DNA of 64,000 nucleotides from Chloroflexota bacterium. GTDB lineage: Bacteria > Chloroflexota > Dormibacteria > Dormibacterales > Dormibacteraceae. Made by a program: the position numbers and the translations under genes. The stretch covers positions 22,751 to 86,750 of the forward strand of contig VBGR01000056.1 of the NCBI GenBank assembly GCA_005880695.1. The letters are read 5' to 3'. A model generated the notes under the pieces. The model saw only the letters and a list, made by a program, of their open reading frames with translations. It was not told where the DNA came from and did no database searches. Positions within the stretch are counted from its first letter, which is position 1, and each line of letters starts with the position of its first letter. This document shows, piece after piece, positions 1 to 64,000 of this stretch.

Positions 1-679
1 CCCGCCGGTGCCCAGGGCCTGGACCAGGCGCTGGGTGTCATAGGTCGCCAGGTCGCCGACCCGGCGGATGCCCATCAGCCGGAGGCGCTCCTCGGTCTTC
101 GGCCCGATCCCCGGGATCACGGCGATGGGGAACGGGGCCAGAAAGTCCGCCTCCGTGTCCGGCTGGACCACGACCAGGCCGTCCGGCTTGCGCGACCCGC
201 TGGCCACCTTGGCCACCAGCTTGCTGACCGCGACCCCGACGCTGGCCGTCAGCTGGACCTCCGTGTGGACCATGAACTTGATCCGGCGGGCGACGTCTTC
301 CGGCGTGCTGGTGCCGTGCCGGACTCGCGCCGTGATGTCCAGGTATGCCTCGTCGAGGGCGACGCCTTCGATCTTCTCGGGAGAGGCGAAGCGGCGAAAG
401 ACGCCGTGCACCTGGCGGCTGGCCTCCCGATACCTGGCGCCCTCCGGCCTGACCACGACCAGCTCCGGGCAGAGCTGCTGCGCCTCGTGGATCGGCTGTG
501 CCGAATGCACGCCGAAGGCGCGCGCCTCGTAGGAGGCGCCCATCACCACGGCCCGCCTGGAGGCGCCGGCGACCGCGACCGGCTTGCCGCGCAGGGAGGT
601 GTCGTCGCGTTGATGGACGGACGTGTAGAAGGCGTCCAGGTCGACGTGGAGGATGGCCCGGGGCCAAGCGATGGGCACG
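1..679 (-). CDS. dinB: DNA polymerase IV (Y-family), 3' end outside window
   Basis: Translesion DNA polymerase, cut by the left edge; about 226 N-terminal codons are present. The reverse-strand frame reads AILHVDLDAFYTSVHQ near the start, with the first catalytic aspartates, then VALDEAYLDIT with the Asp-Glu pair of the palm active site, and the helix-hairpin-helix start VIPGIGPKTEERLRLMG close to the edge. This order is that of DinB/PolIV. The GTG at 679 puts the first beta strand about ten residues in; an in-frame ATG at 730 is an alternative, and no clear ribosome site decides. It is divergent from the YfhO-type gene with a gap under 90 bases, or about 30 if the ATG is used. Confidence 0.9.
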
Positions 680-761
680 GCGATCGCAGTTTGCCACAGG
701 ATTTGGGGGTCTCCGACAAATGCACCACATTTGTTGGGGGTAAGGATTTTCCGTCCGCCCC

Positions 762-3083
762 GTGATTTCCCCCCATCTGCGGCTCCTGTCAGCCCTCGGC
801 CCGTGGCTTCCGGCGGTGCTGGCGCTGGCCTTGCTGCTCGTTGCCTGGTTTCCGGTCCTGGCGGGCTCGCGGGTCCTGATCGGGGGCGACGTGCTGTATT
901 CGATCGGCCCACCCTGGGCGGCGGAAAGGGCCGCCCACCGGCCGGCCAACACCCTCGTGGTCGACCCGGCTCAGCAGTTCCTGCCCTGGCAGCAGCTCAC
1001 CGCCGACGCGTTCCGCCACGGAAGGCTCCCACTCTGGGACCCCTACGCGTTGTCGGGCAAGCCGCTCCTTGCCAACGACCAGTCGGCTCCCTTCTCGCCC
1101 TTTACCTGGCTCGCCCTCTTCTTCAAGCCGGCGACAGGGCTCAGCCTGGCGATGATCGCCAAACTGCTGGTGGCCGGGTTCGGCATGGCGTTCTACCTGC
1201 GCGCGCTCGGCGCCCGCGGCATCGGGCCCGTAGCCGGGGGCGTGGCCTACGCCGGGAGCTCCTTTATGACCGTCTGGCTGGCTTCGCCGCAGGCCGCCGT
1301 CGCGGCGCTCCTCCCCTGGATCTTCGCGGCGGTCGAGCTTTACCTGAAGACCGGCCGCAGAAGGGCACTCGCAAGCCTTGCCCTGGCCGTGGGCCTCCAG
1401 TTCCTCGCGGGACACGCCGAGACCTCCCTTCACGTCGGCCTCGGGCTCGCCGTCTACGGGCTGATCCGGCTCGCTCTGGCGCCTCGGTTGGTCTTCCGGA
1501 TGGGCGCGCTGATCGCCGCCGGCGTGGTCGGAGTCATGCTCGGCGGCGCTCAGCTGCTGCCTTTTCTCAATGAGCTCGGACAGTCCTCGCTGGTACGCGA
1601 CCGCGCCGCGGGTGCGGTCGGCTCGGGCCACCTGAACCTCTCCGCAGTTACCTCTTGGTTCGTGCCCAACGCTGTCGGCAATCCCGGGATCGACGGACTG
1701 TACGGTCGCTACCCGAACTACAACGAAGCGACCGGGTTCGCCGGCGTCACGATGCTCGTCCTGGCGCCGATCGGCCTGGCCGCAGAGTGGTTGCGGGAGC
1801 GGGGTCCGGCGCTCGCTCTGGCGGGGGTGGGCCTGGTTTCGGCTGGCATCGTTTATGGACCGCTGAGCCCGCTCGCGGGGCGACTGCCAGGCCTTGCCGA
1901 GGCGAACAACATCCGGCTCCTCGTCTTGACGTGCTTCGCGGTCGCCGCGCTCGGCGGTCTCGGCCTGGCGAGCCTCGAGGAGGCGTCCTTGCGGGGACGC
2001 CAGCGAAGGCTGGTCGGAGTCGCTCTCTCTATGCTCGGGATGACAGCAGCCGTAGGTGTCGGGTTGGGCGGCCTGGTCCTGACCCAGGTCGGGGCCGGGG
2101 TGGGCGCCCTGCTGCCGACATTCCCGAGCTATTACATCGGGTTCTGGACTCTCCTGGCGGCCCTGGCGCTGCTGGGAGCCCTGGCGCTCGCGGCTGCCGC
2201 CCATTTCGCGGCCGGCCGCGTCGCGGCGCCCGCCCTGGGGCTGCTTGTCAGTCTCGAGGCGGCTCTGTTTGTGATTCCCTACCAGCCGCTTGTCAGGCCC
2301 GACGAGGTGCCTCCGGCGAGCACGGTGGCCACCTGGCTCCAGGACCACTCCGGTGACGGGTCGATCGCCTCCACGGGCAAGACGCTGATCCCCGAGACGG
2401 CGACCTACTACGGCGTGCGCGATGTGCGCGGTTACGACGTCCTGGTCCCACCCCGGGCGCGGCTCTACTGGTCGGCCGCCGACCCTGGTTACCACGACCG
2501 CGGTCTCGTCACGTTCCTCGAGCGGCCGGACATCGACTGGCTGAAGCGCGCGGGTGTCGCCTACATCGTCACCGCCGGCGCGGTCGTGCCGGGCAGCGCG
2601 CCGGTCGAGTCTGCCGAAGGTGTCGTCGTCAGCGCAGTCGCCGGACGTCCCTACGCCTACGCGACCGGCACCTGGTCGGCGGTGGCCGACGCGGCGGCGG
2701 CTCGCCGCCAGCTCCTCGCGCAGCCGGCCGGACCGCCGGTGATCGAAGGCGTCCAGGCCGGCAGCTCGCAGGCGTTGGCGCTGGTCAGCGTGCAGCGGGA
2801 AAGCCCAGAGCAGATCACGGTGCAGGTACGGACAGATGGGCCGGTCGTGGTCGTGATCCACGAATCCTGGAGCCCTGACTGGCGGGCCAGCCTCGACGGC
2901 CGGACCGTCGCCGACCACCCGGCCGACCTCATCTTCCAGGGCGTCCTCGTCCCGCTGGGCGCCCACACCCTCGAGCTCCGCTACGAGCCCGCCGGCGTCA
3001 CCCGGGGCCTGGCGCTCTCGGGGGCCGGCGTCGCCGGCCTCCTGGCGCTCGCCATCCTGCCGCTCCCGCGAAGGCGACACTAG
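762..3083 (+). CDS. YfhO-family polytopic membrane protein
   Basis: A 773-residue integral membrane protein starting at GTG. After an N-terminal hydrophobic segment comes a loop with GGDVLYSIGPPW and DPAQQFLPWQQL, then LPLWDPYALSGKPLLAND, the pattern of YfhO/GT-C-like proteins. Many hydrophobic segments follow to about residue 510, then a soluble region and a C-terminal beta-rich domain (ESWSPDWRASLDGR, VPLGAHTLELRYEP) ending in one last membrane span. YfhO relatives are linked to lipid-carrier-dependent glycosylation of wall or membrane polymers; the substrate here is unknown. It leads a cluster with rfbA, rfbB and glycosyltransferases, supporting an envelope glycan role. The long reverse-strand frame under it is a shadow. 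Confidence 0.82.
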   Translation: MISPHLRLLSALGPWLPAVLALALLLVAWFPVLAGSRVLIGGDVLYSIGPPWAAERAAHRPANTLVVDPAQQFLPWQQLTADAFRHGRLPLWDPYALSGKPLLANDQSAPFSPFTWLALFFKPATGLSLAMIAKLLVAGFGMAFYLRALGARGIGPVAGGVAYAGSSFMTVWLASPQAAVAALLPWIFAAVELYLKTGRRRALASLALAVGLQFLAGHAETSLHVGLGLAVYGLIRLALAPRLVFRMGALIAAGVVGVMLGGAQLLPFLNELGQSSLVRDRAAGAVGSGHLNLSAVTSWFVPNAVGNPGIDGLYGRYPNYNEATGFAGVTMLVLAPIGLAAEWLRERGPALALAGVGLVSAGIVYGPLSPLAGRLPGLAEANNIRLLVLTCFAVAALGGLGLASLEEASLRGRQRRLVGVALSMLGMTAAVGVGLGGLVLTQVGAGVGALLPTFPSYYIGFWTLLAALALLGALALAAAAHFAAGRVAAPALGLLVSLEAALFVIPYQPLVRPDEVPPASTVATWLQDHSGDGSIASTGKTLIPETATYYGVRDVRGYDVLVPPRARLYWSAADPGYHDRGLVTFLERPDIDWLKRAGVAYIVTAGAVVPGSAPVESAEGVVVSAVAGRPYAYATGTWSAVADAAAARRQLLAQPAGPPVIEGVQAGSSQALALVSVQRESPEQITVQVRTDGPVVVVIHESWSPDWRASLDGRTVADHPADLIFQGVLVPLGAHTLELRYEPAGVTRGLALSGAGVAGLLALAILPLPRRRH

Positions 3084-3093
3084 AATCCGAACG

Positions 3094-3849
3094 TTGAAGG
3101 GCGTCATCCTCGCGGGGGGCACGGGCAGTCGCCTCCACCCGCTCACCCTGATCACGAACAAGCACCTGCTTCCGATCTACGACCGGCCGATGATCAGCTA
3201 CGCGATCGAGGCGCTGGTCAAAAGCGCAGTCACCGAGATCATGCTGGTGACCGGCGGGACGCACGCGGGCGAGTTCCTGCGCCTGCTCGGCAACGGCCAC
3301 GAGTACGGGATCGACAGGCTCTTCTATGCCTACCAGGAGCGGCCAGGCGGCATCGCCGAGGCGCTCGGCCTGGCCGAGCGGTTCGTGGACCGGGACCGGG
3401 TCGTCGTGGTGCTCGCCGACAACGTGTTCGAGTGCTCGATCCGGCCGGCAGCCGAGAAGTTCGCGACGCAGGAGAAGGGCGCCCGCATCCTGCTCTCGAA
3501 GGTCAGCGAGCAAGCGCACCTGAAGCACCTTGGCGTTCCCGAGCTGGACGGCCAGGGACGGGTTACGAAGATTGTCGAAAAGCCGGAGGACCCGCCCAGT
3601 GCCTTCGCGGTGACCGGCATCTACTTCTACGACGCGGACGTGTTCGACGTCATCCCGACCCTGGAGCCGTCCAACCGCGGAGAGCTCGAGATCACTGACG
3701 TGAACAACCACTACGTGCGCCAGCGCACCATGGAGTACGACGTGGTGGACGGGTTCTGGGGCGACGCCGGGGAGTCGATCGAGGCCTACTACGCGGTCAA
3801 TGACTTCGTGCGCGCGCACGGCGCCAATAAGGAGATTCCCGGAACGTGA
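3094..3849 (+). CDS. rfbA: Glucose-1-phosphate thymidylyltransferase, short form
   Basis: Makes dTDP-glucose from dTTP and glucose-1-phosphate, the first step to dTDP-deoxysugars. The TTG start gives KGVILAGGTGSRLHPLT, the nucleotidyltransferase signature, then NKHLLPIYDRPM with the sugar-phosphate-binding lysine, and later KIVEKPEDPP and TGIYFYDADVF. At 251 residues it lacks the C-terminal extension of the usual 290-residue RmlA, as in the short-form branch. The start lies 11 bases after the YfhO gene stop, and the stop overlaps rfbB by 4 bases (GTGA). A guanylyl or other nucleotidyl donor is possible, but rfbB next door favours dTTP. Confidence 0.88.
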   Translation: MKGVILAGGTGSRLHPLTLITNKHLLPIYDRPMISYAIEALVKSAVTEIMLVTGGTHAGEFLRLLGNGHEYGIDRLFYAYQERPGGIAEALGLAERFVDRDRVVVVLADNVFECSIRPAAEKFATQEKGARILLSKVSEQAHLKHLGVPELDGQGRVTKIVEKPEDPPSAFAVTGIYFYDADVFDVIPTLEPSNRGELEITDVNNHYVRQRTMEYDVVDGFWGDAGESIEAYYAVNDFVRAHGANKEIPGT

Positions 3850-4877
3850 GCGAGCGCGTGCTTCGGCGCCTCCTGGTCGCCGGCGGCGCCGGCTTCATCG
3901 GCTCCAACTTCGTGAAGCTGCTGCGCAGGACGCGGCCCGACGTCGAGGTCACCGTGCTGGACAAGCTCACCTACGCCGGCAACCCTGCCAACCTGCGCGA
4001 GCTGGAGGGCCAGGAGGGCTACCGCTTCGTGCGCGGCGACATCTGCGACGGCGAGATGGTCGACCACCTGGCGGGCCAGGTCGACGCCATCGTCAACTTC
4101 GCGGCCGAGACCCATGTCGACCGCTCCCTGCTCGACCCCTTCGCGTTCGTACTCACCGACGTGCTCGGGACGGCGGTGCTTTGCGAGGCAGCACGCAAGC
4201 ACGAGCACGAGGTCATCCTGCTGGTCTCGACTGATGAGGTCTACGGCGATGTGACCACCGGCCTGTCAAAAGAGGCGGACGCGCTCCGGCCGCGCAGCCC
4301 GTACTCCGCCAGCAAGGCCGGCGGCGAGCTGCTGGCACGCTCTTATGTGGAGAGCTTCGGCTTGCCGCTGCTCGTGACCCGCGGCAGCAACAACTACGGG
4401 CCCAACCAGTTCCCCGAGAAGATCGTCCCGCTTTTCATCACGAACGCCCTCGACGGCTTGAAGCTGCCGATTTACAACGACGGCTCGGCAGTGCGCGACT
4501 ACATCTACGTCGAGGACCACTGCGAAGGCATCGACCTGGTGCTGCGCAAAGGCGAGGTCGGCCACGCCTACAACGTCGCCACCGGAGTGCAGACCAGCGG
4601 CCTGGAGGTGGCGCGGACCGTGCTCGAGCTGACGGGCGGCGACGAGTCGCTGCTGGAGTTCGTCCGCGACCGGCCGGGCCACGACTACCGCTACGCGCCG
4701 GACATCAGCGCGATCTCAGAGCTGGGCTGGCAGCCAAAGGTCAACTTTCGCGAGGGCCTGGCGGAGACTGTCCGCTGGTATCAGGAGCACGAGCAGTGGT
4801 GGCGGCCCCTGAAGTCCGGCGAGTACTGGGATTTCTATCGCCGCAACTACAAGCCGATCGAGACCGAAGTCTCATAG
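3846..4877 (+). CDS. rfbB: dTDP-glucose 4,6-dehydratase
   Basis: Second step of dTDP-deoxysugar synthesis: oxidises C4 and removes water across C5-C6 of dTDP-glucose using bound NAD. The N-terminus has the Rossmann motif [14 protein letters not shown], then FAAETHVDRS, STDEVYGDV, and the YxxxK catalytic pair in SPYSASKAGGELL; RGSNNYGPNQFPEK is typical of RmlB. Length 343 is normal. A GTG start overlaps the rfbA stop. rfbC and rfbD (epimerase and reductase for rhamnose) are not in the window, so the end sugar is unknown. Confidence 0.92.
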   Translation: MSERVLRRLLVAGGAGFIGSNFVKLLRRTRPDVEVTVLDKLTYAGNPANLRELEGQEGYRFVRGDICDGEMVDHLAGQVDAIVNFAAETHVDRSLLDPFAFVLTDVLGTAVLCEAARKHEHEVILLVSTDEVYGDVTTGLSKEADALRPRSPYSASKAGGELLARSYVESFGLPLLVTRGSNNYGPNQFPEKIVPLFITNALDGLKLPIYNDGSAVRDYIYVEDHCEGIDLVLRKGEVGHAYNVATGVQTSGLEVARTVLELTGGDESLLEFVRDRPGHDYRYAPDISAISELGWQPKVNFREGLAETVRWYQEHEQWWRPLKSGEYWDFYRRNYKPIETEVS

Positions 4878-5845
4878 GGACGGACCCGAGCGTTTCGGTC
4901 GTTGTCTTGAACCGGGACGGCCTGCGCTTCCTGGACGCCTGCCTGAGCGCTTCGCTCGACCAGGAGGTGGACGGTGGGCATGAGGTGCTTCTGGTGGACA
5001 ACGGCTCCAGTGATGGGTCCGCGGAGCACGTCAGGCAGCGACATCAGCGCGTGCGCGTGATCGAAGCGGGTCGGAACCTTGGGTTCGCTGCGGGCAACAA
5101 CCTCGGCATCCGCGAGGCGCGGGGCGAGCTGGTGGTCCTGCTCAACAACGACACGCGCGTGCGCCCGGGCTGGCTCCAAGCTCTGGTCGAGGTTGCCGGC
5201 GCCGACCCTCGGGCCGGGGCGGTGACTTCGAAGCTGTTGTTCGCGGAGCCCGCCGGAGTGATTCAGAACGCCGGGTCGCTGCTGCTCAGCGATGGCAGCG
5301 GTGGCGACCGAGGGAGTGGGGAGCCCGATGCCGGCCAGTTCGACAAGCGGGAGGAGGTCTTCGCCTTTTGCGGCGCTGCCGCGCTCCTGCGCCGCGAGGC
5401 CCTGGCCGACGTCGGCGTCTTCGACGAGGACTACTTCATGTACTACGAGGACACGGACCTCAGCTGGCGCCTCCGCTTGCGTGGCTGGAGGGTGGTCTAT
5501 GAGCCGCGCGCGGTGGTCGACCACTGGCACGCCGCGTCGAGTGGGCGCGACTCCAGGTTCATGCGCTTCCACGCCGACCGCAATCGCCTGTTCACCGTTT
5601 TAAAGAACGCGCCGCCGTCCTTCGTCGGCCGCAGCTTCCTCAGCCTGGGAAGACGTGCCGCGGCGCCGACCGGTCCGGCCGGGACTCCGCGAGAAGGATC
5701 GAAGCCCAGGGTGCTCGCGTCATTCGCGGCGCACTTGCCCGCCATGCTGGCGCGGCGACTGCGCATCCGCGCACGGCGTACAGCCCCTGACGCGGAGGTG
5801 CTGCGCTGGATCTACTCGAGAGAGCGATGGGACGCCCGCTCCTGA
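4874..5845 (+). CDS. Glycosyltransferase family 2
   Basis: GT-A fold inverting glycosyltransferase of the rhamnosyltransferase-like GT2 group. It reads PSVSVVVLNRDGLRFLDAC at the N-terminus, then VVLLNNDTRVRPGW with the metal-binding acidic motif, FCGAAALLRREAL, and FDEDYFMYYEDTDLSWRLR, the ED motif of this subgroup. The acceptor is unknown. No ATG, GTG or TTG lies between the stop of rfbB and the first conserved strand. The best start by homology is ATA at 4874, overlapping the rfbB stop as ATAG; the nearest usual start is GTG at 4796, which would add 26 residues coded inside rfbB. Confidence 0.85.
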   Translation: MGTDPSVSVVVLNRDGLRFLDACLSASLDQEVDGGHEVLLVDNGSSDGSAEHVRQRHQRVRVIEAGRNLGFAAGNNLGIREARGELVVLLNNDTRVRPGWLQALVEVAGADPRAGAVTSKLLFAEPAGVIQNAGSLLLSDGSGGDRGSGEPDAGQFDKREEVFAFCGAAALLRREALADVGVFDEDYFMYYEDTDLSWRLRLRGWRVVYEPRAVVDHWHAASSGRDSRFMRFHADRNRLFTVLKNAPPSFVGRSFLSLGRRAAAPTGPAGTPREGSKPRVLASFAAHLPAMLARRLRIRARRTAPDAEVLRWIYSRERWDARS

Positions 5846-6975
5846 TCGGCCTCACCTCCCCTTACTTCGGAGCTGTCTTCGGCGGCGGCGAGAAGTACCT
5901 CGGCGTGACAGCCGAAGCGGTGCGGGACGGGTTCCCAGGCAATGTGGTCGAGATCGCGGGCGCGGTGCCGGCCGACCGCGAACGCTACGAGGCGACGCTG
6001 AACCTCGACCTCCACGGAATCCAGCTGGTCGCCAACAACCCTCGCGTCACGCCGGTCCACCGCCTGGCCAACCGGCTGACTCCGCTCCGCCCGCTGCGCA
6101 ACCGCGTCCTGGCGTCTCAGGCGGCGCGCGCCACAGCACGCTACGACGTCCACCTGGCCATGGCCTACCGCATACCCGTGCACACGCGCGCGCAGCGCAC
6201 GGCGATTCTCTGCCAGTTCCCCTACGCGTCACGTGAGGGCGTGGCGGAGTTCGAGCGCGTCATCTGCCAGTCGGAGTACGTGCGGCACTGGGTGCGCGAG
6301 CTCTGGGGTCGTGACGCGGTCGTCGTGCACCCGCCAGTTGACCTCCCGGCCGGCGGTCCCGAGGCCGCCGCCAAGCGCCCGCTCATCCTCTCGGTCGGGC
6401 GCTTCTTCGAAGGCGGCCATTCGAAGCGCCACGAGGTGATGGTGGAGGCCTTTCGCGGGCTCTGCGAGGACGGATTGGAAGGCTGGCAGCTGCACCTGGT
6501 CGGGTCGGTTCACGAGGAAGGTCCGCACGCGGGCTACTTCGAGCGTGTCAAGGCCCGCGCTCGCGGCTACCCGATCCGGATCCATACCGACCTGAGCCAT
6601 CAGGACCTGGAGGACCTCTACCGCTCGGCGAGCGTCTACTGGCACGCAGCCGGGTTCGGAGCCGAAGGCGGGCCACCCGAGGCGCTCGAGCACTTCGGGC
6701 TGACCGTCGCCGAAGCCATGGCCCACGCCACGGTGCCGGTCGTCTATCCGGGGGGCGGCGTCGCCGAAGTCGTTCACGACAAGGAGGACGGCTTTCACTG
6801 GCGCGACCCGCGTGAGCTGGCGGAGGTCACGCTCCGGCTGGTGGCTGACGCCGACCTGCGGCGCCGGGTTGGTGCGGAGGCCTGGCGGTCGGCGCGACGC
6901 TTCGGCCGGGCCGAGTTCAAGCGCCGGATGCTGGAGGCGCTCCGCCCATTGGTCGAGCCGGCCTCCGGTGAGTAA
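5827..6975 (+). CDS. Glycosyltransferase, GT4-like (GT-B fold)
   Basis: A 382-residue GT-B glycosyltransferase. The N-terminal half begins LLIGLTSPYFGAVFGGGEKY, the glycine-rich acceptor loop. The C-terminal donor domain has LILSVGRFFEGGHSKRHEV, then a shortened E-x7-E region GPPEALEHFGLTVAEAMAHA and VVYPGGGVAEVVHDKEDGF, typical of GT4. It probably adds a sugar to a lipid-linked intermediate of the envelope glycan; donor and acceptor cannot be told. ATG start overlaps the GT2 gene by 19 bases. Confidence 0.85.
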   Translation: MGRPLLIGLTSPYFGAVFGGGEKYLGVTAEAVRDGFPGNVVEIAGAVPADRERYEATLNLDLHGIQLVANNPRVTPVHRLANRLTPLRPLRNRVLASQAARATARYDVHLAMAYRIPVHTRAQRTAILCQFPYASREGVAEFERVICQSEYVRHWVRELWGRDAVVVHPPVDLPAGGPEAAAKRPLILSVGRFFEGGHSKRHEVMVEAFRGLCEDGLEGWQLHLVGSVHEEGPHAGYFERVKARARGYPIRIHTDLSHQDLEDLYRSASVYWHAAGFGAEGGPPEALEHFGLTVAEAMAHATVPVVYPGGGVAEVVHDKEDGFHWRDPRELAEVTLRLVADADLRRRVGAEAWRSARRFGRAEFKRRMLEALRPLVEPASGE

Positions 6976-8059
6976 GCCACTTCTCGACGCGCGCTCCCTG
7001 CAGGGGCCGAGTGCGCGGCGTGGCATCGGGCGCTACGCACGGGGTCTGCTGCGAGCGCTGGCCGAGGCCGGCCTCGACTACGACGTCCTGATCGACGGCG
7101 GCCTGCCCGACCCTGAGGTTCCCAACGGCGTCAAGCTCTATGCGACCCGGCGCCGCTACCGGGGCCGGCTGGCCGGCTACGAGGATTCGGTGGCGCTGGT
7201 CGCGGACCTGCGCAAGATCCGGCCTTCCCTCTACCACGCCCTCCACCTGACGCTCCCCGGCCGCGCCCCCTGCCCGGTCGTGGTCACCGTCCACGACCTC
7301 ATCCCCTGGGCGTTCGGCGGCTGGCGCATGGCCGGCGAGCGGCTCCGCTATCGCACCGCGCGGCGGCTCTTGCCCCGGGCCGACCTGCTGCTCGCGGTCT
7401 CCCAGGCGACCGCGGCCGACATCCGTCGCCTGGTTGGTGCCCAGGCTGAGCGCGTGCGCGTCGTTTACGAGGGTCTCGACCCCGCGTTTCGGCCCCGCGA
7501 GGGTGCGCCCGATCGGGTTCGCCGGCGCTGGAGCGTGAGCAAGCCCTACCTCGTCTTCGTGGGCGCCCTGGACGTCCGCAAGGATCCGGCGGGGCTCTTG
7601 CGAGCCTGGGGGGCGGCGCGCGCCAGCGGCGCCGACCTGGACCTGCTGGTGGCGGGCGAGTCGGGACGCCAGGCACCGTCGAACATGGGCGGAGCGCGGC
7701 TGCTCGGCTACGTCGACGATGAGTCCCTGGCCGACCTCCTCTCGGCCGCCGGCTGCCTGGTTTTCCCAAGCCTCTACGAGGGCTTCGGGCTGCCGGCTCT
7801 GGAGGCGATGGGCTGCGGCTGCCCGGTGGCCGCCTACCGCAACTCCAGCCTGCCCGAGATCGTCGGCGACGCCGGCGCCCTGGTTGCCAACCGCGATTCT
7901 GAGGCGCTCGGACGGGCGGCGGCCGCGCTCCTGGCAGAGCCGCAACGCTCGCAGGCCCGCAACTCCGGCTTGAGCCGGGCTCGGAGCTTCAGCTGGGAGA
8001 AGGCGGCCCGGGAGACGATGGCCGCCTACCGGGACCTGACCGGGAGCTCGGCCGGCTGA
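6968..8059 (+). CDS. Glycosyltransferase family 4 (mannosyltransferase-like)
   Basis: Retaining GT-B enzyme of 363 residues. The acceptor side has GPSARRGIGRYARGLLRAL and VVTVHDLIPWAFG; the donor side has YLVFVGALDVRKDP, LLGYVDDESLADLLSAA and the E-x7-E motif in PSLYEGFGLPALEAMGCG, followed by NSSLPEIVGDAGALV. These are hallmarks of GT4 mannosyl- or related transferases. The GTG at 6968 overlaps the previous gene by 8 bases and places the first strand correctly; longer upstream readings lie inside the neighbour. Last gene of the envelope sugar operon, with a terminator stem starting in its final codons. Confidence 0.86.
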   Translation: MSKPLLDARSLQGPSARRGIGRYARGLLRALAEAGLDYDVLIDGGLPDPEVPNGVKLYATRRRYRGRLAGYEDSVALVADLRKIRPSLYHALHLTLPGRAPCPVVVTVHDLIPWAFGGWRMAGERLRYRTARRLLPRADLLLAVSQATAADIRRLVGAQAERVRVVYEGLDPAFRPREGAPDRVRRRWSVSKPYLVFVGALDVRKDPAGLLRAWGAARASGADLDLLVAGESGRQAPSNMGGARLLGYVDDESLADLLSAAGCLVFPSLYEGFGLPALEAMGCGCPVAAYRNSSLPEIVGDAGALVANRDSEALGRAAAALLAEPQRSQARNSGLSRARSFSWEKAARETMAAYRDLTGSSAG

Positions 8060-8083
8060 CCCACTTTCTTGTGGGTCGGCTTC
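8055..8083 (+). terminator. Rho-independent terminator of the envelope sugar operon
   Basis: Ten-base-pair stem (one U-G pair) with arms 8055-8064 and 8071-8080 and a TTTCTT loop, followed by a T-rich stretch. The left arm includes the stop codon region of the last glycosyltransferase. The minus-strand liv operon ends only a few bases away at 8087, so the hairpin may serve both convergent transcripts. Confidence 0.7.
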
Positions 8084-8086
8084 AAT

Positions 8087-8821
8087 TCACATTCCCAGAT
8101 AAGCCCTCTGGACCTCAGCCGACTCCAGCAGCTCCTGTCCGGTGCCCGTCTGAACTATCTCCCCGGTTTCGAGGACGTAACCCCGGTGCGCGACCTGGAG
8201 AGCCTGGCGCGCGTTCTGCTCCACCAAGAGAATCGAGGTGCCCTGCTTGTTGATGTCGCGGATGATCGAGAAGATGGTCTCGACCAGGATCGGAGCGAGT
8301 CCAAGCGACGGCTCGTCGAGCATCAAGAGGCGGGGTCTGGACATCAGCGCTCGCCCGATTGCCAGCATCTGCTGCTCCCCGCCCGACAGGGTCCCCGCCA
8401 GCTGCGTCGAACGTTCCTTGAGTCGCGGGAAGAGCGTGAACGCGTTTTCCATGTCCGCCCGTATCCCGTCGCGATCTCGGCGGGTGTAGGCGCCCATCAA
8501 GAGGTTCTCGTGAACGCTCATCCGGGGGAAGAGGCGGCGGCCCTCTGGGGCGAGGCAAAGGCCCCGCCGGACGATCGCCTCCGCCGGCCGCCCGGTAGTC
8601 TCCTTTCCGTCGAAGACGACCCGGCCGGCGAGCGGCCGCATCACACCCGCCAGCGTCCGTACGGTGGTCGACTTGCCGGCACCGTTGGCGCCGATCAGGG
8701 TGACGATCTCGCCCTGGCTGACGTTCAAGCTCACGCCGCGCAGGGCGACGATCTTCCCGTACGCCACCTCGAGGCCGGTCACCTCGAGGAAGGCGCTGCC
8801 GTTGGAGCTGCTGTCGCTCAT
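8087..8821 (-). CDS. livF: Branched-chain amino-acid ABC transporter ATPase LivF
   Basis: One of the two ATPases of a Liv-type importer. The 244-residue protein has Walker A GANGAGKST, signature LSGGEQQMLAIGRAL, Walker B LLMLDEPSLGLAP and the switch His region LLVEQNARQAL; LDEPSLGLAPILVE and the short C-terminus are typical of LivF. ATG start overlaps the stop of livG by 4 bases, so the two are translationally coupled. Last gene of livK-HMGF. Substrate may be leucine/isoleucine/valine or another amino acid or amide, as Liv systems vary. Confidence 0.92.
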   Translation of the reverse strand: MSDSSSNGSAFLEVTGLEVAYGKIVALRGVSLNVSQGEIVTLIGANGAGKSTTVRTLAGVMRPLAGRVVFDGKETTGRPAEAIVRRGLCLAPEGRRLFPRMSVHENLLMGAYTRRDRDGIRADMENAFTLFPRLKERSTQLAGTLSGGEQQMLAIGRALMSRPRLLMLDEPSLGLAPILVETIFSIIRDINKQGTSILLVEQNARQALQVAHRGYVLETGEIVQTGTGQELLESAEVQRAYLGM

Positions 8822-9594
8822 GCCCCCGTGCCCAGATAGGCCTCGATCACGCGGCGGTCCTTGCGCACGTCTTCGGGGACGCCCTCGGCGATCTTCTCGC
8901 CGTGGTCGAGCACGGTGACCCGATCCGAGATCCCCATCACGACCTTCATGTCGTGCTCGATCAGGAAGAGCGTCACGCCACGATCGCGGATGGAACGGAT
9001 GAGGTCGCCGAGCGCCGCCTTCTCCTGCGGGTTGGTCCCCGCCGCGGGCTCATCCAGCAGGAGCAGGCGCGGCTCGCTGGCGAGAGCCCGCGCGATCTCC
9101 AGCCGCCGCTGGAGGCCGTAGGGGAGGTTGTTGGCCAGGTCGCCGTGTCGGCGCCGGAGGCCGACGAACTCGAGGTATTCGCGCGCTTTCTCGCGGGCGT
9201 CTTTCTCTTCAGCCCGCTCGTCAGGAGTGCGCACCACGGCCTTCCAGTAAGCCGCGTGGAGACGCGAATGGCGGCCGACCAGGACGTTGCCGAGGACGCT
9301 CATGTTGCCGAAAAGCCGGATGTTCTGGAAGGTTCGGGCGATGCCGAGCTGGGCGAGGACGTGCGGCTTCAAGCCGGCGATGGCGCGGCCCGCGAACGTG
9401 ATCGTTCCCGAGGTGGGCACGTCAAGGCCGGTGATCAGGTTGAAGACGGTGGTCTTGCCGGCTCCGTTGGGGCCGATCAGGCTGAAGATCTCGCCTTCCC
9501 GGACCGCCACGTCGACGTCGTCCACCGCCACGAGGCCGCCGAACTCCTTGCGCACCTGCTTGAGCTCGAGGATCGTGGCCGCTTCGGCCGTCAT
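8818..9594 (-). CDS. livG: Branched-chain amino-acid ABC transporter ATPase LivG
   Basis: Second ATPase, 258 residues. Walker A is GPNGAGKTT, followed by VFNLITGLDVPTSG and GIARTFQNIRLF, the Q-loop region characteristic of LivG; the signature is somewhat diverged (NLPYGLQRRLEIARAL), and Walker B is LLLLDEPAAGTNP. The C-terminus IAEGVPEDVRKDRRVIEAYLG is the usual LivG tail. Overlaps livM by 4 bases and livF by 4 bases. Confidence 0.92.
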   Translation of the reverse strand: MTAEAATILELKQVRKEFGGLVAVDDVDVAVREGEIFSLIGPNGAGKTTVFNLITGLDVPTSGTITFAGRAIAGLKPHVLAQLGIARTFQNIRLFGNMSVLGNVLVGRHSRLHAAYWKAVVRTPDERAEEKDAREKAREYLEFVGLRRRHGDLANNLPYGLQRRLEIARALASEPRLLLLDEPAAGTNPQEKAALGDLIRSIRDRGVTLFLIEHDMKVVMGISDRVTVLDHGEKIAEGVPEDVRKDRRVIEAYLGTGA

Positions 9595-10868
9595 GGCGCC
9601 GGGCCGGGAGTTGCCGCGACGAGAGAGGGGTCCTCCTCCTTCTCTTCGAGCTCCCTCTCGCGCTGGGCGCTGGGCAGGAAGCCCTGCGGTCGAACGATGA
9701 TCAGGAGCACGAGGAGGCCGCCGAAGACGAGGATGCGCAGGTAGAGCAGCGACGGGCTCAGGAAGTAAAGGAAGCCAACCACGATCGCTCCAACGACGGC
9801 TCCCGGGATGCTGCCCATGCCACCGGCCACCACCATGACAAGGACCAGGATCGACACGAAGAGCTGGAAGGAGTCGGGTGCGATCAGATGCTGTCCCGCC
9901 GCATAAATCGCGCCGGCCATGCCGCCGAAGAAGCCCCCCGAGGCGTAAGCCAGCAGCTTCAGGTTGCGCGTGTTGATTCCCGCCACCTGGGCGGCCGTTT
10001 CGTCCTCCCGGATCGCGGCCCAGGCGCGGCCGACACGTGAGCGCTCGAGCCGGCTGACTATGAAAACAGTGAGCAGGATCAGGAGCAGAACCAGGTAGTA
10101 GTAGTTGAGGAACGGCGGTATCTGGAAGGGCCCCAGATGGTTCGCGGGATTGCCGAAGCTGTAACTGCCGATCGTGACCGGATCGATGTTGATGATTCCG
10201 TTCGGGCCGTTCGTGATGTTGATCGGCTGGTCGAGGTTGTTGGCAAAAATCCTGGTGATCTCACCGAAGCCGAGCGTCACGATGGCGAGGTAGTCACCGC
10301 GTAACCGCAGCGTGGGAATGCCGATCAGCACTCCGAAGAGCGCAGCTGCGGCGCCGGCCAGTGGAATCAATACCAGCATCGAGATGTGAAAGCCGGGCTG
10401 CGGACCAACAACGCTCTGGGACACCAGGAAGTACGTGGTTTGTTTGGTTATCTCGTAGAGCTGGGGAGAGGCGAAAAGCCCGTAGACGTAGGCCCCGACC
10501 GCGAAAAAGGCCACGTACCCAAGATCGAGCAGGCCGGTGAAGCCGACCACGATGTTGAGGCCGACCGCGAGCAGCACGTAGAGCTCGATGCTGTACGTCA
10601 CGGACAGCAGGTAGCCGCCTGTCAGCAGCTCGATGAGCGGCAGGAAGAGGCCGATCAGCAGCAGCGCGTAGCGGTTTCGCAGCACGACCGAAGCGCCCTT
10701 GCCGGCCAGCCGCACCGGGGCCGTCGCCTGCCGCGGCACCCTGCCCCGAACCAATCTGACTATCAGGTAGGCGGCGCCGGCGAGGAGCGCCTGCCAGGCC
10801 AGGATCGCGAAGGGATTGTTGCCGAAGGGGCCGTGCAGGAAGGCGACGAAAGCGTCGACGAAGCTCAT
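9591..10868 (-). CDS. livM: Branched-chain amino-acid ABC transporter permease LivM
   Basis: A 425-residue inner-membrane permease. An N-terminal pair of hydrophobic segments precedes the conserved LivM core (VGLNIVVGFTGLLDLGYVAFFAVGAY is its signature region; LRLRGDYLAIVTLGFGEI follows), then the coupling loop with GRAWAAIREDETAAQVAGI and the membrane block ending IVRPQGFL. The charged tail ends in acidic residues and Pro/Ala. Overlaps livH and livG by 4 bases each. Confidence 0.92.
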   Translation of the reverse strand: MSFVDAFVAFLHGPFGNNPFAILAWQALLAGAAYLIVRLVRGRVPRQATAPVRLAGKGASVVLRNRYALLLIGLFLPLIELLTGGYLLSVTYSIELYVLLAVGLNIVVGFTGLLDLGYVAFFAVGAYVYGLFASPQLYEITKQTTYFLVSQSVVGPQPGFHISMLVLIPLAGAAAALFGVLIGIPTLRLRGDYLAIVTLGFGEITRIFANNLDQPINITNGPNGIINIDPVTIGSYSFGNPANHLGPFQIPPFLNYYYLVLLLILLTVFIVSRLERSRVGRAWAAIREDETAAQVAGINTRNLKLLAYASGGFFGGMAGAIYAAGQHLIAPDSFQLFVSILVLVMVVAGGMGSIPGAVVGAIVVGFLYFLSPSLLYLRILVFGGLLVLLIIVRPQGFLPSAQRERELEEKEEDPSLVAATPGPAP

Positions 10869-11836
10869 GCGCGCTGGCTGACGCGTTCGCGCATGATGCC
10901 GGAGGGCCGGAACACCAACATCAAGATCAAGAAAGCGAAGGCGAACACGTCTTCATAAGCCGAGGAGAAGATCCCGCAGCTGGCGTTGCTGATGTACGCG
11001 GCTCCAAGTGATTCGGCTAAGCCCAGCAGAAAGCCGCCGAGCATGGCGCCCGGGATGTTGCCGATGCCGCCGATGACCGCCGCCGTGAACGCCTTCAACC
11101 CGGCGATGAAGCCGATGGTCTGGTTGGTCGAGTAGTTGAGCATCCAGAGCACCGCGGCAACTCCGGCCAGCGCGGAGCCGATGATGAACGTGAAGGAGAT
11201 CACCCGGTCCATGTTCACGCCCATCAGCTCGGCCGCCTCGCGGTCCTGCGCCACGGCTCGCATGCCGCGGCCGAGCGACGTCCGCCGCACGAGCTGCTGC
11301 AGGCCGACCATCATCACGACCGACGAGACGAGCATCAGGACCTGTACGTAGCGAATGGTCACGTCCGCGTAGAGCGGGATGTCGCCGGCGAGCAGGTTCG
11401 GCAGCGTGTGGTCGCGGGAGGACACGTAAGTCGCAATCCAGGCTTCGAGGAAAAAACTGACTCCGATCGCGCTGATAAGAGGAGCCAGCCGTGGGGCACG
11501 CCGCAGAGGCCGGTAGGCGACCTTTTCGATCGTAAAGCCCAGCACCGCACAAAGAGCCATGGCGGCGATCATCGCCAGCAGCAGCACCGGTATCACGAGC
11601 GCAAGCGAGGATGTGCCCGTCAATCCGAACTGGCCGGTCACGCCGAGCACGACGAACGTCCCGATCATGAAGACGTCGCCGTGCGCGAAGTTGATCAGCT
11701 CGAGCACGCCGTAGACCATGCTGTAGCCGAGTGCGATTAGCGCATACACGCTGCCCAGGGTGACCCCGTTGATGAGCTGTTGGAGGATGCCTTCGGGGGT
11801 CAGCCCAGAGGTGAGCAGGTCCAGGCAGCGCTGCAT
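10865..11836 (-). CDS. livH: Branched-chain amino-acid ABC transporter permease LivH
   Basis: A 323-residue permease partner of LivM. After a short soluble start it reads QQLINGVTLGSVYALIALG and GVLELINFAHGDVFMIG, the LivH signature, then GRGMRAVAQDREAAELMGV (coupling helix) and AAVIGGIGNIPGAMLGG, ending VLVFRPSGI. ATG start at 11836, 69 bases after the livK stop, with a stable hairpin in the gap. Several other in-frame starts lie close (for example the next Leu/Met codons), but the family's first helix begins about residue 20 in this reading. Confidence 0.9.
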   Translation of the reverse strand: MQRCLDLLTSGLTPEGILQQLINGVTLGSVYALIALGYSMVYGVLELINFAHGDVFMIGTFVVLGVTGQFGLTGTSSLALVIPVLLLAMIAAMALCAVLGFTIEKVAYRPLRRAPRLAPLISAIGVSFFLEAWIATYVSSRDHTLPNLLAGDIPLYADVTIRYVQVLMLVSSVVMMVGLQQLVRRTSLGRGMRAVAQDREAAELMGVNMDRVISFTFIIGSALAGVAAVLWMLNYSTNQTIGFIAGLKAFTAAVIGGIGNIPGAMLGGFLLGLAESLGAAYISNASCGIFSSAYEDVFAFAFLILMLVFRPSGIMRERVSQRA

Positions 11837-11861
11837 TTCTTCCTCAAAGAGGTTTGAACGG

Positions 11862-11895
11862 AAGAGGGGCAGGCCTTTGCAAGCCTGCCCCTCTT
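11862..11895 (-). terminator. Intercistronic hairpin between livK and livH
   Basis: Perfect 13-base inverted repeat, arms 11862-11874 and 11883-11895, with an 8-base loop. It sits between the binding-protein gene and the permease genes. There is no U run after it on the minus strand, so partial termination or protection of the upstream livK message from 3' decay is more likely than full termination. This placement is common where binding protein must exceed permease. Confidence 0.6.
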
Positions 11896-11905
11896 GTCGA
11901 CACTG

Positions 11906-13174
11906 CTAGCCGCCGATCGTGACTGCTTTGACGGCCTTGAAGTTTCCGCTCTCCACCTTGTAGACGGTGAAGATGCTGGTTGTGATGTCGCCTTTGCTGT
12001 CGAACGTGTAGGACTGCACGAGCCCTTTGTAGTCCTTCGTCGCGGCAACCGCGCCGAGGACGGCCGCCTTGGTCGCGCCCGCCGTTTTGACCGCGTTCAT
12101 GATGATGTTCGCCGCGTCAAAAGCCTGGGGAGCGTATTGGAAGACGTCGACGCTGTACTTCGCCTTGAACTTCGTGTTGAACTCGGCGAATCCCGTCATC
12201 AGGTTCTGCGCCGGCCCGCCGTTGGAGGCGAAAGCGCCCTCAGCGTCGGTTCCGGCCAGCTTCGTGTAGTCGCTGTCCTCGCAGCCGTCTCCCATGACGA
12301 AGGGCACCTTGATGCCAAGCTTGCGTGCCTGCGAGGTGAGAGGTCCGGCCTGCGCCGAGTAACCGCCGTAGAAGATGACGTCAGGGTGCTTGCCCTTGAT
12401 CGTCGTCAGCTGGGCGGTGAAGTCGCTGGCGGTGGCGTCGAGGTGTTCCCGCGCCACGATCTTGCCGCCGGCGCCCGGAATCGCGTCGTTGACCGAGTCG
12501 GCCAGTCCCTGGCCGTAAGTGCTCTTGTCGTCCAGGATGGCGACGTTCTTGCAGCCGAGGGTCTTGACCGCGAATTCGGCGTCGGTATGACCCTGCGCGA
12601 CGTCGTTACCGATCACCCGGAAGGCTGTCTTGAAACCCTGGGCGGTGTACTTCGGGTTGGTGGCTGACGGCGAGATCTGGGTGATCCCGTTGTCGTTGAA
12701 GATCTTGGACTCGGCGATGGTCGCGGTCGAGAAGATGCCACCGATCACCGCCACGACACCGTCGTCGACCAGCTTCTGCGCGCTCTGGGCGCCCTGCGTC
12801 GCGTCGGCGTTGTCGTCAACAGGGTCGAGCTGGAACGTATAGGTCGTGCCCTGGTTCTGGACGCCGCCGGCGGCGTTCATCTGGTCTACGGCCAGCTGGG
12901 CGCCGTTCTTGGCGTCGATGCCGTAGTTCTGGTACTTGCCGGCCAGCATCCCGATGAACCCGATCTTGAGGACCGGGTCAGACGGCTTGAATGCCATGAG
13001 CCGGGCCGTGGCCGCCGCTGCGATTGCGGAGCCCCCACTCGCCGGTACAGCCGAAACGGCGTTCGGATTGCACGTCGAGGAGGTTCCCCCGCTCGTGCCG
13101 CCACCGCCGCACGCGGCAGCGGTTGCGAATAAAGCGGCAACCATGAGGACTGTAAGCCCCCGTTTTCGAATCAT
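11906..13174 (-). CDS. livK: Branched-chain amino-acid ABC transporter substrate-binding lipoprotein
   Basis: Periplasmic-type binding protein of 422 residues with a lipoprotein signal: MIRKRGLTVLMVAALFATAA then Cys22, followed by a Gly/Thr/Ser linker. The mature part has LKIGFIGMLAGKYQNYGID, GVVAVIGGIFSTATIA, QISPSATNPKY and AILDDKSTYGQGLADS, typical of peripheral-binding-protein fold type I Leu/Ile/Val receptors. Two extra cysteines occur after the linker and in the middle (GCKNVAIL, GDGCEDSD). It precedes livHMGF and supplies their receptor. A paralogue is encoded at 23572-24792. Confidence 0.9.
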   Translation of the reverse strand: MIRKRGLTVLMVAALFATAAACGGGGTSGGTSSTCNPNAVSAVPASGGSAIAAAATARLMAFKPSDPVLKIGFIGMLAGKYQNYGIDAKNGAQLAVDQMNAAGGVQNQGTTYTFQLDPVDDNADATQGAQSAQKLVDDGVVAVIGGIFSTATIAESKIFNDNGITQISPSATNPKYTAQGFKTAFRVIGNDVAQGHTDAEFAVKTLGCKNVAILDDKSTYGQGLADSVNDAIPGAGGKIVAREHLDATASDFTAQLTTIKGKHPDVIFYGGYSAQAGPLTSQARKLGIKVPFVMGDGCEDSDYTKLAGTDAEGAFASNGGPAQNLMTGFAEFNTKFKAKYSVDVFQYAPQAFDAANIIMNAVKTAGATKAAVLGAVAATKDYKGLVQSYTFDSKGDITTSIFTVYKVESGNFKAVKAVTIGG

Positions 13175-13357
13175 GTGATTCCCCCTATGTCTTGCCTGCG
13201 AAGCTCGCCGCCCTCTTCCCGGCTTGGCTCGGGGCGAGAGTGCGCCGACGGCGAAATGCTGCCACTTTCAAGGTGGCAGGCTACTCCGAGCAGAACTATC
13301 GACTGCGTGGCGCCCGTAAGTCAAGCGGGCAGCGTAGCCCGGTAGGATAGCCGCGCT

Positions 13358-14650
13358 ATGAGCCGTGTCGCGGTCGCCGGAGCCGGATACGTCGGGCTCA
13401 CCACGGCAGCCTGCCTGGCCGACCTCGGCAACGAGGTGGTGGCCGTCGACATCGACCAGGACCGCATCAAGATGCTGCGCCGGCACCGGCTGCCCATCTA
13501 TGAGCCGGGTCTGCGGGAAGTGGTCGAGCGCAATGCGCGGGCGGGCCGCCTGAGCTTCACTACCTGCTACGAGGAAGCGGTTCCCGGCGCCGACTACGCG
13601 TTCATCGCGGTCGCCACGCCGGAAGGGGCCGAAGGCGCGGCCGACCTCTCATACGTGGAGGCAGCCGCCCGCTCGGTGGCGGAGAACATGAATGGTCCCC
13701 TGGTCGTCGTGAATAAGTCCACCGTTCCGATCGGGACCGGCGACTTCGTGAGCAGGGTGCTGGCCAAACACGCGGGAGAGCACCGGTTCGATGTGGTCAG
13801 CAACCCCGAGTTCCTGCGCGAGGGCTCGGCGCTGGCCGACTTCATGCAGCCCGACCGGGTCGTCATCGGAGCCCACCGGAGGGAAGCGGCAGACCTCGTC
13901 GCCAAGCTCTACGAACCGCTCAATGCCCCAATCCTGCTCACGACCATGTACACCGCCGAGATGATCAAGTACGCGTCCAACTCCTTCCTGGCGACCCGGA
14001 TCTCGTTCATCAACGAGATGGCTCGCATCTGCGAGAGGGTCGACGCCGACGTGAAAGTCGTCTCCGAGGGCATGGGGCTGGACCGCCGGATCGGGAGCCT
14101 CTTCCTGGAGGCGGGCATCGGCTACGGCGGCTCCTGCTTCCCGAAGGATGTCAAAGCCCTCGCCGCGACGGCAAAGGAGTACGGCTATCACCCGGAGCTC
14201 CTGCGGGCGGTCATGGACATCAACCAGGACCAGCAACGCCTGGTCATCGAGAAATTGAAAGACTGCCTCGGCAGTTTGCGGGGGCAGGTCGTCGGCCTGC
14301 TCGGCCTCGCCTTCAAGCCCAACACCGACGACCTGCGGGAGGCTCCCAGCCTGGAGATCGCCCGCGGGCTCCTCGCCAAAGGCGCGACGGTGCGCGCCTA
14401 CGACCCGGCCGCGATGGTCCGCGCCAAGCGCCTGCTGCCGGACGTCAACTACCGCCGCGACGCTTACCAGGTGGCGCGGGGCGCCGACGCCATCGCGGTG
14501 ATTACCGAGTGGAACGAGTTCAAGCTCCTCGACCTGCCGCGGGTCCGGCGTTCGATGCGGCGTCCGGTAGTTGTCGACGGACGCAACATCTACGATCCGG
14601 TCCAGATGCGCGACCTGGGGTTCGTGTACAGGGGGATCGGCCGCAATTAG
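13358..14650 (+). CDS. ugd: UDP-glucose 6-dehydrogenase
   Basis: Oxidises UDP-glucose to UDP-glucuronate with two NAD. The 430-residue protein starts [20 protein letters not shown] (Rossmann motif); contains [20 protein letters not shown], the central helix [14 protein letters not shown] segment [18 protein letters not shown], and the catalytic Cys loop [16 protein letters not shown]; the C-terminal domain has [17 protein letters not shown] and a closing [10 protein letters not shown]. It is the first gene after the divergent spacer from livK and feeds the decarboxylase-like enzyme directly downstream. Confidence 0.94.
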
Positions 14651-14660
14651 TTCCCGCGCG

Positions 14661-17363
<2,703 letters not shown>

Positions 17364-17472
17364 TCCGGCGCCGGGTCGACGCGCTGACGCCGCATTCGAA
17401 ACTCCACCCGTGTATCCGGCCTGTCCGTCAAACGATGTTGGAGCGGATGCGCCCCTAAGCTTCCACATCGTC

Positions 17473-18345
17473 ATGGCCAGCAGGCGAGCTTGGGTCCTGG
17501 GCGGCGGCGGGGCCAGGGGAGCGGCCGAGGTCGGCATCATGCTTGCGCTCTTCGAGGCTGGCGTCGACCCGCCGATTCGGCTGGTCGGGTCCAGCGTTGG
17601 TGCGCTCAACGCGGCCGCCATCGCCGGCTACCCGACGCTGGCCGGGGCCCAGATGCTGCGGCGGATCTGGCTCTCTCATCTGGCCCACAACGTCTTCCGC
17701 CGACACGCCCTCGGCATGACCATCTCGGGCCTGCGCTGGAAGCCCTACCTGGTCGACTCGGACGCGGTCGTCCGGTTGATCAATCGGGTCGGCGCGCTGA
17801 CCGGCGTGACGACTTTCGAGGAGCTCACGATCCCGCTCACGGTCGTGGTCACCGACCTTGGCATGGGCCGCCCCGGCCTCTTCAACTCCGGCGAGCTCGG
17901 CCTCCCGCTGCTGGCCTCGACCGCCATCCCCGGGCTCTACCCGCCAGTCACCATCGATGGGCACGAGTACTACGACGGCGGCATCGTCAACAACACACCG
18001 ATCTCGGTCGCCGTCGATCAGGGCGCCAAGGACGTCGTCGCCATCAGCCTGATGGCCACCCGGCCGGATCCCAGCCGGCTGGACTCCTGGCCCGACGTGC
18101 TGGCGCGGACCGTGCAGCTCACGCTCCATCAGCAGATGCTGATCGACTTCGAACGGCTGCAGGAGCGGGCACGCCTGACGGTCCTCTGCCCGCTGCTGCC
18201 GGTTGAGGTCGACCGCTATGCCGCCAGCGGCCAGCTCGGCTCGGTGATCGAGTCTGCCCGCCGGTCGATGGCCGACCTCCTGGCCAAGCGTGGCTCCCGG
18301 CTTTTCCGCCACTCCGGCGTCCATTACCTCGAGCTCGCAGCCTAA
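17473..18345 (+). CDS. Patatin-like phospholipase (RssA-type)
   Basis: Predicted lipid acyl hydrolase with Ser-Asp dyad, 290 residues. Oxyanion loop GGGGARG near residues 10-16; nucleophile Ser41 in VGSSVGALNAA; catalytic Asp168 in YDGGIVNNTP. LPLLASTAIPGLYPPV between them is typical of bacterial RssA-like proteins. No signal peptide is seen, so probably cytosolic or membrane-peripheral. ATG at 17473 puts the glycine loop right after the start; an upstream GTG at 17410 would add 21 weakly supported residues. Sits between ahcY and metK without obvious functional link. Confidence 0.85.
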   Translation: MASRRAWVLGGGGARGAAEVGIMLALFEAGVDPPIRLVGSSVGALNAAAIAGYPTLAGAQMLRRIWLSHLAHNVFRRHALGMTISGLRWKPYLVDSDAVVRLINRVGALTGVTTFEELTIPLTVVVTDLGMGRPGLFNSGELGLPLLASTAIPGLYPPVTIDGHEYYDGGIVNNTPISVAVDQGAKDVVAISLMATRPDPSRLDSWPDVLARTVQLTLHQQMLIDFERLQERARLTVLCPLLPVEVDRYAASGQLGSVIESARRSMADLLAKRGSRLFRHSGVHYLELAA

Positions 18346-18437
18346 GCTACTGACCTGCCGGTACTCCCGGCGCTTGGAGCCGCGCCCGCACGGTGGCCCG
18401 GTTTTGCCGGCGCGGGAAACAAGGAGGAAATTGCAGC
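18346..18437 (+). promoter_or_regulatory. metK: Structured leader of metK, candidate regulatory RNA
   Basis: The 92 bases before metK can fold in two exclusive ways. Arms 18369-18373 with 18382-18386 make a small hairpin (GGCGC/GCGCC). Alternatively 18380-18384 pairs with 18411-18415 around an inner CCGG-TTTTG-CCGG hairpin at 18398-18410. The strong ribosome site AAGGAGG at 18421 follows directly. Known SAM riboswitch consensus boxes are not recognisable. High GC makes chance pairing likely, so this is only a candidate. Confidence 0.25.
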
Positions 18438-19607
18438 GTGATGAAGCGCAAAGAGGGCGCCTCCGCCCCCCTTCTCTTCACGTCCGAGTCGTGCGCCGAA
18501 GGGCACCCGGACAAGCTCGCCGACCAGGTCTCCGACTCGATCCTGGACGCGATCCTCTCCAAGGACCCGCTGGCCCGGGTCGCCTGCGAGGCAGCCATCA
18601 CCACCGGCCTCATCATCGTGATGGGAGAGATCACCACCGACTGCTACGTCGACATCCCGCGGATCATCCGGCAGACCATCCGGGACGTCGGCTACACGCG
18701 GGCCAGGTACGGCCTGGACGCCGAGACCTGCGGTGTCATCACCAGCATCGATGAGCAGTCGCCTGACATCGCACAGGGCGTCGACGTGGGCGGCGCGGGC
18801 GACTCCGGGATGATGTTCGGTTTCGCCTGTGACGAGACCCCGGAGCTGATGCCGCTGCCCATCAGCCTTGCCCACGCGCTCGCCAGGCGGCTGGCGGAAG
18901 TGCGCCGAACGAAAACCGTCGGCTACCTGCGGCCCGACGGCAAGTGCCAGGTCACCGTCGAGTACGGCGCCGAGGGCAAGCCGGCTCGCGTCGACACCGT
19001 CGTGGTCTCGGCCCAGCACCACGACGAAGCCACCTCGGATGAGATCCGTAAAGATCTCGAGGAGCACGTGGTCGACAAGGTCATCCCGAAAGCGCTCCGC
19101 AAGGACGGCTTTCGCTGCCTCGTCAACCCGACCGGGCGGTTCGTCATCGGCGGTCCCGCCGCCGACGTCGGTCTCACCGGGCGGAAGACGCAGGTCGACA
19201 GCTACGGCGGGTACGCGCGGCAGGGTGGCGGCTGCTTCTCCGGCAAGGACCCGACCAAGGTCGACCGGGCCGGCGCCTACGGCGCCAGGTATGTGGCCAA
19301 GAACATCGTGGCGGCAGGACTGGCCAGCCGCTGCGAGGTCCAGCTGGCCTACGCGATCGGCGTCGTCAAGCCGGTCGCGATCGCCGTCCAGACCTTCGGC
19401 ACCGGCAAGGTTCCCGACTCCGAGATCAAGCGGGCCGTCGAGCGGCAGTTCGACCTGAGCCCGCTCGGAATCATCAAGGAGCTCAACCTGCGGCGGCCCC
19501 TCTTCCGGCCGACTGCCTGCTACGGCCACTTCGGGCGGACCGACATCGACGCACCCTGGGAGGACACGTCGCGGGCCGCGGACCTCCTGGCGGAGGTCGC
19601 CGACTAG
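18438..19607 (+). CDS. metK: S-adenosylmethionine synthetase
   Basis: Makes SAM from methionine and ATP. It reads [21 protein letters not shown] with the ATP-binding GHPDK box, a modified [20 protein letters not shown] box (the usual residue after GAGD is Gln), then [16 protein letters not shown] and [19 protein letters not shown], the phosphate loop. 389 residues, normal length. Ribosome site AAGGAGG at 18421-18427 is ten bases before GTG 18438; ATG 18441 is the alternative. Follows ahcY and apt, so SAM production and SAH removal are coded together. Confidence 0.95.
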
Positions 19608-19744
19608 GGGACGTGGCCGGGAGACTCGGGCAGCAATTCGGCGATCCAGGTGGCCCGATGCCACGAAAGGGAGGAGCACCGGAGCCCGCGCATCCTTAGA
19701 TGCGTGCGCGAGGAGCGGACGACCTGACAAAGGCAGCGGCCCGC

Positions 19745-20848
19745 ATGGGCGTTGAAGGGCCCGCGAGGCCTCCCGGCCACGTCCCCCTTGTTGCGGTCAT
19801 CCCCGCCGGCGGGGCGGGGACGCGCCTCTGGCCGTGGTCGAATCGCGCCCGGCCGAAGCATCTCCTCGACCTGACAGGCAGCGGCCGCTCCCTCCTGCAG
19901 GAGACGTACGACCGCGTCCGCCCTCTGGCCGAGGAGGTCTACGTGCTGACCGAGGCCCGCCAGGTCGAGCCGATCCTCGCCCAGCTGCCGGAGCTTCCGC
20001 GGGACCGGGTGATCGTCGAACCGGTCGCGCGGGGCACGACCAGCGCTCTGGGCCTGGCCGCCTTGACGCTGGCCGAGCGGGACCCGGGGGCGCTCATGCT
20101 CAGCCTGCCGGCTGACCACGTGGTCAAGGGGCGCCGCGCCTTCGGGGCGGCCATCAAGCGCTCGGCGCGCCTGGCGGCCGCCACCGATCGGCTGGTGACG
20201 ATCGGGCTCCGGCCCACCTACCCCGCCACGGGGTTCGGCTACATCAGGACGGCGGGCAGGTTTCGCGGCGGAGGCGTCACGGCGCTGAAGGTGGACCGCT
20301 TCGTGGAGAAGCCATCGCTGGCAAAGGCTCGCGGCTACCTGGCGGAAGGCGACCACTACTGGAACCTGGCGATGTTCTCCTGGCGGGTGGGCGTCTTCCT
20401 GGAGGAGCTGGCCCGCTACTCGCCGCGCCACTACCGGGGCCTGCGCCGCGTTCTGGCGGCCAGGCGGGCAGGCGAGGAGGTCCGGGCGGCCAGGCTCTAC
20501 GCCCGGCTGCCGGCGGACGCCGTCGACAACACGATCATGGAGCGCACCGAAAAGCTCGTGCTCGTGCCGGGCGGCTTCGAATGGGTCGACGTCGGGTCCT
20601 GGTCCGAGCTGCACTCGCTGCTGCCCAAAGACGGTGGCGGCAACGTGCTGCGCGGCGACCCGGTCCTGGTCGACGCGGAGGGTTCCTTCATCTCCGCGCC
20701 GGGCAAGGCGATCGCTGTCATCGGCGTGAAGGACTTAGTCGTGATCGACACCGAGGAAGCCCTGCTGGTGGTGCCCAGGGAGCGTGCCCAGGAGGTGAAG
20801 AGCGTGGTCGACCGTCTCAAAGCCCGCGGCAAGACCCGCTACCTTTAG
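19745..20848 (+). CDS. manC: Mannose-1-phosphate guanylyltransferase (short form)
   Basis: Forms GDP-mannose from GTP and mannose-1-phosphate. VAVIPAGGAGTRLWPWSN then RPKHLLDL is the GMP signature (usual PKQFL); LMLSLPADHVV, FGYIRTAG, VDRFVEKPSLAKARGYL and WNLAMFSWRVGVFLEEL follow in the family's order. The sequence stops after the left-handed region (ALLVVPRERAQEVKSVV), with no fused isomerase domain; a separate cupin isomerase is two genes on. Start is uncertain: ATG 19745 and ATG 19700 are both in frame and neither has a clear ribosome site. Confidence 0.9.
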   Translation: MGVEGPARPPGHVPLVAVIPAGGAGTRLWPWSNRARPKHLLDLTGSGRSLLQETYDRVRPLAEEVYVLTEARQVEPILAQLPELPRDRVIVEPVARGTTSALGLAALTLAERDPGALMLSLPADHVVKGRRAFGAAIKRSARLAAATDRLVTIGLRPTYPATGFGYIRTAGRFRGGGVTALKVDRFVEKPSLAKARGYLAEGDHYWNLAMFSWRVGVFLEELARYSPRHYRGLRRVLAARRAGEEVRAARLYARLPADAVDNTIMERTEKLVLVPGGFEWVDVGSWSELHSLLPKDGGGNVLRGDPVLVDAEGSFISAPGKAIAVIGVKDLVVIDTEEALLVVPRERAQEVKSVVDRLKARGKTRYL

Positions 20849-20857
20849 TTCTTGCCT

Positions 20858-22297
20858 ATGGCGCCGAAGGCCGAGATCAAGTTCGGCACCGACGGCTGGC
20901 GGGGGATCGTCGCCGACGACTTCACATACGACAACGTCCGCCGCGTCGCCCAGGGGATTGCCGACTACCTGAAAGACAAGCGGCAAGGCGCCACTCCACT
21001 CGCGGTAGTCGGCTATGACTGCCGCTTCGCGTCGGAGGAGTTCGCTCGCGAAGTGGCTCGGGTCTTCGCCGGCAATGGCATCAAAGTGCTGATCTTCGAC
21101 AGGCCTTCGCCGACCCAGGTCGCCTCCTGGACCGTCATCGACCGCAAGGCGGACGGCGCGGCCATCATCACCGCCAGCCACAATCCCTGGCTCTTCAACG
21201 GCGTCAAGTACAAGCCCGAAACTGGCAGCTCAGCCCCGACCGAGGTGATCCGCGATCTCGAGCGGCGGATCGCGGACATCGACGCCGCCTCGGTCAAGCG
21301 GGCCGACGAGGGAGTCGAGACCTATGAGCCGCTGCCCGCGTACTTCGAGCAGGTCGGCCGCATGGTCGACCTCCCGGCGCTGCGCGGCTCCGGCCTGAAG
21401 GTCCTGCACGAGTGCATGTTCGGGTCGGGCTACGGCTACCTCAGCGGGCTCCTGGCGGGCGGCTCCACCCAGGTGACCGAGCTCCACTCGGAGCGCAACC
21501 CTTACTTCGGAGGGGTCAACCCGGAGCCGATCCCGCGGAACCTGCAGTCCTCCCTGGCGACCATGAAGTCGGGTGGCTATGACCTCTGTGTCGCGACAGA
21601 CGGTGACGCCGACCGGGTCGGGATCATCGACGAGAAGGGCAGGTTCATCACCCAGCTCGAGGTCTACGCCCTGCTCATGCTCTATCTCTTCGAGATCAAG
21701 GGCTGGCGTGGCCCGGTGGTCAAGACCGTGAACATGACGTCGATGGCCGACCAGCTCGCAAAGGAGTTCAAGGTCCCCGTCTACGAGGTGCCGGTCGGCT
21801 TCAAGTTCGTGGCGCCGAAGATGATGGAGACCGAGGCGGTGCTGGGCGGGGAGGAGAGCGGCGGGTTCGGCATCCGCGGCCACATCCCGGAGCGCGACGG
21901 CCTCCTGGCCGGGCTCTTCTTCGCCGACATGATCGTCCGCTACCGCAAGCCGATCAGCGAGGTCCTGGCCGACCTCCAGGCGCGGGTTGGGCCACACGCG
22001 TACGAGCGTCGGGACGTGCCGATGCGGCGCGAGACCTACGACCGCGACCGGCAGGTGATCCTGAAGACACTCGCTGAGAAGGCGCCGAAAGAGGTGGCCG
22101 GCCAGAAGGTCGAACGGGTCCGTGACGACGACGGCTTCAAGTTCTACCTTGCTGACGGGTCCTGGGTGCTGGTCCGGACCAGCGGGACGGAGCCCCTGAT
22201 TCGGATTTACTCCGAGGCGGCAACAAAGGAGGACGTCACCCAGCGGCTGGACGCGATGTCAGAGGTGATCGGAGTCGAAAGCCATGGAGGGGGGTAG
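20858..22297 (+). CDS. Phosphoglucomutase/phosphomannomutase family protein
   Basis: Alpha-D-phosphohexomutase of 479 residues. KFGTDGWRGIVADDFTYDNV at the N-terminus, phosphoserine loop ITASHNPWLFNGVKYKP, metal loop VATDGDADRVGII, sugar loop GGEESGGFGI and phosphate site VRTSGTEPLIRIYSE appear in order. Placement between manC and the cupin isomerase suggests mannose-6-P to mannose-1-P conversion, though glucose cannot be excluded from sequence. ATG 20858 is preferred over TTG 20852. Confidence 0.9.
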   Translation: MAPKAEIKFGTDGWRGIVADDFTYDNVRRVAQGIADYLKDKRQGATPLAVVGYDCRFASEEFAREVARVFAGNGIKVLIFDRPSPTQVASWTVIDRKADGAAIITASHNPWLFNGVKYKPETGSSAPTEVIRDLERRIADIDAASVKRADEGVETYEPLPAYFEQVGRMVDLPALRGSGLKVLHECMFGSGYGYLSGLLAGGSTQVTELHSERNPYFGGVNPEPIPRNLQSSLATMKSGGYDLCVATDGDADRVGIIDEKGRFITQLEVYALLMLYLFEIKGWRGPVVKTVNMTSMADQLAKEFKVPVYEVPVGFKFVAPKMMETEAVLGGEESGGFGIRGHIPERDGLLAGLFFADMIVRYRKPISEVLADLQARVGPHAYERRDVPMRRETYDRDRQVILKTLAEKAPKEVAGQKVERVRDDDGFKFYLADGSWVLVRTSGTEPLIRIYSEAATKEDVTQRLDAMSEVIGVESHGGG

Positions 22298-22300
22298 CGC

Positions 22301-22732
22301 ATGACGGGTTCATCCCGGAATGCGACTCAAGGGGGGACGTACCCCCTTGGGGAGGTTAAGCGGGCGGACGAGACCCGGGTCGACAAGCCTTGGGGGTACG
22401 AGATCCGCTGGGCAGTCACCGACCGCTACCTGGGCAAGATCCTTCACATCAACCGCGGCGAAGCCCTCTCTCTCCAGTACCACGAGCGCAAGGACGAGAC
22501 CTTGCTCGTCATGGCGGGCAAGCTCGACTTCGAGGTCGGAGACGGGTCGGGCGCCCTCAAGCTTCTCCACCTGAAAGCGGGCGACAGCATCCACATCCCG
22601 CCCGGCACCCGTCATCGGATGACGGCGGTAGAGGATTGCGACGTATTCGAGGTGTCGACCGGAGAGATCGACGACGTCGTCCGCCTGGAAGACCGATACG
22701 GTAGGGTTCCCCGGGGCAGACAAGAAGCATGA
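22301..22732 (+). CDS. Cupin, mannose-6-phosphate isomerase type II-like
   Basis: A 143-residue single-cupin protein. VDKPWGYEIRWAV is the start motif of type II phosphomannose isomerase domains; LSLQYHERKDETLLVMAGK and IHIPPGTRHRMTAVEDCDVFEVSTGE carry the two cupin metal boxes (His, Glu, His). In many bacteria this domain is fused to the C-end of ManC; here it stands alone behind manC and the hexomutase, so the three together could run fructose-6-P to GDP-mannose. ATG start lies 3 bases after the mutase stop; ends in a 4-base overlap with the next gene. Confidence 0.85.
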   Translation: MTGSSRNATQGGTYPLGEVKRADETRVDKPWGYEIRWAVTDRYLGKILHINRGEALSLQYHERKDETLLVMAGKLDFEVGDGSGALKLLHLKAGDSIHIPPGTRHRMTAVEDCDVFEVSTGEIDDVVRLEDRYGRVPRGRQEA

Positions 22733-23556
22733 AAACCCCGCCTCCTGTCGACGAGCACGTTCGGCGTACGAGGGTGGCCGCGGTCACCGTCGAGCGCGAT
22801 CCCCGTTTCCTGGTGTTCGCCTCGCTGGTCCTGGTCGCGCTGGCCCTCGGATTCAAGTCCGAGCTGGTCTCGCCAGGGCGGGTCTGGTTCCTTGCCGCCG
22901 GGCTGCTCGCGGTCGCCGCCCCGGCGCTGTTCGGCTACCTGCGCGCCGAGAGCGGCGCCAGCCTGCCCGCTGTCGAGTACTACGTGCCCGCGGTGCTCGG
23001 CGCCCTGGCGGTTGCCGGGCTCTCCCTGATCATTCCCGAGTGGTGGCGCTACGGGCTCGCGGTGCTGGTGTTCGGGACCTGTTTCATGGTTTCTTCGCGC
23101 CTGGACTTCATCCGGCTCGCAGACCAGGCCAAGCGCGGTCACCACTTCATGCAGGAATCGATCCTGGCGGTGGCCATGGTGGGCGGCTTTGTCGCTGTCC
23201 TCAGCTCGCCCTTCAACCTGGCCCTGAAGCTGGCCTGGATCGGGATCATCTCGGTTCTGGCGGCCTTCCGCAGCTTTCGCGTCTCCGGCGATCCGATTCC
23301 GCCCCGCCGCGCCTTCTTGTTCGCGCTGATCGTGGCCCAGGTCGTGACCTTCTTCGCCTGGGCGATCTTCTTCTACCTGCAGGGCGTCGCCGAGGGCGTC
23401 TTCGCCGGAATGCTGCTCCTGGCCTGGTACATCAACCGGGGCGTCATCCGGCACACGGCTGAAGAGAGCCTGAACCGCCACGTGGTGATGGAGTACGGAC
23501 TCTTTGCCGTGCTCCTGGCCTTCCTCTTCTTCTCCAGCTACAGGCCGGGCGGCTGA
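22729..23556 (+). CDS. Polytopic membrane protein of unknown function
   Basis: No family recognised. The 275-residue protein has about 8 hydrophobic segments: the first near residue 32 (FLVFASLVLVALALGF), then pairs through the middle and a last one at the C-end (EYGLFAVLLAFLFFSS). A short polar N-terminus with basic residues suggests an inside start. Conserved-looking polar spots in loops include SRLDFIRLADQAKRGHHFMQ and ESLNRH. It overlaps the cupin gene (ATGA), so is probably co-translated with the GDP-mannose genes; a role in envelope glycan assembly is only a guess. Confidence 0.75.
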   Translation: MKTPPPVDEHVRRTRVAAVTVERDPRFLVFASLVLVALALGFKSELVSPGRVWFLAAGLLAVAAPALFGYLRAESGASLPAVEYYVPAVLGALAVAGLSLIIPEWWRYGLAVLVFGTCFMVSSRLDFIRLADQAKRGHHFMQESILAVAMVGGFVAVLSSPFNLALKLAWIGIISVLAAFRSFRVSGDPIPPRRAFLFALIVAQVVTFFAWAIFFYLQGVAEGVFAGMLLLAWYINRGVIRHTAEESLNRHVVMEYGLFAVLLAFLFFSSYRPGG

Positions 23557-23565
23557 CCGCCCGGC
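23544..23565 (+). terminator. Convergent hairpin after the GDP-mannose operon
   Basis: Perfect 9-base-pair GC-rich stem (23544-23552 with 23557-23565) whose 4-base loop carries the stop codon of the membrane protein gene. There is no U run. It lies between convergent genes and may end both transcripts. Confidence 0.5.
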
Positions 23566-23571
23566 GCCGGG

Positions 23572-24792
23572 TTAGAGCCGGACCTCGGCGGCCCAGGACC
23601 AGGCGGCGGGCGTACCTGACGTCGTGTAGACAGAAAAGATCTTGAGCGTGGTGTCGCCGCGAGCGTCGAAGGTCGTCGCGCCCAGCGCCCCCTTGTAATC
23701 GCGCGTTGCCGCGACCTGCGCTCGCACGTCCTCCTTGCTCGGCAGGTTGCCGCCCGCCGCCTTGACCGCCCGCGAGATGGCGGCCAGCAGCACCCCGCTG
23801 GCATCGATGGCCGGCAGGGTGTAGCGACCGAACATATCCGGGTAGGCGGCCTTGAAGGCGTCGACCGTCGCCATGCCGCTCGAGAGGTGGTCAGGGTCCG
23901 CTCCGTTCAGCGTCGCCTGCATGCCGGCCGCGTTCGGCGCGGCGTCGCGCAGGCAGACGGGCGTGAGGATGGCATCGCCACCCAGAAAGGGGACCGAGCC
24001 GTCGAACACGCCGGTCATCTTCGACCTGGTCAGGCACGCGCCCCCGGCGTCCCGGCCGCCGAAGTAGACGCCCTTGGCGCCCTTGCCGGCGGCTGTATGC
24101 AGGAAGGCATCCAGGTCAGTGCTGGACCGAGGGTCGAAGTCGCTGCGTAGCACGGGCGAACTCGAACGCTTACGGAGCTCGGCCTCGAAGGCGTCAGCGA
24201 GGGCCTTGCCGTAGGCCTGGCCGTCGGACGCTACGGCGATGCTCGAGAGCTTCAACGTCCCGCTCGCATAAGCCGCCATCGCTGGGGCAGCCAGGTCGTC
24301 AGCGGCCACGACGCGGAAGAAGTTGTTCGGGCCGCCCGGCCGGAGCTCGGTCGCCAGGCTGGCGCAACCTGGCGCGTCTCGTGTCAGGCACTCGTTGGAA
24401 GCGGCCGGCGAGACGAGAGCGAGGTGAGCGGAGTTGGCGACGGGAATCTCGCGCTCGGCCTCGGCGGAATAAACGGGCCCGACCACCCCGAGGACGCTGG
24501 AGTCGTTCGCCAGGCGCCCGATGTTGTCGGCTCCGGCAATGGCGTCGCGGACGCCGCCGGGCGTGCTGTCGAAGTCGCGGACGTTGACGGGCACGCCTTC
24601 GACCCGGCCGTGCCAAACGTTGTTGACCTCATAGCGGACGCCGTCCAGCACGGAGAGGCCGACCACCCGATCGGGACCGGACTGCGGCACGGCGACCCCG
24701 ATCTCGATCGTGAACACGGAGTGGGGAGCGGGGGGCCCGGCGCTGCAGGCCGCGACCACCAGTCCGAGCAGGGCGGTGAGGACGCGTCTCAC
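23572..24792 (-). CDS. LivK-like ABC substrate-binding lipoprotein (orphan)
   Basis: A 406-residue receptor-type protein starting GTG (24792; GTG 24798 also possible). The signal VRRVLTALLGLVVAAC has a lipobox ending at Cys16. The mature part has IEIGVAVPQSGPDRVVGLSVLDGV, SVLGVVGPVYSAEAEREIPVAN and AHLALVSPAASNECLT, type I periplasmic fold. Its C-terminus (ATRDYKGALGATTFDARGD) matches that of livK at 11906, marking them as paralogues. No permease or ATPase is next to it; it could share the livHMGF system. Extra cysteines pair-like at ECLTRDAPGC. Confidence 0.85.
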   Translation of the reverse strand: MRRVLTALLGLVVAACSAGPPAPHSVFTIEIGVAVPQSGPDRVVGLSVLDGVRYEVNNVWHGRVEGVPVNVRDFDSTPGGVRDAIAGADNIGRLANDSSVLGVVGPVYSAEAEREIPVANSAHLALVSPAASNECLTRDAPGCASLATELRPGGPNNFFRVVAADDLAAPAMAAYASGTLKLSSIAVASDGQAYGKALADAFEAELRKRSSSPVLRSDFDPRSSTDLDAFLHTAAGKGAKGVYFGGRDAGGACLTRSKMTGVFDGSVPFLGGDAILTPVCLRDAAPNAAGMQATLNGADPDHLSSGMATVDAFKAAYPDMFGRYTLPAIDASGVLLAAISRAVKAAGGNLPSKEDVRAQVAATRDYKGALGATTFDARGDTTLKIFSVYTTSGTPAAWSWAAEVRL

Positions 24793-24920
24793 CGGCACAG
24801 GTAGGTTCTTTGGACTTCCAATCTCCTCCAACTCAGGCTGGATGGGAATTCTGGGCTGGCTTTTTCTTCTCCCCTCGCCCCACAGTCCGAAGCGAGTCTC
24901 CCCACCCGCTCGGAGGCAAG

Positions 24921-24950
24921 GGTATAACCGAACGGGGTGTACGAAGTCAA
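24921..24950 (-). promoter_or_regulatory. Sigma-70-like promoter for the orphan LivK-like gene
   Basis: On the minus strand TTGACT (24950-24945) and TATACC (24926-24921) are spaced by 18 bases. This predicts a start point near 24914, some 115 bases before the coding start. It stands out in an otherwise GC-rich divergent spacer. The spacer (24799-25010) also has a TATACT at 24966-24971 on the plus strand that could drive the TPR gene, without a clear -35. Confidence 0.45.
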
Positions 24951-25010
24951 TTCGAGTCTGATGGCTATACTCAATCGCGCTCACCCCGCCCCGCAATCGG
25001 AGCACGTGTA

Positions 25011-25898
25011 TTGAAGACGGAGTTCGGCGAACACTTAAAGCCCCGGTCCCAGTACGTGGACGAGGCTGTCCAGATGGCCATCGCCGGCCGCTGGGAAGAA
25101 GCGGCTGACCTGAACAAATTCATCCTCGAGAAGTTCGGACCGGATGAGGAGACCCTGAATCGCATCGGCAAGGCGCTGACCGAGCTCGGGAAGCTGAAGG
25201 AGGCCAAGGAGTCCTACGAGAAGACCCTCCAGCTCAACCCGCTCAACCTGATCGCGCAGAAGAACCGGGCCAAGCTGGACGTGCTGGTCCAGACCAAAGG
25301 CGAGCTGCGCAGCGGCCCCGCCAAGGTCGACCTGAACCTCTTTGTCGAAGAGATGGGGAAGACGGTCTCCACCACGCTGGAGGACGTCGCCGACCCCGAT
25401 GTCCACAACAAGGTCGCGGCTGGCGACATTGCAGAGCTCCGCATCGAGGGCGACACGATAGTCGCGGAGAGTGTCCGGGGCGTCCGGCTAGGGCTGATCG
25501 AGCCCCGGCTCGCTCGCCGTCTGATCAAGTTCATGCAGGGCGGGAACCGCTATCTCGCGGCGGTCACCTCAGCTGAGCCCGGCAGCGTCCGGCTGATCAT
25601 CCGCGAGACCTATCAGGACCCCAAGTTCATCGGCAAGCCGAGCTTTGCCGTGCGCCGCCAGCGAGCGGCGGCCGAGTTCCGTCCCTACGCCAAGGAGAGC
25701 CTGCTCGCACGCGACCTCGAATTCCCGATCGAGACCGAGGAAGAGGAAGGGGACGAGGACGAGGAAACCGCCGTCGTGGGCCAGCGGATCGACGACCTCG
25801 ACGACAGTGGCGGCGCCGCGGACGAGGAGGAGGAGACCATCGACTTCTCTGAGGACGCGGACGATGACGACAAGGACGACGACGAGGAGGAGGAGTGA
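25011..25898 (+). CDS. TPR protein with highly acidic C-terminal tail
   Basis: A 295-residue protein from TTG 25011 (longer upstream readings have no ribosome site or homology). Residues 20-90 form two TPR-like helical repeats (AIAGRWEEAADLNKFILEKF, IGKALTELGKLKEAKESYEK). A middle domain (about 100-230) of unknown type follows: EGDTIVAESVRGVRLGLIEPRLARRLIKFM and VTSAEPGSVRLIIRE. The last 60 residues are almost all Asp/Glu. Function unknown; TPRs suggest protein binding and the tail suggests a basic partner. It is cytosolic and its stop abuts the hisZ region, so likely the first gene of the his transcript. Confidence 0.78.
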   Translation: MKTEFGEHLKPRSQYVDEAVQMAIAGRWEEAADLNKFILEKFGPDEETLNRIGKALTELGKLKEAKESYEKTLQLNPLNLIAQKNRAKLDVLVQTKGELRSGPAKVDLNLFVEEMGKTVSTTLEDVADPDVHNKVAAGDIAELRIEGDTIVAESVRGVRLGLIEPRLARRLIKFMQGGNRYLAAVTSAEPGSVRLIIRETYQDPKFIGKPSFAVRRQRAAAEFRPYAKESLLARDLEFPIETEEEEGDEDEETAVVGQRIDDLDDSGGAADEEEETIDFSEDADDDDKDDDEEEE

Positions 25899-26036
25899 CG
25901 ACCGCCTCCGGGGAGCCCTTTCACACCGCCGGCTAGACCTAGCGGCGGCGCTCCTGGCACCGTTCCGGGGTTCCGGGACCTGCTGCCCGACGAGGCCGAG
26001 TCGCTTCGGGCCGGCCAGGAAGCCATCCTCGCCGAG

Positions 26037-27206
26037 ATGCGCCGTTGGGGCTACCGGTTCGTCGTCACTCCGACCCTGGAGTCGGTCGACGCGCTCGCCC
26101 TCGGGCTGGGCCCTGAGCAGCAGCGCCGCCTCTTCAAGTTCGCCGACGCCGACGGCTCGCTGATCGCGCTGGTCGGCGAGAAGACAATTCCGGTCGCCAG
26201 GCTGGCGGCCGGGCAGCTGCGGTCCGCGCCGCTGCCGCTGCGCTTGTGCTACGCCGCCTCGGTGGTTTCCAACGACGGCGGTCGCTTCGCCAATCGGCGG
26301 GAGACGCACCAGGTTGGCGCCGAGCTGGTCGGCGCAGCCGGGCCGGCCGCCGACGCCGAGGTCATCGCGCTGGCGGTGCGCTGCCTCGACGCCGCGGGGC
26401 TGAAGCGCTACCAGGTCGACGTCGGCCACTCCGAGTTCTTCCACGGCCTCCTGGCCGGGCTCAAGCTGCCGGCCGAGATCGAGTCCGGGGTTCGGGCGGC
26501 GCTGGCGGCCCGTGACTTCGTGGCGCTCGAGCGCCTCCTGGAGACCACCCCGCTGCGATCAGCCGAGCGGGAGCTGCTGCTCCGCTTCCCGGCGCTGCGC
26601 GGCGGCCGCGAGATCCTCGACGCCGCCGGCCGTCTCGTCGCCAACCGCCGATCCGAGCGGGCGCTGGCCGACCTGGCCCGCGTGGAAGAGCTGCTCCGCG
26701 AGCACGGGCTCGGCGGCCAGGTCAACCTCGACCTCGGCGCCATCCGCGACTTCGACTACTACACGGGCGTGATCTTTGAGGGCTACGGCGCCGACCTCGG
26801 CCGGCCCCTCGCAGTTGGCGGTCGCTACGATCGCCTGCTCGAGCGATTCGGGCGGCCCGCGCCGGCTACCGGCTTCGTGGTCCACCTGGATCTGGTGGCG
26901 GAGGCGATCGCCAGGGCCGGCGGCCCGCCCGATCTACCCCGGCTGGACGCAGCGGTGGCCTGGTCGGCCGCGGGGCTGCCGGTCGCACTCAAGCTCGGCT
27001 CCTCGCTGCGCCTGTTCGGGATGCGGGCCGTCGTCGACACCGAGTCCCGGTCCCTGGCGGCCGCAAGGCGCTGGCGGGGGCAGGTGGGCGCCCAGAGCCT
27101 CGTTCACTGCGGCGGCGCTGGTCCCGTGACCTGGGCCGCGGGGTCGCGTACGCGCCGGCTGCCTCCCGAGCAGGTTGTTGCCCAAATCGTCGGGGCTTTG
27201 CGGTGA
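26037..27206 (+). CDS. hisZ: ATP phosphoribosyltransferase regulatory subunit HisZ (5' end abnormal)
   Basis: HisRS-like subunit that pairs with short HisG to make the first histidine enzyme and gives histidine feedback. Seen: YRFVVTPTLESVDAL, LRLCYAASVVSNDGG, RETHQVGAELVG, IRDFDYYTGVIFEGYG and AVGGRYDRLLERFG. ATG 26037 is the first usual start, but the same frame upstream (from about 25962) codes PGFRDLLPDEAESLRAGQEA, the conserved HisZ N-terminus, with no ATG, GTG or TTG before it back to the TPR stop. GTG 25895 overlaps that stop but is one frame off and meets TAG at 25934. So either a frameshift, an odd start, or truncation. GTGA overlap with hisG. Confidence 0.85.
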   Translation: MRRWGYRFVVTPTLESVDALALGLGPEQQRRLFKFADADGSLIALVGEKTIPVARLAAGQLRSAPLPLRLCYAASVVSNDGGRFANRRETHQVGAELVGAAGPAADAEVIALAVRCLDAAGLKRYQVDVGHSEFFHGLLAGLKLPAEIESGVRAALAARDFVALERLLETTPLRSAERELLLRFPALRGGREILDAAGRLVANRRSERALADLARVEELLREHGLGGQVNLDLGAIRDFDYYTGVIFEGYGADLGRPLAVGGRYDRLLERFGRPAPATGFVVHLDLVAEAIARAGGPPDLPRLDAAVAWSAAGLPVALKLGSSLRLFGMRAVVDTESRSLAAARRWRGQVGAQSLVHCGGAGPVTWAAGSRTRRLPPEQVVAQIVGALR

Positions 27207-27832
27207 AGGTCTCGCTGGCCATTCCGACTGGCGTCCTTCTGGAAGGCAGCCTCAGCTTGCTGGAGCGCGCCGGTGTGTCTCGCGTCACTGCGGCGCAGCT
27301 CGGCCGCCGGCTCTTCCTGGAGCGGGACGGCCTCCGTCTGGTGCTGGTCCGGCCGGCGGACGTGGCCGCGTACGTCGACCACGGGGCCGCCGACCTCGGC
27401 GTGGTCGGCAAGGACCAGCTCTGGGAAAACCCGGGCGACCACTACGAGCTGGTCGACCTCGGATTCGGCGCTTGCCGCCTGATCCTGGCGGTGCCCGAGA
27501 CGTCGCCGATCGCCGGACCCGAGACCTGGCCGCCGCTCCTGCGGGTGGCCACGAAGTACCCGGTCGCGACCGCCGAGTTCTTCCGCCGGAGCGGCCACGC
27601 CGTGGACATCGTTCGCCTCCACGGCGCCGTCGAGCTGGCGCCTCAGGTCGGCCTCGCCGACGCGATCGCCGACCTCACGGCAACCGGCGCCACGCTGCGC
27701 GAGAACCATCTCCGGGTGGTCGCCGAGGTGGGCAGCTCGACAGCCCGGCTGATCGCCAACCAGGCCAGCCTGAAGACGCGCAGCGGCGAGGTGCAGGCGC
27801 TGGTGACGAAGCTCAGGAGCGCGGCGCGGTGA
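27203..27832 (+). CDS. hisG: ATP phosphoribosyltransferase, short form
   Basis: Catalytic subunit of the first histidine step (PRPP plus ATP). At 209 residues it is the short HisG that needs HisZ, which is coded just upstream. Seen: KVSLAIPTGVLLEGSLSLLERAG, LVRPADVAAYVDHGAADLGVVG, FGACRLILAVPE, RVATKYPVATAEFFRR and the PRPP-binding stretch VELAPQVGLADAIADLTATGATLRENHL read in order. No C-terminal ACT-like regulatory domain. GTGA overlaps at both ends, with hisZ and hisD. Confidence 0.94.
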   Translation: MKVSLAIPTGVLLEGSLSLLERAGVSRVTAAQLGRRLFLERDGLRLVLVRPADVAAYVDHGAADLGVVGKDQLWENPGDHYELVDLGFGACRLILAVPETSPIAGPETWPPLLRVATKYPVATAEFFRRSGHAVDIVRLHGAVELAPQVGLADAIADLTATGATLRENHLRVVAEVGSSTARLIANQASLKTRSGEVQALVTKLRSAAR

Positions 27833-29097
27833 AAGTCAAGCGCTTCGACGCCGGTTCCTGGTTCGATTCGCCGCTCAGCCGGCGCCGGCTCGACCTGGGG
27901 GAGCTGGCCGAGGAGCGGGCGACAGTCCGGGAGATCTGCGAACGCGTCCGCACCGAAGGGGACACGGCTCTCCGCGAATACACCACGAGGTTCGACGGCT
28001 GGGACCCTGGCGAAGACGGCGCGCGGGTGCCCGGCGAGGAGCTGCGCCAGGCGTTGAAGCGCCTCTCGCCCGCCAATCGCGACGCGCTCGAGTTCGCGGC
28101 CCGCCGGATTCGCGAGTTCCACGAGACGCAGCTTTTCGACCCCGTGGTGGGCAAGCCGGGCTTGAAGCTGCTCACGCGCGCCGTGCGCCGCGCCGGGCTC
28201 TACGCGCCGGGCGGCCGGGCGGCCTACCCGTCAACCGTGCTGATGGGTGCGATCCCGGCTCGCGTCGCGGGTGTGACGGAGGTGGTAGTCGCCACCCCGC
28301 CCGCGCCCGACGGGTCGGTGCCGGTGGCGATCCTGGCCGCTGCTGCCATCGCCGGCGTCGACGAGGTCTACCGGATGGGGGGCGCCCAAGCGATCGCCGC
28401 GCTCGCCTACGGCACCGCCAAGGTGCCCCGCGTGGACGTCGTAGCCGGTCCCGGGAACGTCTACGTGGTGCTGGCCAAAAAGGAGGTGTTCGGCGCGGTC
28501 GGCATCGATTCCCTCGCCGGCCCGACCGAGGTGCTGATAGTCGCCGACGCCGGCGCACGACCCGACTACGTAGCCGCCGACCTCGCCTCGCAGCTGGAGC
28601 ACGATCCCATGGCCTGGGCGGTCCTGGTGACCGACTCCGCCCAGCTCGCCGACCGCGTCGAGGAGGAGCTCGCGAGCCTGGTGCGAGGGCTGGAACGAGC
28701 CGCGGTGATCGGCGCCGCGCATTGCTGCACGGTGGTGGTGAGAGACCTCGAGCAGGCGATGGACGTCGCCAACGACTTCGCCCCTGAGCATCTGGAGCTG
28801 ATCGTGGCCGACCCGGGAGCGCTCTCGGCCAAGGTGGAGAACGCCGGGGCGGTCTTCCTTGGTCCCTTTGCGCCGGTGGCGCTGGGCGACTACGTGGCCG
28901 GCCCCAACCACACCCTGCCGACAGCCGGCGCCGCCCGGTTCAGCTCGCCGCTGGGCGTGCACACGTTCTTGAAGCGCACCAGCGTCGCCAGCCTGAACCG
29001 GGGCGACCTCGACATGCTGCGCGAGGCTTGCGTGGCGCTGGCCCGCCTGGAGGGGCTGACCGCCCACGCCCACGCGGTGGAGGTGCGGCTTGAGTAG
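27829..29097 (+). CDS. hisD: Histidinol dehydrogenase
   Basis: Last two steps of histidine synthesis, histidinol to histidine with NAD and zinc. 422 residues from GTG 27829 (GTGA overlap with hisG). Shows GLYAPGGRAAYPSTVLMGAIPA, GGAQAIAALAYGT, VAGPGNVYVVLAKKEVFG, IDSLAGPTEVLIVAD, the catalytic FAPEHLELIV (Glu-His) and the metal-site GPNHTLPTAGAARFSSPLG. Longer upstream readings in this frame lie within hisG and hisZ and are shadows. Confidence 0.95.
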   Translation: MKVKRFDAGSWFDSPLSRRRLDLGELAEERATVREICERVRTEGDTALREYTTRFDGWDPGEDGARVPGEELRQALKRLSPANRDALEFAARRIREFHETQLFDPVVGKPGLKLLTRAVRRAGLYAPGGRAAYPSTVLMGAIPARVAGVTEVVVATPPAPDGSVPVAILAAAAIAGVDEVYRMGGAQAIAALAYGTAKVPRVDVVAGPGNVYVVLAKKEVFGAVGIDSLAGPTEVLIVADAGARPDYVAADLASQLEHDPMAWAVLVTDSAQLADRVEEELASLVRGLERAAVIGAAHCCTVVVRDLEQAMDVANDFAPEHLELIVADPGALSAKVENAGAVFLGPFAPVALGDYVAGPNHTLPTAGAARFSSPLGVHTFLKRTSVASLNRGDLDMLREACVALARLEGLTAHAHAVEVRLE

Positions 29098-29671
29098 AAG
29101 CGCCCGCCTGGAGCGGGACTCCAAGGAGACCCGCCTCGCTGCCGAGGTCACGCTCGATTCGGGCAGCGAGGTCGAGGTCGGCACGGGCCTGGCCTTCCTG
29201 GACCACATGCTGGAGCAGGTCGCCCGCCACGGGGCCTTCGATCTCCGCCTCCGCGGGCAGGGCGACATCCAGGTCGACCCTCACCACCTGGTGGAGGATG
29301 CCGGGATCGTGCTCGGGCAGGTCCTCGCCAAGGCACTTGGCGACCGCAACGGAATCGCCCGTTTCGCCGCCGCCTACGCGCCCCTCGACGAGTCGCTGGC
29401 GCGCGTGGTCGTCGATCTCGGGAAGCGCCCTTACCTTTCCTACAACGTGCCGCTCAAAGGGCGGATCGGTACCCTCGAAAGCGAGGTGCTGGAGGAGTTC
29501 TGGCGGGCGCTCTCGCTCCACCTCGGGGCGACCATCCACGTGGACCTGATCCGAGGCCGCAACCGGCACCACATAGCCGAATCGACCTTCAAGGCGTTGG
29601 GACTGGCGCTGCGCGATTCGATGTCTGTGCGCGGGCGCGGCGTCCCCTCATCCAAGGGCGTGCTCGGATGA
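29090..29671 (+). CDS. hisB: Imidazoleglycerol-phosphate dehydratase
   Basis: Sixth step of histidine synthesis; 193 residues, single-function form without the phosphatase domain. Motifs: GTGLAFLDHMLEQVARHGAFD, DPHHLVEDAGIVLGQ (His-His metal pair) and the second pair in GRNRHHIAESTFKALGLALR; DESLARVVVDLGKRPYL lies between. TTG start overlaps hisD by 8 bases; ATGA overlap with hisH. No histidinol-phosphate phosphatase is seen in the operon. Confidence 0.95.
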   Translation: MSRSARLERDSKETRLAAEVTLDSGSEVEVGTGLAFLDHMLEQVARHGAFDLRLRGQGDIQVDPHHLVEDAGIVLGQVLAKALGDRNGIARFAAAYAPLDESLARVVVDLGKRPYLSYNVPLKGRIGTLESEVLEEFWRALSLHLGATIHVDLIRGRNRHHIAESTFKALGLALRDSMSVRGRGVPSSKGVLG

Positions 29672-30267
29672 TCGCAATCGTCGACTACGGCGTTGGCAAC
29701 CTGCGCTCGGTCGAGCGCGCGCTGCTGAACGCGGGCGCCCAACCGAAGATCACGCCTGACAAGGAGGACCTGCGCCGAGCCAACGGTCTCGTCCTGCCCG
29801 GTGTCGGGGCCTTCGCGCCTGCCTTGACGAGGTTGGAGCAGGGCAACCTGGGCCGGGAGGTCGTCGACCTGGCCCGGCGCGGCAAGCCGCTGCTCGGCGT
29901 CTGCCTCGGCTATCAGCTGCTCTTCGACGAGTCGTCCGAGCACGGCCACCATGAGGGACTCGGTTTGCTCAAGGGGTCGGTCGAGCTGGTGGCTAACAGC
30001 GAGCGCCTGCCGGTGATCGGCTGGTGCCGGCTGCGCCAGGTCGACTGGTCGCCGCTCTGGGACGGCATCGAGGACGCGTCCTATTTTTACTTCGTGCACT
30101 CATATACGCCGATCGCGACCGACTGCGTCATCGGGAGCACCGAGACGGCGCCGGCCGCCGCGGCCGCGCGCCTCAACGTCATGGGCACCCAGTTCCACCC
30201 GGAGAAGAGCGGTAGCGCCGGGCTTCGGGTCTATGCCAACTTTCTAGGCGTTTGCGGGGAGGGCTGA
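29668..30267 (+). CDS. hisH: Imidazole glycerol phosphate synthase glutaminase subunit
   Basis: Glutaminase half of IGP synthase, passing ammonia to HisF. 199 residues: IAIVDYGVGNLRSVERAL at the start, oxyanion area LPGVGAFAPALTRL, nucleophile Cys in LLGVCLGYQLLFDES, and the His-Glu pair in VMGTQFHPEKSGSAG. The partner HisF is coded one gene downstream, separated by a short unknown gene where hisA often lies. Confidence 0.95.
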   Translation: MIAIVDYGVGNLRSVERALLNAGAQPKITPDKEDLRRANGLVLPGVGAFAPALTRLEQGNLGREVVDLARRGKPLLGVCLGYQLLFDESSEHGHHEGLGLLKGSVELVANSERLPVIGWCRLRQVDWSPLWDGIEDASYFYFVHSYTPIATDCVIGSTETAPAAAAARLNVMGTQFHPEKSGSAGLRVYANFLGVCGEG

Positions 30268-30594
30268 ATGGGCGAGATGGCTGTCCTGGTGATCAGGATC
30301 CGGGCTGCGCAGGCCGATGAGTACGAGCGTCTCTTCGAGTCGAGCGAGCTCCCACGCTGGCGCGATTATCACAAGCGGGGACTCTTCAAGCGGGCTCGCA
30401 TCTTCCGGTCGGCCTTCGGCACTCACGAGCAGGAAGGCCTCGCCAATTACGTGATCGCTGTCGAGACGGAGGGCGAGGGGCACCACGAGCACGACAACGA
30501 CCCTGGCTTCAAGGAATTCAACAGCAAGGCCGACGCCTTCCAGCCGGAAGAACCCTTCGTGTTCGGCGGCGAACCCCTTTTCGAGGTCGGTTGA
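30268..30594 (+). CDS. Unknown 108-residue protein within the his operon
   Basis: No family recognised with confidence. It starts immediately after the hisH stop ([23 protein letters not shown]) and the start resembles the first strand-helix of a small ferredoxin-like or dimeric alpha-beta barrel fold. The middle has [24 protein letters not shown] and a His-rich acidic stretch [13 protein letters not shown] that might bind metal. No signal or membrane segment. The hisF frame begins at its stop, so it is co-translated with histidine genes. It shows no HisA motifs and cannot be a short HisA. Confidence 0.75.
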
Positions 30595-30602
30595 CGGCCG
30601 GC

Positions 30603-31364
<762 letters not shown>

Positions 31365-31465
31365 GAGCGTGCTTGATCGGTCCCGATTTCTTTTTATCTG
31401 GAGCGGAAGGGCCTTTACGCCTCAATTTGGGTCCCAACGCGCGTTGCCAGTAGAGCGCGGAGCTT

Positions 31466-31777
31466 GTGATGGGTGAGGGGGAACCGGATTTCTCGAGCGG
31501 TCTGCTGCCTGCCGTCGTGCAGGATGCGGATACCGGCCAGGTTTTGATGCTGGCCTGGATGGACGGCGAGTCCTGGCGCAAGACGGTCGAGACCGGGCAG
31601 GCCTGGTTCCACTCCCGGACCCGCGGGCTTTGGGAGAAAGGCGCCACCTCGGGGAACCGGATGGACGTGGTCGAGCGCCGCCTCGACTGCGACCTGGACG
31701 CGATCCTGCTGCGCGTCCACCCACACGGGCCGGCCTGCCACACCGGCGCCATCAGCTGCTTCTTCAACGAAGCCTGA
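31466..31777 (+). CDS. hisI: Phosphoribosyl-AMP cyclohydrolase
   Basis: Opens the adenine ring of phosphoribosyl-AMP, third step of histidine synthesis. 103 residues, the free-standing form without the HisE pyrophosphohydrolase domain. [40 protein letters not shown] and [21 protein letters not shown] show the metal-binding Asp, Cys and His residues. GTG 31466 or ATG 31469 are equivalent starts. hisE, hisA and hisC must be elsewhere. Confidence 0.93.
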
Positions 31778-31791
31778 CCTCCGGACCGAAC

Positions 31792-31826
31792 TGCATGCTT
31801 ATGCGTAAAACCTGTATGTTTATGCA
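31792..31826 (+). promoter_or_regulatory. Tandem ARG boxes (ArgR operator) before argC
   Basis: Two imperfect palindromes of ARG-box type, TGCAT-GCTT-ATGCG (31792-31805) and TGTAT-GTTT-ATGCA (31813-31826), spaced 21 bases start to start, two helical turns, as for hexameric ArgR on paired boxes. The second box ends three bases before the argC ATG, leaving no room for a ribosome site, so argC may be translated from a leaderless or very short leader. argR is the fifth gene of the operon, giving feedback by arginine. Confidence 0.75.
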
Positions 31827-31829
31827 CCC

Positions 31830-32843
31830 ATGAGCGGGAAGACCCGGGCCGCCGTGGCCGGCGCGAACGGCTATGCGGGCATGACGCTGGTCCACCTTCT
31901 TGCCCGCCATCCGGCGGTGGAGCTGGTCCAGCTCACCTCGCGTTCACAGGCTGGCCGGCCCTACGCAGAGGTCTTCCCGCTCCACGACCTGAAGGGCGAG
32001 TTCCGGCCGGAGCCGGACGCCTCGCAGGTCGAGGTGGTCTTCAGCTGCCTGCCCCACAACGTGGGCGCGGCCAAGACGAGAGAGTGGCTAGAGGCGGGTG
32101 CGCGCGTCGTCGACATGAGCGCCGACTTCCGGCTCAAAGACCCGGCCCTGTATCCGGTCTGGTACCGACAGGAGCACCCGGCGAGTGACCTCCTGGCGAG
32201 TGCGGTGTTCGGGCTGCCGGAGCTGCACGCGGCGGACCTCCCCGAGGCGCGCCTGGTGGCCGTCCCAGGCTGCTATTCGACTGCCGCGATCCTGGGTCTG
32301 GCGCCGGCCGTGGCCGCCGGCCTGGTGGCGTCGGACGTCATCGTGGACGCGAAGTCCGGCGTCAGCGGCGCCGGCCGCTCCCTGAATCTTGGCGTGCACT
32401 TCGCCGAGGTCAACGAGACGCTCGGCGCTTACGCGATCACCGGCCACCGTCACCTCCCCGAGGTGCTCCAGGAGCTGGCCGGCCTGGCCGGCAAACCACC
32501 GGACGTGACCTTCGTGCCGCACCTCGTTCCGATGACCCGAGGCATCCTCGCCACCTGCTACTTCGATCTGGCCGGTCCGCTCGCCCAGCTCGAGCAGGCC
32601 TACCGCGAGTTCTACAGCGAGCAGCCGTTCACGCGGGTCGTCGACCGGACGCCGACGACCAAGCTGGCCAGCCATACGAACCTCTGCCTGGTCAACGTCG
32701 CGGCACAGGGCCATAAGGCGGTGGTGACCGCGGCCCTCGACAACCTGGTCAAGGGCGCCTCCGGGCAAGGAGTCGAGTGTTTCAACATCGCCTTCGGCCT
32801 CGACCGCCGGCTCGGGCTTGAGGCGGCGCTCCAGTGGCCCTGA
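31830..32843 (+). CDS. argC: N-acetyl-gamma-glutamyl-phosphate reductase
   Basis: Third step of arginine synthesis, NADPH reduction of the acyl phosphate. 337 residues: AAVAGANGYAGMTLVHLLARHP (NADP loop), VVFSCLPHNVGAAKT, VDMSADFRLKDPALYPVWY, catalytic Cys148 in VAVPGCYSTAAILGLAP, DAKSGVSGAGR, and the His in FVPHLVPMTRGI. ATG 31830 lies directly behind the ARG boxes. Overlaps argJ by 10 bases. Confidence 0.95.
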   Translation: MSGKTRAAVAGANGYAGMTLVHLLARHPAVELVQLTSRSQAGRPYAEVFPLHDLKGEFRPEPDASQVEVVFSCLPHNVGAAKTREWLEAGARVVDMSADFRLKDPALYPVWYRQEHPASDLLASAVFGLPELHAADLPEARLVAVPGCYSTAAILGLAPAVAAGLVASDVIVDAKSGVSGAGRSLNLGVHFAEVNETLGAYAITGHRHLPEVLQELAGLAGKPPDVTFVPHLVPMTRGILATCYFDLAGPLAQLEQAYREFYSEQPFTRVVDRTPTTKLASHTNLCLVNVAAQGHKAVVTAALDNLVKGASGQGVECFNIAFGLDRRLGLEAALQWP

Positions 32844-34051
32844 CGTTTCCCCGCGGCTGGCGAGCCGGCACCGCCGCCTGCGGGATCAAAGCCTTCACGG
32901 CCGGCGCCAGTGCGATTCCGGGGGATCAGCGGGACGACCTCTGCGTGATCCAGAGCGAGCGCCAGTGCGACGCCGGGGGGGTGTTCACGACGAACAAGGT
33001 GAAGGCGGCGCCGGTGGTGATCGACCAGCTGCACCTCCGGCAAAATCGGGTTCAGGCGCTGGTCATCAACTCCGGGAACGCCAACGCCTGCACGGGCGCC
33101 CAGGGCTACAAGGACGCTCTCCTGATGGCGAAGCTGACCGCGGATCGCCTGGACCTGGACCCGCCGCAGGTCTTGATCGGATCGACCGGCGTGATCGGCC
33201 GCTACCTCCCGATGGAGGCGCTCAAGGGCGGTATCGCGGCCGCCTGCCAGGGCCTCTCAGCAGACAACGGCCCCGCCGCGGCTCGAGCCATCATGACCAC
33301 CGACACGAAGCCGAAGACCGCCACCACTGAGGTCGAGGTGGCAGGGGCCCAGGTGCGGGTCGGCGGCATGTGCAAGGGCGCGGGGATGATCCACCCGAAC
33401 CTGGCGACGATGCTCGCCTACGTCACGACCGACGCGGCGGTCGAGCCAGGCTTGATGGCGGCGCTCGTGAGGCGGGTCGCCGACCGCAGCTTCAACCAGG
33501 TCACCGTCGACGGCGACAGCTCCACCAACGACACCTTTCTCCTGCTCGCCAACGGCGCGGCCGGCAACCGGCCGATCGGTCCCGCCTCGCCGGAAGCGGA
33601 GCTGCTCGAGGAGGCCATCCTGCTCGTCGCGCGGCAGCTGGCCCGAGCCATCGCCCAGGACGGCGAAGGCGCCACGAAGCTGATCACGGTCCGGGTGAAG
33701 GGCGCACCCGACCACGGCCAGGCGCGCCAGGCGGCGCGGGCGGTCGCCTCGTCCAGCCTCGTCAAGACCGCCGTCCACGGTGGCGACCCGAACTGGGGCC
33801 GCATCGTTTGCGCGCTCGGGTACAGTGGCTCGGAGCTCGCCATCGACCGGCTCACCGTGCGGGTCGGCGGCCTGACCGTGTTCACGGCCGGAGCGGGCCA
33901 GCCGGTCGACCTGGAAGCGGTGCGACAGGCCTTCAGAACACCCGAGATCGAGATCGCCGCCGAACTCGGGCTGGGCGACGGCGAAGCGGAGGCCTGGGGC
34001 TGCGACCTTTCGGAGGAGTACGTGCAGATAAATGCTGACTACACCACCTGA
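32834..34051 (+). CDS. argJ: Glutamate N-acetyltransferase / ornithine acetyltransferase
   Basis: Moves the acetyl group from N-acetylornithine to glutamate, making the pathway cyclic. 405 residues from GTG inside argC. Autocleavage site at Ala191-Thr192 in NLATMLAYVTTDA, with Thr the nucleophile; GGVFTTNKVKAAPV, VINSGNANACTGAQG, GSTGVIGRYLPM and TVDGDSSTNDTFLLLANG are family blocks. With no argA or argE seen, argJ supplies both first and fifth activities if bifunctional; sequence alone cannot tell mono- from bifunctional. Confidence 0.95.
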   Translation: MALTFPRGWRAGTAACGIKAFTAGASAIPGDQRDDLCVIQSERQCDAGGVFTTNKVKAAPVVIDQLHLRQNRVQALVINSGNANACTGAQGYKDALLMAKLTADRLDLDPPQVLIGSTGVIGRYLPMEALKGGIAAACQGLSADNGPAAARAIMTTDTKPKTATTEVEVAGAQVRVGGMCKGAGMIHPNLATMLAYVTTDAAVEPGLMAALVRRVADRSFNQVTVDGDSSTNDTFLLLANGAAGNRPIGPASPEAELLEEAILLVARQLARAIAQDGEGATKLITVRVKGAPDHGQARQAARAVASSSLVKTAVHGGDPNWGRIVCALGYSGSELAIDRLTVRVGGLTVFTAGAGQPVDLEAVRQAFRTPEIEIAAELGLGDGEAEAWGCDLSEEYVQINADYTT

Positions 34052-34099
34052 GAACGCCGAGGTCCCTGCGAAATCGGAGATTTCGTGGGGTGGGACGAG

Positions 34100-34933
34100 A
34101 TGACGCTGACCGCTGAAGACAGGGCTCGCGTGCTGGTCGAGGCGCTGCCCTACATCAAGCGCTTCCACGGCCAGACGGTCGTGGTGAAGCTGGGCGGCAG
34201 CGCCATGAACTCCAAGCAGGAAACCCTGCTGGATGTCGTGCTGCTGCGTTACGTCGGGCTCTATCCGGTCCTTGTCCATGGGGGCGGTCCTGAAATCACT
34301 GCGATGAGCGAGCGCCTCGGATTGAAAGCCGAGTTCCTGGAGGGCCTGCGGGTCACCGACGCCGACACCATGGACGTCGTGAAGATGGTCCTGACCGGGA
34401 AGATCAACCCGGACCTGGTGGCGACCATCAACCGGCTCGGCGGCCAGGCGGTCGGTATGAGCGGTGAGGACGGCCCCAGCATCATCGCCGAGGCCTCGGA
34501 CCCGAGCCTGGGCTTCGTCGGTCGCGTCACCCAGATCAATGCCGAACCGATCCAGGCGCTGATCAATCGCGGCTACATACCGGTCATCGCCTCGATCGGC
34601 CTCGGCTACGACGGGCACTCTTACAACATCAACGCCGACACCGTGGCCGCCGAGGTCGCGGTGGGCCTAGGCGCCGCCAAGCTGATCCTGCTCACCGACG
34701 TCGAGGGTGTGCTCGGCGAGGAGGACAAGGTGGTGAGCCAGCTGAGCCGAGCCGACGCCGAACGCCTGCTTGCGTCTGGCAAGGTCAGCGGCGGCATGAT
34801 CCCCAAGGTCAAAGCCTGTTTGCGCGCCCTTGACGCGGTGGCGCAAACGCACATCATCGACGGCCGTACCGCCCATGCGCTCCTGCTGGAGCTGTTCACG
34901 GAGGCAGGCATCGGAACCATGGTGACTCCATGA
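34100..34933 (+). CDS. argB: Acetylglutamate kinase
   Basis: Second step, usually the arginine-inhibited control point in argJ organisms. 277 residues from ATG 34100 (GTG 34085 adds five). It shows YIKRFHGQTVVVKLGGSAM, PVLVHGGGPEITAMSERLGL, VGMSGEDGPSII, GYDGHSYNINADTVAAEVA, LILLTDVEGVL and KVSGGMIPKVKAC. The N-terminal helix before the kinase core (AEDRARVLVEALPYI) is typical of arginine-sensitive hexameric NAGK. Overlaps argD (ATGA). Confidence 0.95.
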   Translation: MTLTAEDRARVLVEALPYIKRFHGQTVVVKLGGSAMNSKQETLLDVVLLRYVGLYPVLVHGGGPEITAMSERLGLKAEFLEGLRVTDADTMDVVKMVLTGKINPDLVATINRLGGQAVGMSGEDGPSIIAEASDPSLGFVGRVTQINAEPIQALINRGYIPVIASIGLGYDGHSYNINADTVAAEVAVGLGAAKLILLTDVEGVLGEEDKVVSQLSRADAERLLASGKVSGGMIPKVKACLRALDAVAQTHIIDGRTAHALLLELFTEAGIGTMVTP

Positions 34934-36126
34934 CGCGAAACGAAATGACGCACGGCCACCTGACGCACGACGAGGTCGTTGAGCTCGACCACCAGTATCT
35001 GATGCAGACCGGTAAGCGCCTGCCGGTCACCTTCGTGCGTGGCGAGGGCGTGCACCTCTACGACGACCGCGGCAAGGAATACCTCGATCTGATGGCGGGC
35101 ATCGCCGTCAACATCCTCGGCCACTGCCACCCGGCCGTCGTGGAAGCGGTCGTCGAACAGTCGCGCCAGCTGATCCACACCTCCGGCCTCTACTACCAGC
35201 ACAACGCCGCACTGCTGGCGCGGCGCCTCGTGCAGCTCGCCTTTCCCTCGCGCGTTTTCCTCAACAACAGCGGGGCGGAGTCGAACGAGGTGGCGATCAA
35301 GATCGCTCGCAAGTGGGGCAAGCGAAACCGCGACGGCGCCTACGAGATCATCTCCGCGCTCGGCTCCTTCCACGGCCGCACGCTGGCGACCATCGCGGCG
35401 ACCGGCCAGGAGAAGTACCAGAAGCCGTTCGCGCCTATGCCTGACGGGTTCGTCCACGTCCCCTACGACGACCTCGACGCGATCAAGGCGGCCACCAACG
35501 AGCGGACGGTGGCAGTGATGCTGGAGCCGATCATGGGCGAGATCGGGATCATCGTGCCGTCGCCCGACTACCTGAAGGGCGTGCGGCAGTGGTGCGACGA
35601 GCAGAACTTGCTCCTGATCCTGGACGAGATCCAGACGGGCATGGGGAGGACCGGCCGCTGGTTCGCCCACCAGCTCGTCGGGGTCGAGCCGGACATCATG
35701 ACGCTGGCCAAGGCGCTCGGCGGCGGCCTGCCCATCGGCGCCTGCCTGGCCAAGCCGCGCGCCGACGTGCTGGAACCGGGGGACCACGGGACCACCTTCG
35801 GCGGCAACCCGGTCGTAACCGCGGCCGCCCTGGCCACCATTGACGTGGTCGAGCGCGAGCATCTGCTCGAGCATGTGGTCGAGGTCGGCGACCTGCTCCA
35901 GGCCGCCCTTGAGGACCTCGGCCAGACCGACGCCCGCGGCATCGGGATGATGCGCGCATTCACATTCGCCGAGGCGCGCGCCAAGGACTACCAGGTGAAA
36001 GCCATGGAGGCGGGCGTGATCGTCAACGCGGTCGACGACTACAGCATCCGGGTGGAACCGCCGCTCATCCTCTCGGCGAACGACGTCGACCAGGCCGCCG
36101 AGCTGTTGAAGAAGGCGCTGCCTTGA
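34930..36126 (+). CDS. argD: Acetylornithine aminotransferase
   Basis: PLP enzyme of class III making N-acetylornithine, 398 residues. [20 protein letters not shown] and [12 protein letters not shown] near the start; [18 protein letters not shown] binds the cofactor phosphate; [14 protein letters not shown] has the PLP Asp; the Schiff-base Lys is in [22 protein letters not shown] follows. Start ATG overlaps argB; the last codons overlap argR. Confidence 0.95.
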
Positions 36127-36509
36127 AGCAGAAGAGGCAGGTCGCGATCTTGAACCTGATCCGGGCGCGGCCGATCCACACCCAGCAGGAGCTGACTGAC
36201 GCGCTCGCGCGCGAGGGCCTGGAGACCACCCAGGCGACGGTGTCGCGTGACATCCAGGAGCTGGGTCTGATCCGCTCCAAGGGCGGCTACAGCCCGGTGG
36301 TCTTCACTGAGTACGTGACTGGGGTCCAGACCGTCGAGTTCCTGACCGTGGTCCACACCAACCCGGGCTGCGCCAACCTCGTTGCGCGCGCCATCGACGA
36401 ACGCGAGCTGCCCGGCGTGGTGGGCACCCTGGCGGGCGACGACACCATCATCGTGGTCCATCCCACCCGCAGGGCCGCGGCCGCCTTCAAAGGCTTTCTG
36501 AGTGGCTGA
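36123..36509 (+). CDS. argR: Arginine repressor
   Basis: Arginine-responsive DNA-binding regulator, 128 residues from TTG overlapping the argD stop (TTGA). The N-terminal winged helix has [19 protein letters not shown] and the recognition helix [17 protein letters not shown]; the C-terminal hexamer and arginine-binding part has [28 protein letters not shown] with the Asp-Asp pair that contacts arginine. It is coded inside the operon it should control through the boxes at 31792-31826. Confidence 0.95.
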
Positions 36510-37761
36510 CGGAGCCGCTCTCGGGAAGGTCGTGCTCGCCTATTCGGGCGGGCTCGATACCTCGGTCGCCATCCGCTGGCTCAAGGACCAGGGCTACGAC
36601 GTGGTCGCGCTGACCATCGACCTCGGTGAGAAGAAGGACCTCGACGCGATCCAGGAACGCGCCCTGAAGATCGGCGCCTCGGCCGCCTACGTGGTCGACG
36701 GGAAGCTGCCCTTCCTCCGCCATTTCGTCTGGCCCAGCCTGCAGGCCGGCGCCGTCTACGAGAGGGAGTACCCGCTGGCGACCGCGCTCGGCCGGCCCCT
36801 GATCGCGGCCATGCAGGTCGAGATCGCGCGACGCGAAGGCGCGACCGGCATCGCCCACGGCTGTACCGGCAAAGGCAACGACCAGGTCCGATTCGACGTC
36901 TCCACGGCGGCGCTGGCGCCGGAGCTGAAAGTGGTTGCGCCCGTCCGCGAGTGGGGGATGAACCGCGACGACGAGATCGAGTACGCGCGGCGTCACGACA
37001 TCCCCGTCCCGGCCACCGCCGAGTCGCCCTACTCGACAGACGAGAACCTGTGGGGACGCTCGATCGAGGCCGGGATCCTGGAAGACCCCTGGGCGGAGCC
37101 GCCGCGCGAAGTCTTCGAGTGGACGCGCGACCCGCGTCAGTGTCCCGACGAACCGGCCTACGTGGAAGTCGGGTTCAAAGAAGGCCTCCCCGTCTCGCTC
37201 GACGGCCGCCCCCAGGAGGCTCTCGAGATCGTGACGACGCTCAACCGCCTTGGCGGCGAGCACGGCGTGGGCCGGATCGACCACCTCGAGAACCGCTTGA
37301 TCGGCATCAAGTCGCGCGAGGTCTACGAGGCCCCGGCCGCGGTCGTCCTGCTCCAGGCCCACCAGGCTCTGGAGGACATCACGCTGCCCAAGGACGTGGC
37401 CCGCTTCAAGGACCTGGTCGCGCGGGAGTGGGCGCAGATGGTCTACGACGGGCTCTGGTTCAGCCCTCTACGTGACGCTCTCTACGCGTTCGTCGCCGAG
37501 ACCCAGCGCCACCTGACCGGCGAGGTGCGGCTGAAGCTCTTCAAAGGCGCCTCCACTGTGGTCGGCAGGAAGTCGCCCGAGCAGCTCTACCAGCTGCAGC
37601 TCGCCACCTACGGCAAGGGCGACACCTTCGACCAGGGCGCGGCGGCGGGCTTCATCAAGCTCTGGGGCATGGGCGTGCGCACAGCGGCCCAGGTGCAGGG
37701 CCGCCTCCAGGAGCGCGACCTGAAGTCGATGCTCGGCGAGGTCAAGAGGCTGGCGCCATAA
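36502..37761 (+). CDS. argG: Argininosuccinate synthase
   Basis: Joins citrulline and aspartate with ATP. 419 residues from GTG, 8 bases inside argR. PP-loop [64 protein letters not shown] and [17 protein letters not shown] are the family blocks. argF (ornithine carbamoyltransferase) is missing from this operon and must be elsewhere. Its TAA stop overlaps the probable ATA start of argH. Confidence 0.95.
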
Positions 37762-39104
37762 GCAAGAGCGGAAAGCTCTGGGGAGGGAGGTTCAAGAAGC
37801 CACTCTTGCCCGAGCTGGAGAGGTTCACCAGCTCGCTCGACGTCGACGTCGAACTGGCCGAGTACGACGTGCTCGGGAGCCTGGCTCACGCCCGTGCGCT
37901 GCAGGCTGCCGGCCTCCTGACCAAGGAGCAGCTCCGCCGCGTGGAGAGGGGCCTCAAAACCGTCGGCCGCGAGCTCGAGTCCGGCAAGTTTGTGTTCGCG
38001 GATTCCGACGAGGACATCCATACAGCGGTTGAGCGGCGCCTCGGCGAGCTCGACGCGGACGCCGCCGCCAGGCTGCATACCGGCCGCTCCCGCAACGACC
38101 AGGTCGCCCTCGACCTGCGGCTCTACTGCCGGGCTGCTGCCGCCGCGATCGTCGAAGGCCTGGCTTTCGTGGTCGAGGTGCTGGCAACCCAGGCGCGCCG
38201 CCATGCCGACTGGCCGATGCCCGGCTACACCCACCTGCAGAGGGCGCAGCCGATCACCGTAGGCCATCACCTCCTCGCCCACGCCGAGCCCCTTCTGCGC
38301 GACGCCGGCCGGGCGATCAACGCCCATGAGGCGGCCGGCGAGCTGCCGCTGGGCGCGGGAGCTCTGGCCGGCTCGACCCTGCCGCTGGACCGCCTGGCGG
38401 CGGCGCGTGAGCTCGGCTTCAAGCGGCTGACCCAGAACAGCGTGGACGCCGTCTCGGACCGCGACTTCGCACTCGATCTCGCCTACGCGTGCCTCTCGGT
38501 CGGGATCCATCTGAGCCGCCTCGGCGAGGACGTGGTGCTCTGGGCGAGCGCCGAATTTGGTTTCGTGCGGCTGGCCGACGAGGTGGCGACCGGCTCGAGC
38601 CTGATGCCGCACAAGCGCAACCCGGACGTAGCCGAGCTGCTGCGGGGCCGATCGGGGCGGGCGTTGGGCAGCCTCGTCGCTTTGGCGACGGTCTTGAAAG
38701 GCCTGCCGCTGGCCTATGACCGCGACCTCCAGGAAGACAAGCGGGCACTCTTTGACGCAGTCGCCAACTGCCTCGAATGCCTTGAGGCGGCGGCGCTACT
38801 CGTGAGCCGGCTCGAGTTCGACCGCGCCCGGTTGGAGGCAGCGGTTGCGGACCCCGACCTGCTCGCCACCGACACGGCCGAGCGTTTGGTCGCGGCGGGC
38901 CGGCCATTCCGAGAGGCCCATCTCGAGGTCGGCCGTTCGGTCCTCGAGGGAGGCCACGCGGCGCCCTGGGATGCGGTGCGCTCCCTGCAGATGCGCGACC
39001 AGGAGGGTGCGCCTCACCCGCGCCGGGTGGCCCAGGCTGCCCGCCGAGCCCGGCGTCAGGCGGAGGCGCTGAGACGGTGGACCAAGCAGACCTCCTTGCA
39101 CTGA
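37758..39104 (+). CDS. argH: Argininosuccinate lyase (probable ATA start)
   Basis: Last arginine step, releasing fumarate. The frame reads [27 protein letters not shown], whose LWGGRF block is near-invariant at the enzyme's start; then LHTGRSRNDQVALDLRLY, PGYTHLQRAQPITVGHHLLA and the signature GSSLMPHKRNPDVAELLRG. No ATG, GTG or TTG precedes that block after the argG stop; ATA at 37758 overlapping the stop as ATAA gives a 448-residue protein of normal form. The first usual start downstream (TTG 37806) would delete the conserved block. Confidence 0.92.
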   Translation: MSKSGKLWGGRFKKPLLPELERFTSSLDVDVELAEYDVLGSLAHARALQAAGLLTKEQLRRVERGLKTVGRELESGKFVFADSDEDIHTAVERRLGELDADAAARLHTGRSRNDQVALDLRLYCRAAAAAIVEGLAFVVEVLATQARRHADWPMPGYTHLQRAQPITVGHHLLAHAEPLLRDAGRAINAHEAAGELPLGAGALAGSTLPLDRLAAARELGFKRLTQNSVDAVSDRDFALDLAYACLSVGIHLSRLGEDVVLWASAEFGFVRLADEVATGSSLMPHKRNPDVAELLRGRSGRALGSLVALATVLKGLPLAYDRDLQEDKRALFDAVANCLECLEAAALLVSRLEFDRARLEAAVADPDLLATDTAERLVAAGRPFREAHLEVGRSVLEGGHAAPWDAVRSLQMRDQEGAPHPRRVAQAARRARRQAEALRRWTKQTSLH

Positions 39105-39607
39105 TCCGGCCCGGTGTGCCGGGCCCCGGCACCTGGGCCGAGCTCGGATCGGGCGACGGCAACTTCACGCTCGCCCTGGCGGAGCTGCTGCAGCCTGGCG
39201 GCAAGGTCTACTCGGTCGACCGGGTCGGGGCGGCGCTGAGCCGCCAGCGGCAGCGAGTCGACCAGGCGCACCTCGCCGGCGTCACGTTCGAATTCCTGGA
39301 GGCCGACTTCACAAAGCCGCTGGACCTGCCGTCTCTTGACGGGGTGCTGATGGCTAACTCCCTCCACTTCGTCCGCCGGAAAGAGGAGACGCTGCGCCTG
39401 GTCCGTGGCTACCTGAAACCGGCCGGCCGGCTTCTGCTCGTCGAGTACGCCGCCGACCGCGGCAACCCGTGGGTTCCGTACCCGATGTCGTTCGAGACCT
39501 GGAAGTTGGTGGCGGTGGCCGCGGGCTTCAGCGAGCCGCGGCAGCTCGGGCTCCACCCGAGCCGCTGGCTGAATGGGATCTACTCGGCGGTTTCCGTCCG
39601 CCAGTAG
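39077..39607 (+). CDS. SAM-dependent methyltransferase, class I
   Basis: A 176-residue small-molecule or protein methyltransferase of unknown target. Motif I is TWAELGSGDGNFTLALAELL; YSVDRVGAAL gives the acidic residue for SAM ribose; FTKPLDLPSLDGVLMANSLHFV is motif IV region; GRLLLVEYAADRGNPWVPYPMSF follows as in UbiE-like proteins. GTG start overlaps argH by 28 bases and its end overlaps the convergent ArsR gene by 28 bases. The pairing of a small methyltransferase with a DUF2087 regulator is notable but its role unclear. Confidence 0.82.
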   Translation: MDQADLLALIRPGVPGPGTWAELGSGDGNFTLALAELLQPGGKVYSVDRVGAALSRQRQRVDQAHLAGVTFEFLEADFTKPLDLPSLDGVLMANSLHFVRRKEETLRLVRGYLKPAGRLLLVEYAADRGNPWVPYPMSFETWKLVAVAAGFSEPRQLGLHPSRWLNGIYSAVSVRQ

Positions 39608-40134
39608 ACGCCGGCACGCCTGTCCATGAAGCCTTCGTCGACCAGGTAGCGCCGGAGCGACGCGTAGTCGTTGTGAAACTCCGCCAGGATGGCGTTCACC
39701 TCCAGCTCGACATAGCGCCGGTCGGGCGCGAACTTACCGGCCAGCCAGCGCAGTACCACGAGCCGCTTCCGATGCGTGGCCGGGATCTGCTTCAGCCGGC
39801 CGCTCTCCAGGTAATCGCCGAGCACCTTGCGCTCCCAGGCGTCCGCCTCCAGGTCGTCCGGAATCTCCGCCAGCCGCTCCGGTGCCAGCTGGCGGCTTAG
39901 AGACCGCAGAGGCGCCGGGTTGAAGTGGTAGACATGGGTCGTCCCTTCCGAGCGCATCGACGCCAGGCCGACCTCGCGCAGCGCCGCCAGATGGTGGGAA
40001 ACGGTCGGCGCCCTCAGGCCCAGCAACGTCGCCAGCTCTTCGACGCTCCGCTCCCGGTCGGCGAGCAGGCCCAGGATCTTGAGCCGGCTCTCGTCGGCGA
40101 GCACCTTCAGGAAGGGCAATACTTCGATGTCCAT
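39580..40134 (-). CDS. ArsR-family regulator with C-terminal DUF2087 domain
   Basis: A 184-residue winged-helix regulator. Residues 1-80 form an ArsR-like HTH: FLKVLADESRLKILGLLADR, SVEELATLLGLRAPTVSHHLAALREVGL and a wing GTTHVYHFN. The C-terminal 80 residues (IPATHRKRLVVLRWLAGKFA, RYVELEVNAILAEFHNDYASLRRYLVDEGFMDR) match DUF2087. There are no ArsR metal-site cysteines, so the signal is not a metal by the classic site. Divergent from coaX across only 20 bases. Confidence 0.88.
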   Translation of the reverse strand: MDIEVLPFLKVLADESRLKILGLLADRERSVEELATLLGLRAPTVSHHLAALREVGLASMRSEGTTHVYHFNPAPLRSLSRQLAPERLAEIPDDLEADAWERKVLGDYLESGRLKQIPATHRKRLVVLRWLAGKFAPDRRYVELEVNAILAEFHNDYASLRRYLVDEGFMDRRAGVYWRTETAE

Positions 40135-40154
40135 CTAACTAGTATCCTACGCGA

Positions 40155-40928
40155 GTGCTCCTGGCGATCGACGCCGGCAACACGCACGTGGTCTTCGGCG
40201 TCTACGAGGCGGAGCGCCTGGAGGCCAGCTGGCGCGTGTCCACGCCCCCGACCTGGACCGGCGACGAGGTTGCCATGCTCCTGCGGGACCTCTTCGCGCT
40301 GCGCAATGTCGACCTCGGAAAGGTCGACGGCGTGGTCATCGGAAGCGTCGTCCCCAACCTGAATCAGGGCCTCCTCGAAGCGGCCGAGACCCACCTGAAG
40401 GTGGCTCCGGTCATGGTCGGCCCGGGCGTCAAGACCGGTGTCCGGATCCTCTACGAGAACCCGAAAGAGGTGGGCGCCGACCGGATCGCCAATTCGCTGG
40501 CCGCTTTTCGGAAGTTCGGTGGACCGGTGATCGTGATCGACTTCGGGACCGCCGTCACCTATGACGCGATCTCGGCCGGCGGCGAGTACGTCGGCGGCGC
40601 CATCGCGCCCGGCGTGGAGATCTCCCTGGAAGCGCTGATCGAGCACACCGCGCGGCTCTTCAGAGTCGAGCTCACGCCGCCTGACTCGGTCATCGGCAAG
40701 ACCACCGTGGCGGCCATCCAGTCCGGACTCTTCTGGGGCTTCGTGGGCCAGATCGAAGGGATGGTGGGGCGCATGTCGGAAGAGCTCGGCGGCGGCGCTC
40801 ATGTCGTGGCGACCGGCGGCCAGGCGGAGCTGGTAGCTGGCCTGACGCACGTGATCGAGGCCGTGGAGCCCCAGCTGACGCTAGACGGACTGCGGCTGAT
40901 CTATCTCCAAAACTCGCCTGGAGGGTGA
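40155..40928 (+). CDS. coaX: Type III pantothenate kinase
   Basis: First step of coenzyme A synthesis, the potassium-dependent CoaX type. 257 residues from GTG: LLAIDAGNTHVVFGVYE (phosphate 1 motif), VVIGSVVPNLNQGL, NPKEVGADRIANSLAAF, VIVIDFGTAVTYDAIS (phosphate 2), GGAIAPGVEISLEAL and VATGGQAELVAGL. Starts 20 bases from the divergent ArsR gene; the spacer contains a TAGTAT that could act as -10, with the mRNA then nearly leaderless. Confidence 0.94.
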   Translation: MLLAIDAGNTHVVFGVYEAERLEASWRVSTPPTWTGDEVAMLLRDLFALRNVDLGKVDGVVIGSVVPNLNQGLLEAAETHLKVAPVMVGPGVKTGVRILYENPKEVGADRIANSLAAFRKFGGPVIVIDFGTAVTYDAISAGGEYVGGAIAPGVEISLEALIEHTARLFRVELTPPDSVIGKTTVAAIQSGLFWGFVGQIEGMVGRMSEELGGGAHVVATGGQAELVAGLTHVIEAVEPQLTLDGLRLIYLQNSPGG

Positions 40929-40947
40929 TACAAAGGGGCGTCCCGCG

Positions 40948-42930
40948 ATGAAAGCAGCGCTCCTCCCGGTGCACGTCGGCCCCGGAGTGGACTCCGGGCG
41001 GCTCGACCGCATGCTCGCCGACCTCGGGCTGGAGCCTGTCGAGCTGAGCCGCGCGGTGGCGCCCGACAGCCCCGCTCTCTACCTTGTCGCCGCGGCCAGC
41101 TTGAAGTCGCCGGAGCAGCTGCGGACGCTCTCCCGGGGCGGCGCGGTGGTGGTCCTTCATGAGGACGCCGAAGTTCCGCCGGCGGGCTGGGACGGCGACG
41201 CGGTCTGGGTGCCGGCGGCGGCGCCTGCCCGCGTCCTCGCGGCCGCGCTCCGGATCGCCCGCGACAACTTGGTCCTGAAGGCGCGCGTGAGCCGGCTCGA
41301 GGCCGCCGAGCTCGTCAATCGTGAGCGCTTCCAGGAGATGAACCGGATCGGGATCGCGCTCTCCGCCGAGGCGGATTTCGACAGCCTCCAGGACTTGATC
41401 CTGCAGAGCTGCCGCCAGCTCACCCGGGCCGATGCCGCCACGCTCTACCTGGTCGAAGAGGACGACGACGGCCAGCGGGTGCTGCGCTTCGCCTGGACCC
41501 AGACCGATTCGGTGGCCATCCCTTTCGCCAGCTTCCATATGCCCCTTGCCGAGGAGTCGATCGCCGGCCACACGGTGATCAGCGGGACCGCGATCAAGCT
41601 GGCCGACGTCTACGAGCTGCCGCCGAACGTCCCCTACGGCTTCAATCGCAGCTTCGACGAGGAGCATGGCTACCGCAGCAAGTCGATGCTCTGCGTCCCC
41701 ATGCGCAACCACGACGGCGGGATCGTCGGCGCCATCCAGCTGATCAACGCCAAGCGTTCCTTCGAGGCGAGGCTCGAGCCGGGGAACGTCGAGGCCGAGG
41801 TCGTTCCTTTCGAGGACGAGCACCTGGACCTCATCCAGTCGATCGCGAGCCAGGCCGCCGTGGCCCTCGACAACAAGATGCTGCTTGACTCGATCCAGAA
41901 CCTCTTCGAAGGCTTCGTCGAGGCCAGCGTGACCGCGATCGAGTCTCGCGATCCGACCACATACGGTCACAGCGGTCGCGTCGCAGCGCTGACGGTGGCT
42001 CTGGCGGAGGCCGCCTCAGAGACCGCAGCCGGCGCTTACAAGGACCTCCATTTCACACCGGACCAGCTGAAGGAGATCCGCTATGCGAGCCTCCTGCACG
42101 ACTTCGGCAAGGTCGGCGTGCGCGAGCACGTGCTCGTCAAGGAGAAGAAGCTCTATCCGGCCAACATCGACCACCTGCGGTCGCGATTCGCGTTCGTCGA
42201 ACGCTCTGTCCAGCAGAAGTACACCGAGCTCAAGCTCCAGGCCGCAATCGAGCACGGCGGAGTGCTCGAGCCTGGCGTCGTCGCCGAGCTTGACAACCGT
42301 CAGGCTCGGGAGATAGTGCGGCTCCGGGAATGGCTGGAGGCCGTCTTGAGCGCGAACGAACCGACCGTGCTGCCGGAGGACAAGGCCTCGACCCTGAGCT
42401 TCCTGGCGGAGTACATGTACGAGGACGTCGAGCGCCGCACGCACCCGCTGCTGGAGCCGGATGAGTACCACTTCCTCTCCATCAGGAAGGGCACCCTCGA
42501 CGAGGTGGAGCGCCTCGAGATCGAGTCGCACGTGAGCTGGAGCTACCGCTTCCTGACCAAGATTCCCTGGACGCCGGCGATGCGGTCGATTCCGCAGATC
42601 GCCTACGCGCATCACGAGAAGCTCGACGGCAGCGGCTATCCGCGCCGCCTGCGCGCGGCCGAGATCCCGGTCCAGGCGCGGATGATGACGATCTCCGACA
42701 TCTTCGACGCCCTCACCGCCCAGGACCGGCCCTACAAGCGAGCCGTCTCGACCGAAGCGGCGCTCGACATCCTCGCCGAGGAGGCCGGTGCGGGCAAGCT
42801 CGACGAAGCCCTACTCGAGCTCTTCATCGCCCGGAAGGTCTACGACGAGGTGCGCGGCCACCGGCCCGATCAGGACCTCTTCCTGGCCGGCGTTCCGCGC
42901 CCGCACAGCTCGCGGCGGCCGGCGGGGTGA
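40948..42930 (+). CDS. GAF and HD-GYP-like phosphohydrolase
   Basis: A 660-residue cytosolic signalling protein. Residues 1-110 look like a degenerate receiver domain with no clear phospho-Asp; a coiled linker near 110-135 leads to a GAF domain (about 140-300: LILQSCRQLTRADAATLYLVE, YRSKSMLCVPMRN, VGAIQLINAKRSF). The catalytic part has HSGRVAALTVALAE, LLHDFGKVGVREHVL near residue 381 and AYAHHEKLDGSGYPRRL near 555. In usual HD-GYP proteins these last two blocks are some 60 residues apart; here about 170, so a large insert lies between. Cyclic-di-GMP hydrolysis is likely but not proven. GTGA overlap with the next gene. Confidence 0.85.
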   Translation: MKAALLPVHVGPGVDSGRLDRMLADLGLEPVELSRAVAPDSPALYLVAAASLKSPEQLRTLSRGGAVVVLHEDAEVPPAGWDGDAVWVPAAAPARVLAAALRIARDNLVLKARVSRLEAAELVNRERFQEMNRIGIALSAEADFDSLQDLILQSCRQLTRADAATLYLVEEDDDGQRVLRFAWTQTDSVAIPFASFHMPLAEESIAGHTVISGTAIKLADVYELPPNVPYGFNRSFDEEHGYRSKSMLCVPMRNHDGGIVGAIQLINAKRSFEARLEPGNVEAEVVPFEDEHLDLIQSIASQAAVALDNKMLLDSIQNLFEGFVEASVTAIESRDPTTYGHSGRVAALTVALAEAASETAAGAYKDLHFTPDQLKEIRYASLLHDFGKVGVREHVLVKEKKLYPANIDHLRSRFAFVERSVQQKYTELKLQAAIEHGGVLEPGVVAELDNRQAREIVRLREWLEAVLSANEPTVLPEDKASTLSFLAEYMYEDVERRTHPLLEPDEYHFLSIRKGTLDEVERLEIESHVSWSYRFLTKIPWTPAMRSIPQIAYAHHEKLDGSGYPRRLRAAEIPVQARMMTISDIFDALTAQDRPYKRAVSTEAALDILAEEAGAGKLDEALLELFIARKVYDEVRGHRPDQDLFLAGVPRPHSSRRPAG

Positions 42931-43820
42931 GGATCAAGTTCTGGGGGACGCGGGGCACGCGCCCGACTCCCGGCGGGTCGACGCTCCACTACGGCGGCAA
43001 CACACCCTGCGTCGAGGTCCGCACGGAGAGCGGCGCGCTGATCATCCTCGACAGCGGCTCGGGCATCGCCGAGTTCGGCAACACGCTGGACGGCCCGATC
43101 GATGCCCACCTGCTGATCAGCCACACGCATTGGGACCACATCCAGGGATTTCCCTTCTTCGCGCCCAACTTCAGGCACGGCTCGAAGCTCAAGGTGATCG
43201 GCCCCCAGGGTTCGATGAAGTCGCTGCAGGGCGCCTTTGCCGACCAGATGGACCCTGCCTACTTCCCGGTCAACCTCTACGAGATGCCGGTTGAGCTGGA
43301 GTTCGTAGAAATGGCGCCCGACGAGGTGTTCATGGCGGCGGGGGTGAAGATCGTGCCGCACACCATGAACCACCCGATCGCGACCTTCGGCTACCGGCTC
43401 GAGGAAAATGGGCACACCTTTGTCTTCGCCACCGACAGCGAATCCCACGGAGACCCGGACGCACTCGCGGCGAGGGCTTCCGGCAAGGCGCCCGGCAGCT
43501 CGCCGGAGACGCTGGAGGGCCTCCTCCACGACCAGCACGTCGAGTGGTGCCGGGGCGCCGACCTGATCGTCCATGACGCCCAGTTCAGCCGGCAGGAGTA
43601 CCGCCACAAGGTCGGCTGGGGCCACTCGACTTTCGACTTCGCCCTCCTCGTCGCGCGTCAGGCGGAGGCTCGCCAGCTTGCCTTTTACCACCATGACCCG
43701 ATCCATTCCGACCACGAGATCGACGCCATGGTCGAAGAGGCGCTCGGGTCCGACCTCCACCGCCGGCACCGTGGCCTGATCGCCTTCCCGGCGGCCGAAG
43801 GCCAGGAAATCGACCTATGA
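42927..43820 (+). CDS. Metallo-beta-lactamase-fold phosphodiesterase-like protein
   Basis: A 297-residue MBL-fold hydrolase. KFWGTRGTRPTPGGSTLHYGGNTPCVEV at the N-end, zinc motif LISHTHWDHIQGFPFF, then VPHTMNHPIATFGYRLEENG, FATDSESH (bridging Asp), DLIVHDAQFS and a C-terminal FYHHDPIHSDHEID His pair. This layout fits PhnP/class II phosphodiesterase-like enzymes that often occur next to HD-GYP or response-regulator genes. It overlaps the HD-GYP gene (GTGA), hinting at a joint role in cyclic nucleotide turnover; the substrate is not shown by sequence. Confidence 0.83.
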   Translation: MRIKFWGTRGTRPTPGGSTLHYGGNTPCVEVRTESGALIILDSGSGIAEFGNTLDGPIDAHLLISHTHWDHIQGFPFFAPNFRHGSKLKVIGPQGSMKSLQGAFADQMDPAYFPVNLYEMPVELEFVEMAPDEVFMAAGVKIVPHTMNHPIATFGYRLEENGHTFVFATDSESHGDPDALAARASGKAPGSSPETLEGLLHDQHVEWCRGADLIVHDAQFSRQEYRHKVGWGHSTFDFALLVARQAEARQLAFYHHDPIHSDHEIDAMVEEALGSDLHRRHRGLIAFPAAEGQEIDL

Positions 43821-43829
43821 GGTCTTGCT

Positions 43830-45299
43830 CTGACGGGCGAAGCTGAACCGGAGCTCTCCTCGGTCGTTCGCGATCGTCTCGAAAAGCTTCGCCGCATCCG
43901 CGAGGCGGGCGGCGATCCGTATGTGCGGAGCTTCCACCGCACACATACCAGCACCGCCGCGCGCCACGCCCTGGGCGACGGGGAGGGCCCGACCGACCCG
44001 GTCACCCTCGCCGGCCGCCTGATGGTCAAGCGCTGGAGTGGCGGCGTGACCTTCGCCGAACTGCAGGACGGGACCGGCCGCATCCAGCTCATGGCGCGCC
44101 GCGACGAGCTGGCCGACGTCTACGAAGCCTTCCTCGACCTCGATCCAGGTGACCTCCTCGGCGTGACCGGGCCGGTGATCCGGAGCCGCCGCGGCGAGGT
44201 CACGGTCGACGTCACGAAGTTCCAGCTGCTCTCCAAGGCACTCCGGCCGCTACCTGAGAAGTGGCACGGCCTAAAGGACGTCGAGCAGCGCTACCGGCAG
44301 CGGCACGTCGACCTGATCGCCAACCCCGACGTCCGCGACGTGTTCATCGCCCGCACGAGGATCATCTCGGGACTGCGCCGGTTCATGGACTCGAAGGGCT
44401 TTCTGGAGGTTGAGACCCCGGTCCTCCAGGAGGTTCCGGGCGGCGGCCTGGCCCGGCCTTTCAAGACCCACCACAACGCGCTCGACCTGGACCTCTACTT
44501 GCGGATCGCGCTCGAGCTGCACCTGAAGCGGCTGATCGTGGGCGGGTTCGAGAAGGTCTACGAAGTCGGGCGGGTCTTCCGCAACGAGGGGCTCTCGCCC
44601 CGCCACAACCCCGAGTTCACGATGCTGGAGTCGTACGAGGCGTACGCCGACTACGAGGACGTGATGCGGTTCCTGGAGGAGCTGATCCCGGCCACCATCG
44701 AGTCCGCGGGGAAGGCGCCCGAACTCGAATACCAGGGCGAGCGCCTCGACTTTGCCCCGCCCTATCGGCGGGCCAGGATGGCCGACCTGGTCAAGGAGGC
44801 GACAGGAATCGACGTCCTGACCGAGCCGGACCTGGCGGGCGCCGCCGCCAAGGTTGGAGTGGAGGTGCAGCCGAACCTGCCCTGGGGTTTCGTCGTGATG
44901 GAGATCTACGAGAAGAAGGTCGAGACCGGGCTGCGCCAGCCGACGTTCGTCGTGGACTACCCGCTCGACGTTTCGCCGCTTGCTCGCAAGCGGGCGGACG
45001 ATCCCCGCTTCGTCGAGCGGTTCGAGCTGGTGGCCGCCGGCCGCGAGCTCTGCAACGCATTCACCGAGCTGACCGATCCCGTCGACCAGCGCGAGCGCTT
45101 TCTCGCCCAGGAGGCCGCCTTCCAGGCCTTCGGCGGGGAAACGCATCCGATGGACGAGGATTACCTGATGGCGCTCGAGCTGGGCATGCCGCCCACCGGC
45201 GGCCTCGGAATCGGGATCGACCGCCTGGTCATGCTGCTCACCGACCAGGCGTCGATCCGGGACGTGCTGCTCTTCCCGCAGATGCGGCCGAACCGCTGA
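43830..45299 (+). CDS. lysS: Lysyl-tRNA synthetase, class II (probable CTG start)
   Basis: Charges tRNA-Lys. OB-fold anticodon domain (PVTLAGRLMVKRWSGGVTFAEL), motif 1 area RRFMDSKGFLEVETPVLQ, motif 2 VGRVFRNEGLSPRHNPEFTM and motif 3 GGLGIGIDRLVMLLTD. The expected N-terminal helix VVRDRLEKLRRIREAGGDPY is present in frame, but only CTG at 43830 can start it: GAGG at 43819-43822 lies seven bases upstream. The first usual start, GTG 43923, would remove that helix. With CTG the protein is 489 residues, normal for LysRS. Confidence 0.93.
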   Translation: MTGEAEPELSSVVRDRLEKLRRIREAGGDPYVRSFHRTHTSTAARHALGDGEGPTDPVTLAGRLMVKRWSGGVTFAELQDGTGRIQLMARRDELADVYEAFLDLDPGDLLGVTGPVIRSRRGEVTVDVTKFQLLSKALRPLPEKWHGLKDVEQRYRQRHVDLIANPDVRDVFIARTRIISGLRRFMDSKGFLEVETPVLQEVPGGGLARPFKTHHNALDLDLYLRIALELHLKRLIVGGFEKVYEVGRVFRNEGLSPRHNPEFTMLESYEAYADYEDVMRFLEELIPATIESAGKAPELEYQGERLDFAPPYRRARMADLVKEATGIDVLTEPDLAGAAAKVGVEVQPNLPWGFVVMEIYEKKVETGLRQPTFVVDYPLDVSPLARKRADDPRFVERFELVAAGRELCNAFTELTDPVDQRERFLAQEAAFQAFGGETHPMDEDYLMALELGMPPTGGLGIGIDRLVMLLTDQASIRDVLLFPQMRPNR

Positions 45300-45300
45300 C

Positions 45301-46560
45301 TTGCTCCCTCTCGAGTACATCCGGCGGCACCCGGACGAGGTCAAGCGGGCGGCGGAGCTGAAGGGGGAGGAGGCTCCGGTCGATGAGCTCCTCGAGCTGG
45401 ATCGCCAGTGGCGCGAATGCCTGACCGTCGCGGAAAACGCCCGCGCCCAACAGAACCAGCTCTCCAAGCAGTACGCGAAGTCGCGCGACCCGCAGGATTT
45501 GCAGAACGTCAAGGAGATCGGCGAGGAGGCAAAGCGGGAGCTGGCCAAGGCCGAGGACATGAAACGCCGGCTCGACGATCTCCTGCTCCGGGTGCCAAAC
45601 CTCTTTGCGCCAGACGTTCCGATCGGCAAGTCGGAAGCCGACAACGTGAGCCTCCGGGAATGGGGCGAGAAGCGCAGCTTCGACTTTGAGGCGCGCACCC
45701 ACTACGACCTCGGCGAGTCGCTCGGCATCATGGACTTCGAACACCCGGCGCACATTGCGGGGTCACGCTTCGGCGGCCTGCTCGGCGCTGGCGCGCGGCT
45801 CCAGCGGGCTCTGGTCCAGTTCATGCTCGACACGCACGTCGCCGAGCACGGTTACCGCGAGATCTACGTGCCCTTCCTCGTCAACAGCGAGGCCATGGTG
45901 GGAACGGCCAACCTGCCCAAGTTCGGCGGTGACTCATTCCGCGTGGTGGACCGCGACCTCTGGCTGGTCCCGACCGCGGAGGTGCCGGTCACGAACTGGC
46001 ATCGGGACGAGATCCTGGACCTGGCCCAACTGCCCCTTCGCTACGTCGCGCACACGCCCTGCTGGCGGTCCGAGGCCGGCGCCGCCGGCAAGGACACCCG
46101 CGGCTATATCCGGATGCACCAATTCGAGAAGGTCGAGCTGGTCAAGCTGACCTCGGAGGAGACCTCGACGGAGGAGCTGGAGGGATTGATGGCCGACGCC
46201 GAATCAATCCTGCAGCGGCTCGGGCTTCACTACCGCGTTCTCTTCATGTGCACCGCCGACATGGGCTTCGCCCAGTACAAGAAGTACGACCTGGAGGCCT
46301 GGTGCCCTGGGCTCGGGAGATACCTGGAGGTCAGCTCCTGCTCCGTCTTCCAGGACTTCCAGGCCCGGCGCGCCAACATCCGCTACCGGCCAGGGCCGGG
46401 GCAGCCGCCCCGCTTCGTGCACACGATGAACGGGTCCGGGCTGGCGCTGGCGCGAACGCTGGACGCCGTGATGGAGACCTTCCAGCAGGCGGACGGCACG
46501 ATACTGGTGCCCGAGGTGCTGCGGCCCTACATGGGAGGACTGGAGCGGATCGCGGGATGA
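45301..46560 (+). CDS. serS: Seryl-tRNA synthetase
   Basis: Charges tRNA-Ser (a tRNA-Ser gene lies at 54828). 419 residues from TTG one base after lysS. The N-terminal coiled-coil arm (about 25-100; ELDRQWRECLTVAENARAQQ, KRELAKAEDMKRRLDD) binds the tRNA long arm; motif 2 CWRSEAGAAGKDTRGYIRMHQFEKVEL is split in order, and motif 3 MNGSGLALARTLDAVMETFQ closes the active site. YRFVxx EVSSCSVFQDFQARR is also present. Overlaps the Rieske gene by ATGA. Confidence 0.95.
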   Translation: MLPLEYIRRHPDEVKRAAELKGEEAPVDELLELDRQWRECLTVAENARAQQNQLSKQYAKSRDPQDLQNVKEIGEEAKRELAKAEDMKRRLDDLLLRVPNLFAPDVPIGKSEADNVSLREWGEKRSFDFEARTHYDLGESLGIMDFEHPAHIAGSRFGGLLGAGARLQRALVQFMLDTHVAEHGYREIYVPFLVNSEAMVGTANLPKFGGDSFRVVDRDLWLVPTAEVPVTNWHRDEILDLAQLPLRYVAHTPCWRSEAGAAGKDTRGYIRMHQFEKVELVKLTSEETSTEELEGLMADAESILQRLGLHYRVLFMCTADMGFAQYKKYDLEAWCPGLGRYLEVSSCSVFQDFQARRANIRYRPGPGQPPRFVHTMNGSGLALARTLDAVMETFQQADGTILVPEVLRPYMGGLERIAG

Positions 46561-47573
46561 TCCAGGCACCCAGCGCGGAGGCGGTCGCCGCCTATTACTC
46601 CGGGCTGGAGGGCTACTGGCATCCGGTGGCTGTCGGGAGCGACCTCGACGCTGAACCCCTACCCGTGGAGCTGCTCGGCCGCCGGCTGGTCCTGGTCCGG
46701 CTGGAGGGCGAGGCAGTCTGCTTCGACGACCTCTGCCGGCATCTCGGTTCTGCGCTCTCTATCGGCGAAGTGCTCGACGGCGAGCGGCTGCGCTGCCGCT
46801 ATCACGGCTGGACGTACGACCGGACCGGCCACGTCGTCGACATCCCGGCCCGGCGGGGCGCACCGATCCCGCGCGAGGCAAAGGTCCATCCGTATGCGGT
46901 GCGTGAGGCTTATGGCCTGGTCTGGGTACGGCTCGGCCAGGAGCGGTCGCCGCTTCTCGAATACCCCGAGTGGAGTGACGAGGCTTTCCGCAAGACCGGG
47001 TATCGCGTCTATCCAGTCTGGGCGGCGTCCGCCACGCGGATAGTAATGGGGGCTCTCGATGACACGCATTTCCCCTGGGTGCACCCCGGCACGCTCGGCG
47101 ATCAGGCGCACCCCGAGCCGCCCGACCACGAAGTCTCGGTCGAGGGCGACCGGCTGGTCTCCACGTATGCGATCGAGCAGCCCGCCAACCTCTCGCTCGG
47201 CAGCGCTGCCGGTGCGGCCGGCCGCGAGGAGGTCGTTTACACGAACACGGTCACCCCGACCGCGATCCGCCTGCTCAAGGAAGCTCCCGCGGGGAGGTTC
47301 GTGCTCTTCCAGGTGATGCAGCCGCTCTCCTACCTGTCGACGCGGATCTACCTCCAGGTCGCGCGCGACTTCGACCTGGAGCCGGCGCGCGACGAGAGCT
47401 ACCTGGAGTTCGAAGACGGGATCCAAGCGCAGGACCAGCCCGTCGTCGAGAGCCAGCGGCCGTGGCTCCTGCCGCCGCTGAGCTCGCGTCTCATGCTCTA
47501 CGTCCGGCCGGCCGACCTGCCTCTCATCCGCTTCCAGAAGTGGATGGAAGAGCTCGGCATCCCGGAGTTGTAA
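46557..47573 (+). CDS. Rieske-type ring-hydroxylating oxygenase, alpha subunit-like
   Basis: A 338-residue iron-sulfur oxygenase. The 2Fe-2S site is DLCRHLGSAL (Cys-x-His) and LRCRYHGWTYD (Cys-x2-His); the mononuclear iron site is ALDDTHFPWVHPGTLG (Asp-x2-His-x4-His), in the order of the small VanA-like single-component family. Substrate unknown, perhaps a plant or aromatic methoxy compound. No reductase gene is adjacent. ATG overlaps serS. The aldo/keto reductase follows 12 bases later and may act on the product. Confidence 0.85.
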   Translation: MIQAPSAEAVAAYYSGLEGYWHPVAVGSDLDAEPLPVELLGRRLVLVRLEGEAVCFDDLCRHLGSALSIGEVLDGERLRCRYHGWTYDRTGHVVDIPARRGAPIPREAKVHPYAVREAYGLVWVRLGQERSPLLEYPEWSDEAFRKTGYRVYPVWAASATRIVMGALDDTHFPWVHPGTLGDQAHPEPPDHEVSVEGDRLVSTYAIEQPANLSLGSAAGAAGREEVVYTNTVTPTAIRLLKEAPAGRFVLFQVMQPLSYLSTRIYLQVARDFDLEPARDESYLEFEDGIQAQDQPVVESQRPWLLPPLSSRLMLYVRPADLPLIRFQKWMEELGIPEL

Positions 47574-47585
47574 AGTCAGGATTCG

Positions 47586-48446
47586 ATGACCTTGCCTCTC
47601 GCGCCCTTCGGGCGGATGGGCCACCAGTCGAGCCGCGTGCTCTTCGGCGGCGCGGCCTTAGGCGAGGTCAGCCAGGACGTCGCCGACCGCACGCTCGAAG
47701 TCCTCTTGCGTCATGGCGTGAACCATCTCGACGTCGCGGCCGGCTACGGTGAGGCGGAGGTCCGGATCCGACCCTGGCTGCAGCGTGAGCCAGGGAAGTT
47801 CTTTCTGGCGACCAAGACAGGCCAGCGAAGCAAGAAGGGAGCGCGCGAGGAGCTGAACCGTTCCCTCGACCGGATGGGCGTCGACCATGTCGATCTCTGG
47901 CAGCTCCACAGCCTTGCCGACCCGATCGAGTGGGACACCGCGCTGAGCCCGGACGGCGCTATCGAGGCTGCGGTCCAGGCGCGCGAGGAGGGGTTGGTGC
48001 GCTTCATCGGCGTCACCGGCCACGGCACCCAGATCGCGGCGAACCACCGCCGCAGCCTGGAAAGGTTCGACTTCGACTCGGTCCTCCTGCCCTTCAACTA
48101 CCTGACCATGCAGCTGCCCTATTACGCGGAGAACTTCAACGCTCTGGCGGCCGCCTGCGCCGAGCGCAATGTCGCGGTCCAGACCATCAAGTCGATCGCG
48201 CTCTCGCCCTGGCTCGGCCGCAAGCGGACCCGCACCACCTGGTACGAGCCGCTCGACCGCCAGGAGGACATCGACCTGGCCGTCTGGTGGGTGCTCGGCC
48301 GTCCCGGCGTGTTCTTGAACTCGGTCGGTGACGTAGACCTGTTGCCGCGGGTGCTGGACGCCGCGGAACGGTTCTCAGCGCGGCCCTCGGACGCCGAGAT
48401 GCAGGCCCTCGTCGAGCGTTCGCGGCTGGCGCCGCTTTTCGTCTAG
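47586..48446 (+). CDS. Aldo/keto reductase family protein
   Basis: TIM-barrel NAD(P)H-dependent oxidoreductase, 286 residues. Catalytic Asp and Tyr in [12 protein letters not shown], Lys in [14 protein letters not shown] and His in [12 protein letters not shown] are in the usual order; [14 protein letters not shown] and the C-terminal [19 protein letters not shown] fit the family. The N-terminus [21 protein letters not shown] is typical of short soil AKRs. Substrate cannot be told. Convergent with the DeoR gene two bases away. Confidence 0.87.
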
Positions 48447-48448
48447 AG

Positions 48449-49267
48449 CTAACCCGCGGGAATCGCCGGCGCCTCGATCCACTCGTCCTCGGGCGCCTCG
48501 GCCGGGCTGGCCACCCGGACCTCGATGCCGGCTTCGCGGATCAGCCTGACCTCGTCCTCGTCGGCGCGTGGGTCGGTGATCAAGGCCTGGATGGCAGCCG
48601 AGGGGACGGTCTGGCACATGGTGTCGCGGCCGATCTTCGTGTAGTCGGCAAGCACCACGATCCGCCGCGCCGCGGCAGCCAGGGCGCGGTCGGTGGCGGC
48701 CACCAGCAGGTTGGGCGTGCTCAAGCCTCGCTGTGCCGTCAGGCCGTTTCCGGAGAGGAAGGCCAGAGATGCCCGCAGGCCGCGCAGCGACTGCTCGGCC
48801 GGCGGGCCCACGAGCGCGTGGATGGAGCGCCGGAGCGTCCCCCCGGTGAGGAGCAGCTCGATGCCGCTGGAATCCATCAGGGCCTCGGCCACCAGCAGCG
48901 AGTTGGTCACCACGGTCAGCTCCGGGATCGCGCGCAGCTCTCGGGCCAGCGCGAGCGTGGTGGTTCCCGCTCCCAGGACGATGGAATCGCCGGGCTGCAC
49001 CAGCTCCACCGCCAGGCGCGCGATGGCGGCCTTCTCGGCTGCCGCCTGGGTCGCCTTTTCGCGGTAGGTGGGCTCGTGCGCGAGCCCATGGGGGAGGACG
49101 GCTCCGCCGTGGGTTCGCTGGACCAGTCCTTCGCCCGCCAGCGCCGTCAGGTCGCGCCTGACGGTGATCTCGGAGGTGCCGAGCAGATCGGCCATATCGC
49201 GCATCGAGACAACCCCTCGGCGGCGGACATGCTCCAGGATCAGTCGCCGGCGCTCGGCCATGAGCAT
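48449..49267 (-). CDS. DeoR-family transcriptional regulator of sugar metabolism
   Basis: A 272-residue repressor. N-terminal HTH: ERRRLILEHVRRRGVVSMRDMADLLGTSEITVRRDL with the DeoR signature, wing LVQRTHGGAV. C-terminal sugar-phosphate sensor domain: GDSIVLGAGTTTLALARELR (phosphate loop), LTVVTNSLLVAEAL, LLLTGGTLRRS and VLADYTKIGRDTM. ATG at 49267 or 49261. Divergent from the sugar uptake and GH42 genes, whose spacer holds repeated sites, so it likely controls them. Confidence 0.9.
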   Translation of the reverse strand: MLMAERRRLILEHVRRRGVVSMRDMADLLGTSEITVRRDLTALAGEGLVQRTHGGAVLPHGLAHEPTYREKATQAAAEKAAIARLAVELVQPGDSIVLGAGTTTLALARELRAIPELTVVTNSLLVAEALMDSSGIELLLTGGTLRRSIHALVGPPAEQSLRGLRASLAFLSGNGLTAQRGLSTPNLLVAATDRALAAAARRIVVLADYTKIGRDTMCQTVPSAAIQALITDPRADEDEVRLIREAGIEVRVASPAEAPEDEWIEAPAIPAG

Positions 49268-49316
49268 GATCGGAATCCTAGCCGAATCCGTCCGAAAAAC
49301 AACAGAATCGGTCAGG

Positions 49317-49370
49317 GTCGATCAGAAAAACGCGTGCCGGCTTGACAAAGTCGATCAAATGATCTTTAGT
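49317..49370 (+). promoter_or_regulatory. Promoter and operator of the sugar uptake operon
   Basis: Sigma-70-like promoter TTGACA (49342-49347), 17-base spacer, TTTAGT (49365-49370). The spacer holds a perfect 12-base palindrome GATCA-AA-TGATC minus overlap (49353-49364, GATCAAATGATC). The octamer GTCGATCA occurs at 49350-49357 and again at 49317-49324, 33 bases apart. This fits binding of the divergent DeoR-type repressor between -35 and -10. The leader from about 49377 to 49528 holds only a short TTTC/GAAA inverted repeat. Confidence 0.6.
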
Positions 49371-49528
49371 TTCAGCACCCGAAACGGAGTCCAGCTGAGG
49401 GGGAACAGGGTTCTCTGGTGAGCTCCAAGGCCAAACCTTCGGGTGTTTCTCCCGTCGGTACGTGTTCAAGGGCGCGGTGGCTCCCTGGGGGCTCGCCGTT
49501 CTCTTTAGCGGTGTGTAGGAGGAAACAG

Positions 49529-50881
49529 ATGGGCAACAAACCGCCGTTCGGGCCGTCAGCGCTGGACCTCGATCTGTCGCGGCGCGACGTGCTCAAGATC
49601 ATGGGCTACAGCAGCGTGGCCGCTTTCCTGGCCGCCTGCTCGAGCGGAACCACGAGCGGCGGCAGCCTCACCTCGACGGGTGGCACCGTCACCGTGGGCA
49701 GCAACGCATCAGACCCCTTGCCCAAGAAGGGCATGGAGATGGTCAACGCCGCCTTCACCAAGGCCAACGGCGGAACCGTGGTCAAGCTCAACACTGTCGA
49801 CCACGGCACCTTCCAGGACCAGATCAACTCTTATCTACAGGGCACTCCGGAGGACGTCTTCACCTGGTTCTCGGGCCATCGGATGCGGTTCTTCGCAGAC
49901 AAAGGCCTGGCGAGCTCGATCGATGACCTCTGGGACAAGGTCAAGGGCAACTTCAGCGAGGCCTTCGCGACCTCGGTCAAGGGCAACGATGGCCACGTCT
50001 ACGGCATCCCGGTCGACTACTACCCATGGGCGGTCTTCTATCGCAAGAGCGTGTTCGCCGACCACGGCTACAAGATCCCTACCAACTGGGCGGACTTCAA
50101 GGCGCTCTGCGTGCAGATGCAGAAGGACGGCCTCACCCCGCTTGCGATGGGCGACAAAGATGGCTGGCCGGCGCAGGGCACCTTCGACATCCTGAATCTG
50201 CGCTTGAACGGCTACGACTTCCACGTCGAGCTACTGACCGGCAAGCAGAAGTTCACCGACCCGCGAGTCGCCAATGTCTTCTCGAAGTGGGCCGAGATCA
50301 CGCCCTACTACAACGACGGCCTCGCCGGGATGACGTGGCAGCAGGCGTCTCAGCTCGTGGTCCAGAAGAAGGCCGGCATGTATCTCTTGGGGCTGTTCGT
50401 ATCGCAGCAGTTCAAGGCGGCCAGCGATGCCGACCTTGCCGACCTCGACTTTTTCGCCTTCCCTGACCTGGGGACCCAATACGACGCCGAGAAGGCCCTC
50501 GACGCGCCGATCGACGTCATGATGATGACGAAGAAATCGCCGACCTTGAGCAAAGATCGCGGCCAGGCCAACGCTTACCTGCAGTTCTGGTCCAAGGGGT
50601 CGGCCCAGCTGATCGCCTCCACCGCCGCGCCGGGCGTGATTCCGGTCGCCAACGACACCGACACCAGCGGCTACGACGCGCTGACGAAGAAGGCGGTCGA
50701 GATCATTAAGAACGCGAAGCGGATCACCCAGTTCTTCGATCGCGACTCGCGGCCCGACTTCGCCGGCTCCAACGGGATGCAGAGCTTCCTGCTCTCCTAC
50801 CTCCAAAACCCGAAGGGCGACATCACTTCCCTGCAGGGCAAGATGCAGCAATTCTGGAATTCGCTGCCGCCGGAGGCCTAG
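49529..50881 (+). CDS. Sugar ABC transporter substrate-binding lipoprotein (Tat-type signal)
   Basis: Extracellular sugar receptor of the MalE/UgpB-like family, 450 residues. Strong ribosome site AGGAGGA at 49517-49523 sets ATG 49529. The signal has twin arginines (DLSRRDVLKIMGYSS) then a lipobox FLAAC, so probably a Tat-exported lipoprotein, followed by a Ser/Thr/Gly linker. Mature part: GMEMVNAAFTKANGGTVVKL, YLQGTPEDVFTWFSGHRM, YGIPVDYYPWAVFYRKSVF, WPAQGTFDILNLRLNGYDF. With the permeases and GH42 it probably takes up a galactoside or oligosaccharide. Confidence 0.9.
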   Translation: MGNKPPFGPSALDLDLSRRDVLKIMGYSSVAAFLAACSSGTTSGGSLTSTGGTVTVGSNASDPLPKKGMEMVNAAFTKANGGTVVKLNTVDHGTFQDQINSYLQGTPEDVFTWFSGHRMRFFADKGLASSIDDLWDKVKGNFSEAFATSVKGNDGHVYGIPVDYYPWAVFYRKSVFADHGYKIPTNWADFKALCVQMQKDGLTPLAMGDKDGWPAQGTFDILNLRLNGYDFHVELLTGKQKFTDPRVANVFSKWAEITPYYNDGLAGMTWQQASQLVVQKKAGMYLLGLFVSQQFKAASDADLADLDFFAFPDLGTQYDAEKALDAPIDVMMMTKKSPTLSKDRGQANAYLQFWSKGSAQLIASTAAPGVIPVANDTDTSGYDALTKKAVEIIKNAKRITQFFDRDSRPDFAGSNGMQSFLLSYLQNPKGDITSLQGKMQQFWNSLPPEA

Positions 50882-50904
50882 CGGTAAGAGTCAGAATCTG
50901 AGCC

Positions 50905-51876
50905 GTGGCTGAAACCACGAAGACGGGCACCGCCCCCGTCACCGGCAAGAAGGCCGGGACGGGGGCGCTCGTCTCCAGGCGTCGCCGGCGCTACAGCGTG
51001 CTGACGCGCCACGACAAGCTGATCCTCACGCTGATGGTCGGGATCCCGCTCGCCTTCGACGTCGCGCTGATCTGGGGTCCGACGCTCGCTTCAGTCGTCC
51101 TCTCGTTCACGAACTGGGATGGGATCGGGTCGGTCACCGCGAAGAACTTCGTCGGCGTCAAGAACTACGAGAACCTTTTCGGCGGTTACCTCTTCTTCCG
51201 TCCCGCGCTTTATCACAACATCATCTGGCTCGCCTTTTTGACTGTTGTCGCGACGCCGATCGGGATCTTCCTGGCGGTGCTGCTCGATCGGGAGATCCAC
51301 GGGACGCGCATCTACCAGAGCATCTTTTTCATGCCGGTCGTGCTCCCCCTGGTGGTGGTGGGCTTCATCTGGGAGCTCCAGTACGCGCCCACTGACGGAT
51401 TCATCAACAACGCGCTCGGAATCGCGAAAGGCCACCACCTCATCGACTGGCTGGGAAACCCCAGCATCAACTTGCTGTCGGCCGTGGTCGCCGCCAGCTG
51501 GCGCCACGTCGGCTATGTGATGGTCCTCTACCTGGCTGGTCTCAAGAGCGTGGACCCGACGCTGCGCGAAGCTGCCAAAGTCGACGGCGCAACCGAGCGC
51601 CAGACCTTCTTCCGGGTCGTGTTACCGGTGATGGCGCCGATCAACGTCATCATCGTCGTCATCACCACGATCGAATCCTTGCGCGCGTTCGACATCGCCT
51701 ACATCATCAACCGCGGCAAGAACGGACTCGAGCTGCTTTCGACGTTGATCACCAACAACAGCCTGAGCGAGGCGAGCCTGGTCGGATTCGGCTCGGCCAT
51801 CGCGGTAATCCTTCTTCTCATCTCTCTGGTGCCGATCGTGTCCTTCCTCGTCAGCGTCAATCGGAATCCGACCTGA
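50905..51876 (+). CDS. Sugar ABC transporter permease (MalF/UgpA type)
   Basis: A 323-residue inner-membrane subunit with six predicted helices. A basic N-terminus (VSRRRRRYSVLTRHDK) precedes helix 1; SVVLSFTNWDG and PALYHNIIWLAFLTVVATPIG are typical; the coupling EAA loop is LREAAKVDGATERQTFFRVVLP. Start GTG 23 bases after the receptor gene. It ends in TGATG, joining the next permease. No ATPase gene is in the operon; a shared MsmK-type ATPase elsewhere must energise it. Confidence 0.92.
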   Translation: MAETTKTGTAPVTGKKAGTGALVSRRRRRYSVLTRHDKLILTLMVGIPLAFDVALIWGPTLASVVLSFTNWDGIGSVTAKNFVGVKNYENLFGGYLFFRPALYHNIIWLAFLTVVATPIGIFLAVLLDREIHGTRIYQSIFFMPVVLPLVVVGFIWELQYAPTDGFINNALGIAKGHHLIDWLGNPSINLLSAVVAASWRHVGYVMVLYLAGLKSVDPTLREAAKVDGATERQTFFRVVLPVMAPINVIIVVITTIESLRAFDIAYIINRGKNGLELLSTLITNNSLSEASLVGFGSAIAVILLLISLVPIVSFLVSVNRNPT

Positions 51877-52784
51877 TGGCGGTCCTCGCAGCAGCCACGC
51901 GTTCCCGCGTGCGGCCCCAGCCCCTGCGTCGGCAGCTGTCCCGCGCTGCTCTGCACGCGTTCCTTGTCGCGATGTGCGTGGTCTGGCTCTTCCCGCTTGC
52001 GTGGGCGATCTACGAGGCGCTGCGGCCGATCAGCGACACGACCTTGAACGGCTACCTGTCGTGGCCATCGGGTGGCCTCAGCCTGGACAACTTCACGACC
52101 GCCTGGACGCAGGCCAACTTGCCCTACTTCTACCTCAACACGCTCTACATTGCCGTGCCTGGCGTGATCCTGACGCTCGTCATCGCGTCAATGCTGGCCT
52201 TCGCCATGTCGCAGTTCAACTGGAAGTTCAACGTGCTGGTGCTGATGATCTTCACGGCCGGCAACCTGCTCCCGGCGCAGGTCATCATCATTCCGCTCTA
52301 CTGGATCTACCTCAACACACCGCTGCCCGACTTCGTCAGCGACAACGGGTTGCTCTACGACCAGTACATCGGCATCATCCTCATTCACGTCGTCTTCCAG
52401 ACCGGCTTTGCCACCTTCGTTCTCAGCAACTACATGAAGACGATCACGAAGGAGATAACCGAGTCGGCTCTGGTCGATGGCGCCAACGTTCTGCGCATCT
52501 GGTGGAGCGTCATCCTGCCGCTCTGCCGGCCGGCTCTGGCCGCGATGGCGACGCTGCTGTTCACGTTCATCTACAACGACTTCTTCTGGGCTCTGATCCT
52601 GATGAAATCGGGCGACAAACGGCCGATCGTATCGGCGTTGAACAACCTGCAAGGAGAGTTCTTCACGAACTACAACTTGCTTGCGGCAGGCGCCCTCCTG
52701 GCGGCGGTGCCTTCGGTCCTCGTCTTCATCGCCTTCCAGAAGCACTTCGTCCGTGGCCTGACGCTCGGGGCGACAAAAGGCTGA
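51876..52784 (+). CDS. Sugar ABC transporter permease (MalG/UgpE type)
   Basis: A 302-residue second permease. After a basic start helix 1 reads FLVAMCVVWLFPLAWAIYEAL; WPSGGLSLDNFTTAW, FYLNTLYIAVPGVIL and the EAA loop ITESALVDGANVLRIWWSVILP are the family blocks; the C-terminus ends QKHFVRGLTLGATKG, the common MalG ending. ATG overlaps the first permease by one base; the stop overlaps the CTG start proposed for the GH42 gene. Confidence 0.92.
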   Translation: MAVLAAATRSRVRPQPLRRQLSRAALHAFLVAMCVVWLFPLAWAIYEALRPISDTTLNGYLSWPSGGLSLDNFTTAWTQANLPYFYLNTLYIAVPGVILTLVIASMLAFAMSQFNWKFNVLVLMIFTAGNLLPAQVIIIPLYWIYLNTPLPDFVSDNGLLYDQYIGIILIHVVFQTGFATFVLSNYMKTITKEITESALVDGANVLRIWWSVILPLCRPALAAMATLLFTFIYNDFFWALILMKSGDKRPIVSALNNLQGEFFTNYNLLAAGALLAAVPSVLVFIAFQKHFVRGLTLGATKG

Positions 52785-54817
52785 GCTCCGGCCCGCTCCT
52801 GAAAGCCCGGCTGCCGCACCTGCTGTACGGCGGCGACTACAACCCGGACCAGTGGCCGGAAGACGTCTGGCCGGAGGACGTTCGCCTGATGCAAGAAGCC
52901 GGCGTCAATCTGGTCAGCCTCGGGATCTTCTCCTGGTCACGGCTGCAGCCCGGCCCCAATGAGTTCGACTTCGAATGGTTGGACCGAGTGATGCACCTCC
53001 TCAACGAGGGGGGCATCAAGGTCGACCTGGCGACGGCGACCGCGTCGCCACCGCCATGGCTTACGCATCAGCACCCGGAGATGCTGCCAACGCTGGCGGA
53101 CGGCGCTCGGCTCTGGCCCGGAGCGCGTCAACATTACTGCCCGTCGAGCCCGGTCTACCGGGAAGCGGCCCGGAGCCTGGTGGAGCGGCTCTCGGCGCGT
53201 TACAAAGACCACCCGGCGCTCGTGATGTGGCACGTCGGGAACGAGTACGGCTGCCACGTGGCGGCCTGCTACTGCGACGTTTCGGCAATCGATTTCCGCA
53301 CCTGGCTGCGGGCGCGGTACGGCTCGCTCGAAGAGCTCAACCGGGCCTGGGGAACGGACTTCTGGTCGCAGCGCTATTCGGACTGGGAGGAGATCCTGCC
53401 GCCCCGCCAGGCGCCGACCTGGCCCAATCCGGGCCAGTGCCTGGACTTCCTACGGTTCAGCTCGGACGCTCTTCTCGCCTGCTACGAGATCGAGCGGACG
53501 GTGCTCTCGAGAGTCACACCCGGCATCCCGATCACGACCAACTTCATGCGGTTTTTCAAACCCCTCGACTATTGGAAGTGGGCGGTGCAGGAGGACATCG
53601 TCAGCGACGACGTCTACCAGGATCCCAGCGAGCCGGAGGCGTCCAGCCTTGAATCGGCGATGGCCGGCGACCTCATGCGGTCGCTCGGCCAGGGCAGGCC
53701 CTGGATCCTGCTGGAGCAAACCACAAGCCGCGTCAACTGGCGCCCGGTCAACGTTCCGAAGCGCCCGGGCCAGATGCGACTCTGGAGCTTCCAGGCGGTC
53801 GCGCACGGCGCGGACGGGGTGATGTTCTTTCAGTGGCGGCAGTCGCGTTCGGGAGCCGAGAAGTTCCACAGCGCGATGGTTCCGCATGGTCCGGTTGAGT
53901 CCTGGCCAGCCTGGCGCGAAGTGGTCCAGCTTGGCGCCGAGCTCGGCCGGCTCGACGCGCTTTGTGGCAGTCGCGTGCCGGCCGAGGTCGCGATCGTCTT
54001 CGACTGGGAGAGCTGGTGGGCGCTCGAGCAGCCGTCCAAGCCGTCGGCCAACGTGCGCGCGCTCGAACAGGCGCGGGCCTACTACGAGCACCTCTACCGG
54101 GCCAACATCAGCGCTGACTTCGCGCACCCGGAGGCCGACCTCAAGGCCTACAAGCTCGTCCTGGTTCCGAACCTTTACCTGGTCTCCGACGCCGCAGCGG
54201 CCGGGCTGGCCGCCTACGTTTCCGGCGGCGGCAGACTGGTCATGTCGTACTTCAGCGGGATCGTCGATCCAGCTGATCAGATCCGGCTCGGCGGCTACCC
54301 GGCTCCTTTCGTGGAGCTGCTCGGCCTGCGGGTGGAGGACTTCGCACCGCTGGCGGTGGGGGAGACGATTCCGGTCCGGTTCGAAGCGGGCCAGGTCGCA
54401 ACCGGGCAGATCTGGAGCGAGCTGATCCGGCCCGCCGGCGCCGAGGTGCTGGCGCGGTTTGAGGCAGGTCCGCTTAAAGGCGAACCGGCTGTCCTGAGGC
54501 ATACATTTGGCAGTGGCGTCGCCCACTACATCGGGACCACGCTGGATTCGATCGCAATGGGCGCACTCCTGGAGCAGGCCCGGATGGAGGCTGGTGTGAC
54601 GAGCGTTGCGGCCTTGCCTCCAGGGGTTGAAGCGGTGCGCCGCCAGGGCGACTCGGGGTCTTTCCTATTCCTGCTCAATCATCAGGATGCGGAGGTCGAG
54701 GTGGAGGCTGCGCCAGGTCTGGACGCGCTCACGGGCGAACGCATCGAGGGGGGCCGGCTCCGGCTGCCCGCCTACGGGGTCGCGATCATCAAGGAAGACC
54801 TCGCCGAGGGCCAGTAG
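52781..54817 (+). CDS. Beta-galactosidase, glycoside hydrolase family 42 (probable CTG start)
   Basis: Hydrolyses beta-galactosides; 678 residues, no signal peptide, so it acts inside on imported sugars. LLYGGDYNPDQWPEDVWPEDVRLM is the GH42 N-terminus; acid/base Glu155 in WHVGNEYGCH; nucleophile Glu312 in ILLEQTTSRVNW; ADGVMFFQWRQSRSGAEKFH follows, then the trimerisation domain and beta-sandwich end. The cysteine cluster CHVAACYCD may bind zinc, as in GH42. No ATG, GTG or TTG can start the conserved N-end; CTG at 52781 overlapping the permease stop (CTGA) can. The ATG at 52888 would remove the first barrel strand. Confidence 0.9.
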   Translation: MSSGPLLKARLPHLLYGGDYNPDQWPEDVWPEDVRLMQEAGVNLVSLGIFSWSRLQPGPNEFDFEWLDRVMHLLNEGGIKVDLATATASPPPWLTHQHPEMLPTLADGARLWPGARQHYCPSSPVYREAARSLVERLSARYKDHPALVMWHVGNEYGCHVAACYCDVSAIDFRTWLRARYGSLEELNRAWGTDFWSQRYSDWEEILPPRQAPTWPNPGQCLDFLRFSSDALLACYEIERTVLSRVTPGIPITTNFMRFFKPLDYWKWAVQEDIVSDDVYQDPSEPEASSLESAMAGDLMRSLGQGRPWILLEQTTSRVNWRPVNVPKRPGQMRLWSFQAVAHGADGVMFFQWRQSRSGAEKFHSAMVPHGPVESWPAWREVVQLGAELGRLDALCGSRVPAEVAIVFDWESWWALEQPSKPSANVRALEQARAYYEHLYRANISADFAHPEADLKAYKLVLVPNLYLVSDAAAAGLAAYVSGGGRLVMSYFSGIVDPADQIRLGGYPAPFVELLGLRVEDFAPLAVGETIPVRFEAGQVATGQIWSELIRPAGAEVLARFEAGPLKGEPAVLRHTFGSGVAHYIGTTLDSIAMGALLEQARMEAGVTSVAALPPGVEAVRRQGDSGSFLFLLNHQDAEVEVEAAPGLDALTGERIEGGRLRLPAYGVAIIKEDLAEGQ

Positions 54818-54827
54818 ACTCGCCAGC

Positions 54828-54917
54828 GGAGCGATGGCCGAGTCCGGTTGATGGCGGCGGTCTTGAAAACCGCTAGGGTGCAAGCCCTCGGGGGTTCGAA
54901 TCCCTCTCGCTCCGCCA
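54828..54917 (+). tRNA. tRNA-Ser (anticodon UGA)
   Basis: Folds to a 7-base acceptor stem (54828-54834 with 54907-54913), discriminator G and encoded CCA (54915-54917). Anticodon stem GCGGT/ACCGC with loop CTTGAAA gives anticodon TGA at 54864-54866. A long variable arm and TTCGAAT T-loop identify the serine class. It is not tRNA-Sec, which would need anticodon TCA and a longer acceptor stem. Confidence 0.95.
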
Positions 54918-54938
54918 TCTGATTATCATCAGCCGGCG

Positions 54939-55694
54939 ATGGTCGCCCAGCCAGGGTCCGGCGGCTCTGAGTCAGCCACCGACTACATTAGTCCCGAATT
55001 CGAGCCCGGGCGATTGCTCGAGTACTACCGCAAGCAGACGTCCGCCATCCGGCCCGCTGCGGCGACCAACCCCTGGGCCGCGTTCTTGTGCGTCTTCGAT
55101 CTGATGGCCCTCCAGGAGTTCGGCGCCGATCTCATTTCCGAGCTGATTGCCGACTCGTCCGGAGGAGAGCTGCCAAGCCGCATTGTGTGCCGCATCATCA
55201 GCACTGCCGAGCCGTCGCGGCAAGGTCTGCTGCAGGCCATCGAAAAGATTCGCGGCCTCCGGGTTTCCGAGGCTGATCTTGAGGCTGATGACGACCCAGC
55301 CGAGTTCGCCTCATTCAGCGCCGAATACAGCGCCACGATGGTGGCATTTGCCGACAAGCTGACTGAGCGGATCAATGGACCCGGCGACGCCCTCCAGCAG
55401 CTCGAAATGCTCGAGAGCGGGCTGGCGCGGCGAGCCGGCGGGAGAGAGAAAGCTGAGATTCGCCTCCTACTTGGCTGCCTCTCTGCTGGAGTGGGGGCAT
55501 GGGTTGTTGCAACGCTGATCGCTCTGCTACCAGGTGGCGCGCCCTTTACGCTGCAGAGGATCGGGCAGGCCATGGGGTTCGGTCTCCTCGGACCCTTGGT
55601 TGCTTATGCCGCTTTCGGTCTAGGACTGATGCTGTGGTCGATCGCGTCGAAGGTACGGAGAAAGTTGGCGAGACCAGTGTCGGGGCAGCGCTAG
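54939..55694 (+). CDS. Unknown protein with two C-terminal membrane segments
   Basis: No family recognised. The 251-residue protein starts 21 bases after the tRNA. Residues 1-180 are soluble and mostly helical (LLEYYRKQTSAIR, RQGLLQAIEKIRGLR, LEMLESGLARRAGGREK), with two hydrophobic spans at about 183-203 (LLLGCLSAGVGAWVVATLIAL) and 215-240 and a basic tail. Codon use is less GC-biased than the core genes around it, and the position next to a tRNA suggests an acquired gene. The 98 bases after it hold nothing clear. Confidence 0.6.
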   Translation: MVAQPGSGGSESATDYISPEFEPGRLLEYYRKQTSAIRPAAATNPWAAFLCVFDLMALQEFGADLISELIADSSGGELPSRIVCRIISTAEPSRQGLLQAIEKIRGLRVSEADLEADDDPAEFASFSAEYSATMVAFADKLTERINGPGDALQQLEMLESGLARRAGGREKAEIRLLLGCLSAGVGAWVVATLIALLPGGAPFTLQRIGQAMGFGLLGPLVAYAAFGLGLMLWSIASKVRRKLARPVSGQR

Positions 55695-55792
55695 GATCCC
55701 AAAGTCAACGACATCCCGACATCGCCAGCCCTTACCCCTAATGCACTAGCAAAGGCGCGGATTGTGACCCACGCACGGCCTAGGGTCTGGTG

Positions 55793-56191
55793 ATGAGCGA
55801 GCCCGAGCTGGTCCTTCTCTTCGACGGGACTTGAGGCGTCTGCACCAGGTTGGCGCGCTGGGTCCGCCGGCGCGACCGGGCCGGCCGTGTGCTGGCCTTC
55901 CCCAGTCAAAGGAGGGGCGCGCTTGTCGAGTACGGCATCAGTCCCGCCGAGGCCGAGCGGGCGGCCTGGGCGATTGCCCCCGACGCGCGCCGGTGGGAAG
56001 GCGCGGCCGCGATCAACCGCGTCCTAGAGGTGGTCGGCGGGCCCTGGGCTTTGCTTGCCCGCGCTTACCGGCTGCCTGCCCTGGCGGCCGCCGAGGAAGC
56101 GTTCTATCGCTGGTTTGCGCTGAACCGAGGCCGCTTTCATCGCTTCGGCAGCCGGCCGGAATGCGACGAGCCCGAAAGCGACTGCGTTTGA
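55793..56191 (+). CDS. DCC/DUF393 thiol-disulfide oxidoreductase with in-frame TGA: candidate selenoprotein
   Basis: The frame reads MSEPELVLLFDGT, TGA at 55832-55834, GVCTRLARWVRRRDRAGRVL and on to NRGRFHRFGSRPECDEPES. DCC proteins are named for DxxCxxC near the start (LFDGxCxxC); here TGA stands exactly at the first Cys, so reading it as selenocysteine gives DGTUGVC, a U-x-x-C redox motif at residues 14 and 17 of a 132-residue protein. Upstream and downstream parts both match the family in one frame with no other lesion. A hairpin fitting a bacterial SECIS follows (55854-55874). The alternative is a pseudogene with a nonsense change. The downstream part alone would start TTG 55850 without the active site. 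Confidence 0.7.
55854..55874 (+). other. Candidate bacterial SECIS element
   Basis: Eight-base-pair stem, 55854-55861 with 55867-55874 (one U-G pair), capped by the loop GUCCG at 55862-55866. The loop begins with G followed by U and starts 27 bases after the TGA, inside the 16-37 range and with the early-loop G expected of bacterial SECIS hairpins. The region is GC-rich, so chance stems are possible; no fold energy was computed. Confidence 0.5.
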
Positions 56192-56223
56192 ACGAGGTGG
56201 GTTGCGGCTGGCACTCTGAATAG

Positions 56224-56775
56224 ATGGCCATTCGCCGACCAGTCGCCCGGCGCTCGCTCGACCGGCGTCTCTATCACCTCATCAACGGGATCCCGCACAG
56301 CCGGCGCAGCGACCTCTACGTAAGCATCATCTCGGACCTCGGCGAGGGTGCCGGCTGGGTGGTCGCCGGGCTCTGGCTGGCGGCGCTCGACGGCCGTCGC
56401 GGGCGGCGGGCGGCGGTCGCCTCCTCGGCAGCGGCGCTGACGGCGACGCGCATCGCGCAGGACGTCCTGAAGCCGATCTTTCGCCGCAACCGGCCGTTCA
56501 TCGAGCGCGTCGCCACGGTGGTCGGTGACCAGCGCCTCGATCCCTCGTTCCCGTCCGGCCACACGGCCGCCTCTTTCGCGGCCGCGACCGCGCTGTCCGC
56601 CTTCTACCCACGGGCGCGCCCGCTGCTGTTCCTGACGGCGAGCGGTGTCGGTGTCTCCCGCATCCACCTCGGCCATCACTTCGCCAGCGACGTCGTCGTC
56701 GGCGCCGTGATCGGGCTGGCGATCGGGCTCTTCAGCGCCGGGCTAGCAGGGGCCGGAGATTCGACAGGTCCTTGA
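56224..56775 (+). CDS. PAP2-superfamily phosphatase
   Basis: Membrane lipid phosphatase-like enzyme, 183 residues. The three active-site motifs are complete: KPIFRRNRP (K-x6-RP), PSGH in LDPSFPSGHTAASFAA, and SRIHLGHHFASDVV (SR-x5-H-x3-D). Hydrophobic segments surround them; the N-terminus is basic. It could dephosphorylate undecaprenyl pyrophosphate or phosphatidic acid. The last 44 bases overlap the convergent udgX gene. Confidence 0.88.
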   Translation: MAIRRPVARRSLDRRLYHLINGIPHSRRSDLYVSIISDLGEGAGWVVAGLWLAALDGRRGRRAAVASSAAALTATRIAQDVLKPIFRRNRPFIERVATVVGDQRLDPSFPSGHTAASFAAATALSAFYPRARPLLFLTASGVGVSRIHLGHHFASDVVVGAVIGLAIGLFSAGLAGAGDSTGP

Positions 56776-57352
56776 TGAAGGCCTCCATCGCCGAATGGCG
56801 GGAGGCTGCGTCGGGTGCCCTCAGGATCGATGAAGGGTGGACTGTCGCGACGAGAGGTGGCAGGCCAGGCCGCTCGAGGAGCTTCCCGCGCTCGCGCGTC
56901 ACCTTGAAATCCCGGCCGATCAGCGCTTGGGCCGCGGTCGCGCCCAGGCAGACGACGGCTCGCGGCCGGACGGCTCGGATCTCCGCCTCCAGCCAGGGCC
57001 GGCAGGCGCTGACCTCCCTGGCGTTCGGCTTCTCGTGGAGCCGCCGTTTGCCCTGCTTTCGCCACTTGAAATGCTTGACCGCGTTGGTAACGTAGACGCT
57101 CTGCCGGTCGATCCCGGCGGCAGCCAGGCCTTCGTCGAGCAGCTGTCCCGCCGGCCCCACGAACGGCTGGCCCGCCAGGTCCTCCTTGTCCCCCGGCTGC
57201 TCGCCGACGAGCATCAGCTGAGCTCCCGCCGGTCCCTCGCCGAAAACGGTCTGGGTGGCGTCCTGCCAGAGGTCGCAGGCTTGGCAGGAGGCGGCGGCCT
57301 GAGCGAGGTCCGCGATCTCGCCACTCTCGGGAATCGGCGCGCGCCCAGCCAT
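56732..57352 (-). CDS. udgX: UdgX-type uracil-DNA glycosylase
   Basis: A 206-residue family 4-like uracil-DNA glycosylase. It has the iron-sulfur cysteines C23, C26, C117 and C135, motif A GEQPGDKEDLAGQPFVGPAG and motif B VHPSS (172-175). The insert GKRRLHEKPN places KRRLH at 102-106, the arginine-rich KRRIH-type loop of UdgX, with His106 at the position that in UdgX bonds covalently to the abasic sugar after uracil removal. So it is more likely UdgX than ordinary UDG4. Divergent from a membrane protein by 20 bases. Confidence 0.88.
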   Translation of the reverse strand: MAGRAPIPESGEIADLAQAAASCQACDLWQDATQTVFGEGPAGAQLMLVGEQPGDKEDLAGQPFVGPAGQLLDEGLAAAGIDRQSVYVTNAVKHFKWRKQGKRRLHEKPNAREVSACRPWLEAEIRAVRPRAVVCLGATAAQALIGRDFKVTRERGKLLERPGLPPLVATVHPSSILRAPDAASRHSAMEAFIKDLSNLRPLLARR

Positions 57353-57372
57353 AAGGTGATAGTAGCAATGTA

Positions 57373-58137
57373 ATGTCCGGGCGCCGTAGCATCTACGCCC
57401 TGGTGGCCCGAGCCCTGAGACCGTATGCCCTTCAGATCGGCTTTTCGCTCTACATCCCCTTCGTCCTCTTCGTCGACGGCCGAATTACGACCATCTATGA
57501 GCAGTACGCCCTCGGCCTGCTGACTTTCGCCGTGCTCTTCCTGGCCGCCAGCCTTTCGCCCTCGGCCGAGCGCCGCCAGGTCTGGCTTTGTGTCCTGGTG
57601 GCGACCGGGTTCGAAATCTTCGGCTCTCTTATCTGGGGTCTCTATCGCTACCGCTTTCACAACGTCCCCCTCTACGTGCCGCCTGGCCATGGCCTCGTCT
57701 ACCTCTTCGGATTGACTTGGGCCCGCCTGCCAGTGATGGCCAGGCACGGCCGCCTGCTGAACCGCCTCGCTCTAGCCGCCGCAACCTGCTGGGCCCTGGC
57801 CGGACTCACCGTTCTGCCGGCGCTGACCGGGCGCCTCGATGTGTCGGGCGCGCTCTGCCTGCCCTGGTTCGCCTGGTTCGTGCTCCGCTCGCCGCGGGCC
57901 GGCCTCTTCACCGGCATCTTCATCTGCACGTCGCTCCTGGAGATCCTCGGAACCAGCTTCGGAAACTGGCGCTGGGAGGCTGTCGCGCCCTACACGCTGG
58001 TACCGACCGGCAACCCGCCGTCGGTCATCGCCGGTGGGTACTGCGTGATCGACGGCACTGTGCTGTTGGTTGCCGCCGGGCTGGCCAGGCTGGCCGGGCT
58101 CAACCCCTTGCGGCGCCTCCGGCCGGCCGAAGTCTAG
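57373..58137 (+). CDS. Polytopic membrane protein of unknown function
   Basis: A 254-residue protein with seven or eight hydrophobic segments, first at about residue 22 (IGFSLYIPFVLFVDG). A conserved-looking loop YRFHNVPLYVPPGHGLVYLFG with His and Pro residues, and WRWEAVAPYTLVPTGNPPS near the end, could form a site facing one side of the membrane. No known family is recognised. It starts 20 bases from udgX on the other strand and is followed by topoisomerase IB after 57 bases. Confidence 0.72.
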   Translation: MSGRRSIYALVARALRPYALQIGFSLYIPFVLFVDGRITTIYEQYALGLLTFAVLFLAASLSPSAERRQVWLCVLVATGFEIFGSLIWGLYRYRFHNVPLYVPPGHGLVYLFGLTWARLPVMARHGRLLNRLALAAATCWALAGLTVLPALTGRLDVSGALCLPWFAWFVLRSPRAGLFTGIFICTSLLEILGTSFGNWRWEAVAPYTLVPTGNPPSVIAGGYCVIDGTVLLVAAGLARLAGLNPLRRLRPAEV

Positions 58138-58194
58138 CCTTCCCGCCGCCAGCGTTGTTGCACAATTTGATAATTTCGATATAACGTTTTATCG

Positions 58195-59256
58195 GTGGCG
58201 ACCGCGCCCGCCGATCTCGAGCTCGAGGAGTTCGCCCTCGACGAACCCGCCGAAGCCGCACGGGCCGCGGGCCTCCGCTACGTCAGCGACGCCCAGCCGG
58301 GGATCCGCCGCCGGCGGCAGGGCCGGGGCTTCGCATACGTCGGCCTGAGCGGCGAGCCCGTCCGGGAGCGGCCGACCTTAAAGCGCATCCGCAGCCTGGC
58401 GGTGCCGCCCGCCTGGACGGACGTCTGGATCTGTGCTGATCCTCGAGGACACCTCCAGGCGACCGGGCGCGACGCCCGAGGCCGCAAGCAGTACCGCTAC
58501 CACCCTCGCTGGCGGGAGGTGCGTGACGAGGCTAAGTACGGCCGCCTGCTCGCCTTCGGAGAGTCGCTGCCGGCGTTGCGGCGGCGCGTCGAGCGGGACC
58601 TGGGCAAGGACGGCCTGCCCCGCGAGCGGATCGTGGCGACCGTCGTGCGCCTGCTCGATCGCTGCCTGCTCCGGATCGGCAACCTTGAATACGCCAAGGA
58701 CAACGGCTCCTTCGGCTTGACGACTCTCCGAGATGATCACGTGGCTGTGGAGGGGTCCCGGCTCCGCTTCAAATTCCGCGGCAAGTCAGGCAAAGAGCAC
58801 GACGTTGACGTCCGGGATCGCCGCATCGCTCAGATCGTCCGCCGCTGCCAGGAACTGCCCGGGCAGGAGCTCTTTCGCTATGAAGAGGAAGATGGCGGCG
58901 TGCGGACGGTGGAGTCCGACGATGTGAACCTCTACCTGGGCGAGGCGACAGGCCAGCCGTTCACGGCGAAAGATTTCCGGACCTGGGCGGGGACTGTGCT
59001 GGCGGCCCGTGAGCTCGCCGCGATCGGGACGTTCGGGAGTGAGACGGAGGGCCGGCGCAACCTGGTGTCGGCCATCAAGGCGGTTGCCGAGCAGCTTGGC
59101 AACACCCAGGCCGTCTGCCGGAAGTGCTATGTGCATCCGGCGGTGCTCGAGGCCTATCTGGACGGCTCGCTCCTCGCCACCTGGCAAGAGGACCTCGCGG
59201 GGGACGAGCGCGGAGCGGAGCGGGCGGTGCGGGACCTCTTGAAAGCGAGGTCCTGA
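58195..59256 (+). CDS. DNA topoisomerase IB (poxvirus-like bacterial type)
   Basis: Relaxes supercoils by a 3'-phosphotyrosyl nick. 353 residues from GTG. N-terminal part FAYVGLSGEPVRERPTLKRI and WICADPRGHLQATGRDARGRKQYRYHPRW; catalytic region LLRIGNLEYAKDNGSFGLTTLRDDH (Arg), FRGKSGKEHDVDV (Lys), AKDFRTWAGTVLAA (Arg) and nucleophile Tyr312 in CRKCYVHPAVL. All are in family order. Ends in TGATG, joining the next gene. Confidence 0.93.
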   Translation: MATAPADLELEEFALDEPAEAARAAGLRYVSDAQPGIRRRRQGRGFAYVGLSGEPVRERPTLKRIRSLAVPPAWTDVWICADPRGHLQATGRDARGRKQYRYHPRWREVRDEAKYGRLLAFGESLPALRRRVERDLGKDGLPRERIVATVVRLLDRCLLRIGNLEYAKDNGSFGLTTLRDDHVAVEGSRLRFKFRGKSGKEHDVDVRDRRIAQIVRRCQELPGQELFRYEEEDGGVRTVESDDVNLYLGEATGQPFTAKDFRTWAGTVLAARELAAIGTFGSETEGRRNLVSAIKAVAEQLGNTQAVCRKCYVHPAVLEAYLDGSLLATWQEDLAGDERGAERAVRDLLKARS

Positions 59257-60914
59257 TGGAGCAGCCGGAGAGGCTCCGCATTGCGCTGGTGGCCCCTCCC
59301 TGGTACTCCGTGCCGCCGCTGGGTTACGGCGGCATCGAGCTGGTCGTCTATCTCCTCGCCGAAGAGCTGGGCCGGATGGGGCACAAGGTCCTGCTCTACG
59401 CCTCCGACGGCTCGAGGTTGGAGCACGCGGAGGTGGTCGCGCTCGCCCCCGCCGGCTGGGCGCGGCAGCTTGGTGGGCAGGACCACCGCTACCGCGAGGC
59501 CACCTACCTGGCACGCATCTATGACCACCTCTCCGGCATCGAAGTCGACCTGATCCACGACCACAACGAGGCGACTGGGATCCTGATGGCCGCGGCTGTG
59601 GCGCCGGAGATTCCGTCTGTGGCGACCGTCCACGGGCCGATCACCGAACCGACCGCCACCTTCCTGCGCGAGATGCGCCGTGACGTCGACCTCGTCGCGA
59701 TCAGCCATTCCCAACGCAGCCAGGTCGAGGAGCTCAACTGGGTCGGGGTCGTGCACAACGCGGTGGACGTGGACTCCCTGACGGTCTCGAGCGAGAAGGA
59801 CGACTACCTCCTGCAAATCGCCCGAGTGTGTCCCGAGAAAGGCCAGCACGTGACCGTCGAGGCGGCCCGGCGGGCGGGCCGGCCGCTCGTGCTGGCGGGC
59901 AAGATCGAGGAAAGCCGCCAGTCGATGGCCTATTTCCGCGAGCACATCGAACCCTGGCTGGGGCGGGGTGTGGAGTGGAAGGAAAACGTCCAGGGTGAGG
60001 AGAAGGCCGAGCTCCTGGCGCGTGCCTACGCGGCGGTCTTCCCGCTCCAGTGGGCCGAGCCCTTCGGCCTGGCGATGGTCGAGGCGATGGCCAGCGGCAC
60101 CCCCGTGATCGCCTTCGCGCGCGGGGCCGCGCCCGAGCTGGTCGAGCCCGGCCTGACCGGGCTCCTGGTCCAGGGGACCGATGGCGTGGTGGAGGCGATG
60201 AAGCACGTGCCGGAGATCGATCCCGTAGCCTGCGCCGAGCGGGCTCGAGCTCGTTTCAGCCCCCGCGCGATGGCCGAAGGCTACGTCCGCGTTTACCGCG
60301 CGGCGCTGGGTTCCAGGGCAGGCGCATTTGATAGCATGACTATCAGATTAGGTACCGGAATCAAGATCGGAGGTGAGCCGATGGCAAGCGTCGAAAAGAC
60401 GATTGACGTAAATGCGCCGCTGAGCGTCGCGTACAGCCAGTGGACGCAGTTCGAGTCCTTCCCGATGTTCATGGAGGGCGTCGAGGAAGTCCGCCAGATG
60501 GACGATTCGCACCTGCACTGGCGGGCGCTGATCGCCGGCAAGGAAGAAGAATGGGACGCCGAGATAACCGAGCAGGTGCCCGACCAGGTGATCGCGTGGC
60601 GGAGCATCGGTGGTCTCCAGAACGACGGTATGGTGCGGTTTGAGCCGCTTGGCCCGGACAGCTGCCGGATTCATCTCCGGATCGACTACGACCCCCGCGG
60701 GCTCGTCGAGACGATCGGCGACAAGCTGGGGTTCACCAGCGGCCGCGTCCAGGGAGACCTGGAGCGCTTCCGGGAGTTCGTCGAGGGCCGGGAGGCCCCG
60801 ACCGGCGCCTACCGTGAGGAGATCCACCGCGGACAGGCGACCACCGGCGATTTCGAGGAGCCCTCTCAGCAACCTGAGCGGGGGGAGAGGCCGCTGCCGC
60901 CGGATCGGCCCTAG
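59256..60914 (+). CDS. GT4 glycosyltransferase, open in frame into SRPBCC domain
   Basis: Residues 1-355 are a GT4 enzyme: RIALVAPPWYSVPPLGYGGIE (acceptor loop), LIHDHNEATGILMAA, LQIARVCPEKGQHVTVEAA, GEEKAELLARAYAAVFPLQW and EPFGLAMVEAMASGTPVIAF (E-x7-E). After its last helix (VRVYRAALGSR) no stop occurs: about 20 low-complexity residues lead into a whole SRPBCC domain starting at Met 60381, which has its own ribosome site. The joining stretch also contains a palindrome like an operator. Either a true 552-residue fusion or two genes whose separating stop was lost. Donor and acceptor unknown; related soil GT4 enzymes act on glucosyl or mannosyl transfer. Confidence 0.78.
   Translation: MEQPERLRIALVAPPWYSVPPLGYGGIELVVYLLAEELGRMGHKVLLYASDGSRLEHAEVVALAPAGWARQLGGQDHRYREATYLARIYDHLSGIEVDLIHDHNEATGILMAAAVAPEIPSVATVHGPITEPTATFLREMRRDVDLVAISHSQRSQVEELNWVGVVHNAVDVDSLTVSSEKDDYLLQIARVCPEKGQHVTVEAARRAGRPLVLAGKIEESRQSMAYFREHIEPWLGRGVEWKENVQGEEKAELLARAYAAVFPLQWAEPFGLAMVEAMASGTPVIAFARGAAPELVEPGLTGLLVQGTDGVVEAMKHVPEIDPVACAERARARFSPRAMAEGYVRVYRAALGSRAGAFDSMTIRLGTGIKIGGEPMASVEKTIDVNAPLSVAYSQWTQFESFPMFMEGVEEVRQMDDSHLHWRALIAGKEEEWDAEITEQVPDQVIAWRSIGGLQNDGMVRFEPLGPDSCRIHLRIDYDPRGLVETIGDKLGFTSGRVQGDLERFREFVEGREAPTGAYREEIHRGQATTGDFEEPSQQPERGERPLPPDRP
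60329..60345. promoter_or_regulatory. Palindrome TGATAG-N5-CTATCA between the GT4 and SRPBCC domains
   Basis: A perfect six-base inverted repeat with a 5-base gap in an AT-richer patch. It sits 36 bases before the SRPBCC ribosome site, where an operator would be expected for a separate gene. No known regulator consensus was matched. Confidence 0.35.
60381..60914 (+). CDS. SRPBCC (polyketide cyclase/START-like) protein, internal start
   Basis: A 177-residue protein usually found as its own gene. MASVEKTIDVNAPLSVAYSQWTQFESFP, FMEGVEEVRQMDDSHLHWRALI, WDAEITEQVPDQVIAWRSIGG and VQGDLERFREFVEGREAPTGA are the blocks of the stress-associated SRPBCC subfamily. The ribosome site GGAGG at 60369-60373 is seven bases before ATG 60381, supporting separate translation even though the upstream frame is open into it. 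Ligand unknown. Confidence 0.8.
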   Translation: MASVEKTIDVNAPLSVAYSQWTQFESFPMFMEGVEEVRQMDDSHLHWRALIAGKEEEWDAEITEQVPDQVIAWRSIGGLQNDGMVRFEPLGPDSCRIHLRIDYDPRGLVETIGDKLGFTSGRVQGDLERFREFVEGREAPTGAYREEIHRGQATTGDFEEPSQQPERGERPLPPDRP

Positions 60915-62152
60915 CCGAGCAGCCGCGTCAGGTCGTCAAGGTGCCCGCGTTGGTGGGCCAGCATCGCTCGCATCGCATCCCGGGCGCTGAGGCCGCGGTA
61001 GGTGCCGGCCCCGATCGGTTCCTCGAGCGGCAGCTCGCTCAGGACGGGGTCGAGGGCGCGCACCCCGGTGCTGAACTCGTCGCGCAGTTCATCAGGTGAG
61101 GAGGCCTGTCGCTTGCGCAGCTGGGACGCGTTCCAGCGGTCGGAGTCGAACGGCTCGCCCGCCTCGCCGCCGGCGGCCCGTGAAGTTGCCACGCGGGGCA
61201 ACGCCGCCTGGCTGCTGGAGAGGTGGGCGAGGAGGTCCTTGGCCGTCCAGCCGGCGTAGCCATCAGCCGGCCGCGCCCAGTCGCCGGCCAGCGCTTGCAG
61301 GTCGAGCGCGAGCTCGTCATAGCTCGCCCGCAGGCAAAGACGTTCGAGATCCCGCGCCAGCCCGGCCGGGTCCTCTAGCGGAACGTCGTGGCCGGTCCGG
61401 TACCAGTGGACGGCGGTCTCCGGCACCTGCTGCTTGGCCAGCTCGGTCGCGCGCCGCTTGAACTCGACGAACGCCGACGGCATGCCTTCCGCCATCGCGA
61501 GCAGCGAAGGCGCCGCGACCTGTGGCCAGAGCAGGTCGGACTGGAGGTGAAACATCGCGTCGAGGATCTCCAGCCTGACGTCGGCCGTGAGCGGGAGGCG
61601 GTAGCCGCCCGTGTCCTTCACCAGCCCGGCTTCTACGAAGTCTTCGAGGTCGGCCGCCCAGGCGTCCCGGACATAGGATCGCTGCGCGTCATAGGCTGCC
61701 TGGAGGTCGGCGTAGAGGGGGAGAGGTGGCTGCATGAACTTGGCCGCCTCCGTCCAGCTCATGCGGTCGGAGAAGGGCTGCACGGTGAAGTCGACGATGG
61801 CCAGCCCAGAGGCCAGTTCCGGGTGGGTGGCCGCTACTTGAAGCGCCACCGCGCCACCCCAGGAATGGCCGGCCAGAACAGGACGGCCCAGCCCCAGCCG
61901 GGTGATCGCGGCGACCGCGTCAGCGGCGAAGCCGTCGATTCCGAAGCCGGCCGGAGGCAGCGGCGAGCGCCCGTGCGCGCGCTGATCGAGAGCGATCAGG
62001 CGGCGGTCGAGGTGCTGCGCCATCCGGTCCCAGATCCGGGCGTTCGAGCTCAATCCGTGGAGGAGGAACAGCGCCGGCTGCTCGGCTGCCTCGGCGTTCC
62101 ATTCCAGGTAATGCAGGTCGACGCTCCCGCTCTGAACCCAACCCTCGCGCAT
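60911..62152 (-). CDS. Alpha/beta hydrolase fused to a DinB-like (MDMPI-type) domain
   Basis: A 413-residue protein from ATG 62152 (longer upstream reading lies over clpB). Residues 1-275 are an alpha/beta hydrolase: [30 protein letters not shown], nucleophile elbow [12 protein letters not shown] and late His in [13 protein letters not shown]. From about 285 a four-helix DinB/mycothiol-isomerase-like domain follows: [17 protein letters not shown] and a closing [17 protein letters not shown], giving three His for a metal site. The two domains in one chain are unusual. The end overlaps the SRPBCC gene by 4 bases convergently. Confidence 0.82.
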
Positions 62153-62211
62153 GGTCGTGTTTGGGAGTTTATGTGTCCTGCCGACCAGGAAAGAACTAGG
62201 ACAGAAAACTA

Positions 62212-64000
62212 TGCCCCGATTTGAAAAGTTCACCGAGAAATCACAAGAGGCGCTCCAGGCCGCGGCCCGGGAGGCTTCCGAGCGCGGCCAGCAGGCGATC
62301 GAGCCCGAGCACCTGCTGCTGGCGCTCCTGACCGACGAGGGTGGCCTCACCCGTCCCCTCCTGGAGGCCGCCGGCGGTTCGCCGCAGGCCATCCAGCCTG
62401 CGGCTGTCTCACTGGTCGAGCGGCTGCCCCGCGTAAGCGGCGGCCAGTCGCACCTATCGAATGCGCTGACTGCAGTGCTCGAACGCGCTGAGAAGGAGGC
62501 CGAGGCGCTCAAGGACGAGTACATCTCGACTGAGCACCTCCTCCTGGCGATGGCCGATCTCACAGTCCTGAAGGACAACGGAGTCACCCGCGACGGCCTG
62601 CTCCAAGCGCTGAAGTCGGTGCGCGGCAACCAGCGCGTGACCGACCCCAACCCTGAGTCGAAATACCAGGCTCTCGAGCGCTACGGACGCGACCTGACGG
62701 CGCTCGCCGCGAGCGGCAAGCTCGACCCGGTGATCGGCCGTGACGAGGAGATCCGGCGCGTCATCCAGGTCCTGAGCCGGCGGACCAAGAACAACCCGGT
62801 GCTCATCGGCGAGCCCGGCGTCGGCAAGACGGCGATCGCTGAAGGCCTGGCCCAGCGGATCGCTGGCGACGACGTTCCCGAAGGTTTGAAGGGCAAGCGC
62901 GTCATCTCGCTCGACCTTGGCGCTCTGGTCGCCGGGACCAAGTTCCGCGGCGAGTTCGAAGACCGGCTGAAGGCCGTCCTGAAAGAGATCGAGGAGTCGA
63001 ACGGTCAGGTGGTCCTGTTCATCGACGAGCTCCACACATTGGTCGGCGCCGGCGCCGCCGAAGGCGCTATCGATGCCGCCAACCTGTTGAAGCCGGCGCT
63101 CGCCCGCGGCACGCTGCGTGCGATCGGCGCCACCACCCTGGATGAGTACCGCAAGCACATCGAGAAGGACGCCGCACTGGAGCGGCGCTTCCAGCCCATC
63201 TTCGTGGGCGAGCCCAGCGTGGAGGACACGATCAGCATCCTGCGCGGGCTCCGCGACCGCTACGAGGTCCACCACGGCGTCCGCTTCAAGGACTCGGCGC
63301 TGGTGGCCGCGGCGGTCCTCTCCCACCGCTACATCAGTGACCGCTTCCTCCCGGACAAGGCGATCGACCTGATCGACGAGGCCGCCGCCCGGCTGCGCAT
63401 GGAGATCGACTCGATGCCGAGCGAGCTCGATGAGCTGGAACGCGCCATCCGCCAGCTCGAGATCGAGCGGCAGGCGCTCTCAAAAGAGAACGACCGGGCT
63501 TCCAAGGATCGCCTTCAGGCCCTCGAGAAGCAGCTGGCCGAGCTCGCCGAGCGCCGCGACGCGTTGCGCGCGCGCTGGCAGCAGGAGAAAGAGCAGATCG
63601 GCCGCGTACGGGAGCTGAAGGGTCGCCTGGAGGAGGTCCGCCACGAAGCCGAGCGGGCCGAACGCCAGGCCGACTTCGAGCGAGCGGCCCGTCTCAAGTA
63701 CGGCGATGCGGTCGAGCTCGAGCGCCGGCTCGCGGAGGCGAGCGCCCAGCTGACCGACGCCGACGGCGCACGCCTCCTGAAAGAAGAGGTCGACGAGGAC
63801 GACATCGCGGCGATCGTCGCCAAGTGGACCGGCATCCCGGTCTCCCGGCTGCTGGAGGGCGAAGTCCAGAAGCTGATCAAGATGGAGGAGCGCCTGCACG
63901 ACCGCGTGATCGGCCAGGACGAGGCCGTCTCGGCGGTGGCCAACGCGGTCCGTCGCGCCCGTTCCGGCCTCAGCGATCCGAATCGCCCGGTGGGTTCGTT
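62212..64000 (+). CDS. clpB: ATP-dependent chaperone ClpB, 3' end outside window
   Basis: Disaggregase working with DnaK; about 596 codons before the right edge. The N-domain repeats [20 protein letters not shown] and [18 protein letters not shown]1 has Walker [16 protein letters not shown], Walker [16 protein letters not shown] and sensor ATTLDEY; a long coiled-coil middle domain (about 405-525, rich in Glu/Arg/Leu) marks ClpB rather than ClpA or Clp[16 protein letters not shown] and [19 protein letters not shown] open the second ATPase domain. Spacer to the divergent hydrolase is 59 bases and shows no CIRCE or HAIR operator. Confidence 0.95.

Follow-up and report, generated by a model that had tools for sequence, protein, structure and literature searches.

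A DCC1-like (DUF393) oxidoreductase gene with a predicted selenocysteine codon in a bacterium related to Candidatus Dormibacteraeota

In a bacterium related to Candidatus Dormibacteraeota, the gene for a thiol-disulfide oxidoreductase of the DCC type carries a TGA codon where the first Cys of the active site is expected. The locus raises the question of whether this TGA ends translation or is decoded as selenocysteine (Sec). The gene lies in the window (the whole stretch of DNA analysed, 64,000 nucleotides) and has the following features.

55793..56191, + strand: DCC1-like (PF04134) oxidoreductase gene with one in-frame TGA; the read-through product has 132 residues
55832..55834, + strand: TGA codon, residue 14, at the first Cys position of DGxCxxC; predicted selenocysteine
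55841..55843, + strand: TGC codon, residue 17, the second motif Cys, intact here and TGA in UxxU and CxxU relatives
56162..56185, + strand: C-terminal Cys pair, residues 124 and 131 (TGC 56162-56164 and 56183-56185), from the alignment of relatives

The frame 55793-56191 reads MSEPELVLLFDGT*GVCTRLARWVRRRDRAGRVL... and the conceptual translation after the in-frame TGA is GVCTRLARWVRRRDRAGRV...; the TGA at 55832-55834 is the sole internal stop and the terminal stop is also a TGA. With the TGA read as a residue, the product scores 71.3 bits with the PF04134 profile (DCC1-like thiol-disulfide oxidoreductase, DUF393; gathering cut-off 27.8), residues 8-116 aligning with positions 1-111 of 113. An NCBIfam profile search with the same protein gave no match. 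The motif of the window gene is DGT-U-GVC, which agrees with DxxCxxC only when U counts as Cys. The profile score and the single internal stop confirm the sequence-only reading of the locus, in which an in-frame TGA replaces the first active-site Cys of a DCC protein. By profile and motif position the gene belongs to the DCC family, and it carries the gene-level marks of a bacterial selenoprotein, as judged from its sequence. The first-position TGA is very probably decoded as selenocysteine.

Selenocysteine machinery of the source genome

The source assembly (2.82 Mb, 111 contigs) is 94% complete, and its SelA, SelB, SelD and tRNA-Sec are each above the curated cut-off. The genes selA (499 bits) and selB (348 bits) adjoin on one contig, selD (364 bits) has one in-frame TGA, and tRNA-Sec, with anticodon TCA, scores 67.5 bits against a cut-off of 47. 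All the components whose presence had been proposed as a check on the candidate are thus found, and the organism is equipped to use UGA as Sec. The TGA of selD stands in the context Y-S-H-G-A-G-U-A-C-K, with GGUC about 32 nt downstream by hand count (L018), and SelD is itself likely to be a selenoprotein.

The TGA might be read as another amino acid, such as Trp or Cys, through a code change or a suppressor tRNA and with no involvement of selenium, and with Cys inserted at UGA the chemistry of the motif would be preserved. Against this, TGA also terminates genes, among them the window gene and many relatives, SelA, SelB and tRNA-Sec are present, and the RNA signals beside the TGA described below are not seen in CxxC genes; such decoding is extremely improbable.

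A tRNA-Ser with anticodon TGA, at window positions 54828-54917, precedes the DCC gene by about 0.9 kb and is distinct from tRNA-Sec.

TGA and Cys codons among relatives

Sixty DCC genes were read in Chloroflexota, comprising 20 UxxU, 5 UxxC, 8 CxxU and 27 CxxC. In all 60 the motif codons are TGA, or TGC/TGT where Cys is encoded (the filter demanded U or C there). Interchange of TGA and Cys is directly observed at both positions. Alignment of homologues had been named as a check on the first position, and that column is indeed a TGA or Cys codon in the relatives read. Replacement of the second Cys, together with the first (UxxU) or on its own (CxxU), was overlooked by the sequence-only reading. 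The selenocysteine-containing DCC protein that it put forward as a candidate is supported, and the finding is larger, with TGA at a motif Cys in 33 genomes.

Each of the 33 TGA genes comes from a different genome, with 28 of these inside the source's class and five outside it (G293, G387, G286, G397 and G195). The genus sister (G001) has the same TGA, the two proteins being 84% identical, and one genome (G006) has two DCC copies, one CxxC and one UxxU. Sequencing error is very unlikely, since the same TGA is found in the genus sister and TGA also occurs in separately assembled genomes.

A protein search of 101 genomes (the source's own and 100 relatives) gave matches in 41. In a Pfam survey of the source's class, 45 of 110 genomes had a DCC member, and 119 of 400 Chloroflexota genomes had matches in an alignment search. 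Rows for the further matches outside the class from the 400-genome search, mostly not read base by base, show no stop except in G206 (one TAA). The class of G397 comprises 41 genomes, 20 with a match, and outside G397 itself no match has a stop within the aligned range. Nineteen loci in records titled Candidatus Dormibacteraeota/Dormiibacterota or Chloroflexi are 15 UxxU, three UxxC and one CxxC, and overlap with the genomes of the other counts. From record labels (palsa, pasture, depths in cm), the relatives appear to originate from soil and permafrost.

Genes were delimited by a frame filter: frames with a stop in the 68 codons that follow the motif were dropped, and each remaining gene ended at its first later stop. 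The count of other stops was zero, which downstream of the motif is by construction. What is informative is the stretch of 11 codons upstream, together with the gene lengths, which are ordinary: starting from 11 codons ahead of the motif, TGA genes run for 99-135 codons to the first stop after it, a normal distance for the C terminus. Sixty-two loci entered the filter and 60 passed; the two that failed, L123 (G357) and L140 (G349), read as CxxC. G035, with the gene split across contig ends and 2 TGA in the first piece, was omitted. Four genomes suggested as TGA cases by stop counts (G325, G262, G283 and G349) proved to be CxxC when read by eye. Their TGA is confined to the region close to the C terminus, and they were scored as Cys.

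When the motif was masked before tree building, the UxxC pair that includes the window gene grouped as sister to a UxxU pair, without firm support (95/68), and the CxxC gene of G023 lies beside the UxxC and UxxU pairs (84/66, weak); the four states need 11 changes.

selA was above cut-off in 29 of the 33 TGA genomes and in 14 of the 25 Cys-only genomes with known status (Fisher p = 0.014, the genomes being related and the events not independent). This table leaves out G104-G106, which have Cys motifs and lay outside the selA search, and ten genomes without a motif reading. The TGA genomes lacking selA above cut-off, G019, G033, G040 and G397 (95, 80, 63 and 77% complete, respectively), lack selB above cut-off as well. 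All four have tRNA-Sec above cut-off, and as selA and selB lie side by side here, one missing contig would remove both. G019, 95% complete and without selA/selB, is the least comfortable case and counts against the Sec reading.

Two sister genes, L028 (G033) and L034 (G028), have an early TGA end inside the C-terminal PEC tail and have lost the last tail Cys; the first tail Cys is Arg in L034. G397 also has a second, partial DCC stretch (G397:C114:5331-5438, L166), 81% identical to query residues 46-81; it shares a contig with the UxxU gene, at a distance of about 10 kb.

Synonymous constraint and hairpins beside the TGA

Group A is made up of TGA genes with the FDG motif, most of which have a C-terminal PEC tail; the C-terminal Cys pair is kept in most members and is possibly a redox partner or a metal site. 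Among 22 group-A TGA genes, synonymous identity in codons 16-21 after the TGA was 0.95, against 0.38 expected from codon usage of the same genes. Over codons 4-21 the values were 0.77 observed and 0.37 expected, and further downstream 0.52 and 0.47 (codons 22-39), 0.48 and 0.44 (40-69) and 0.47 and 0.44 (70-109). Between the source genome and the genus sister, dS was 0.06 in codons 4-21 and 0.57 beyond. No such freezing was found in CxxU pairs, where dS in codons 4-21 was 0.82 (G027/G022) and 0.25. The constrained RNA stretch extends well past the simple hairpin to which the sequence-only reading drew attention.

Purifying selection acts on the remainder of the gene, with a dN/dS of 0.18 downstream of the TGA (beyond codons 4-21) between the source genome and the genus sister, and of 0.09-0.40 beyond codons 4-21 in seven other pairs tested. 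In the standard code a TGA is a stop, and the locus could be read as a nonsense-mutated pseudogene or a sequencing error in which the TGA ends translation. This is already contradicted by conservation: TGA stands at a motif Cys in 33 genomes, the genus sister has the same TGA, dN/dS after it is 0.18, synonymous constraint there is strong and the Sec machinery is complete. There is hardly any likelihood of a pseudogene or an error. A random nonsense change had been judged improbable from the position of the codon, and this is borne out by the TGA in 33 genomes and by the synonymous constraint beside it.

Purifying selection downstream of the TGA also fits translation from an internal start (TTG 55850 here, ATG in relatives), which would give a 113-residue protein without the active site and make the TGA irrelevant. 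ORF callers choose this start. Among 120 listed database homologues (of 426 matches), 105 are without the motif, and in 103 of them the protein begins one residue ahead of the A-R-W stretch found downstream of the motif. The part upstream of the TGA is nevertheless conserved as protein: L..LFDG is conserved, and in 30 aligned DCC sequences D9, G10 and both motif positions (U scored as Cys) are invariant and L6 nearly so. Nor does an internal start fit well with motif codons that are TGA or Cys in every gene read (under a filter requiring U or C) or with CxxC relatives that make the whole protein, and it does not alone predict codon constraint far stronger after the TGA than elsewhere in the gene. 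It is very unlikely to account for the locus. As the motif-less homologues begin just before A-R-W, annotation appears to have cut off their active site.

Two predicted hairpins lie within the constrained stretch.

55854..55874, + strand: hairpin 1, predicted SECIS; perfect stem of 8 bp with loop GUCCG (55862-55866) starting 27 nt after the TGA
55880..55896, + strand: hairpin 2; 6 bp by RNAalifold with loop CGUGU, nearly invariant in 22 group-A TGA genes

Hairpin 1 is as first described from the sequence (a stem-loop of 8 bp, its loop starting GU 27 nt after the TGA). A perfect hairpin with its loop covering the base after an invariant UGG is present in 30 of the 33 TGA genes; G031 and G040 have a hairpin with one mismatch and G286 (UPFC) has none. 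The position of the loop is constant and the stems vary by lineage: CGCGCUGG/CCGGCGCG in the window gene, CGUGCGCU/GGCGCACG in G293, GCGCUG/CAGCGC in CxxU genomes and CCGCCUG/CAGGCGG in G397. In the window gene the loop starts 27 nt from the first motif codon and 18 nt from the second. These distances are 25-27 and 16-18 nt in most UxxU genes, and in CxxU genes the loop starts 17 nt after the UGA.

In a position-specific hairpin test, in which summed energies were compared with those of synonymous shuffles, z was -8.5 for UxxU, -5.6 for CxxU, -1.9 for UxxC and -1.0 for CxxC, so that a hairpin excess is seen in UxxU and CxxU genes and not in CxxC genes. With lineage representatives, which were hand-picked (9, 3 and 3 genes), 0, 0 and 11 of 500 shuffles reached the observed sum for UxxU, CxxU and UxxC, respectively. 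As this test was designed after the folding-energy test and the alignments, the choice of loop position was informed by the data. The window gene's own group, UxxC, has the weakest signal of the TGA groups (a perfect stem in three of five genes), and the positional hairpin of the window gene alone is marginal (p = 0.048).

Overall folding energy was rejected as a discriminator. For the 42 nt after the motif, mean z against synonymous shuffles was -0.72 for UxxU (n = 20), -0.96 for UxxC (5), -0.45 for CxxU (8) and -0.15 for CxxC (27), barely separating TGA from Cys genes. RNAalifold predicted no pairs when all 33 TGA sequences were folded together. In an Rfam search of 54700-56800 (E up to 1), the hits were the tRNA and two sub-threshold matches, and no SECIS.

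The SECIS rule published in PMC13188914, as given in the accessible part of that review, places the hairpin 16-37 nt after the UGA with a G within the first two loop bases. It is passed by 30 of the 33 TGA genes and six of the 27 CxxC genes; G051 and G014 fail its loop requirement, and G019 passes only with a different hairpin. SECIS prediction had been proposed as a check: the window gene agrees with the rule, and so do 85% of 200 of its own synonymous shuffles, the rule alone being weak here. A lone stem-loop in this GC-rich gene is poor evidence, and the claim is therefore carried by recurrence of the hairpin and by synonymous constraint.

Hairpin 2 occupies the stretch GCCGGCCGTGTGCTGG, starting 48 nt downstream of the first TGA base. 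Of the 22 group-A genes, 20 share its initial 12 bases exactly and G009 and G387 differ by one base, and this 12-mer occurs in none of the 27 CxxC genes. The sequence was also not found in the eight CxxU genes or in G397, G195 and G286. In the RNAalifold structure, one pair of the six carries a double change and two pairs are each disrupted in two sequences. Hairpin 2 may help recoding, perhaps on account of the two UGAs carried by most group-A genes; yet the UxxC members keep it.

Proposed decoding, redox chemistry and known selenoproteins

The TGA of the window gene would be decoded as Sec by the organism's own SelA, SelB and tRNA-Sec. Hairpin 1, 27 nt downstream, would bind SelB with Sec-tRNA-Sec and so recruit it to the UGA. 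A small protein, predicted to be thioredoxin-like, would result, its U-x-x-C active site lying where the first helix begins. It may exchange electrons with disulfides through a selenenylsulfide, and selenol-disulfide exchange might involve the tail Cys pair as partner. In relatives, hairpin 1 would also serve a UGA at the second motif codon, 16-18 nt away in most of them, giving CxxU, or UxxU with a predicted diselenide. SelL, according to Shchedrina et al. 2007, reportedly forms a diselenide. With one hairpin in range of both motif positions, single-base changes between TGA and TGC/TGT could shift Sec without a new signal.

A wider reading can be offered tentatively, and with some doubt. The CxxC, CxxU, UxxC and UxxU states would have interconverted within one phylum, a composite two-hairpin element would let SelB decode two UGAs 9 nt apart from one signal to give a diselenide redox enzyme, and hairpin 2 would be an unrecognised part of bacterial Sec recoding.

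A structure model with Cys in place of U has a pLDDT of 92.6, with the motif at model residues 12 and 15 and helix 1 at 13-25. Searches of the PDB by sequence gave nothing convincing and Foldseek gave no PDB match at E ≤ 0.001. VIA-align Z against the PDB was ≤ 5.7, the weak matches including many GST-, thioredoxin- and glutaredoxin-like structures.

Downstream neighbours of the gene (56224-59253) encode a PAP2 phosphatase, a UDG-superfamily protein (on the other strand), a 254-aa protein without a Pfam match and topoisomerase IB. Among 30 loci searched, these neighbours were found beside DCC only at L023, L052 (the genus sister) and L040; the last is the CxxC copy of G006, which shares PAP2, UDG and the 254-aa protein. 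Many flanks are short (about 1.5 kb), which limits this neighbour test, and it gives no operon partner or substrate.

The gene resembles those of known DCC1-like oxidoreductases (PF04134, DUF393, YuxK-type names) in matching along nearly the whole profile and in the position of the DGxCxxC motif. It and its relatives differ in having a Sec codon at the first (window gene), the second or both motif Cys positions in the 33 genes read. Compared with the bacterial SECIS model in the accessible part of PMC13188914 (Fig. 2), hairpin 1 of the window gene is within limits (8 bp stem, 5-nt loop with G first, 27 nt spacing, -14.9 kcal/mol). Unlike that model, a near-invariant second hairpin follows, and in UxxU relatives one hairpin is in range of two UGAs 9 nt apart.

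The same review, of May 2026, counts 119 prokaryotic selenoprotein families or subfamilies. Its Table 1 has no entry for DCC, DUF393 or PF04134, and DCC and PF04134 were likewise not found in its text. UxxU is given in that table for Prx-like PF00578 (SelL type), metal-binding NF041115 and FmdB TIGR02605. These resemble the 20 UxxU relatives in having two Sec per CxxC-type motif; they belong to other protein families, PF04134 being outside the table, and the window gene is UxxC. No DCC was found in the accessible parts of PMC12013277, PMC9312934, PMC2398784 and PMC1088965. Openly licensed full text yielded no paper linking selenium to DCC, DUF393, COG3011, YuxK or Dormibacter, which does not prove absence from print. 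The best reading of the sequences is that these genes represent a selenoprotein family missing from the 119 inventoried in 2026, with predicted Sec at either or both active-site positions.

If true, this would add a redox family to the bacterial selenoproteome and explain many of the DCC proteins that appear in databases without an active site (105 of the 120 listed). Because four motif states coexist in one phylum, a single small protein would allow direct tests of the costs and benefits of having one selenocysteine or two, and of how two UGAs 9 nt apart could share one SECIS.

One motif-less homologue of 113 aa (P0111), with 64% identity, is named Gemmatimonadales bacterium, which may reflect mis-binning or spread outside Chloroflexota.
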